29,754 bases of DNA from positions 1-29,754 of IMG/VR virus record IMGVR_UViG_3300025674_000255; one strand, 5' to 3'. The DNA comes from a virus. Within the stretch, counting starts at the first letter, position 1; each line of letters begins with the position of its first letter. Below are positions 1-29,754 of this stretch, one piece after another. Both the position numbers and the translations under genes were made by a program. Below the pieces are notes generated by a model, which did not search any database, was not told where the DNA came from, and saw nothing but the letters and a program-made list of their open reading frames with translations.

Positions 1-127
1 GTTGGTCGCATCGTTGCCGTTGCCCGTTTGGTCGTACCAAGTTGTTACATGTCCATCTGCGGTAATCTGCACCACCTCAAAATCGTCAATATCACCCGTG
101 AAACTACCGCTTACCTCCAACCCCCAA
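1..127. repeat. Terminal direct repeat, left copy (circular join)
   Basis: These 127 bases are identical to the last 127 bases of the window. The repeat lies inside one open reading frame and the frame agrees on both sides of the join. An overlap of 127 is also a common assembler k-mer size, so it probably marks a closed circular assembly rather than a biological terminal repeat. Confidence 0.95.
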
Positions 128-1245
128 TTTGAGTTGGTATTAACTGATGAGAATGTTAGTTCTTCCGTGTAAGTACCATTTCCACTCCTTAGCGTTCCTG
201 CCCCATCCCCTGTTTCAACAAAACTTACACCGATACCGTACTTCTTGAATTGAATCGCTCCCGAACCCGAATAGTTGCTAATGGTAAATGACACCCGAAT
301 TTTTATACCCGCTGCATCGGGTACTCCGAAATTTTTGTAGGCTGTATCTGAACTTGTGGCGTTTAGGAAAGACATAACCCCATCGGCTATGCTTACACCC
401 GTTCCCAATGTCCACCCCGTGCTACTTGAAAAGTCCTCATCTGCGATGGTGTATTCCTCATTCACAAAAGCAAGGAGAGCCGTACTATCCAAGTCCCCGT
501 TAGCATCGAACCCAATGTCTTGCTCGGTGTCATCCGATGACCTCCGCACCCGTATAGCGTTGAGCGTTTCAGCCTCGGTAAATTGGCGCAATGAGTAGTA
601 AGCAGTAACCCCTCCGAAAGCATCGCCGAAGCCGCTATATGCAGGCGCGGGTGCGCTGCCGCCGACCGATGCCTCTGTCTTCACATAGTCGCCCGCTGTC
701 GCTCCTTCGTTCAACATCGCGCCCCAGAAGAAGACCTCTCCCGTGCCTGCCGATGCTGCGTTCTGAATACTCAAGGTGTGGGTGATCGCTGTCGCTCCCG
801 TTGTGAAGCTGAAGGAGTAGCGTCCATCGTCTGGGTTCAGCCCCCAAGATGTGTCCGCTGTGAATTGTTGCGCCTGACCGAGAGTTACATTGCGAAGCCT
901 GAAGGCCTTCGTGCCCGTCCGCACCTTTGCGTAGACGCTGAAGGTGTAGGTCGTGTTTGCCTCGAGGGCGATCTGCTGCTGAATCCTTGACTGCGGTGCG
1001 TCCGTGAAGGTTAGCTTTTCGGCTGTATCTGTGCCGTCGGGAGCTGCCTCGTCTGTGCTATTGGCCGCAACTGAAATAAGGAACTGACTCCAGTCGCGAG
1101 TGATGTTCATGTCTTCCGAAGCCTTCAGCAGGTTCAGCCCAAAGCCGGGAGGTGCTGAATCGATGAAGAGCGTGTTCGCGCTCCATGCCTTGTCCCCCCA
1201 CCATGTGGACTTGTATATCTCGCCCCAATTATTGCTGTTTGCCAT
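1..1245 (-). CDS. Tail fibre / receptor-binding protein, N-terminal 415 residues (continues at 29627)
   Basis: The frame starts at ATG 1243-1245, one base after the upstream stop, and stays open to the window edge. On a circle it continues at 29627 and ends at 29025, giving about 615 residues. Residues 1-35 resemble a short tail-attachment segment. Residues 36-185 look like a beta-sandwich carbohydrate-binding module (TYTFSVYAKV, GEVFFWGAMLNEGA). Residues 215-261 carry a motif block (YYSLRQF, RVRRSSDDTEQDIGF, DSTALLAFV) known from ConA/arabinofuranosidase-B-like lectin domains, whose next motif (HVTTWYDQTGNGN) comes only at 399. Between them, 262-396 form a second module. The codons from about residue 215 onward are AT-richer than the N-terminal part. 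Probable role: host surface glycan recognition at the tail tip. Fibre identity is inferred from domains and from its place between head genes and lysis genes. Confidence 0.8.
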   Translation of the reverse strand, partial: MANSNNWGEIYKSTWWGDKAWSANTLFIDSAPPGFGLNLLKASEDMNITRDWSQFLISVAANSTDEAAPDGTDTAEKLTFTDAPQSRIQQQIALEANTTYTFSVYAKVRTGTKAFRLRNVTLGQAQQFTADTSWGLNPDDGRYSFSFTTGATAITHTLSIQNAASAGTGEVFFWGAMLNEGATAGDYVKTEASVGGSAPAPAYSGFGDAFGGVTAYYSLRQFTEAETLNAIRVRRSSDDTEQDIGFDANGDLDSTALLAFVNEEYTIADEDFSSSTGWTLGTGVSIADGVMSFLNATSSDTAYKNFGVPDAAGIKIRVSFTISNYSGSGAIQFKKYGIGVSFVETGDGAGTLRSGNGTYTEELTFSSVNTNSNWGLEVSGSFTGDIDDFEVVQITADGHVTTWYDQTGNGNDATN

Positions 1246-1246
1246 A

Positions 1247-1747
1247 TCAGTAGACCCAACGATTTGACCTGCGTGAATGATTCGGATGCATCCCATCCTC
1301 CTGCGCTGCCGTGTATTCCGGGAAGCGGGTGGGATAGTATTCGAGGTGATCGACGAGCCGCCTCTTGTAGTGGTCGCCCACATCCGTCTGCTTGGTGATC
1401 AATGCCTGAAGCTCATCGATGGAGGGCGTGGTCGCGTTCTCGCTCTGATGCCTGAACACCCCCGCGTTGCTCACCTCGTAGGCGTGGAACTGGTAGAACT
1501 CCGCAGCGGCTAAATGAATGAGGCAGGGCTGCACGAAGTCGGTCAGCAGGGTCGAGTAGTTCCCCGCCAATGTGCTGCCGCTGATGTCGCTCTGGAGCTT
1601 CTCGTAGAGCTTTGTCCCGAGGATGGGGAGGATGTGGATGTCCTGCGCCACCTTGATGTGTGGGATGATCTTGTCGGTGTCCACGTTGCCACCTATCAGC
1701 GTGTAGCGGATCAGGTCTTCGCGTTGTATAAACAGAACGTCGCTCAT
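1247..1747 (-). CDS. DUF6712-like head-tail connector
   Basis: A 166-residue protein whose ATG overlaps the portal stop (ATGA) and whose stop lies one base before the fibre start. It has the look of the DUF6712 family found after portal genes in Bacteroidota phages: an N-terminal TLIGGNVDTDKIIPHIKVAQ segment, an ILGTKLYEKL helix, then a helical core (LAAAEFYQFHAYEVSNAG) and a charged C-terminus. Such proteins are expected to act as the adaptor ring between portal and tail. Family assignment is from memory of the sequence pattern; the connector role follows from its position. Confidence 0.6.
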   Translation of the reverse strand: MSDVLFIQREDLIRYTLIGGNVDTDKIIPHIKVAQDIHILPILGTKLYEKLQSDISGSTLAGNYSTLLTDFVQPCLIHLAAAEFYQFHAYEVSNAGVFRHQSENATTPSIDELQALITKQTDVGDHYKRRLVDHLEYYPTRFPEYTAAQEDGMHPNHSRRSNRWVY

Positions 1748-3507
1748 CGTCTCCCTTGGTTTGGCATATCAATCGGGCGCGTCTTCGCATCATCGTAGCC
1801 TGCGGGGTTCATGTTCTGCACCCCTGCGCTCTTCGCTGCGCCCTCGCTTGTGCGCTTATAGTTGTCCTCGATGTCTCTGCGCGTTGTTCCCTTCTCGCTT
1901 TCGTCCAATGGCTTGACCTTGCCGCCCACTTGCTTGCGCTTGAAGATCATCCTAAACCAACGATGGTGACAATTCACTCCACCCTTGAACCGCCAGATGG
2001 AATAAGATGACGATCCTTTGGGTGCGAACTCGGAGTTCACTCCTGCGCTGCTCATCTTCTCGATGTCTTCCCTGCGGTAGTATACGCCCTGCTCTGCGTT
2101 GGCGACCATGTTCTTGCAAAATGTCCTGCTATTGTCTTTGGTTCTCTTGGGGTCGTAGCGGTAGCGGATTTTGTAGATGCCCCCATCGTGGCGGCTCTTC
2201 TCCTCGGGGTCGCTGAATCTCTTGAAGAACTTGAAGACCTCCCCGTCTGGTTCATCGGGGTCTGTCACCTCCTCCTCATGGACAAGCTCCCACTCGTCGA
2301 GGTCTACCTTGTCGCCCTTGTCCTCGAGGTACTTCAGCCATGCCTCCTCCGCTGTCTCGCTGAAGTGAGGGGCTTCGATTGACATCTCGACCTTGTTCAG
2401 CTTCGCAGGCGTTGCGCTTGCCTCCATCATGACAGGGGAGAGGTCTTTGAAGTACAGCTCGATCTCCTGCCCGTTGTGCGCCATGACGCTCTCGGCTGCT
2501 TCTGTCACCAGATGCCTGAAGGGTTTGATGACGCTGTTCTTAAAAAGCTCATAGGCGACTTGTAGCTCCTCCGCGTTGTTTCCGAGCCCTGTGTTGTCCT
2601 TGATGCCTAAAAGCATCGGAGATGTGATCCTATGCGCCACCATGACCTTCCTGATGCACTCGTCCGAGAGGAACTGATACTGATTGTGCGCATCGGATAG
2701 CTGCACCGCCTCGATCGTTGCCGCGTTGTCTGGGCTGTCGTTGAAGGCGATGATGGCCTTGCCACTGTTGGATGACCCTCCCCACTTCGCGAGGATGTCG
2801 CGCTCGATCTCGAACTGCTCCTCGATGGGTGGCACTCCGTTGTTGAAGTTGATCATCATGGACGGAGCGAGGCCGTTCTTGATGTTGTTGAGGTGGTAGT
2901 TCGCGATCTCTCCCTCGAGCTCTGCATATTGAAGGCCGCCCTGATAGTCCACAGGGGAGAAGTAAACAGAGCCGGGGCTGTAACTCTCCACGCTCAAGAT
3001 GGCCACGTCGTCGCCTGCTGCCTGATGCCCGAACGCGGGGAAGGCTTGAGGGGCGAACTTGGGGCTCTTTGCTTTGCTCCAGTCGTTCGAGAAGTAGAAG
3101 GTGTCCACCTCTCCCTCGTCGTTCACCTTCGCAGGGCGCAGATAGTTGCGGGGGATGTGGAACGCTCCCACCACCTGACCCTTGTCGAGGGTGAGCTGAA
3201 AGGATGCGTGGCCGAAGAGCTTCAGGTCGTGGCATACCCTGCGCACGTCCTCGGCTTGGAATATCTTGATGAAGTTCACATACGCCTCGAGGCTGCTCCC
3301 CTCTGCTGCCTCCATGCCCTCGCCATAGATGAGGTCGCTGATCCCTTGAATCGCTGCGTTGTTCGTTGGCGAAGAGTGGAAGAGGTCAATCAGGTACTGA
3401 TAGAAGTTGTTGTCCTCTCCGTACTCGACCCACGCGTTCTTCGGCTTCTCTGACACCTTCGGGGAGGTGTAGCTCGCGAGCTTTAATATCTTCAAATTGT
3501 CACCCAT
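1744..3507 (-). CDS. Portal protein
   Basis: A 587-residue protein of portal size. The N-terminal half has the pattern of Bacteroidota phage portals: WVEYGEDNNFYQYLIDLF, then SPTNNAAIQGISDLIYGEG near residues 47-65, and later a long helix region (SDECIRKVMVAHRITSPMLLGI, then GLGNNAEELQVAYELFKNSVI) that resembles portal stem and crown helices. The last ~170 residues add a charged segment with FCKNMVANAEQGVYYRREDIEKM, resembling C-terminal extensions of phage head proteins. It overlaps the upstream gene by 16 bases and the downstream connector by ATGA. It would form the dodecameric DNA gate at a capsid vertex. Unusually, it lies about 14 kb from terL on the map and downstream of the capsid gene. 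Confidence 0.8.
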   Translation of the reverse strand: MGDNLKILKLASYTSPKVSEKPKNAWVEYGEDNNFYQYLIDLFHSSPTNNAAIQGISDLIYGEGMEAAEGSSLEAYVNFIKIFQAEDVRRVCHDLKLFGHASFQLTLDKGQVVGAFHIPRNYLRPAKVNDEGEVDTFYFSNDWSKAKSPKFAPQAFPAFGHQAAGDDVAILSVESYSPGSVYFSPVDYQGGLQYAELEGEIANYHLNNIKNGLAPSMMINFNNGVPPIEEQFEIERDILAKWGGSSNSGKAIIAFNDSPDNAATIEAVQLSDAHNQYQFLSDECIRKVMVAHRITSPMLLGIKDNTGLGNNAEELQVAYELFKNSVIKPFRHLVTEAAESVMAHNGQEIELYFKDLSPVMMEASATPAKLNKVEMSIEAPHFSETAEEAWLKYLEDKGDKVDLDEWELVHEEEVTDPDEPDGEVFKFFKRFSDPEEKSRHDGGIYKIRYRYDPKRTKDNSRTFCKNMVANAEQGVYYRREDIEKMSSAGVNSEFAPKGSSSYSIWRFKGGVNCHHRWFRMIFKRKQVGGKVKPLDESEKGTTRRDIEDNYKRTSEGAAKSAGVQNMNPAGYDDAKTRPIDMPNQGRR

Positions 3508-4043
3508 TTGGCTGTATTGTCGAGCGGTTGCTGCGTCATTGGCGTCTTATCGTAGACGCTGAAGTCCTGAAGGTCGGTGCTGTTTGTGCAGAACACCTTG
3601 CCCCGGTAAATTTCGTTCAATATCTCCCCGCTGCTCATGTACGAAGTTACGAGTTCATTCGCCTGCCTTCTCGTCTTTGAAGTGTAAGGGTCAACAAGAT
3701 TTGAAACGCATTGAAAGACGCTCTCCTCCCATCCCTCTGCCGCCTCGAGGTCGTCCGTCACCCTCTTTCTGTAGATGGTTGGCTCGTCGAGGGCTGACAT
3801 GGTAGAAGACAAAGCCCCAGAGGGCAAGCGGAACACCCGGAGGTAGTAGTACAAATTCTCATAAAGGGGAAAAGTTCGGGTGATGCTGACGTAGCTGTCG
3901 TCTTGTAGCCCGTAGCCGATCATCTGAAAGGTCGTGCCGCTCTCCTCCTCCTGAAGGTGGAGAAGGTACTGGAGCGCACCAATGGATCGCGGTGCGAACT
4001 TGATGGTTTGCAAATCCGTCTGACTGCTTGTCAAGATGTGCAT
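3492..4043 (-). CDS. Conserved phage protein of unknown function before portal
   Basis: A 183-residue soluble protein. I do not recognise a named family. It has a beta-rich N-terminal half (FAPRSIGALQYLLHLQEEESG, then FQMIGYGLQDDSYVSI) and a helical C-terminal half (TRRQANELVTSYMSSGEILNEIYRG) without catalytic motifs. It begins its own transcription unit: a TAACTTTG -7 element lies 20 bases upstream and a terminator separates it from the gene before. It overlaps the portal start by 16 bases, so translation is probably coupled and a head or head-tail role is likely. Confidence 0.55.
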   Translation of the reverse strand: MHILTSSQTDLQTIKFAPRSIGALQYLLHLQEEESGTTFQMIGYGLQDDSYVSITRTFPLYENLYYYLRVFRLPSGALSSTMSALDEPTIYRKRVTDDLEAAEGWEESVFQCVSNLVDPYTSKTRRQANELVTSYMSSGEILNEIYRGKVFCTNSTDLQDFSVYDKTPMTQQPLDNTAKWVTI

Positions 4044-4062
4044 CTGTCCCTTGTGGTTTTCA

Positions 4063-4070
4063 CAAAGTTA
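4063..4070 (-). promoter_or_regulatory. Promoter -7 element TAACTTTG
   Basis: Read on the minus strand this is TAACTTTG, an exact fit to the Bacteroidota TAnnTTTG -7 consensus. It lies about 20 bases before the ATG at 4043 and just after a terminator, so it probably drives the 183-residue gene, portal, connector and fibre. No convincing -33 TTTG was found. Confidence 0.55.
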
Positions 4071-4110
4071 AAGCATTCAGAGGCTTGTTGAGTCGCTTGG
4101 GTATGTTGAT

Positions 4111-4137
4111 AAAAAAAAGGAGGGCTTCGCGCCCTCC
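4111..4137 (-). terminator. Intrinsic terminator after tail tube candidate
   Basis: On the minus strand a perfect 7-bp stem GGAGGGC/GCCCTCC encloses a 5-base loop and is followed at once by eight T residues. It ends the short unit holding the putative tail tube gene. Confidence 0.85.
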
Positions 4138-4199
4138 CTTGTCAAACAATAAACCAACACCAACGAGGAGCAGATCAGCTCCATGTGTCGGGGTGCAAG

Positions 4200-4751
4200 T
4201 TACGAATTTGTTCCTTCAGTTACCGTTCCGAGGAGAGCCTCGAAGGTTGATTCAGTCAAGGCGTTGTCCATGAACTTGGGAAGAGTGCGCTCCTGTGCAG
4301 TGAAGGTCAGGGTGTAGCCCGAGAGGTCGCCCATCGCGTTGCCTGTCACCAAAGTGCCTCCAGTTACCTCGCAGCCGTATTCGTGGCCGACGATCATCCT
4401 GTTGTCGTTGTTGTCCACTACGACGATGTGAGGGCGTCCGTGTGCCATGATCGCGAGCTCTGCGTTGTCCTCTTGGGAGAGCTTCTTGAAGGTCAGTTCA
4501 AGGGTGCTCTCGAAGAAGGTCGTGCCCGTCTCGCGTGAGCTGTTGATGTTCGTGGTCAGGGAGGATGCATGGCGCACCTCGTAGACTACTGCATCAACGT
4601 CAGCCGTCCCGGCAGCGTCTGCGATGTCAGTCACCTCACCGCTCACCTCTGTCAAGGTCAACGGCTCGAAGTTGATCAGGTAGATTTTCTTGATCCCACC
4701 GACCACATCTTTGCAAGGCTCTTTCCGTCCGAGTGTTAAGTTGCAAGCCAT
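4200..4751 (-). CDS. Putative major tail (tube) protein
   Basis: A 183-residue protein, right size for a tail tube subunit. It begins MACNLTLGRKEPCKDVVGGIKK and has INSSRETGTTFFESTLELTFK in the middle and GCEVTGGTLVTGNAMGDLSGY followed by LTFTAQE near the C-terminus, a pattern I associate with Bacteroidota phage major tail proteins. The gene stands alone between two strong terminators (4775-4804 and 4111-4137), as expected for a protein needed in high copy. No promoter consensus was seen in the 78 bases upstream, so expression may come from read-through. It could instead be a capsid decoration protein, given that it follows the capsid gene. Confidence 0.6.
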   Translation of the reverse strand: MACNLTLGRKEPCKDVVGGIKKIYLINFEPLTLTEVSGEVTDIADAAGTADVDAVVYEVRHASSLTTNINSSRETGTTFFESTLELTFKKLSQEDNAELAIMAHGRPHIVVVDNNDNRMIVGHEYGCEVTGGTLVTGNAMGDLSGYTLTFTAQERTLPKFMDNALTESTFEALLGTVTEGTNS

Positions 4752-4774
4752 TTTCTTTTTGTCTTTTTAGAGTG

Positions 4775-4804
4775 AAAAAAAAAGGGAGGGATTCACGCCC
4801 TCCC
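4775..4804 (-). terminator. Intrinsic terminator after major capsid gene
   Basis: Minus strand: stem GGGAGGG/CCCTCCC of 7 bp, 7-base loop, then nine T residues. It lies 26 bases past the capsid stop. Confidence 0.85.
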
Positions 4805-4829
4805 CCTTGAATTGTCTATTCAGTCGCTT

Positions 4830-5813
4830 TTAGTTGGCAGAGTTCGTGATGCCGTAGGTAACCACATCCTCGATCACTCCAACCTGACAGCCTGCGGTCA
4901 TTCGCATGATGACGCGGACGTTCTGCGATCCGTCGAACTGGCTCATGTCGATGAGGCGCACTTCATTGGCGTCGTTCAGCAGTCCAGTACCGAAGAACAG
5001 GTTGCTCTTGGTTGTGGCGATTGCCTTGCCTGAAGCCATACCGGGAGCGAGGCAAAGATCAACGCCCTCGAAGTTCATCGGCTTCGCACCGACGCTCATC
5101 TGGTTGTTGTATCCAGAGCCGGGGCTTGCTGCTGCGGTTGTAGGTGTGCCGTACTCGATGGCCGCGAATCCACCCAATGCTCTCATGTAAGCGCGGGCGA
5201 TGTTTGGCGCAACGTAGATTTTGAAGTCCGGGCGAGAGTAAACAGCCTCGGGAGTAGCGTCCAAGATGCTGCCCAACTCATCAACCACGTTTGAAGCGGT
5301 GATTGTTGTGCCTGCTACCTCCTGCGCTGCGGGAAGGTTGGCATCAGTTCCAACGAGCTCCGCGAAGCCGTCGAAACGCTGATAAGTGCCCGACCCGTCT
5401 GTTCCTTGCCAGAGGTGGTACTCAACCTCCTGCGCTACCTTCTCGGCAACGTGAGCGATCAAGAAGTCCTCGAAGCTCGCGGGGAGGTCGTGATGAGCAG
5501 AGAAGCCCATCTCCAAAGCTTGCCAGTTGTTGTAGAATGAGCTCTTGCAAACCTCGAGGTTCACTTGAAGTTCCAAGGGCTCGATCACGCGCTCCTCCAA
5601 AGTGATGGAGCTGCTCGCTGTGAAGTCGCAGGTGGCATCGGCCAACAGCGTGCCAGTAGTGACTTGCTGAACCACTTCCTTGAACTTGACGTTCGGCATG
5701 ATTGTGATCTCCTCGTTCGCGAGGGTTTGTCCTGAAAGCAGGGCTGCACTGATGTACTTGCCTGCAAATTCACCTGCGTATGATACGCCTGTGTCTGTGA
5801 ATGTAGTTGCCAT
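4830..5813 (-). CDS. Major capsid protein
   Basis: A 327-residue protein directly after an acidic scaffold-like gene and followed by a strong terminator. Features fit an HK97-fold capsid subunit of Bacteroidota phages: an N-terminal segment rich in G/S/A (TFTDTGVSYAGEFAGKYISAAL), PNVKFKEVVQQVTTG, a middle LEMGFSAHHDLPASFEDFLIAHVAEKVAQEVE spine-like helix, and a C-terminal domain with VAPNIARAYMRAL, APGMASGKAIAT, FFGTGLLND and RVIMRMTAGCQVGV. The last block resembles the conserved P-domain strand of such capsids. No N-terminal delta domain is obvious; scaffolding is provided by the gene before. Function is supported by length, context and pattern, not by a search. Confidence 0.85.
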   Translation of the reverse strand: MATTFTDTGVSYAGEFAGKYISAALLSGQTLANEEITIMPNVKFKEVVQQVTTGTLLADATCDFTASSSITLEERVIEPLELQVNLEVCKSSFYNNWQALEMGFSAHHDLPASFEDFLIAHVAEKVAQEVEYHLWQGTDGSGTYQRFDGFAELVGTDANLPAAQEVAGTTITASNVVDELGSILDATPEAVYSRPDFKIYVAPNIARAYMRALGGFAAIEYGTPTTAAASPGSGYNNQMSVGAKPMNFEGVDLCLAPGMASGKAIATTKSNLFFGTGLLNDANEVRLIDMSQFDGSQNVRVIMRMTAGCQVGVIEDVVTYGITNSAN

Positions 5814-5840
5814 TCGTTTGGGTTTTGGGTTTTAAGTGTC

Positions 5841-6527
5841 TTACTTGTTCATGTGCTTCAGCACGTTGCCCATCGTGGTATTCCGTGCACTTGGCTTGAA
5901 CCAATCGATTGAGTCGGGGCGAGTGCCTTCGGGCTTCACTTTAATCTTTGCGGTGACCTTCTGGGCAGACGCTTCGACAGCGACCTCCTCGGGCTTCTCC
6001 TCGGCCTTCTCTTCAGTCTCTTCGGCTGCTGCCTCGGGAGCGGCTTCGCCTTCTTCGCTGCTCATCTCTTCTTTTTCCTGCATGGCCTCCATGACCACCT
6101 CGCGGACGTATTGGCGCAGCTCTTCGCGAAGCTTGTCCATGTCGCCCATCTCTTCTTTCTCGTCTTCCTTCAGCTCCTCTTCCTTGGGCGCTTCGCCTTC
6201 GGCCTCCTCGCTCATCTCTTCCTTCGCCTCCTGCTCGACCTCGGCTTCGGCCTCGCCTTCGCCTTCAGCCTCCTCTCCTGTGCCGATGCTCACGATCATG
6301 CTGCTGTCGTTCACCTCTACCTTGCGGCCATCCTCAAGCTCGTATGTGCCTTCTGGCATCGGTATCTTCTCCCCGTCTTCGGTAACGATGAAAACAGCCT
6401 GACCCTCCTCGAAGCTGTCGGCCTCGATGGTTGTGCCTTCCTTGAGTTCGGCTTGAGCCAGTTCGGTCTTCACCGCCTGCTTCTCGTCAGCGTTCAATGC
6501 TGAAAAGATTTTCTGAATGATGGACAT
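5841..6527 (-). CDS. Acidic scaffold-like capsid assembly protein
   Basis: A 228-residue highly acidic protein. Residues 1-80 form a small domain with FIVTEDGEKIPMPEGTYELED, a pattern seen in proteins next to Bacteroidota phage capsid genes. Residues ~85-185 are glutamate-rich low complexity with a predicted helix (MDKLREELRQYVREVVMEAM). The last ~40 residues are basic (VTAKIKVKPEG, WFKPSARNTTM). An acidic helical body with a basic capsid-binding tail is typical of scaffolding proteins. It lies 27 bases upstream of the capsid gene. There is no protease motif, so cleavage is probably by the XkdF-type enzyme at 8754-9350. Confidence 0.75.
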   Translation of the reverse strand: MSIIQKIFSALNADEKQAVKTELAQAELKEGTTIEADSFEEGQAVFIVTEDGEKIPMPEGTYELEDGRKVEVNDSSMIVSIGTGEEAEGEGEAEAEVEQEAKEEMSEEAEGEAPKEEELKEDEKEEMGDMDKLREELRQYVREVVMEAMQEKEEMSSEEGEAAPEAAAEETEEKAEEKPEEVAVEASAQKVTAKIKVKPEGTRPDSIDWFKPSARNTTMGNVLKHMNK

Positions 6528-6557
6528 AGGTCGAGTTTAATGTCACAAAGGTCAGAT

Positions 6558-6582
6558 AAAAAAAGACCCCTACATTGAGGGG
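6558..6582 (-). terminator. Intrinsic terminator before scaffold gene
   Basis: Minus strand: CCCCT/AGGGG stem, 6-base loop, then TC and seven T residues. It separates the phosphoesterase unit from scaffold and capsid. Confidence 0.7.
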
Positions 6583-6607
6583 CTTGGCTTTAATTTTCGA
6601 AAGTGCC

Positions 6608-6616
6608 TGTGGATAA
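6608..6616 (-). promoter_or_regulatory. Perfect DnaA-box 9-mer (TTATCCACA)
   Basis: The minus strand reads TTATCCACA, the strongest consensus DnaA box, in the short non-coding gap between the 57-residue gene and the terminator. The phage has a DnaA domain IV-like protein, so an origin role is possible, but one copy could be chance. Confidence 0.35.
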
Positions 6617-6639
6617 AGCCCTTGAGGTGGCTCTTGCCA

Positions 6640-6813
6640 TCATTGCCCTCCCTTTGGCTTCTTAATGGTGTCGATGCCCATCTTCCTGCGCCTCTCGAGC
6701 TCCACGATGTGGCACTTCATGGCCTCCGTTGGTGCGCAGTCGCAGCCCTTGTGGAAGAGGTGGCAGGCGACAGGGACGCGCTCTTTATCGGATCGAGTAA
6801 AGTCCGTCTGCAT
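6640..6813 (-). CDS. Small Cys-rich protein of unknown function
   Basis: A 57-residue frame with ATG at 6811-6813, overlapping the end of the phosphoesterase gene by 29 bases. It contains CHLFHKGCDCAPTEAMKCH, with four cysteines and two histidines in 19 residues, which could bind a metal ion, and a basic C-terminus (KKPKGGQ). The preceding in-frame codons lie inside the phosphoesterase gene, so the short form is the likely one. No function can be assigned. Confidence 0.55.
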   Translation of the reverse strand: MQTDFTRSDKERVPVACHLFHKGCDCAPTEAMKCHIVELERRRKMGIDTIKKPKGGQ

Positions 6814-7861
6814 CTTCAATGATTCTAAAGTTGTCCACCATGAAGCTCCCGTCCTCGTACACCTCAACCCATGCCGCACCGAGATTCCACTTCGTAAAAG
6901 CAAAGGGGCGGTACTCTGGAGCGAGTTCACACAGGCAGCCCGTAGACCAACAGGCGATGGCGTCCCCGTTGATATTGCCCTCTTGATGCTCGCTCGTCTG
7001 ATGGTTGTGCCCTGCAAGCACCGAAGCCTTCGCTCTCATAAACAGCCCCCGCGCTGCATTGACTGGGTTGAAGAAGCTCCCCCCGAACTCGTGGCCGTGG
7101 ATGATGTTCAGCTTCCCGGCCTTGATCTGTTGGTTGTCGGGGATGTAGATGATGCCATGCTCCTCAAGGTGTAGGAACTGGGCGAAGCCGAGCGACTGCC
7201 CGAACTCCATCTCAAGGGCTTTGGCCATCTCTCCCGCCTTCTCCCAGAGGTAGAGCTCCCACCGCGCCTCATGGTTTCCGAGCTTGTAATATATGCGAGC
7301 CTCGGGGAACTGCCACCGCAGCCACTCGAGGAACTCACGCCCCGCCTCGATCTCTTCAACGAGGTCGGGCTTGTTGCCTTTCTTTAAGAATCGGCTGATC
7401 TTCCAAAAGTCGAGGATGTCGCCATTCATCAGGATGGTGTCCACCTCCTTCTTCTGAAAGTAGTCCAGAGCTGCGCAGATGGCTGCGGGGTCGTGGTATG
7501 GGATGTGTACGTCGCTGATGATGCCGATGCGCTTGCCTTCAATCTCAAAGGGCTTGTGCCTGCGGGCATGGCTCTCGGGGATGCTCTTGCCCCTTATCTG
7601 CGCTGCACCCCTGTGAGCGGGTGGCGCGTCCATGATCTTCTTGCTCCTTTGCCTCTCGCCCCCCTGCCCGGTGTAGTAGCGAATAATCCGTCGGACATTG
7701 TCCACGTCGTCCTCAGTGAACATCTCGGGGTTGTCTCTTACAATGATGCGGGCGAGCGTCTTCTTGCCGAGTGGTTCGGCTTTATCATTGAGGTCGTCGA
7801 GGTACTTCTCGATGTACTTCTTGACGAGTTCGCCCTCGGGCTTTGATTCGCTGCCTGCCAT
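6785..7861 (-). CDS. Calcineurin-like metallophosphoesterase
   Basis: With ATG at 7859-7861 the product is 358 residues; an in-frame ATG at 7909 would add 16 residues but lies upstream of the promoter element. All five metallophosphoesterase motifs are present: DVH (117-119), GD (147-148), GNHE (195-198), HGH (255-257) and GHNH (284-287), which bind two metal ions and hydrolyse phosphoester bonds. Residues 10-75 form a separate helical domain with basic end (GERQRSKK), possibly nucleic-acid binding. The substrate is unknown; phage enzymes of this family act on nucleotides, DNA ends or phosphoproteins. Its divergent neighbour is a PP-loop enzyme, and together they form an accessory island in the structural region. 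Confidence 0.85.
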   Translation of the reverse strand: MAGSESKPEGELVKKYIEKYLDDLNDKAEPLGKKTLARIIVRDNPEMFTEDDVDNVRRIIRYYTGQGGERQRSKKIMDAPPAHRGAAQIRGKSIPESHARRHKPFEIEGKRIGIISDVHIPYHDPAAICAALDYFQKKEVDTILMNGDILDFWKISRFLKKGNKPDLVEEIEAGREFLEWLRWQFPEARIYYKLGNHEARWELYLWEKAGEMAKALEMEFGQSLGFAQFLHLEEHGIIYIPDNQQIKAGKLNIIHGHEFGGSFFNPVNAARGLFMRAKASVLAGHNHQTSEHQEGNINGDAIACWSTGCLCELAPEYRPFAFTKWNLGAAWVEVYEDGSFMVDNFRIIEDADGLYSIR

Positions 7862-7875
7862 TGTGTTGGTTTTCA

Positions 7876-7883
7876 CAAATATA
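7876..7883 (-). promoter_or_regulatory. Promoter -7 element TATATTTG for phosphoesterase
   Basis: Minus strand TATATTTG fits TAnnTTTG exactly, 15 bases before the ATG at 7861. A TTG lies 23 bases upstream. The 67-base gap to the divergent gene is AT-rich. Confidence 0.6.
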
Positions 7884-7892
7884 AAAAAATGC

Positions 7893-7900
7893 GATATTTG
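7893..7900 (+). promoter_or_regulatory. Possible promoter -7 element (GATATTTG) for PP-loop gene
   Basis: Plus strand GATATTTG differs from TAnnTTTG only in its first base, 28 bases before the ATG at 7929. It is the only plus-strand promoter candidate for the only plus-strand gene, and is divergent with the element at 7876-7883. Confidence 0.35.
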
Positions 7901-7928
7901 AAGCGTCAAGCAAAAAACACCCTATTCA

Positions 7929-8774
7929 ATGAAGTCATGCACATCGATAAGCGGGGGCAGAACTTCCGCATATCTGGCGGCTAATTATCCGACCGATTAC
8001 AATGTCTTTTCCCTTGTGCGAACGATGGACAAGTCCTGCCAATTCCCTCACAGGAACATCAGGCTCATGATCGAAGACTACATTGAGAAGCCCTTCGTCG
8101 GCACATTGGAAGACGACGAAATCATCTACACCATCCTCGACCTTGAGCAACACCTCGGGCATCATATCCATTGGGTGAGCGGTGACCCTTATGAGGATGT
8201 GATCGAGAAGCGGGGGAACTATCTGCCCAACAAGGTGACGAGGTTCTGCACGACAGAGATGAAGCTCAAGCCGATATTCTACTGGTGGGCTGAACACATT
8301 GGCGAGCCTATACGGATGCAGATCGGATTCAGGGCAAACGAAGGGAAGAGAGCGAAGACAATGCAGGCAAAGACAAACGAGAACGGCCTGCTTGAGTTCA
8401 AGGCTACCTTCGGCAAAAATGTCAGAGGTCAGAACAAGTGGGAGATGGTCGAGTGGCAGAAGCCGTCGTTCCCCTTAATCGAGAACGGCATCTTCAAGGA
8501 CGAAATTCAGGCATACTGGGACAAGAACACAGATGTGTACTTCGCGCCCTTCAACAACTGTGTCGGGTGCTTTCATCGAAATCCGATATTCTTGCGAAAG
8601 ATGGCAGAAGAGCACCCCGAGAAGATGGAGTGGTTTGCAAAGCAGGAAGAAAGAGAGCGCAAGGGTCAATGGCGCAGCGACGTGAAATATCGCGACATAA
8701 TCAAAGCGAAGCTACAGATGGAGCTCTCCTTCGACGATTTCAGTGACTGCGATTCAGGATACTGCGGTCTTTAG
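7929..8774 (+). CDS. PP-loop (PAPS reductase / DndC-like) enzyme
   Basis: A 281-residue protein and the only gene on the plus strand. The N-terminal SGGRTSAYL (residues 8-16) is the ATP-pyrophosphatase PP-loop of the adenine nucleotide alpha hydrolase superfamily, which includes PAPS reductases and the phosphorothioation enzyme DndC. TRFCTTEMK (104-112) and NCVGCFHRNP (210-219) supply C107, C211 and C214; C274 and C279 lie in the C-terminal tail. This fits a possible iron-sulfur site, though the ligands are not proven. It would activate a substrate by adenylation, perhaps for sulfur transfer to nucleic acid or to counter host defence. No other dnd-like gene is near. Its last 21 bases overlap convergently with the protease gene. 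Likely a moron with its own promoter. Confidence 0.8.
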   Translation: MKSCTSISGGRTSAYLAANYPTDYNVFSLVRTMDKSCQFPHRNIRLMIEDYIEKPFVGTLEDDEIIYTILDLEQHLGHHIHWVSGDPYEDVIEKRGNYLPNKVTRFCTTEMKLKPIFYWWAEHIGEPIRMQIGFRANEGKRAKTMQAKTNENGLLEFKATFGKNVRGQNKWEMVEWQKPSFPLIENGIFKDEIQAYWDKNTDVYFAPFNNCVGCFHRNPIFLRKMAEEHPEKMEWFAKQEERERKGQWRSDVKYRDIIKAKLQMELSFDDFSDCDSGYCGL

Positions 8775-9350
8775 CCGCGCCTGCTCGGTCTTCGTCCTTG
8801 TCTTCATCTTATCGACGAACCACCCCTCAATGGAGAAGCCGCGCACCTTGCCCTCCTTGATGTACTCCTTCCAGACCTCATCATTGTCGATCTTCATCGA
8901 TACCATCCAAGTGCCGACGGGGAGGTTCATCTTGTAGAACTTGCTCTTGTCGTTCACCTCGTCCTCGATGATCCAAGACTCGACGACGCTCACGCCCTTC
9001 AGCCTGTCGCCCTCTTCGTGCTCGAGGTTGGTGCTCCTCTGGTAGCCGTTCTTCAGGAAGCTCTCCGACGCCTTGCGGGTGGTGTCCTTGCTGAAGTATA
9101 TGTAATATTCATCCCCTCCGTCGTTGCGGTAGATGGGCTTGTTGGGGACGAGTGCCGCGCCTGTCACGATGCGCTTGTCTGCGTCGCTCAAGGTCATGCG
9201 CATATACTCGGAGGAGAGGGCGACCCTGCCCTCCTGCTGCTTGGATAAGGCGACAAAGTTCTCCTCGATCGCGGGGTCGTAGACGAGGCTGATCGTGTCC
9301 ACTCCGGCACGCTTCTCGTCCTCCATCATTATCAGCTCAATGATCTTCAT
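8754..9350 (-). CDS. XkdF-like prohead serine protease (Peptidase S78_2)
   Basis: A 198-residue protein with the pattern of XkdF-type phage proteases: DPAIEENFVAL, GAALVPNKPIYR (64-75), a beta segment EYYIYFSKDT, LEHEE with H111, VSVVESWIIED with S125, then LPVGTWMVSMKIDNDEVW and VRGFSIEGWF. The His and Ser are the expected catalytic pair. It would cleave scaffold and capsid proteins during head maturation. It lies upstream of the scaffold and capsid genes but is separated from them by the PP-loop and phosphoesterase genes. The start ATG is the first in frame and 10 bases after the preceding stop. Confidence 0.8.
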   Translation of the reverse strand: MKIIELIMMEDEKRAGVDTISLVYDPAIEENFVALSKQQEGRVALSSEYMRMTLSDADKRIVTGAALVPNKPIYRNDGGDEYYIYFSKDTTRKASESFLKNGYQRSTNLEHEEGDRLKGVSVVESWIIEDEVNDKSKFYKMNLPVGTWMVSMKIDNDEVWKEYIKEGKVRGFSIEGWFVDKMKTRTKTEQARLKTAVS

Positions 9351-9359
9351 GGTGCAAAA

Positions 9360-9527
9360 TTAGTCATTAGCTCCGTACACGTCCCCGATGCCTTGGTTCA
9401 GGAGGTAGCCCTGACAGCACTCGATCTTGTAGGTGTTGTCTTCACAGAGGCACGCCCTGCGCCCTCCTCTCTTGCCTGAACGCCCCCATGTGAGGGACTT
9501 GTTGCCGATGGGTTTCTGGTAGCTCAT
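9360..9527 (-). CDS. Small Cys-rich phage protein (GIGDV type)
   Basis: A 55-residue gene with an ATGA overlap with the gene upstream and a stop 9 bases before the protease start. It has a basic Gly/Arg-rich segment (WGRSGKRGGRRACLCEDN) then YKIECCQGYLLNQGIGDV. Two cysteine pairs (CLC and CC) could bind metal. I recall similar small proteins (CLCxDNTYxxxCCxGxLxxQGIG) near tail genes in other Bacteroidota phages, so it is unlikely to be a chance frame. Function unknown. Confidence 0.75.
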   Translation of the reverse strand: MSYQKPIGNKSLTWGRSGKRGGRRACLCEDNTYKIECCQGYLLNQGIGDVYGAND

Positions 9528-9895
9528 TTCTTTCTTTTATATCCTCCACGCTCACCGATCTCTGCCAGTTCGATGCCGAGCTCCTTCAGCTTGGACGCTG
9601 CCCACCGCTTCCCTGCCTTGCCTCCCCAGAGGAGGTAAGAGATAGTCCCGCAGGCTTTGGTGTCGCTCTCGTCGTAGTACGTTTCTGCTCTGCTCAAATA
9701 GGAGTACATCCGACGGATCACAGCCTCTGTGATGGGTTTTTTTTGTGCGAGTTGCTGCGCTCTTATCTTCCCGGTCTGCGTCGCGCACTTGTTCTTGACC
9801 CGAGCGTTCAGGGCGATGCCCCGCTTGGCGTTGTTGCTTACAGCTTCAGGATAGTCGCTATAAGATTCGAGGATTGTCTTCAGTTTTGCTTTCAT
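9524..9895 (-). CDS. Conserved protein next to tape measure and prohead protease
   Basis: A 123-residue basic helical protein with ATGA overlaps at both ends. It carries SYSDYPEAVSNNAKRGIALN, NKCATQTGKIRAQQLAQKK, MYSYLSRAETYYDESD and CGTISYLLWGGKAGKRWAASK. I recall this module as common in Bacteroidota phages near XkdF-type proteases, in some cases as part of larger proteins, but I cannot name a function. Here it stands alone, three small frames from the protease, which suggests a role in head assembly. No catalytic motif is visible. Confidence 0.7.
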   Translation of the reverse strand: MKAKLKTILESYSDYPEAVSNNAKRGIALNARVKNKCATQTGKIRAQQLAQKKPITEAVIRRMYSYLSRAETYYDESDTKACGTISYLLWGGKAGKRWAASKLKELGIELAEIGERGGYKRKK

Positions 9896-11460
9896 CCGAA
9901 GGAGGCGTTTCGTTCAATTCTTCTGTCGAGTGCTTGGTTGTCTGTCATCTCCCCGCTGACCACATAGGCGCGGGTCGGCTTCTTCCCGAACTGGGCGAGC
10001 GATCGGGTGGCCTGTGTCATCGCTTCATTGCCTCCCAAGATGGAGACGTTCGGGAGGGTGGGCGTGGGTGCGCCCCCTCTGCCTGCTGATGCACCGCCAC
10101 CGCCTCCGAAGCCGTTGGGGATGGGCGTGCTCAAGATGTTGCGAACCTGTGCGAAGCCCGAGGCGAGGGTCAATCCTGCCGCAATCTGTGGCCCGGGAGG
10201 TGGCAGGGGCGTATTGGCGAGCGCGTTCGTGAATGCCTTGTATGTGTCGATGGTTGCCGAGGCGATGGCTGCGGCCTTGCCTGCTGCGCTCTCTCGTCCG
10301 AATATCTCACCGATGACGTTCAGCCCAGTCTGTGCGAGGGCGACCCTTGCTTCTGCAAATTGCTCCTCCGTCCTTTGCTTCTGCTTGGCGATCTGCTCCG
10401 CGATCTCCCCCTCTTTGATCTGTTCGTCGATGCGCTCGAGGTGTGCCTTCTTCCTCGCCTTGTCCATCTCGATCTGTCGGTCGAGCTCTGCGTTGAAGTT
10501 CTCCTCCATGATCGCCTCGTCCTCTTCCTCCATCGCGATGGCCTCCTTCATGGCCTTAATCTTGTCCTCGATGCTCTGCGTCTGCTGCTGCTCGGCTTTG
10601 CTCAATGAGTTCAGGCGGGTGATCATCTCCTTCAGTCGCTTATCCCTGCGCCTCTCAAGGTCGAAGAGTTCAGCCTCGGCCTCCCTCTGCCTCTTGATGT
10701 CCTCGGTCAGGCTCTCACTCATGGCCACCTCCTCGGCAATGATGCGGGCGCGTTCCCTTGCGATCTCGATCTGCTCGTCTGCTTCTTCCCTCTGGAGGCG
10801 TATGGCTTCGCGGAGTGCTGCGGCCTGCTCCTTTCTGCTCTTCGTTTGGTCTTCAGCGGCAAGCCTTAAATCTTCGATCTGCGCCCTTCTTTTTGCCGAA
10901 GTGAGTATCATCTCCGCTTCCTTCTTTTCGAGCTGATCTGTGGCTTCTGCGAGGCCAATGGCGAGCCTTGTCTCTCTTTCTATCTCGTCGCCCACTCCTC
11001 TGACGGCTTCCGCTGCCAGATTCGCGGCCTCCCTGAACTCTCCCTTGAAGACCAAAGTGATCGCTTTGCCGAGCATACTGATGCGGTCGATGACCACATT
11101 GATGGTCGCCCCGATGCCTGCGGTGATCTTGTTGAACATCTCCGCACCCTCTTGCGTCTTGCTGAACATGGTCGCCAATGACCCCACAGCGACGACGAGC
11201 AGGCCGATGCCTGTGGCTGCGATCGCTCCCTTCAGGGTGGTCATGGCCACGACCCCGCTCTTCGCTCCGTTCACGATGCCCCTGAAGGCTGTCACCGCCC
11301 CGCCCGTCATCTTGTCGAGCTGATTGGTCATGCCCTTTGTGGCTGCTGTCGCCTCCTCGGTGGTCTTCTTCGTCTCGTTGAGCTTCCCCTCGAGGTCTTT
11401 GATCTTGCCCTCGGCTGCTTGCGTCCGGGCGATGAGCTCGATTATAACTTCGTTCGCCAT
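9892..11460 (-). CDS. Tail tape measure protein
   Basis: A 522-residue protein from MANEV (ATG 11458-11460); a longer frame to 11496 would overlap the previous gene more deeply. It has an N-terminal helical section, a hydrophobic glycine-rich segment at ~78-100 (GAIAATGIGLLVVAVGSLAT), and a long charged coiled coil at ~165-370 rich in E/K/R/Q. A Gly/Pro-rich end follows (ANTPLPPPGPQIAAG, IPNGFGGGGGASAGRGG). This is the usual layout of tape measures, which set tail length and may enter the host membrane. At about 0.15 nm per residue the tail would be roughly 80 nm. The coiled coil is unusually dominant and repeats are not obvious. Its context, between tail proteins and small genes, agrees. Confidence 0.8.
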   Translation of the reverse strand: MANEVIIELIARTQAAEGKIKDLEGKLNETKKTTEEATAATKGMTNQLDKMTGGAVTAFRGIVNGAKSGVVAMTTLKGAIAATGIGLLVVAVGSLATMFSKTQEGAEMFNKITAGIGATINVVIDRISMLGKAITLVFKGEFREAANLAAEAVRGVGDEIERETRLAIGLAEATDQLEKKEAEMILTSAKRRAQIEDLRLAAEDQTKSRKEQAAALREAIRLQREEADEQIEIARERARIIAEEVAMSESLTEDIKRQREAEAELFDLERRRDKRLKEMITRLNSLSKAEQQQTQSIEDKIKAMKEAIAMEEEDEAIMEENFNAELDRQIEMDKARKKAHLERIDEQIKEGEIAEQIAKQKQRTEEQFAEARVALAQTGLNVIGEIFGRESAAGKAAAIASATIDTYKAFTNALANTPLPPPGPQIAAGLTLASGFAQVRNILSTPIPNGFGGGGGASAGRGGAPTPTLPNVSILGGNEAMTQATRSLAQFGKKPTRAYVVSGEMTDNQALDRRIERNASFG

Positions 11461-11594
11461 GTCATTCTTTTGATAGCCTTCACCGCGCCCCTCCATGTGG
11501 TCGGGAGGTAGTGCCTGCCCTTCGCGATTTCAACGTCCTTACTTATTCCCTTGTGCTCCTCCATCTGGAGCAGCTTGATGATTTCCGTGATCAT
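11442..11594 (-). CDS. Small basic protein before tape measure
   Basis: A 50-residue gene with an ATGA overlap with the large tail protein and a 19-base overlap with the tape measure start. Sequence features: an acidic/hydrophobic N-terminus (MITEIIKLLQMEEHKG) and a basic C-terminal helix (WRGAVKAIKRMTWRTKL). No family recognised. Tight coupling on both sides supports that it is translated. Confidence 0.6.
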   Translation of the reverse strand: MITEIIKLLQMEEHKGISKDVEIAKGRHYLPTTWRGAVKAIKRMTWRTKL

Positions 11595-14191
11595 GCCCTT
11601 TTGACTATGAATGAAGCGTCCGTGATCGTGAGCGTCGTGTTGCCGCTTGCCACCTTCTTGACTCCGATGCTGATGTAGTCCTCTGCGTAACAATGAAGCA
11701 GGCCGACAATCATGACCTCGCTCGACCCGTTCGGCTCGAATGCCACAAAGTTACTCTCGACCCCGTTCACAAGGATAGCGAACTGGAGGTCTTTGGTCGT
11801 CTCGTTGTTGAAGGAGGCGTGGAAGAAAATCTCGGTGATGAAGGTGTCGTTGTGGGTCATGCGCCCCGTCGTGAGGTTCTTCGTAAAGCAGGTGCATTGG
11901 TCGAAGGTGCTTGTGTCGTACTCTACAATTTCTTCGTAGCTCGTCGACATTATGATGCTCTTGTCCGTGTTGATGATCATGTCCAAGACGCGAGGGTTCG
12001 CCAGAAAGGTGAGGTGCTGAATCGCTCCCTGCTGTGCGATGCCTCTGCTCCTGCTCTGATATAGTTCGTCGGGCTTGATGAGGTAGTTGCTGCCCACCTT
12101 CAGAGCCCCCGCGAGCTTGAGCTCTTGGTTCGTTGGGGTCTGATCCCATGTGAGCGTGCCGTCGTTCGCATAGGTGGGGGTGGCTGTCGCCTTCACGTCG
12201 TAGGTGAACAGGTCGAGCGTCGCCCTCCCCTCCGTCATGTTGTAGCTGATCTTCTCAATCTTGTAGGGGCGCGTCGCCACCTGTATGGTGTCGTTCATCT
12301 CAAGGGTCAGCCAGTCCGTCGTGTCGAGGTAGGCGGTCATCTGGACGCGCCTCATCGCGGGGTTGAAGATGCGGTCGAGGTGCGGCCTCCAGTACTTCTC
12401 GAGGAAGGTGTTCGTCGTAATCGCTCTGCTCGGGGGTGTCTCAATGCTGAAGGCGATCGAGTTGTCCGATGTGAGCACAGGCTTGTCGTCCCATGTCCTG
12501 AAGTAGGGGAAGGAGGTTTGATCCACCACGACGGCCGAATCGTTCACCATCTTCCAAGTGAAGGTGGTCGTCTCATATCCTGCCCAGTAGAAGAGGGACA
12601 GCTCCACCTGTATCGGCTCGCCATCCGTGTCCATATACTTGTAGATTTCGAGGTCGGTCGTCCCTATGCGCACCCCTGCCGTGTCCACCTGATTCTCGAG
12701 CGTTGTCGGCATGATGACGAAGGGGCTCTCCACCTCGATGCCGTCGGATGTGAAGTCAAACAAGCCTGCGTTCTCGTACTTGACCGCTCCGTAATCTCTG
12801 GCGAAGGCGTTCTTGAAGCTGATGTTTGCGAGGTCTTCGCTCTCCTTGTGCATCAGCTTGACCGATTCGGGGACTTCCTGCTTGTCTATCTTGACGACGG
12901 AGGTGTCTATCTTGTCCGACCATTCCTTTGTCGCCCCTGCGTTGAGGTAGTCCGTGAGGGGGCTCATGGTGTAGGCCACCCCGTCGGAGGTGGTCAGCAC
13001 CGCGTTGAACATCTTGAGCACTCCACCTATGAAGTCGGTGATCTTCACCTCTGGCATCCCGTCCTCGATCAGGATGGTCGCCCCTGTCTTGAAGGTCGGC
13101 CAGTTGATGAGGTCGTAGACGAGGGTCGCTGTAAAGGCGAGCCCCTGCACCTCTTGCACTTGAAACTTGATCACATCACCCTGCTGCAAGAACATGGTCT
13201 CGTACCTTACGCCCGAGGGGCTTGTGATAAGGTGCGGAGCGTTCGGCGCGACTGCTCCATTCTTTATTGTTCGAATGTTAAAGGATCGCCCCGAGGTGAT
13301 GCTGCTGAAGTCCAGCTTGAAGGTGTAGTCCCCAACGGTTGCCGCTGTGAACTCGCCCGTCGTGTCGTTGAATCTGACGTCGTTGTCCGTGTTCTCTGTG
13401 AAGCCTGCGAGGTCGTTGTAAGATGTCCCCGCTGATACGCTCACAGCGAGCTCCGCGTTCACCTGTGCGTCGTAGCCGTCGAGGAACTTGCCGACCTTCT
13501 CCATCCCCATCATGTAGAGGTTGTCGTCGTCGATGGATGAGTCGAGCGTGAGGGTCTTGCTGATATGCGTGAAGCACTTGGTCAAGATGGTGCTCAATCG
13601 CACCGCAGGGCGTAGCTCTGCCGGGTGTATCGCTCCCCCATCTATGGCGATGCTGTTCTGCGCCATCCCTGCCGTCGAGTAGTTCCACGCTCCCTGCTCT
13701 CTGTCGCCGAAGTCAATGATCGGATAGCGCACCTTCCCGCTCTCCAGAGTGCCACCCCACGATGCCACGACGTTCGTGTAGGTCAGCGCGTGGTCGAGGT
13801 TCATGTTGATGTCGCGCAGGTAGTCATCCCCCCAGAGGGTGGTGAGCTGCTTGTTGCGCCCGTAGAAGTTTACCTCGTAGCTGTCGGGGATGTTGTTCTT
13901 CAGCGTGACATTCATCAGCTCCAGAACGCCCTCGAATATCTGCACGCCCTTGACGCTGATGGATGCCTCTGCCTTGTTGTGTACTGGGTAGGGGTCATCG
14001 ATGTCGAGGTTGTAGAAGTGCGTGAAGATGCCGTTGTTCGTGTCCGTCGCGGGGATGGTGAACGGGCGCGAGAAGTCCGTCCGCGTCGCCCCGAGGTCTG
14101 TCAGGTCTTTCGCCTGCTTAACGAGGGTGATGTCCTCCCCCTTGTATAGGTCAGCGGTGACTCCTCCAATAATTAGCGACACCCTGCTCAT
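11591..14191 (-). CDS. Large tail protein, possible hub/baseplate component
   Basis: An 866-residue beta-rich protein. The N-terminus (SLIIGGVTADLYKGEDITLVKQAKDL broken by TDFSRPFTIPATDTN) and the early blocks (GVQIFEGVLELMNVTLK, SYEVNFYGRN) form a beta-barrel-like domain resembling phage tail-hub proteins. The middle has GGVLKMFNAVLTTSDG and a long beta section; the C-terminal ~170 residues look like a separate beta-sandwich (ITEIFFHASFN, VAFEPNGSSEVMIVGLLHC). It overlaps neighbours by ATGA on both sides. In typical siphophages such proteins follow the tape measure; here it precedes it. It could carry adsorption or tail-tip roles. Assignment is from length, fold impression and position. Confidence 0.6.
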   Translation of the reverse strand: MSRVSLIIGGVTADLYKGEDITLVKQAKDLTDLGATRTDFSRPFTIPATDTNNGIFTHFYNLDIDDPYPVHNKAEASISVKGVQIFEGVLELMNVTLKNNIPDSYEVNFYGRNKQLTTLWGDDYLRDINMNLDHALTYTNVVASWGGTLESGKVRYPIIDFGDREQGAWNYSTAGMAQNSIAIDGGAIHPAELRPAVRLSTILTKCFTHISKTLTLDSSIDDDNLYMMGMEKVGKFLDGYDAQVNAELAVSVSAGTSYNDLAGFTENTDNDVRFNDTTGEFTAATVGDYTFKLDFSSITSGRSFNIRTIKNGAVAPNAPHLITSPSGVRYETMFLQQGDVIKFQVQEVQGLAFTATLVYDLINWPTFKTGATILIEDGMPEVKITDFIGGVLKMFNAVLTTSDGVAYTMSPLTDYLNAGATKEWSDKIDTSVVKIDKQEVPESVKLMHKESEDLANISFKNAFARDYGAVKYENAGLFDFTSDGIEVESPFVIMPTTLENQVDTAGVRIGTTDLEIYKYMDTDGEPIQVELSLFYWAGYETTTFTWKMVNDSAVVVDQTSFPYFRTWDDKPVLTSDNSIAFSIETPPSRAITTNTFLEKYWRPHLDRIFNPAMRRVQMTAYLDTTDWLTLEMNDTIQVATRPYKIEKISYNMTEGRATLDLFTYDVKATATPTYANDGTLTWDQTPTNQELKLAGALKVGSNYLIKPDELYQSRSRGIAQQGAIQHLTFLANPRVLDMIINTDKSIIMSTSYEEIVEYDTSTFDQCTCFTKNLTTGRMTHNDTFITEIFFHASFNNETTKDLQFAILVNGVESNFVAFEPNGSSEVMIVGLLHCYAEDYISIGVKKVASGNTTLTITDASFIVKRA

Positions 14192-15411
14192 ATCGTCACC
14201 ATGTTCTTCAGGTCATTGGCCACGCGGAAGGCGAGGGTGTAGTTGACGAGCTTGTTGTTGATGTGCTTCTGCTTCGCCACGTCTCCGCTTGAGGGGATCA
14301 GGGGGGTGATGGTCGTCCCATCGACGAGAAAGACCTTCTCGCTCTGCATCATGTCGGTGATCATCTCCCAGATGTCCTCCGGTTGGTATCCTGTGTTGAT
14401 GGTGATGCTCTCCTGCCCGTTGGCCTCAAAGATTCGCTCCGTGCCTTCGGTCTTGGTGTAGCTCACCGCGAGGGCTGCTGTGGTGAGGTAGCTGTTGTTG
14501 AACTCCCTCCGCTCGAAGGTCGCGCTGTCCTCCCTTGCCTTGAGTGCGGGGATGTAGTCATAAGCCCCGAAGCGATTCAAGAAGCCGATGAAAAACTGCG
14601 TGTACCTATCTGCACAGGCCACCTCCACGCTCATCCTCCGCTGTTCTGCTGCGCCATCTTTGGCGATGATGGTGTAGGTGTCATTGTATTGCGTTGCATA
14701 GCTGTAAACGCAGGAAAAAGACTCGACCGTCCCGCTGTCTGCGATGATGTCCTGCCTCCTTTTCTCGAGCGTCTGGCCATATAGGTCAGAGCCGAGCAGA
14801 ACATGGACGAGGCTCTCGGTTGTTTCGGTGGTGTCCTTGCCCGTCATGTCGATCGCGTAGTCGATGCCGTGCTCCCCCTCGATGACGAGGTTGTCGATGG
14901 TGGCTGTCAGGAAGGAGGTCGTGAACTGGAGGCTGTTCGGTATCACAAGGCCGTCGATGAAGTTGCTCATCGTTGCCCTCGAGCTGTGGGTCGAGTTCAC
15001 CCCTTGCGAGTATTTGGTGAAGCCACGAACAGCGAGGCGCGTGCCGGAATCTACAGGCGTGGCCGTGCTGTCGTCGCTCGTATATGTTGCCGTGCATTGC
15101 ACCCACACCGCCCCGGTCGTGTTGTTGTTCACTTGGGTGCTGTTCGCATTGAGCAGCGCGTCGGGCTCTTCAAAGCCGAGCTGCGACCTGATGAGCTGAC
15201 TAATGTCGAAGATGCCGACGTTGTTGCTGTCGGGCAGCTTGGTGAGGGTGTAGGTTGCGCTCCCCGGCTTGTCGCTTGGGTTGTCCCCCTCCCAGATGTA
15301 CACCTCGAGCTTGTACCTGAAGTTCGTTTCTGCGTAGGCCGAGTCGCTGATGTGATAGATCACAGGGCTCAAGGCGTAGATCGTGCCTCCGGGCTGTTGG
15401 TTGATCGTCAT
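14188..15411 (-). CDS. Tail-associated structural protein
   Basis: A 407-residue beta-rich protein. It begins with MTINQQPGGTIYALSPVIYHISDS and a fibronectin-like opening (YKLEVYIWEGDNPSDKPG, YTLTKLPDSNNVGIFDISQLI). It then has YTIIAKDGAAEQRRMSVEVACAD and RFGAYDYIPALKAR, patterns I recall beside tail-hub genes in Bacteroidota phages. No enzyme motif. It is coupled by ATGA to the genes on each side, and is probably part of the tail tip or distal tail. Confidence 0.6.
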   Translation of the reverse strand: MTINQQPGGTIYALSPVIYHISDSAYAETNFRYKLEVYIWEGDNPSDKPGSATYTLTKLPDSNNVGIFDISQLIRSQLGFEEPDALLNANSTQVNNNTTGAVWVQCTATYTSDDSTATPVDSGTRLAVRGFTKYSQGVNSTHSSRATMSNFIDGLVIPNSLQFTTSFLTATIDNLVIEGEHGIDYAIDMTGKDTTETTESLVHVLLGSDLYGQTLEKRRQDIIADSGTVESFSCVYSYATQYNDTYTIIAKDGAAEQRRMSVEVACADRYTQFFIGFLNRFGAYDYIPALKAREDSATFERREFNNSYLTTAALAVSYTKTEGTERIFEANGQESITINTGYQPEDIWEMITDMMQSEKVFLVDGTTITPLIPSSGDVAKQKHINNKLVNYTLAFRVANDLKNMVTI

Positions 15412-15986
15412 GCTGTCACTTGGTTTCTGATGTCCTCCTCGAAGGCTTCGATTATCTTCTGTTCGTATTTGTCACGCGCCTGCTCCTCGGGCTCGCTGAA
15501 GAAGTGCGTCGGCTCGATGCCAAACCACTTGATTTTTCTGTTCATTAAGAAGGCCATGCTCCTCATGTTGCTCTCCGTCTTCTCGATGAACTGCCCGGTC
15601 GTGAGGTCGCGGGGCTGTATTCTGCTTGCGTCGATCCAGTCTCTCATCTTCGCGGGCGGGATGCCTCTCCCCTGCGCCACGCCCTTCATGAATGGATAAC
15701 GGCCTCGGTCTAAATAGAAGCCATAATCGAGCCCCTTGTATTTGACCACGATGCTCTGGCCGTCCTCCTTGAGTTCATAGCCGAGGGACTTCTGAAGCCT
15801 TCCCGTGGCCTTGAGGTCGCGCTGCGCTTTCTTGAACTCGAAGCCTGTCGGCCTGCCGTTCTTCCATTTAGCGCGGACGTTCTTCCGTGTCTGCCGTGCT
15901 CCGAGGTTCTGCTTCGCCTTCTTGACGACCCAGTCGCCCATTTCGGTCAGCACCTCCTCGAGCCGTGGGAATTTAGCAGAGGCCAT
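15408..15986 (-). CDS. HK97 gp10-like tail completion protein (putative)
   Basis: A 192-residue basic protein. The middle LKATGRLQKSLGYELKEDGQ followed by VVKYKGLDYGFYLDRGRYPF resembles the core of HK97 gp10-like proteins, in which a TGxLxxSL helix is followed by a strand and a YxxYxxxG turn. A long N-terminal helix with FPRLEEVLTEMGDWVVKKAK fits too. Such proteins help join tail to head. It overlaps the upstream gene by 14 bases and the downstream gene by ATGA. Confidence in the fold is moderate because key features are short. Confidence 0.5.
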   Translation of the reverse strand: MASAKFPRLEEVLTEMGDWVVKKAKQNLGARQTRKNVRAKWKNGRPTGFEFKKAQRDLKATGRLQKSLGYELKEDGQSIVVKYKGLDYGFYLDRGRYPFMKGVAQGRGIPPAKMRDWIDASRIQPRDLTTGQFIEKTESNMRSMAFLMNRKIKWFGIEPTHFFSEPEEQARDKYEQKIIEAFEEDIRNQVTA

Positions 15987-16446
15987 CGGTCGTCGTTGCG
16001 TTTGGTGCGGTGATGCTGATCGTCGCGCTCCACCCTGCGAGGCTGTTCGTCTGCGTCTCGAGGAAGCTCTGGAGCGTCACCCCTCCATCGAGCTGAAGGT
16101 TGTCCGCGTGGCGGTCGCCCCTCCTGAACTCGTCGAGCCAGATGTGAAAGGTGAGGGCGCAGTCGTTTAAGATGTCCTGCACGTTGTCCGTCCCGTGGAA
16201 GGAGACAGGCGCATCCCGCACGTCGTCCTTGTTGAAGTCCACCTGATCGAAGATGCTGATGTTGAAGCTCCACGTCGAGGTCGCTCCGTTCATTGTGCAA
16301 TTCTCTGGTGTGATGTGGGCGATGGGGTATATGTTCTGCTTGTTGAGATCAACGTCCCCGAGGTTGCCGAAGGTGATAGTGTTCACCCTGCTCGTCGCCT
16401 CGATGGCCTGCCTGATCTGTCCGGTGATTCTGTAAAAGTTAGCCAT
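15973..16446 (-). CDS. Putative tail terminator / head-tail joining protein
   Basis: A 157-residue protein starting 9 bases after the tail chaperone stop. It has an N-terminal helix (YRITGQIRQAIEAT), a hydrophobic strand (IYPIAHITPENC), FNISIFDQVDFNKDD, and a C-terminal LQSFLETQTNSLAGWSATISI. Alternating helix and strand with a GWxxxxxI ending matches tail-completion proteins of other Bacteroidota phages as I remember them. The -1 frame extension of the chaperone ends inside its first codons. Confidence 0.5.
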   Translation of the reverse strand: MANFYRITGQIRQAIEATSRVNTITFGNLGDVDLNKQNIYPIAHITPENCTMNGATSTWSFNISIFDQVDFNKDDVRDAPVSFHGTDNVQDILNDCALTFHIWLDEFRRGDRHADNLQLDGGVTLQSFLETQTNSLAGWSATISITAPNATTTDGLC

Positions 16447-16690
16447 GTGCCTGCTTTAGTCTTCTTCGTTCGTATTCGTCCCTGTCGCTCTCGTAAGCAA
16501 GCCAGAACAGCGCTCGATGAAGCGGAAGTGATGTGATGGAATCAGCTCTTGTAGGGTCTCCGTCGCATAGCCGATGGATCGCTGCAAACCACCCCCACTT
16601 CTTGAGGAAGTTGTCCCCTCCGATGCCTCCATCGCTTCGGGGCTCAAAGATTTCAGGATATGCATCGACAAATGTGTTCCGATGCGATAA
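16439..16690 (-). CDS. -1 frameshift extension of tail assembly chaperone (83 codons)
   Basis: After the T9 run in the chaperone gene, the -1 frame stays open for 83 codons and ends at TAA 16439-16441, overlapping the next start. It encodes a protein-like sequence: NTFVDAYPEIFEPRSDGG, then FLKKWGWFAAIHRL, CDGDPTRADSITSLPLHRAL and FWLAYESDRDEYERRR. This looks like the C-terminal domain of tail chaperone T-type products, whereas the 0-frame end is a less natural sequence. It has no start codon of its own, so it is expected only as a fusion: 162 chaperone residues plus 83, giving 245. A simple one-base indel in the assembly would give the same protein as the sole product, which remains an alternative. 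Confidence 0.7.
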   Translation of the reverse strand, partial: LSHRNTFVDAYPEIFEPRSDGGIGGDNFLKKWGWFAAIHRLCDGDPTRADSITSLPLHRALFWLAYESDRDEYERRRLKQAHG

Positions 16691-17175
16691 AAAAAAAGCA
16701 GGGCTGCGATGGCCGTCCCTGCGCTCATCTTCTTGATCACCTCGCTGTCCCCGTCCGCGTTGTAGGGCTCGATCTCATAGCGGTCGCCCATGCTCCTAAC
16801 GATGGGGCGGTAAAGGATCGCCATGATCTTGTCCAAGCTCTCCATGTTGTACTGATATTTCTCGAGGTCGATAAACTCCCCGAAGGTGATCTCGTCGAGG
16901 TTCGGGTGGAAGCCGTAGTCTTTACCGAAGAGGCTGAAGGCTTGCGTGAACTCGGGTTCTCTGTTGAGCACCTCGAGTATCTGGGCGATGATGGCCTCCC
17001 GGTCTTTCACCTTCATGTCCATCGCGTCGAGCTCGTTGATGCCGCAGAAGTAGGCGAGGGCTTTCACTTGGATGAACTCCTCCTTCGCGTCGGTGTCGAT
17101 CGCGCTGAACTTCATGTAAGCCTCGAGGGTGATGTCCTCCCATGAGGTGGGGACTATGACTTTGATCTCGCGCAT
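16456..17175 (-). CDS. Tail assembly chaperone (0-frame product)
   Basis: A 239-residue frame from ATG 17173-17175, the first after a promoter; longer upstream readings lie inside the terminase frame. It has MREIKVIVPTSWEDITLEAY and YGFHPNLDEITFGEFIDLE followed by MAILYRPIVRSM and IAALLFFYRIG, a pattern I recall from genes upstream of tape measures in Bacteroidota phages. Codons 160-162 (CTT TTT TTT) form a T TTT TTT slippery heptamer. Beyond this point the 0-frame end (GTTSSRSGGG, RFIERCSGLLTRATGTNTNEED without order) looks less like folded protein than the -1 frame, so this 239-residue product may be the minor or truncated form. It would bind tape measure during tail assembly. Confidence 0.65.
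   Translation of the reverse strand: MREIKVIVPTSWEDITLEAYMKFSAIDTDAKEEFIQVKALAYFCGINELDAMDMKVKDREAIIAQILEVLNREPEFTQAFSLFGKDYGFHPNLDEITFGEFIDLEKYQYNMESLDKIMAILYRPIVRSMGDRYEIEPYNADGDSEVIKKMSAGTAIAALLFFYRIGTHLSMHILKSLSPEAMEASEGTTSSRSGGGLQRSIGYATETLQELIPSHHFRFIERCSGLLTRATGTNTNEED
16690..16696 (-). promoter_or_regulatory. Slippery heptamer T TTT TTT for -1 frameshift
   Basis: Within a run of nine T residues on the minus strand (16689-16697), the chaperone codons CTT TTT TTT present the canonical X XXY YYZ slip site in the correct phase. The downstream -1 frame is open for 83 codons. A stimulatory structure downstream was not identified by eye. Confidence 0.65.
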
Positions 17176-17200
17176 TTGCACAGGGGTATGTGCAAAGATA
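17175..17200 (-). promoter_or_regulatory. Promoter with overlapping palindromic operator for tail genes
   Basis: Minus strand TATCTTTG (17193-17200) fits TAnnTTTG. It overlaps a perfect 8-bp inverted repeat, TTTGCACA (17175-17182) and TGTGCAAA (17189-17196), with a 6-base spacer. The repeat runs from the -7 element to the first base of the start codon, so a bound regulator would block initiation. The gap to terL holds nothing else. Confidence 0.65.
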
Positions 17201-17204
17201 GAAC

Positions 17205-18356
17205 TTATCTCAAGTGGTACTTCCCGTGGTTCGGCTTGCCCACCTTGCTGAAGATCGCGTACCTGCTCGCGTCGATGGCGTGGTTGAAAGCATCGACTGG
17301 CTTGTTCAGGTTGCGCCCGTCCTTGTCCTTCGTCCACTTGTAGTTTCGCAGCTCCTTGATGAGGTTGGTGCTTGAGGGCTCGACGTGAATCTTGAAGGTC
17401 TTCATCAGTTGGATGCCCGCGTTCACGCTGTCCTTGCCCTTGTCTGCGGGGCGCACGTTCCACCCCATCCTCCGCAGCTCCTCGATGCTCTTGGGCTCTG
17501 CGCTGTCGCAGTAGATGATGTCGCGCCTGTCGATGTTGAGGTTCTTCAGTTCCCTCCCTATGTCTTGGTTCGTCATGTCGGTGCGGTAGATGCGCTCCTT
17601 GATCCATACGTCGTCCCCCTGCTGCCAGACCTCAACGAATGCGGTCGGGTCATTCGTGAAGCCGAAGTCCATGCCCATCGACATCAGCTTCGCCTCCTTC
17701 GGGATGTCGCGCTCGTCGAAGGTGAAGACGTTGTCGCGGCTGATCGCTCGCTCCCCGAGGCCATAAACTTGCCACGCTTGTGGGTCTGTCTCCTTGAGCC
17801 GTTCGATGCGCTGAATGGTGAGGGCATCGAGGAAGGGGTTGTTTCGGTATGTGCTCTTGATGAAGTGCGCCCGAGGGATCACGTCCTCGTAGAGCCAATG
17901 GTATTCGTCCGACGGGTTGAAGTCGATAAATATCTGCTCGGTCGTTCGGAGCTCGAGCTGAAGAAAGTCTTCCTTCGCCAGTTCGTTCGCTTCATTACAG
18001 AAGAGGATGTGTCTCTTCGCTCCTCTCTTCTTCTGGGGGTCGTCCATCCCCATGAACTCGAAGCGGTTGCCGTTGATGAAGTAGATGTTGTCCGACTTGT
18101 TGTGGAGGCTTTGGTCGTACATCTGCGCCTTCTCCAGTATCTCGAAGAAGTCGCGCATCGCTGTGGAGCGTAAAGACTTGAGGGTCTTCCTTGCGATTGT
18201 GAAGGTCTTGCCTGTGGTCTGGTGCGCTTTGATGATGAGCACCTGAAGGATCGAGTAGGTCTTCCCCGATCGGCTGCCGCCCTGATTGACGACGATGGAC
18301 TCGGTGGCCTCGAGGTTCTTCCTGAACAGGCCGGACGTCTCAAGGCGTGCTTTCAA
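17205..18356 (-). CDS. terL: Terminase large subunit
   Basis: A 383-residue packaging motor. The ATPase half has Walker A GGSRSGKT (26-33) and Walker B HILFCNEAN with acidic E122. The nuclease half has the three acidic clusters of the RNase H-like fold: GMDFG (D230), YCDSAEP (D284) and DAFNHAIDASRY (D355/D362). It would cut and pump concatemeric DNA into the prohead through the portal. It overlaps the small-subunit candidate by ATGA. The length is slightly short but all motifs are there. Its neighbours differ from the usual order: portal is not next but at the far end of the structural genes. Confidence 0.93.
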   Translation of the reverse strand: MKARLETSGLFRKNLEATESIVVNQGGSRSGKTYSILQVLIIKAHQTTGKTFTIARKTLKSLRSTAMRDFFEILEKAQMYDQSLHNKSDNIYFINGNRFEFMGMDDPQKKRGAKRHILFCNEANELAKEDFLQLELRTTEQIFIDFNPSDEYHWLYEDVIPRAHFIKSTYRNNPFLDALTIQRIERLKETDPQAWQVYGLGERAISRDNVFTFDERDIPKEAKLMSMGMDFGFTNDPTAFVEVWQQGDDVWIKERIYRTDMTNQDIGRELKNLNIDRRDIIYCDSAEPKSIEELRRMGWNVRPADKGKDSVNAGIQLMKTFKIHVEPSSTNLIKELRNYKWTKDKDGRNLNKPVDAFNHAIDASRYAIFSKVGKPNHGKYHLR

Positions 18357-18685
18357 AAGTCATCGGCCTCTCTGATGACGATCTCGATCTCGTCAATTTT
18401 ACTCACCTCCTGCTGTATCTGCTGAAGCGGTTGGCCGTAGGCTGAATCCATCAATGCCTTGTATGCGTTCACGTCGCCCTCCCTTGCCTTCTTGATGATG
18501 CCGAGGGTCATGATGTCCTGCTGCTCCAGCTTCTCCTTCTCCCCTGTGATGGGGTTGGTAATGTACTGCGTCACCTCGAGCCACTCGCGAGCGATGGTGC
18601 TGCGGTTGCGTGTTCCTTTGGGCTTGCCCTTCGGATTTCGGATTTCGCCCTTCTTCGCGGGTCGTAGGTTTTCGGGGTTCGGCAT
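18353..18685 (-). CDS. Small-terminase-like DNA-binding protein (DUF5681-like)
   Basis: A 110-residue protein with N-terminal basic motif IRNPKGKPKGTRNR (residues 16-29), a signature of DUF5681-type proteins that are often fused or adjacent to phage terminases. The middle is helical (TLGIIKKAREGDVNAYKALMDSAYG), and the C-terminus is short and acidic. It is coupled to terL by ATGA, which makes the small subunit the best guess. It would bind DNA at the packaging site. Confidence 0.65.
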   Translation of the reverse strand: MPNPENLRPAKKGEIRNPKGKPKGTRNRSTIAREWLEVTQYITNPITGEKEKLEQQDIMTLGIIKKAREGDVNAYKALMDSAYGQPLQQIQQEVSKIDEIEIVIREADDF

Positions 18686-18696
18686 CTTATCTTTTT

Positions 18697-20208
18697 CTAA
18701 TCATTTGGCTCGTAGGGTTGGCCGTTGCGCTTGATCTGGAGCGAGGGGTCGAGCTTGTGCATCCTGTCCACGATCACTTGGCAGTATTTGGGGTCGAGCT
18801 CCATCCCGTAGCACTTGCGCCCGAGCTGATGAGCTGCCACCATTGTCGAGCCGCTGCCGAGGAAGGAATCAATAACAAGACCATCAGGAGGGCAACTGCT
18901 TTTGATTACCCTCTCACATAGTGGGATGGGTTTTGGTGTTGCGTGTCCTCCTTCATCTCCTGCCCTTTGATGCCTCTCAAAGTGCCACACGTTGTTCATG
19001 TTGTCGTGGGTGTTGTCAAAGTATGCGCGGTTCTCGTAGAACTCGGACAGAATAGAACTGCCGCCACTTGTGCTTGCAAAGCCTTTTTTTTCTAATCGGA
19101 TGAAAGGTCTGGTAAATGCTTTTCCCTGTGCCGCGTCTTGCATCTTTTCGTAGTGCTCCTTTGTTGGAAGCATGAATTGTGACTCGGTGAAATAATGAGA
19201 CGCACTTGTTTTACCTGTGATCTCGATCACTTGTTTCGTTGTCCACCCCATTTTCTCTCTCTCCTGCACAAAGTATTGCAAAAGTGGCCTCCACTCTTCT
19301 GGAAATTCGTCCTTGTTCTGAACCATACTTTGCTTGCCCATCATTATGAATAGGCATTTTTCGTCCGCAGTTGCAAACATCCGTGTGCCATCTGAATTTT
19401 GCCCTTGTCCATTCCCTTTGTCCCATGTCAGCAGATTTCGGAAGGTCGCCTTGCTGTCTTGAATGTATGGCTTCAGGATGAAGCAGTAGATGTCCATGAG
19501 AGGCTCGTCTATGCCCCAACAATACCAAGAGCCGTTTTCTTTGAGGTGTGAAAGCTGAAGAGGTATCCAGTCCTCGTTGAAAGAAAGCAGCGCGGTGAAG
19601 TTGAGGTTGTCGTTCAGCACTCCGTCTTTCTCCTTCTTCATCCCGTAGGGAGGGTCGTTGTGAGCAAGATCGGCCTTCTCCCCGTCCATCAGCTTGGATA
19701 CTTGGTCGGAGTCCGTCGAATCCCCGCACAGCAGGCGGTGCTCTCCTATCTCGAACAGGTCGCCCGGCACGATGTCGGTCTTGATCTCGTCGGGGACATC
19801 GAAGTCGTCCTCCTCTGCCTCGAGCACTTCCTGCATCTCCTCGAAGCCCGGAATGTCAAGCCCCCAATCTTGGAGCTCTTCCTCGTTCCACTCGTTGGCG
19901 AGCGCGTCCCAATCCCATTCCCCGAAGCCGACGTTGTCTTTGATGATGAACTGCCGCTGTTTCACCTCATCCCACGAAGCGATGTACACGGGAGCTTCTT
20001 CGACCCCTGCCTCGCGGAGTGCCTTCAGCCTCATGTTGCCACCCAAGACAACCATGTCGGGGTTCACGACTACGGGGCGAGCCTCGAGCATCTCGGGGAA
20101 CTCCTTAATCGACTTCACGAGCTTCTTGAATTTCTCGTCCCTGATGACCCTCGGGTTGTTGGGGTTCGCCTTAAGCGTCTTTAGTGGTCGTCTTTCCATA
20201 GGTGTCAA
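18697..20208 (-). CDS. ParB-like / N6-adenine (or N4-cytosine) DNA methyltransferase fusion
   Basis: A 503-residue two-domain protein. Residues 1-110 are a ParB/sulfiredoxin-like domain (LKANPNNPRVI, VVLGGNMRLKAL). Residues 145-490 are a methyltransferase with DPPY at 185-188 before the AdoMet-binding FLGSGST at 449-455, the beta-class order IV - target recognition - I. It would methylate phage DNA, protecting it or timing packaging; no endonuclease partner is present. The target-recognition part (about residues 216-442, bases 18880-19560) is AT-richer (two sampled lines are 40% GC against 60% at 19861-19920), suggesting domain exchange. The frame overlaps the upstream gene by 38 bases, and ATG at 20199 is an alternative start. 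Confidence 0.88.
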   Translation of the reverse strand: MTPMERRPLKTLKANPNNPRVIRDEKFKKLVKSIKEFPEMLEARPVVVNPDMVVLGGNMRLKALREAGVEEAPVYIASWDEVKQRQFIIKDNVGFGEWDWDALANEWNEEELQDWGLDIPGFEEMQEVLEAEEDDFDVPDEIKTDIVPGDLFEIGEHRLLCGDSTDSDQVSKLMDGEKADLAHNDPPYGMKKEKDGVLNDNLNFTALLSFNEDWIPLQLSHLKENGSWYCWGIDEPLMDIYCFILKPYIQDSKATFRNLLTWDKGNGQGQNSDGTRMFATADEKCLFIMMGKQSMVQNKDEFPEEWRPLLQYFVQEREKMGWTTKQVIEITGKTSASHYFTESQFMLPTKEHYEKMQDAAQGKAFTRPFIRLEKKGFASTSGGSSILSEFYENRAYFDNTHDNMNNVWHFERHQRAGDEGGHATPKPIPLCERVIKSSCPPDGLVIDSFLGSGSTMVAAHQLGRKCYGMELDPKYCQVIVDRMHKLDPSLQIKRNGQPYEPND

Positions 20209-20560
20209 AAATGCGGTCGATGTCTCTGATCCATTCGTTCCACTTCTTGGGGGAGCAGGTGCAGGGCTTTGTGAACTTGTGGTGAAACAGGTCGGAGTGC
20301 ATCCGCGCCACCATCTCCTGCTCGGGGCTTGTGATCTTCTGCCCTCTGTTCTCTTTGAACTCCTGCCAGACGGAGTGCTGTGCTCTGTTCATGCAGGCGG
20401 GCTTCTGATATGGGAACATTTCGTTCAGTATCTCCTTGCGCTTGTCACAGCCGCAGTCGATGCCTGTGGCCTTCGTGAAGCGTTTGATGACCTGCTTTAT
20501 CCCCGTCGCCTCCGTGATCTTTTCGATAGTATCTCCGAGTCCGGTTGGTTTGTTATCCAT
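20171..20560 (-). CDS. Conserved phage protein with Cys motif (unknown)
   Basis: A 129-residue protein. It begins MDNKPTGLGDTIEKITEATG, then GIDCGCDKRKEILNEMFPY and later CTCSPKKWNEWIRDIDRIF. This pattern recurs, as I remember it, in Bacteroidota phages near replication or packaging genes, without an assigned role. Two CxC pairs could chelate metal. The start is deep inside the upstream gene (64-base overlap), chosen because the opening motif starts there. It overlaps the methyltransferase start by 38 bases. Confidence 0.6.
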   Translation of the reverse strand: MDNKPTGLGDTIEKITEATGIKQVIKRFTKATGIDCGCDKRKEILNEMFPYQKPACMNRAQHSVWQEFKENRGQKITSPEQEMVARMHSDLFHHKFTKPCTCSPKKWNEWIRDIDRIFDTYGKTTTKDA

Positions 20561-20874
20561 GCTTTTCTTGATGTGAAAAAATAGTCAATGGCTTCCGTCT
20601 TCTTGCCCTCTTCGATGAGGTCGTGGAGGTGGTGCACCCTTGAAATCTCAAAGTTATCAATTCGAGCGCGAACGTGCTCCTTGAACTCCTCGAATGAAAT
20701 CGGTGCGCCCGAGTTGGCGATGCGCCTGATCTTGTACTCCTCCGCTGTGAACATCCTTGAGAACTTGCGGGCGGTCTTTGCGCAGATGAGGTAGGCCTGC
20801 ATCTTGTTGGCTTCTTCGCGTGCGTAGAAGTCCAGACGCTTGCCGACGGGTCGCTCGTTCTCGAATTGTGCCAC
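20497..20874 (-). CDS. Basic protein of unknown function (GTG start)
   Basis: A 125-residue protein starting at GTG (20872-20874) directly abutting the TAA of the DnaA-like gene (TAAGTG). It is helical and charged, with ARKFSRMFTAEEYKIRRI and ARIDNFEISRVHHLHDLIEE, and a basic end (LSKRSRRRRG). No family recognised. Its last 64 bases are shared with the next gene in another frame. Position suggests a replication or DNA-handling accessory. Confidence 0.55.
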   Translation of the reverse strand: MAQFENERPVGKRLDFYAREEANKMQAYLICAKTARKFSRMFTAEEYKIRRIANSGAPISFEEFKEHVRARIDNFEISRVHHLHDLIEEGKKTEAIDYFFTSRKAWITNQPDSEILSKRSRRRRG

Positions 20875-21303
20875 TTATGCCTTCTTCATCTCGTAGAGGA
20901 ACTGAAGCATCTCCACGCCCCACCCGTGCTCGTCGTATGCTTCATTGGCCTTGTCCACAAAATCGCGCCATTGCTGCGCGTCGCCTGTCACTATCTCATA
21001 GCGGAACGCGCTGACGAGCTTGTCGAACTTGTGCTTGTACTTCGCATCCGTCTTCATGAGATCGTCGTGGAGGTTGCGGTAGTGGATGATGGTCGCGTGG
21101 TCTTTGTTCAGGAAGCGGGCGATTTCGGAGAGCGTGAGCCCTTCCTTCAGGAGGAGCTTGCTGATCATCATCCGCGCCTCGACGATGTGCCTCTTGCGCG
21201 TCTTCATCACCACCTCCTCGGGCGGTATATCATCCTGCTCGCACTTTACCCGGAGGGCGAAGTGGAAGAGCTGCTTGTCTGTGAATTTTTCGCTGATGTT
21301 CAT
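20875..21303 (-). CDS. DnaA domain IV-like (Bac_DnaA_C) DNA-binding protein
   Basis: A 142-residue protein coupled by ATGA to the VRR-NUC gene. Residues 33-85 match the DnaA C-terminal DNA-binding domain: RHIVEARMMISKLLLKEG, SEIARFLNKDHATIIHYRNL, with KDHATIIHY corresponding to the DnaA-box recognition helix (RDHTTVLHA type). The ATPase part of DnaA is missing. It may recognise DnaA boxes in the phage or host, recruiting or competing with host DnaA. The C-terminal ~55 residues are unrelated (QWRDFVDKANEAYDEHGWG). Such proteins occur in phages but roles are rarely shown. Confidence 0.75.
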   Translation of the reverse strand: MNISEKFTDKQLFHFALRVKCEQDDIPPEEVVMKTRKRHIVEARMMISKLLLKEGLTLSEIARFLNKDHATIIHYRNLHDDLMKTDAKYKHKFDKLVSAFRYEIVTGDAQQWRDFVDKANEAYDEHGWGVEMLQFLYEMKKA

Positions 21304-21662
21304 GCGTTCGTTTGTTGGTTTAGGTAATCGCTGACAATGTTCTGAAAGTCCTCGACCGATCTGGCGAGGGCGTAAATATAACCATGAGCCTCGACATGGG
21401 TCTGCCATGCCTTCTGATGGTCGGTCTGCCGTCCCTTCGGTGTCTTCATTTCGATACAGAGGCCGTGGAAGTCGTGGGAGGGGATCAAGAGGATGAGGTC
21501 GCTCACTCCTGCCACCACGCCCTCGAGCTTCATGCGCTTGGCTGTGGCGATGTTTCGGAAGCCTCCGTTCGGGACAGAGAAGAGGAGCTTGCGATGCTGC
21601 GGGTATTGCATCCGAAACCATTTCACGCAGGCCATCTGAAGGCGGCTTTCATCTTGTTTCAT
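21300..21662 (-). CDS. VRR-NUC nuclease
   Basis: A 120-residue protein with ATG overlapping the upstream stop (ATGA). It has the pattern of VRR-NUC (PD-(D/E)xK superfamily): SVPNGGFRN (29-37), EGVVAGVSDLILL with D55, and LCIEMKTPKGRQTDHQ with E71 and K73 as the catalytic ExK. These nucleases process branched or flapped DNA. It sits between two replication genes and is probably a repair or Holliday-junction-type enzyme for replication intermediates. Confidence 0.85.
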   Translation of the reverse strand: MKQDESRLQMACVKWFRMQYPQHRKLLFSVPNGGFRNIATAKRMKLEGVVAGVSDLILLIPSHDFHGLCIEMKTPKGRQTDHQKAWQTHVEAHGYIYALARSVEDFQNIVSDYLNQQTNA

Positions 21663-22390
21663 ACTGGAGACACTTTTGACAGGTAACACTTGCGGAAGTA
21701 GCTCTCCACGATGTGGCGCATCGTTGCCACCCTGATCCACTCCTCGGCCTTCGTCGGCTCGAGCTTCGCCACCTTGAGCTCGTCCATCCGTTTGCGTGCT
21801 GCATTCCGGAGAACTGGATTGCTCACGCAGTTGGCCGTGTCCTCCATCTCCTTCTCGATCGTGTCCTTGAGTGCCTGCCACTTCTCGATGGTGGTCATGT
21901 CGATCTTGCCCATCTTCTCCAGATGATGGTAAAGCCGCTCCGCACCATACAGCCCGCCTCCGATGTTGAAGCGGTCGAAGGCTTTCAGAATGAACTCGTC
22001 TCGGTCGAATGTCTCCTGCGGGAGTGCCTTCTTTGGCTTGATGCTGTGGTCGAACGCCTTCACCCTGATCTCCTTCATGTACGTCTCGAGCCATTGGGCG
22101 AGGGTGCGGGAGCTGAAGAGGTGCTCCTCGTTCCTTCGCGCCCCCTCCCGGAAGGCGATGCTCACCTCCTCGATCGTGAGGATGCGGTACTTCGTGCGGA
22201 GGTCGTTGGCGATGTCCTCGACGGCTATCTTGAGCACGTCGGGGTCGATCTGTTTTCTCCCCAGTCTGTTCAGGGCTTTCTTCACCTCATCGCGCAGGAA
22301 CGCCCCGAGGTCGTCATCGTTCAGGGAGCTCATCTGCTGCCCTTGTTTGGCCGCTACAATGTCAGCGGTGAGTGGTGCAAGTTGGTTCAT
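21659..22390 (-). CDS. Replication-block protein of unknown function
   Basis: A 243-residue helical protein. It has LRTKYRILTIEEVSIAFREGAR (residues ~65-86, broken by hydrophobics), FNIGGGLYGAERLYHHLEKM and a C-terminal helix with MRHIVESYFRKC. No Walker motif is seen, which argues against a helicase or DnaC-like loader ATPase. It lies between a replication initiator and a nuclease with ATGA overlaps at both ends. A non-ATPase helicase-loading role is possible but unproven. Confidence 0.55.
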   Translation of the reverse strand: MNQLAPLTADIVAAKQGQQMSSLNDDDLGAFLRDEVKKALNRLGRKQIDPDVLKIAVEDIANDLRTKYRILTIEEVSIAFREGARRNEEHLFSSRTLAQWLETYMKEIRVKAFDHSIKPKKALPQETFDRDEFILKAFDRFNIGGGLYGAERLYHHLEKMGKIDMTTIEKWQALKDTIEKEMEDTANCVSNPVLRNAARKRMDELKVAKLEPTKAEEWIRVATMRHIVESYFRKCYLSKVSPV

Positions 22391-22554
22391 GTTTGGCTTT
22401 TTATGTATTTCAATTTACGGAGCTTGACCTCTGCCATGTGCCGCGCCTCGGTGCTGATCATCTCGCGGATGATGAACTTGAGGTTGTGCTCCTCCGTGCG
22501 CAAATCTTTGGGCGACAATGTACGCAGCCAATTTTTGTAGATGTCCGAGTTCAT
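22387..22554 (-). CDS. Small protein after replication initiator
   Basis: A 55-residue gene from ATG 22552-22554 with ATGA overlap with the initiator stop and another with the next start. Sequence is helical and charged (RTLSPKDLRTEEHNLKFII, EARHMAEVKLRKLKYIKS). No family recognised. Coupling on both sides supports translation. Confidence 0.55.
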   Translation of the reverse strand: MNSDIYKNWLRTLSPKDLRTEEHNLKFIIREMISTEARHMAEVKLRKLKYIKSQT

Positions 22555-23285
22555 ATATCTGCGACGTTGATCATGTTGCTGCTGCTCTCTTCTGGCTTTG
22601 GTTCGACGAAGCCCCTCCACCCGTGCGCCATCGTGTGGTGGAGGATGGCGATGGCTTTCTTCTCCTGACTGCCGGACATCTTGCCCAGTTCGGTGAGTGC
22701 TGCCTGCTCCGAGGCGGGGCTTTTGTATGTGAAGCGGTGCTGCTGTTTGCGGTACTGCTTCCAGAGCTGCCATTGAGCCTTGAATGTGTCAGTCTCAAAA
22801 GGCAAAAAAATCTCGATGTTTTCTTTTTCATCTTCACCTTCACCTTCACCTTCCTCTTCTACTTCTATTTTCGGAAGCATTCCCAAATGCTTCGAAAGGC
22901 TTTCAAAGGCTTCTAAATGGTTCTCTCTGTCAGGATCAAACCCTTGAATTTTAAGATGTTCGGGCAGAGACAGGTAGACATCGATTGCTGACTTCTTCAT
23001 GTTCGGGTTAAAGCTCTGGTGCTTCAGGAAATTCACCAACACGACATAGTTGCCGGAGTGCTTAACCTTCCCAAGGCTTTCAAAGCGTTTCAAAGCCTTC
23101 TCGACATCTGCCTTGTTGATGCCCGTCTCGAAGGCGATTTTCTTGATACTGGCCTCATATATGCCGAGCATGTTCGTCTTTTCGTTCGTCAGTAGGTAGA
23201 TGAAAAGCAGTTTCTCGGAGACGCTGCAATCTTCGATGAAGGGATCAGACCAGATGGAGGTGGCCACGCTGCGGAGTTTACTCAT
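22551..23285 (-). CDS. Winged-helix replication initiator / replisome organiser-like protein
   Basis: A 244-residue protein from MSKLRSVATS (ATG 23283-23285); an upstream ATG at 23297 adds four residues. Residues 1-85 form a winged-helix (SIWSDPFIEDCSVSEKLLFIY, LLTNEKTNMLGIYEASI, INKADVEKALKRFESLGKV), as in phage replication initiators such as DnaD or O-like proteins. A glutamate-rich linker (EEEGEGEGEDEKE) follows near 140, then a C-terminal domain (FKAQWQLWKQYRKQQHRF, HHTMAHGWRGFVEP) of the type found at the ends of such proteins. It would bind the origin and load host helicase. It has its own promoter and a long structured leader (23298-23400). Confidence 0.7.
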   Translation of the reverse strand: MSKLRSVATSIWSDPFIEDCSVSEKLLFIYLLTNEKTNMLGIYEASIKKIAFETGINKADVEKALKRFESLGKVKHSGNYVVLVNFLKHQSFNPNMKKSAIDVYLSLPEHLKIQGFDPDRENHLEAFESLSKHLGMLPKIEVEEEGEGEGEDEKENIEIFLPFETDTFKAQWQLWKQYRKQQHRFTYKSPASEQAALTELGKMSGSQEKKAIAILHHTMAHGWRGFVEPKPEESSSNMINVADI

Positions 23286-23323
23286 GGTAATTTTCATTCA
23301 AATAAAAAACCCCACCCGGGTCA

Positions 23324-23394
23324 GCACGCTCTCCACTTCGTGCCTCCCCAGATAGGGCTTTGATCATATCGCATATTCACGCAGAGGTGGAGAG
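23324..23394 (-). ncRNA. Possible structured 5' leader of the replication initiator mRNA
   Basis: Minus strand: a hairpin GCACG/CGTGC (arms 23339-23343 and 23324-23328) exposes a 10-base loop. Eight loop bases (23329-23336) are an exact complement of a segment near the transcript 5' end (23387-23394, CTCTCCAC on the RNA sense), 50 bases away. This permits a pseudoknot or a switch. An ACCC/GGGT mini-hairpin followed by T6 lies after it (about 23306-23322). Function inferred only from complementarity. Confidence 0.35.
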
Positions 23395-23406
23395 GTGAAT
23401 ACATCG

Positions 23407-23414
23407 CAAAGATA
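23407..23414 (-). promoter_or_regulatory. Promoter -7 element TATCTTTG for replication initiator
   Basis: Minus strand TATCTTTG, an exact TAnnTTTG match, starts right after the TAG stop of the upstream gene. Predicted transcription start is near 23400, giving a leader of over 100 bases. No clear -33 TTTG was found. Confidence 0.6.
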
Positions 23415-23852
23415 CTACCTGACGCGCCTGATCGCCACGCGATAGCGAAAAGATGTGCTCGGGTATGGGTGCAGCGGGAGGATCGGCAGCCACTCTCCCC
23501 GCCTGCGGCTCATCATGTACGCCTTGACGGGTATCTCATTGGATGCGCTCGCCTTGAGCTCCTGCACGCCCAACAATCGCCCCCGCTCGTCTTCGTAGGT
23601 CTTGGCCGTCTCGAAGACGCGCCCCTCGGAGGTTGCCCTGAAGCAGATGTCCTGACTCCTTCCCCTCCCCTGAAAGCCGAGGATGGGCTTCCATTTGTAG
23701 GCTCGCTTTTCGCTGATGTGCGCGTTCTTCATGTCGTCGGGGAAGTAGATCAGCACCTCCACCTCGCGGGCGAAGAGCAGCTTCCGGAAGATGTACCAGA
23801 GTGCTCCGATGTTGCAGAACTTGCGCTCGGCTTTTTGTCTGATTTCAATCAT
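23415..23852 (-). CDS. Early-region protein of unknown function
   Basis: A 145-residue basic protein overlapping the upstream gene by 8 bases. It has a hydrophobic helix (FCNIGALWYIFRKLLF) at ~12-27, then a beta-rich body (VEVLIYFPDD, WKPILGFQGRGRSQDICFRA), and a basic C-terminus (FRYRVAIRRVR). No family recognised. It is the last gene of the first early unit before an internal promoter. Confidence 0.5.
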   Translation of the reverse strand: MIEIRQKAERKFCNIGALWYIFRKLLFAREVEVLIYFPDDMKNAHISEKRAYKWKPILGFQGRGRSQDICFRATSEGRVFETAKTYEDERGRLLGVQELKASASNEIPVKAYMMSRRRGEWLPILPLHPYPSTSFRYRVAIRRVR

Positions 23853-24375
23853 GGTCGTAGATGTGTGTGATGTTTTTTAATCGCCTCAAGTCCACAATGA
23901 AGCTGTCGATTGAATTTCCATTTGTGTCGTTCCTCCTTCTTATGTACTTGTGAAGCTTGCCTGATCTTGCGACTATTGACTTCAAGAGAAAAAGGGACGT
24001 ATAGTAAACAGCCTCCTCGGCATAGACTCTAACTCCATACTCCTCCGAATCCTTGAACCTTTTCCAGATAAATATTCCAAATTGATCCGGATGCTTCAGA
24101 GAGTATTCAAACAAGTCTGACCAGTTGATCTGCCACGAATGTTGCGCGGGGACGCCCCATATTTGCTGACTCTTGTAGAATGGCTTCTGCAAAGACTTGA
24201 GGTCTGCGCTTGTGTGCTTCTTTAGCATATACAAGTCCGGGGCAGTTTTTTCCTTTGCTTTGGCAGGGTTGATGATGATGTTGAACTGCGCTCCATACTT
24301 CAAGACGAAGTCCTCCTCCCATTCATCTGCCCACTTGTAATATTCAGACCTGTCTTCTGTTTTGTTGTCGCTCAT
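23845..24375 (-). CDS. PD-(D/E)xK-like protein of unknown function
   Basis: A 176-residue protein with ATGA start overlap. N-terminal WEEDFVLKYGAQFNIIINP is followed by APDLYMLKKHTSADLKS: P46 D47, D58 and K60 match the spacing of a PD-(D/E)xK nuclease core, with E20/E21 as a possible first acidic residue. The remaining sequence is helical and basic near the end (YIRRRNDTNG). It could be a nuclease for recombination, host DNA degradation or anti-defence. The gene is AT-richer than most others here, suggesting transfer. Confidence 0.55.
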   Translation of the reverse strand: MSDNKTEDRSEYYKWADEWEEDFVLKYGAQFNIIINPAKAKEKTAPDLYMLKKHTSADLKSLQKPFYKSQQIWGVPAQHSWQINWSDLFEYSLKHPDQFGIFIWKRFKDSEEYGVRVYAEEAVYYTSLFLLKSIVARSGKLHKYIRRRNDTNGNSIDSFIVDLRRLKNITHIYDHD

Positions 24376-24488
24376 TCGTCCGCGTCTTTGTAGATGTCAC
24401 GAATGTCGGCAGCCAGTCTCCTGACCTCCTTGCAGAAGAAGAAGATCACGGAGCACAGGGCGATGGTCAAAAGTATCGGCTGTATCAT
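24372..24488 (-). CDS. Tiny single-pass membrane protein
   Basis: A 38-residue gene with ATGA overlaps at both ends (start 24486-24488, stop 24372-24374). Residues 3-19 form a hydrophobic helix (QPILLTIALCSVIFFFCK), then a charged tail (EVRRLAADIRDIYKDADE). Double coupling suggests real translation. Early membrane peptides may alter the host membrane or block superinfection; this is speculation. Confidence 0.5.
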   Translation of the reverse strand: MIQPILLTIALCSVIFFFCKEVRRLAADIRDIYKDADE

Positions 24489-24700
24489 GGCGTTTCGAAT
24501 AGGTTTGCAAATTCAACAAAGTCGAAGCGCACGTTGCCGCCCTTGATGATCTGCCAGACCATGACCGCCTCGAGGATGGTCAGGTGCATGGCGAAGGAGT
24601 GGGTGCGCAGGGCAGGGAGCACGATGGTGCTGTTCTCGCTCTTCTCGACCTTCTGGCGGTCGGTGTCCGAGAGCTTGGACATGAGTGATCTTCTTATCAT
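24485..24700 (-). CDS. Early-region protein of unknown function
   Basis: A 71-residue frame if started at ATG 24698-24700, five bases after the previous stop; GTG at 24733 and ATG at 24682 are alternatives. The sequence is helical (DTDRQKVEKSENSTIVLPALR, ILEAVMVWQIIKG). No known family. It overlaps the tiny membrane protein start by ATGA. Confidence 0.45.
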   Translation of the reverse strand: MIRRSLMSKLSDTDRQKVEKSENSTIVLPALRTHSFAMHLTILEAVMVWQIIKGGNVRFDFVEFANLFETP

Positions 24701-24705
24701 GGCTT

Positions 24706-25167
24706 TCAGTATTTGATTGATATCATGCCCCACAGAATCGAGATACTCTTCTGCTCTCGCTCCGCGCGCTTCGGGGCTCGTTTCTTGCGTTGAGCTTTGG
24801 GTTTTGGCTTCTGACTTGAGGCTGTTGCATGCCTCTTTGCATCAGCATTGTCCACATCCAGAGATGTCTGGGTTGTTAATGCTCGTTTTTTAGACGTTTC
24901 CCTCTGATGCTCTGCCATAAGTTTTGCCAGTTGTACAGCAGTTGATGGAATAGGCTCAAACTTATTTGTCCATATATACACCTTGCCATCTTGTGTTGCG
25001 CTTCTGTGCCTTGTTACAATTCCCATGCGGGTGCAGGCTGACAAAAAAGAGGTGGTGATTTTATGGTGTTTAGAAAACCCTTCCACTTTTAAACAATGTC
25101 CGCTTGAAGACTTCAAGTCTTGTAATGCGTTGGTGTATCTTGATACATATCCTGCTCTTACTTTCAT
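24706..25167 (-). CDS. Putative winged-helix DNA-binding protein
   Basis: A 153-residue very basic protein with ATGA overlap to the upstream gene. Residues ~20-70 (HCLKVEGFSKHHKITTSFLS, MGIVTRHRSATQDGKVYIW) resemble a winged helix, where a helix pair is followed by a beta hairpin. The second half is low-complexity and basic (KPKPKAQRKKRAPKRAE), as in DNA-binding tails. The gene is AT-rich compared with its neighbours. It is the best candidate for a phage-encoded regulator, but no binding partner is shown. Confidence 0.5.
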   Translation of the reverse strand: MKVRAGYVSRYTNALQDLKSSSGHCLKVEGFSKHHKITTSFLSACTRMGIVTRHRSATQDGKVYIWTNKFEPIPSTAVQLAKLMAEHQRETSKKRALTTQTSLDVDNADAKRHATASSQKPKPKAQRKKRAPKRAEREQKSISILWGMISIKY

Positions 25168-25604
25168 GACTTCCGTGCTTTAGAGATGAAGATGCTGTCT
25201 TTGCCGGGGGTGTAGTCCGCAGGCGGTACGATCTCGCCCGTCTCTGGGTCGATCACCTCGCTGCCCTTCAGGTGGAGCTTGTGCGCTTGCTTGCGCAATT
25301 CCTCCGCGTCCTTGAGCTGCTGCTTGAGTGCCGCGTGAGCGTCGTCGGTGAACTTCCACCGCCCCGCGCTGCTGCGTGATTCGATGATGAGGTTGCCGCG
25401 ATCTATTCGCCCGTGGTTGTCATTGACCTCTGCGATCGTTTGCTCTTCGATTTGCTTCTGGCAATACTTCGCGATCTGCTCGATTTGCCGTAGGTCGAGG
25501 AACGTTTGAACAGCCTCTGTGTTGCCCTTCTCGACTTGGTCGATCATGTACATCATGGCGTCCTCGATCTTTTCTCTCTCGATTGGTTTTGGGTTGTAGT
25601 TCAT
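25164..25604 (-). CDS. Coiled-coil early protein of unknown function
   Basis: A 146-residue protein if it starts at MNYNPKP (ATG 25602-25604), whose ATGA overlap with the previous stop favours this start over ATG at 25667. It is mostly helical and charged (YMIDQVEKGNTEAVQTFLDL, ALKQQLKDAEELRKQAHKL) with a final ETGEIVPPADYTPGKDS segment. No named family. Helical proteins like this are common near phage ssDNA-binding genes in Bacteroidota phages; a recombination role would be a guess. Confidence 0.6.
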   Translation of the reverse strand: MNYNPKPIEREKIEDAMMYMIDQVEKGNTEAVQTFLDLRQIEQIAKYCQKQIEEQTIAEVNDNHGRIDRGNLIIESRSSAGRWKFTDDAHAALKQQLKDAEELRKQAHKLHLKGSEVIDPETGEIVPPADYTPGKDSIFISKARKS

Positions 25605-25747
25605 TTCTTTCTTTTTGGGTTGGTTGGCCTCCCGGCCTTGTTTGATTTCTGTTTCTGGAGACTCCATTGCAAATACTGGTAGTCCTCATCGTGGCGGGAA
25701 GCATTGGCCTCCCGCTCCTTGATGAATAGCTCGCGACTCGCCCCCAT
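25601..25747 (-). CDS. Small basic protein in early operon
   Basis: A 48-residue gene starting at ATG 25745-25747 that shares a base with the preceding TGA (TGATG), and ending ATGA-coupled to the next gene. The sequence is hydrophilic (FIKEREANASRHDEDYQYL) and ends in a basic stretch (KAGRPTNPKRKK). Translation is supported by tight coupling; function unknown. Confidence 0.5.
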   Translation of the reverse strand: MGASRELFIKEREANASRHDEDYQYLQWSLQKQKSNKAGRPTNPKRKK

Positions 25748-26262
25748 CACTTCGCAGCTTGGAACGGATCGTCGCCTGTGAAGAGCGCGTGAACGTCGGG
25801 GAAGTCGGTGTTCATCGCGTCCTCGACCTTCTTCGCCATTGCCTTGTGTGGCAGCGCGGTGAGGGCGTAGCTTGTTTCGAGCCCTGCCCCAGTGCGTGAG
25901 ATTTTGAGGTCGTACGCATTTGGATGACCCCAGTCTTCGTCCGTCGCGTAGTTGCGCAGGGAGTCGAGGATGCTCTTCTGTGTGATCTCCCACACCTCTG
26001 ACTGCTCGGTCTCGTAGTTCCATACGACGAGTGCCCAGAAGTACTTTGCCTTGTCGCCTTCTCTGAAGTCAAAGCCCGCAGGCTCGTCCTCGCCATTGCG
26101 CCACCTGATGGGCTTGTTGTCGTTCGTCCAACGGGTGAAGCCGTCGACTATCTGAAGCGATAAGACGCGGAGCTTTAGGGTCTCGCCCTCCTTGACTTTG
26201 GTGTAGCGTCCTTTGCTCGAGGGCATCTTGTGCCCCTCTGGGATAAAAGAGAAATTGCTCAT
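25747..26262 (-). CDS. Putative single-stranded DNA-binding protein
   Basis: A 171-residue protein, second gene of the early unit. It has a beta-rich core (GRYTKVKEGETLKLRVLSLQ, AKYFWALVVWNYETEQSEVW, ITQKSILDSLRNYATDEDWG, NAYDLKISRTGAGLETSYAL) and an acidic end (GDDPFQ). An OB-like strand order with EDWG and aromatic residues resembles ssDNA-binding proteins of other Bacteroidota phages as I remember them. A short acidic tail is typical of such proteins. It would coat replication intermediates. Fold is inferred by eye only. Confidence 0.6.
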   Translation of the reverse strand: MSNFSFIPEGHKMPSSKGRYTKVKEGETLKLRVLSLQIVDGFTRWTNDNKPIRWRNGEDEPAGFDFREGDKAKYFWALVVWNYETEQSEVWEITQKSILDSLRNYATDEDWGHPNAYDLKISRTGAGLETSYALTALPHKAMAKKVEDAMNTDFPDVHALFTGDDPFQAAK

Positions 26263-26549
26263 GTGTTGGTTGTTTGAGCGTTGTGATCCGATTGAAGGCC
26301 CGGATCGTCGCCTGTTTTGTCAATGTCTTCAAAGCAGTCGTATATCGCTGTGATGCCGTCACCGATGGACATCTCTGGCGCACCTATCAAGCGCACGATG
26401 TCAATCACATCTCCGAAGGGGACGTTGATGATGAGAGTGTTCTGTTGGAGCGTTTTCACGAGCCCCTCCTGCACGAAGGGCATCTCGTTCTTGAGTTCTT
26501 GCAGGCGTTTGCGCTGCTCTGGCCGTAGCCGTTCGAATAGTGTTTTCAT
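26259..26549 (-). CDS. First early gene product, unknown function
   Basis: A 96-residue protein from MKTLFERLRP (ATG 26547-26549), chosen because upstream in-frame codons overlap the promoter. It has an N-terminal charged helix (LRPEQRKRLQELKNEM) followed by a strand-loop segment (NTLIINVPFGDVIDIVRLIG) and acidic C-terminus. No family recognised. It is directly downstream of the early promoter/operator, a usual place for host-takeover or regulatory proteins. Confidence 0.6.
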   Translation of the reverse strand: MKTLFERLRPEQRKRLQELKNEMPFVQEGLVKTLQQNTLIINVPFGDVIDIVRLIGAPEMSIGDGITAIYDCFEDIDKTGDDPGLQSDHNAQTTNT

Positions 26550-26572
26550 GGTGTTGATTGTTTTGACGAGCG

Positions 26573-26604
26573 CAAGATATAAAACTCTTTTGCACATATG
26601 CAAA
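26573..26604 (-). promoter_or_regulatory. Early promoter with palindromic operator
   Basis: Minus strand: TTTG (26601-26604), 19-base spacer, then TATATCTTG (26573-26581). This is the Bacteroidota -33/-7 spacing, though the -7 box is imperfect. The -33 lies within a perfect inverted repeat TTTGCA/TGCAAA (26589-26604, 4-base spacer). Its plus-strand TTTGCACA start is shared with the palindrome at 17175. Confidence 0.6.
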
Positions 26605-26605
26605 T

Positions 26606-26638
26606 AAAAAAAAGGGGAGGGGCAAAAATTTACGCCCC
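26606..26638 (-). terminator. Terminator of lysis cassette
   Basis: Minus strand: GGGGC/GCCCC stem, 10-base AT-rich loop, TCCCC and then eight T residues. The stem starts within the last codons and stop of the spanin gene and lies directly before the early promoter. Confidence 0.65.
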
Positions 26639-27112
26639 GAGGAAGCGGTCGATCGCTCTCTGGATAATCTTAAAAGCAAACAGCCCGGCCAACAGCCACG
26701 CGAGGATGCTCTGCCACGTCGGGCGCGGCTCATACTTAATGACAGGAGGAAGCTCCACCTCCTCTACGATGCGGATCGTGTCGGTCATGCAGACACCATC
26801 GACCACCAGAGTGTCGTGAATGCGCTTTATCTTGATTCTAAGGCGTTCTTTTTCAATTGTGATGGTATCCATCGGAAGCGACACAAACGTCGTCTCTGCG
26901 CGAATTTCTTCGATAATGATGGTCGTGTCCACGATCTCCACCTCTGGCGGCTGAATGATGCTCGGGTCTTTGGCGATGGCTCTCTTCAAGTGCCAGTTCG
27001 CGGAGCAGGAGGTGAGCGACAGGATGCAGATGGCTGTAATCAGGATCAGCACCTTGATGATGTCGGAGTCAGGAATATGCAGGCGGGATTTGAAAGTAGA
27101 GAACCTTGTCAT
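26630..27112 (-). CDS. Unimolecular spanin-like lipoprotein with C-terminal membrane anchor
   Basis: A 160-residue protein from ATG 27110-27112; ATGs at 27115 and 27163 are alternatives. Residues 19-36 are a signal peptide ending in a lipobox LTSC (C36). Residues 37-130 are beta-rich and charged (EVEIVDTTIIIEEI, RLRIKIKRIHDTLVVDG). Residues 133-150 form a membrane helix (WQSILAWLLAGLFAFKII), with a short basic tail. An outer-membrane lipoprotein end plus an inner-membrane end is the layout of u-spanins, which fuse the two membranes in the last step of lysis of Gram-negative hosts. It ends the lysis cassette. Similarity to a named family was not testable. Confidence 0.65.
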   Translation of the reverse strand: MTRFSTFKSRLHIPDSDIIKVLILITAICILSLTSCSANWHLKRAIAKDPSIIQPPEVEIVDTTIIIEEIRAETTFVSLPMDTITIEKERLRIKIKRIHDTLVVDGVCMTDTIRIVEEVELPPVIKYEPRPTWQSILAWLLAGLFAFKIIQRAIDRFLGA

Positions 27113-27191
27113 CATCGGGGGCGTATTGGTGCAGGCAAAAGTACACAAGGAAGAGACTCCCATCCTCGTACACTTGGTAACAAGGGTTCAT
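27069..27191 (-). CDS. Tiny lysis-cassette protein
   Basis: A 40-residue frame with ATG 27189-27191, three bases after the previous stop, overlapping the spanin gene start in another frame. It is aromatic-rich (CYQVYEDGSLFLVYFCLHQY, then LYFQIPPAYS). No known family. Its translation is uncertain, but its position in a coupled chain is suggestive. Confidence 0.35.
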   Translation of the reverse strand: MNPCYQVYEDGSLFLVYFCLHQYAPDDDKVLYFQIPPAYS

Positions 27192-27194
27192 TTT

Positions 27195-27374
27195 TTAGGG
27201 GTGCAGAGTGTCCCCCTTGACGATGTAGATGGTGTCGTGGTGAATGACCTTCTCAATGTCGCGCTCAAGGGTCGGGAGGAAGAACCTGACCTCAATCCAT
27301 GCGAACATAGCGAAGGCGAGTAGGGCGATCACAAGCCATTGAATCAGCTCCCCGATGAATCGCTGCTTGTTCAC
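27195..27374 (-). CDS. Small membrane protein of lysis cassette (GTG start)
   Basis: A 59-residue gene starting at GTG (27372-27374) that overlaps the holin-like stop as GTGA. Residues 8-25 form a membrane helix (GELIQWLVIALLAFAMFAW), followed by a periplasm-suited tail (HHDTIYIVKGDTLHP). It could be a second holin component, antiholin or inner-membrane accessory. Not long enough for common ORF cut-offs. Confidence 0.55.
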   Translation of the reverse strand: MNKQRFIGELIQWLVIALLAFAMFAWIEVRFFLPTLERDIEKVIHHDTIYIVKGDTLHP

Positions 27375-27649
27375 TTTGTGACCTTATCGAAAAACTTGTG
27401 GTAGAAGGCTTCGACCATCTTCAGCCCTCCGAAGCCCACGATGAAGGCCGTGCCGTATTGTGAAGAGCCTGTCAAGTTCAGCCAGTCGATAAGAACAGGG
27501 GCGAGGTAGTTGGCCGACATTGTGCCGGTGACTACGCTCAAGAGCTGCTCCTTGAGGTCGCGCTTCTTCTTGATGGTGATGAGGCTGCCAAAAAATCCCC
27601 CGATCATTAGCCCGATGTTGATGCCTATCTCGTCCAGATCAAATTTCAT
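27371..27649 (-). CDS. Holin-like membrane protein
   Basis: A 92-residue protein with about three predicted membrane helices: residues ~8-27 (IGINIGLMIGGFFGSLITIK), ~37-55 (LLSVVTGTMSANYLAPVLI) and ~66-83 (YGTAFIVGFGGLKMVEAFY), with basic loops (KKKRD) and a charged end. It lies between an endolysin candidate and spanin-type genes, so a holin that times lysis by piercing the inner membrane is likely. Overlaps the upstream gene by 11 bases. Confidence 0.65.
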   Translation of the reverse strand: MKFDLDEIGINIGLMIGGFFGSLITIKKKRDLKEQLLSVVTGTMSANYLAPVLIDWLNLTGSSQYGTAFIVGFGGLKMVEAFYHKFFDKVTK

Positions 27650-28073
27650 CTTTTCCGATTGTTGTGATCTTCATTGCAAATTTACGAGGCAAAGCCCGCA
27701 GCAACTTGGTGATTGTGTTGCGTGAATTGTACACATCGAGGTGGCCGTCGCCATTGATGTCCTTAAGTCCCTCGCCCACAAGTATGCAGCCGTGGGTATC
27801 TCTGTGATAATTTCCGGCGTGAATTAGTATCTGACTGCGGCTGCCTGTGTCTTGCAGCCAAAAAGACTGCCCGAACTTCGGGGAGATGTGCTTGATGACG
27901 GGATAAGTGCCGCCCGGGATGCGTGAGATGTTGCGCTCGTTGTTGCGCCACGGCAGCTCCAGAGTCTTGGCGACCTCGATGCCGTTGCGATCTTCGAGCC
28001 GTCCTGTGGTCTGCCACTCGTCCTCCTGCTCCCTGATGAGGTGGAGGCGTATCTCGTCGCTCTTACCCGGCAC
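27639..28073 (-). CDS. DUF5675-like protein with L,D-transpeptidase-type motif (endolysin candidate)
   Basis: A 144-residue protein with the pattern of DUF5675: VAKTLELPWRNNERNISRIP, then GGTYPVIKHISPKFGQSFWL, and LIHAGNYHRDTHGCILVG. H85 and H94-G95-C96 mimic the HxnTHGC active site of L,D-transpeptidases (YkuD type). It may cut or remodel peptidoglycan and act as the endolysin, since no lysozyme, amidase or peptidase of other type is seen in the cassette. A signal peptide is absent, so passage through the holin would be needed. Family named from memory; enzyme activity is unproven. Confidence 0.6.
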   Translation of the reverse strand: MPGKSDEIRLHLIREQEDEWQTTGRLEDRNGIEVAKTLELPWRNNERNISRIPGGTYPVIKHISPKFGQSFWLQDTGSRSQILIHAGNYHRDTHGCILVGEGLKDINGDGHLDVYNSRNTITKLLRALPRKFAMKITTIGKDEI

Positions 28074-28794
28074 TTGTGATTGTGTTCAGTTCGGTCTGCG
28101 TGAGGGCGGTGTCCCATAGGGCGAAGACCTTGATCTCGTCGCTGTCGTCGCTGCTCTTTCCTGTGATGCGTATCTCGTCGAAGTAGCTCGCATCGTTCCA
28201 CTCGGTGATGCTGTGGGTCTTGGTCGCTCCGTTCTGGCTCATCAGGATGGTGGGCGTGGCTGTTGCTGCATCCCCTGCTCCACTCCAAGAGACTGCGATC
28301 CGTGTCACGATATGCGTCCCATCGCTGTCGAAGATCGTCCCATCAGAGGAGACGACCGAGCCTCCCTGCACTACGCTGAAGCCTGTGTTGAGGGTGCGCA
28401 GGCGGTTGTTGTTGAAGTCGGAACTCAAGCCGATGTCGATGAACCCCGTCACGCTGTCGGGTATCTTGCCCTCGAGCATCAGCGTCCCTGCCGTTCCTGT
28501 GAGGATGCTGTTCGTCACAATGTTCGAGAGGGTGAAGGTCGCGGCTGCTGTGCTGTTCTCAACGCGGAAGGAGGGACACGTCTCGGGGTCGCCCGCTGTG
28601 CCGTAGTGGAGGGCGGGGACGTTCGTGGCGATACCTGTCTCCGTTGTGCCGTCGCTCTTCGTCCGTGAGGTTGTCGCAGCTCTGGCGAAGGTGAAGTCTC
28701 CGTCTCCGTCTGTCGGAATAACGCTGTAAGCCTTTGCTGATTTGAATGCAGATGCGACGAGCAGGAGGCTCGCGGAGTCAAAGAGGTTCGCCAT
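28063..28794 (-). CDS. LamG/ConA-like tail-fibre accessory protein
   Basis: A 243-residue protein. N-terminal GDGDFTFARAATTSRTKSDG and ATNVPALHYG resemble the start of lectin-like phage appendage proteins; the body is beta-rich (FIDIGLSSDF, THIVTRIAVSWSG), and the end IKVFALWDTALTQTELNTIT matches the close of LamG/ConA domains. It follows the main fibre and a 76-residue gene, so it is likely a second receptor-binding or decorating protein. Possible start and stop overlaps: stop of the upstream gene 3 bases before, 11-base overlap with the next. Confidence 0.65.
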   Translation of the reverse strand: MANLFDSASLLLVASAFKSAKAYSVIPTDGDGDFTFARAATTSRTKSDGTTETGIATNVPALHYGTAGDPETCPSFRVENSTAAATFTLSNIVTNSILTGTAGTLMLEGKIPDSVTGFIDIGLSSDFNNNRLRTLNTGFSVVQGGSVVSSDGTIFDSDGTHIVTRIAVSWSGAGDAATATPTILMSQNGATKTHSITEWNDASYFDEIRITGKSSDDSDEIKVFALWDTALTQTELNTITSAG

Positions 28795-28797
28795 TTT

Positions 28798-29028
28798 TTA
28801 GAGTTCTACCTCGGGCGTCCAGTCGTCCGAGAGCTGAACTTCAAAGATAAGATTTGAATCCTCTTGTGGCTCGATGGAGTTGTTCGCAACGATCGCCCAC
28901 TTGCTCCCGTCAGGGTGTTGCCGTGGGTTCGCCCAGTTGCTTGTGATGCTCCCTTTGTACTGCTTCGCCTCGTTTACCTTTTGGTTGTACTGCTCAACCT
29001 CTTCGCGTGTTCCTATGTACCAACTCAT
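28798..29028 (-). CDS. Small protein after tail fibre
   Basis: A 76-residue protein with ATGA overlap to the fibre stop. It has YIGTREEVEQYNQKVNEAK, then ITSNWANPRQHPDGSKWAIV and an acidic end (LSDDWTPEVEL). I recall similar small proteins after fibre genes in other phages of Bacteroidota. They may aid fibre folding or attach to it. No domain motif visible. Confidence 0.6.
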   Translation of the reverse strand: MSWYIGTREEVEQYNQKVNEAKQYKGSITSNWANPRQHPDGSKWAIVANNSIEPQEDSNLIFEVQLSDDWTPEVEL

Positions 29029-29754
29029 ACGATGTCGAAATAGGTGTTAATGTTCCCCTCGATGCCCGTGCCTCCGCCCGTTGTAACCGTTCCAAGGTTT
29101 GCGGATTGCTCGGAGTCGAAGATTATTAATTCAGCAGTTTTAAGTTTTGCGGGACGAGAAGTGCCATTTGGAGAATTCCCAATAACTGTGTTTTCTAATC
29201 CACTCGTGAAATCTGTTGAACCTTTTGTACCACTCGTAGATGAGCCATTAATACTTATAACTACATCACTACTTCGTTTGATAAAACCAATTAAACTTCT
29301 TTGTGTTGCTGAAGCAAGTGATAATGTTGTAGTAGCCGCATTATTTGTAAAATATATATCGGCTGTATCTCTATATAAAATACGCATAGGCTGGTCAGGT
29401 GAGCCAACACTACTATCATTAATTATTGAATTTTGAAATGTTTGCAGCGTGTAGTCTTGAATCTTGGAATCCATAAAAATAGACCACTCGGAAGCCAAGC
29501 TATAAAGGTCTATGGACTGCCCAATGTCGAGTAAATCATCCACCCCATCAAAGTCAATTGCCGCCTTGCCGTTCTCTTCAACCAATGTCCCTGCACTCAC
29601 GACAAGTGGCTGCTCGGATTCGGTCGAGTTGGTCGCATCGTTGCCGTTGCCCGTTTGGTCGTACCAAGTTGTTACATGTCCATCTGCGGTAATCTGCACC
29701 ACCTCAAAATCGTCAATATCACCCGTGAAACTACCGCTTACCTCCAACCCCCAA
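29025..29754 (-). CDS. Tail fibre / receptor-binding protein, C-terminal part (same gene as 1-1245)
   Basis: This is the remainder of the fibre frame after the circular join: about 200 residues beyond the 127-base repeat, ending at a TGA that overlaps the next start by ATGA. It continues the LamG/ConA-like lectin fold: AIDFDGVDDLLDIG, then a beta-rich stretch, and a C-terminal strand block (KLKTAELIIFDSEQSAN, GIEGNINTYFDIV) typical of this domain's end. An extra TVTTGGGT stretch sits just before the final motif. The stretch 29100-29500 is strikingly AT-rich for this genome (two sampled 60-base lines are 32-37% GC against 57% for a line in the tail genes). A recently exchanged receptor-binding domain is the likely reason. 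Confidence 0.8.
   Translation of the reverse strand, partial: WGLEVSGSFTGDIDDFEVVQITADGHVTTWYDQTGNGNDATNSTESEQPLVVSAGTLVEENGKAAIDFDGVDDLLDIGQSIDLYSLASEWSIFMDSKIQDYTLQTFQNSIINDSSVGSPDQPMRILYRDTADIYFTNNAATTTLSLASATQRSLIGFIKRSSDVVISINGSSTSGTKGSTDFTSGLENTVIGNSPNGTSRPAKLKTAELIIFDSEQSANLGTVTTGGGTGIEGNINTYFDIV
29628..29754. repeat. Terminal direct repeat, right copy (circular join)
   Basis: Exact second copy of bases 1-127. Removing one copy leaves a unit of 29,627 bp. The join falls within the tail-fibre gene, in the codons for its WYDQTGNGNDATN motif. Confidence 0.95.

Follow-up and report, generated by a model that had tools for sequence, protein, structure and literature searches.

The gene that directly follows the large terminase gene in this virus very likely encodes two products, the second of them through a programmed shift into the −1 frame at an invariant run of nine T residues (T9), and by analogy the two proteins probably serve as a tail assembly chaperone (TAC). 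The device is of a known kind, i.e. programmed frameshifts in tail assembly genes have already been described. As far as the open literature shows, what is new is the family, the single invariant kind of slip signal that it keeps across large divergence, the 231-nt end of the 0 frame, and the contrast with homologues that encode both parts in one frame. No prior report of this frameshift was found in the open-licence literature searched.

The gene and its two reading frames

The window, i.e. the whole stretch of DNA that was analysed (29,754 nt), carries an exact terminal direct repeat of 127 bp (1-127 = 29628-29754), a repeat that makes it probable that the phage genome is complete and circularly closed. 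Apparently its sole long plus-strand gene is located at 7929-8774, with a product whose SGGRTS-like start presumably resembles that of phosphoadenosine phosphosulfate reductase family proteins. The features of the late gene cluster are the following:

16456..17175, minus strand: 0-frame ORF, 239 aa plus TAA, with a tail-assembly-chaperone-like N-terminal domain (residues ~1-181; phrog_32199) and a 77-codon tail past the slip site
16689..16697, minus strand: T9 run, the predicted slip site; exactly T9 in 151/159 unique relatives and in 149/154 extension-first loci
16690..16696, minus strand: T TTT TTT heptamer, in phase, within the T9 run, as read from the sequence
16439..16690, minus strand: −1 extension, 83 codons plus TAA, a domain with a [KR]WGW[YFW] motif (all-helical in AlphaFold2; a separate gp39 in Nonlabens phage P12024S); predicted fused product 245 aa
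16459..16689, minus strand: dual-coded overlap, 77 codons of the 0-frame tail over the −1 extension, with a depletion of changes altering both proteins
15973..16446, minus strand: next gene, 157 aa, its first 8 nt overlapping the end of the −1 extension; phrog_30964 (unknown function)
17205..18356, minus strand: large terminase gene, directly upstream; Pfam Terminase_3, E 9e-29
9892..11496, minus strand: tape measure protein gene, four genes downstream; phrog_9483 (tail length tape measure protein), E 6.5e-15

The 0-frame ORF (17175-16456) extends from ATG 17175-17173 to TAA 16458-16456, and its codons 160-163 read CTT TTT TTT TAT. After codon 162, the −1 frame contains 83 open codons before its TAA at 16441-16439, which gives a total product of 245 aa; its final 8 nt overlap the start of the next gene (ATG 16446). 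The 239-aa and 245-aa products have identical first 162 residues and different C-termini. The initial annotation had named codons 160-162 (CTT TTT TTT) with their in-phase heptamer and an 83-codon −1 frame up to TAA 16439-16441, and all of these numbers were right. Both product lengths that it gave, 239 and 245 residues, were right as well, and the overlap with the start of the next gene that it mentioned is present and comprises 8 nt. The profile of phrog_32199 (unknown function) matches the 0-frame protein with E 3.4e-17 over residues 5-181, and it is matched by 21 of 29 relatives.

Codon usage does not account for the T9 run, because the genome favours TTC over TTT (200 vs 39); likewise, CTC/CTG are found 285 times vs 43 times for CTT. 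When the −1 frame is recoded synonymously, the 0 frame stays open in 18% of the cases, so that its openness in a single sequence is not significant. As an open 0 frame alone is unremarkable, the case for a frameshift rests on conservation. Taken as a whole, the T9 arrangement goes well beyond what chance would give.

The window contains a second 9-base homopolymer at 4775-4783, which reads A9 in the given strand and T9 in the coding one and lies in the gap that separates the tail-tube candidate (4200-4751) from the capsid gene, and one relative (L195) has a further T9 at 13194, past its tail-tube candidate. Both are possibly terminator U-tracts.

Conservation of the T run in relatives

All 12 close IMG/VR loci (84-99% identity) have exactly T9 with both frames open, and those that are complete at this stretch have the same terminal codons as the window gene. 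An alignment-based scan gave 38 distant loci (22-33% identity), and a T run of 8-10 with an in-phase heptamer is present in every one of them. The run is T9 except for three T10 or T8 cases in the set read, and all loci that are complete at this stretch have an open −1 frame. The alignment of homologues that the initial annotation had recommended as a check thus finds the T run and both frames conserved, in the 12 close loci as well as in the 38 distant ones where complete.

Searches with the extension only, which were done with clade alignments, are blind to the upstream sequence and cannot favour any run there. The marine-clade search yielded 74 new loci, and in 74 of 74 the run is exactly T9 and its phase is the same. 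With another alignment of the extension, at least 573 contigs were matched, the best 80 of which comprised 75 cases of T9, four of T10, and one of T12. Combined, 149 of the 154 extension-first loci have exactly T9 and five have T10 or T12, and in-frame joining of the extension to the N-terminal part was found in none of them (0/154; 74 plus the best 80 of at least 573). After removal of duplicates, 151 of 159 sequences carry exactly T9; a T run of at least 8 was required for this count, and the two extension-first scans had no such filter. Every relative read (12 close, 38 distant, and 74 plus the best 80 extension-first loci) has kept a T run at this point.

The shortest run seen, T8 (T TTT TTG), is that of a GC-rich relative (L034, 69% GC in the gene), in which TTG is used for Leu at the slip site and 0 of the 19 other upstream Leu codons are TTR. 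Two loci (L273 and L274) have one extra Phe codon; one has T12, and in the other, L274, a TTC comes after T10, its C holding the run shorter. No prophages carrying the gene were found in scans of sequenced bacterial genomes.

Coding signature and constraint in the overlap

For 45 unique marine sequences, the mean gene diversity was calculated at the 0-frame codon positions 1/2/3. The values are.227/.074/.407 upstream of the run,.170/.254/.268 in the overlap, and.112/.372/.154 past the 0-frame stop. The coding frame therefore changes from 0 to −1 at the run, with both frames active along the overlap.

In the window clade, 40 derived states were found in the 231-nt overlap. Twenty-two are silent in the −1 frame only, 11 in the 0 frame only, and four in both frames, while three alter both proteins. 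The last value compares with an expectation of 15.1 (3/40; binomial p 1.4e-5, not corrected for phylogeny), and because these double-changing states are depleted, purifying selection appears to act on the 77-codon 0-frame tail in the window clade. For the marine clade, 0-frame constraint is indicated by the suppressed diversity at the third positions of the −1 frame. The constraint is claimed for these two clades only. Clade C44 has 23 double-nonsynonymous changes vs 18.5 expected, i.e. no 0-frame signal, and in the other small clades the dual-coding test had too few changes or the 0-frame signal was absent. Across the sampled set, the 0-frame tail extends from 19 to 85 codons from the run. 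Because its length varies and some clades are without sign of 0-frame constraint, the tail is not a universal feature.

The extension domain and its joined-frame homologues

According to the initial annotation, the extension is well ordered and the end of the 0 frame is not, and structure prediction agrees with this view. AlphaFold2 models the extension alone (30 rows) as all-helical with a mean pLDDT of 79.7, vs values <50 for residues 188-239 of the 0-frame product, the tail of which had few aligned rows. A fold search of predicted viral proteins matched proteins that cover both parts. Two-domain homologues in a single frame are encoded by the Flavobacterium phages 23T, 2A, and FPSV (293 aa), laban6-1 and Cellulophaga phage Ingeline (301 aa), Polaribacter phage Leef (259 aa), and Microcystis phage Mea-Yong924-1 (274 aa). 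The joined-frame homologues in cultured phages have T6 or no T run at the slip position. When aligned with the joined family by hhalign, the N domain corresponds to columns 13-221 (E 6.7e-14) and the extension to columns 208-303 (E 6.2e-07).

Judged from these alignments, the extension is a genuine domain, because distant cultured flavophages carry both parts in one frame; and because the same two domains occur joined in cultured phages, the fused protein is an established form. The initial annotation had held that homologues with both parts joined and no slip site would speak against a frameshift. Such homologues do exist in distant cultured phages, and there are none among the extension-first loci of the T9 family (0/154). 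The joined distant homologues therefore mark the extension as a real domain, and not the T9 family as an artefact. The Duneviridae/Helgolandviridae homologues (Flavobacterium 23T, 2A, FPSV, laban6-1; Cellulophaga Ingeline; Polaribacter Leef) resemble the T9 gene in having both domains and in their location in the tail cluster, but they have one frame and T6 or no run, and only the fused form is expected from them. The T9 phages, with high probability, reach the fused form through a change of frame and produce a second form besides. Taken together, the invariant run, the frame switch in diversity, and the joined homologues strongly support the original proposal of a programmed −1 transition at T9 that adds a functional extension.

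In Flavobacterium phage 6H, the gp10 protein (L293 10352-10927) has 191 aa, vs 293 aa in its relatives. Around TGT TTT TTC, a 2-nt insertion plus about 25 nt that are scrambled in comparison with 23T and FPSV truncate gp10. The difference could be a replaced segment or an assembly fault.

Level of the proposed frame transition

In the proposed mechanism, most decoding would remain in frame and yield the 239-aa protein. Some decoding events would slip back one base at T TTT TTT, or read an extra-U transcript, and yield the 245-aa protein, in which the conserved helical C-terminal domain would replace the 0-frame tail. The occurrence of the slip, its efficiency and level, and also the chaperone function discussed below, are what we infer from the sequences.

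An in-phase U UUU UUU is always present (T TTT TTG in the GC-rich L034). For this reason ribosomal slippage, which would be sufficient, remains the default and is somewhat favoured. No conserved downstream RNA structure was detected across 24 loci, the mean z values being −0.34 (60 nt) and −0.46 (90 nt). A hairpin in the window, GCATCG...CGATGC, was considered as a stimulator and rejected, as it is disrupted in L004 and no common signal exists among the 24 loci. Not every known −1 frameshift signal needs a downstream stimulator.

Alternatively, the RNA polymerase may stutter on T9 and produce mixed mRNA, in which case the fused protein would come from extra-U transcripts without any need for a ribosomal slip. 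We regard this as a possibility to be taken seriously, if not as the expected one. Bacterial RNA polymerase is documented to slip on runs of 9 A or T (PMC5009743). Sites of this type have nine or more A or T and act irrespective of codon phase. The 151 unique T9 sequences have the run in phase 1 (125) or in phase 2 (26), with about five phase switches by parsimony, and in the phase-2 sequences the Leu following the Phe pair is always encoded by TTR, though TTR is often a minority Leu codon in the gene. Both observations are in favour of transcriptional slippage: T TTT TTT needs only seven residues, yet T9 is kept in 151 of the 159 unique sequences despite the differing codon phase. The absence of a conserved downstream RNA structure among the 24 loci is also compatible with it. 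However, the in-phase heptamer is always there too, the residues in both frames (V/L/I-F-F-Y/W/C in the 0 frame and F-F-L/F in the −1 frame) could fix most of the flanking Ts, and the lineages are not fully independent. Because the residues of both frames also constrain the bases of the run, the ribosomal and the transcriptional level are not separable. Of the frameshift described in the initial annotation, the −1 transition is thus supported, whereas its assignment to the ribosome is not distinguishable from slippage in transcription.

Genes with transcriptional slippage, such as dnaX of Thermus and mxiE of Shigella, are similar in that about nine identical A or T residues are conserved within the gene and two products are made. 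They differ from the T9 family, which also has the in-phase ribosomal heptamer and is known here from DNA alone. We tentatively put forward a wider proposal, which we consider doubtful as a whole: T9 would be a transcriptional-slippage site at which the RNA polymerase sets the product ratio and selection holds the run at nine across phases, the gene family would be a very large one in marine Bacteroidetes phages, and in the window clade two functional C-termini would be encoded in the same 231 nt.

Predicted function of the protein pair

The closest functional model is lambda gpG/gpGT (PMC5009743). By analogy, the product pair would most likely act as a tail assembly chaperone, with the common part binding the tape measure protein and the extension recruiting tail tube subunits, and it is likely that the T9 gene works like G/GT. 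Lambda and the dsDNA phage family of Xu, Hendrix and Duda share with it a small gene in the late tail region, an in-phase −1 slippery heptamer, a fused product with a different conserved C-terminal domain, and the conservation of both frames over large distances. In lambda-type cases, a frameshift, −1 or other, joins two overlapping ORFs near the end of the first, the short form greatly outnumbers the long one, neither form is found in virions, and the pair binds the tape measure and tail tube proteins; for the T9 gene, we infer the slip from the conserved T9, the conserved frames, and the diversity switch. Unlike its lambda counterpart, the T9 gene is located away from the tape measure gene and has no detectable homology to known TACs, and the slip signal of its family is always a T run of about nine. 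In annotated actinobacteriophage cases, the 0-frame stop is on average 26 nt from the slip (PMC10885494), whereas the 0-frame product of the window continues for 77 codons (231 nt).

The order of the late cluster is terminase, T9 gene, small tail-completion-like genes, two larger genes, tape measure, and capsid plus portal; the succession of terminase, T9 gene, tail genes, and tape measure recurs in another record. The initial annotation had placed the gene just upstream of the tape measure block, which turned out to be inexact: it adjoins the large terminase gene and is separated by four genes from the tape-measure match. The lambda order, i.e. a location between the major tail protein and tape measure genes and directly upstream of the latter, is not found in the window. 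No TAC family was matched in Pfam or PHROGs, with nothing credible from Pfam, a PDB fold search with the 0-frame model gave no match, and the best TAC-named match among predicted viral structures had an E value of 0.18. As neither a TAC family nor a PDB fold nor a lambda-like order was found, the chaperone reading rests on architecture and neighbourhood. Of the proposed lambda G/GT identity, the frameshift architecture is supported, and the TAC family, the PDB fold, and the lambda gene order are not; membership in a described TAC family is not supported.

The location behind the terminase and not behind the major tail gene, together with the absence of TAC homology by sequence (Pfam, PHROGs) and by fold (PDB), could also indicate that the frameshifted gene has a different structural or assembly role, e.g. 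that of a neck or terminator accessory protein. We consider this unlikely, albeit not negligible, because a C-terminus that is exchanged or lengthened through a −1 frameshift, in a small gene of a tail cluster, is the mark of TAC genes, and the joined homologue of Cellulophaga phage Ingeline is encoded two genes ahead of the tape measure gene.

The Nonlabens phages and alternative annotations

Among about 50,000 phage records, the only matches of the 0-frame protein are those of the Nonlabens (Persicivirga) phages P12024S/L, with 31.5% identity to the window protein over the aligned part (~34% in the alignment). In P12024S, the locus is NC_018271 23136-23830 (L014 3510-4204), and it is the same in L015. 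The homologous gene has the identical CTTTTTTTTTATC site and an open −1 frame that runs through gp39 (55 aa as annotated), the sequence of which carries on the same domain (FFLS.R...D.YPE.., KW.W, WLAY.SD). In contrast to the window gene, its 0-frame tail has about one third of the length, and two genes are annotated: GenBank lists gp38 and gp39 as two hypothetical genes without a frameshift (phrog_32199 and phrog_38404). Conservation of the −1 frame sets in with the T run (FFLS.R...), upstream of the ATG that is annotated for gp39. Very probably, gp38 and gp39 are one frameshifted gene, with gp39 as the 3′ portion of its −1 extension.

The GenBank entry for gp39 (55 aa) implies two separate proteins, with the extension translated from its own start. 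This is very improbable, as conservation in the −1 frame begins with the T run, ahead of that start, T9 would have no role, and homologues occur as one fused protein. A sequencing error or a recent frameshift mutation in a single 245-aa gene with a true T10 (or T7) might be suspected, as homopolymers are error-prone and distant cultured relatives encode both parts in one frame, but this reading, like phase variation, was rejected as extremely improbable, because exactly T9 is found in the consensus sequences of well over 100 independent assemblies and in two isolate genomes, 0 of the 154 extension-first loci are joined in frame, and the 0-frame tail is itself constrained.

Implications

With the two-product interpretation, two PHROG families of unknown function become one two-product gene that is present in at least 573 uncultured viral contigs, and the frameshifted protein is one that gene callers split or truncate. 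If the run works via the RNA polymerase, it would be a new way to make a G/GT-like pair. Cultured systems are on offer, namely Nonlabens phage P12024S, with Ingeline and Leef as natural joined-frame controls, and they would allow asking how tailed Bacteroidetes phages set the ratio of two assembly proteins.
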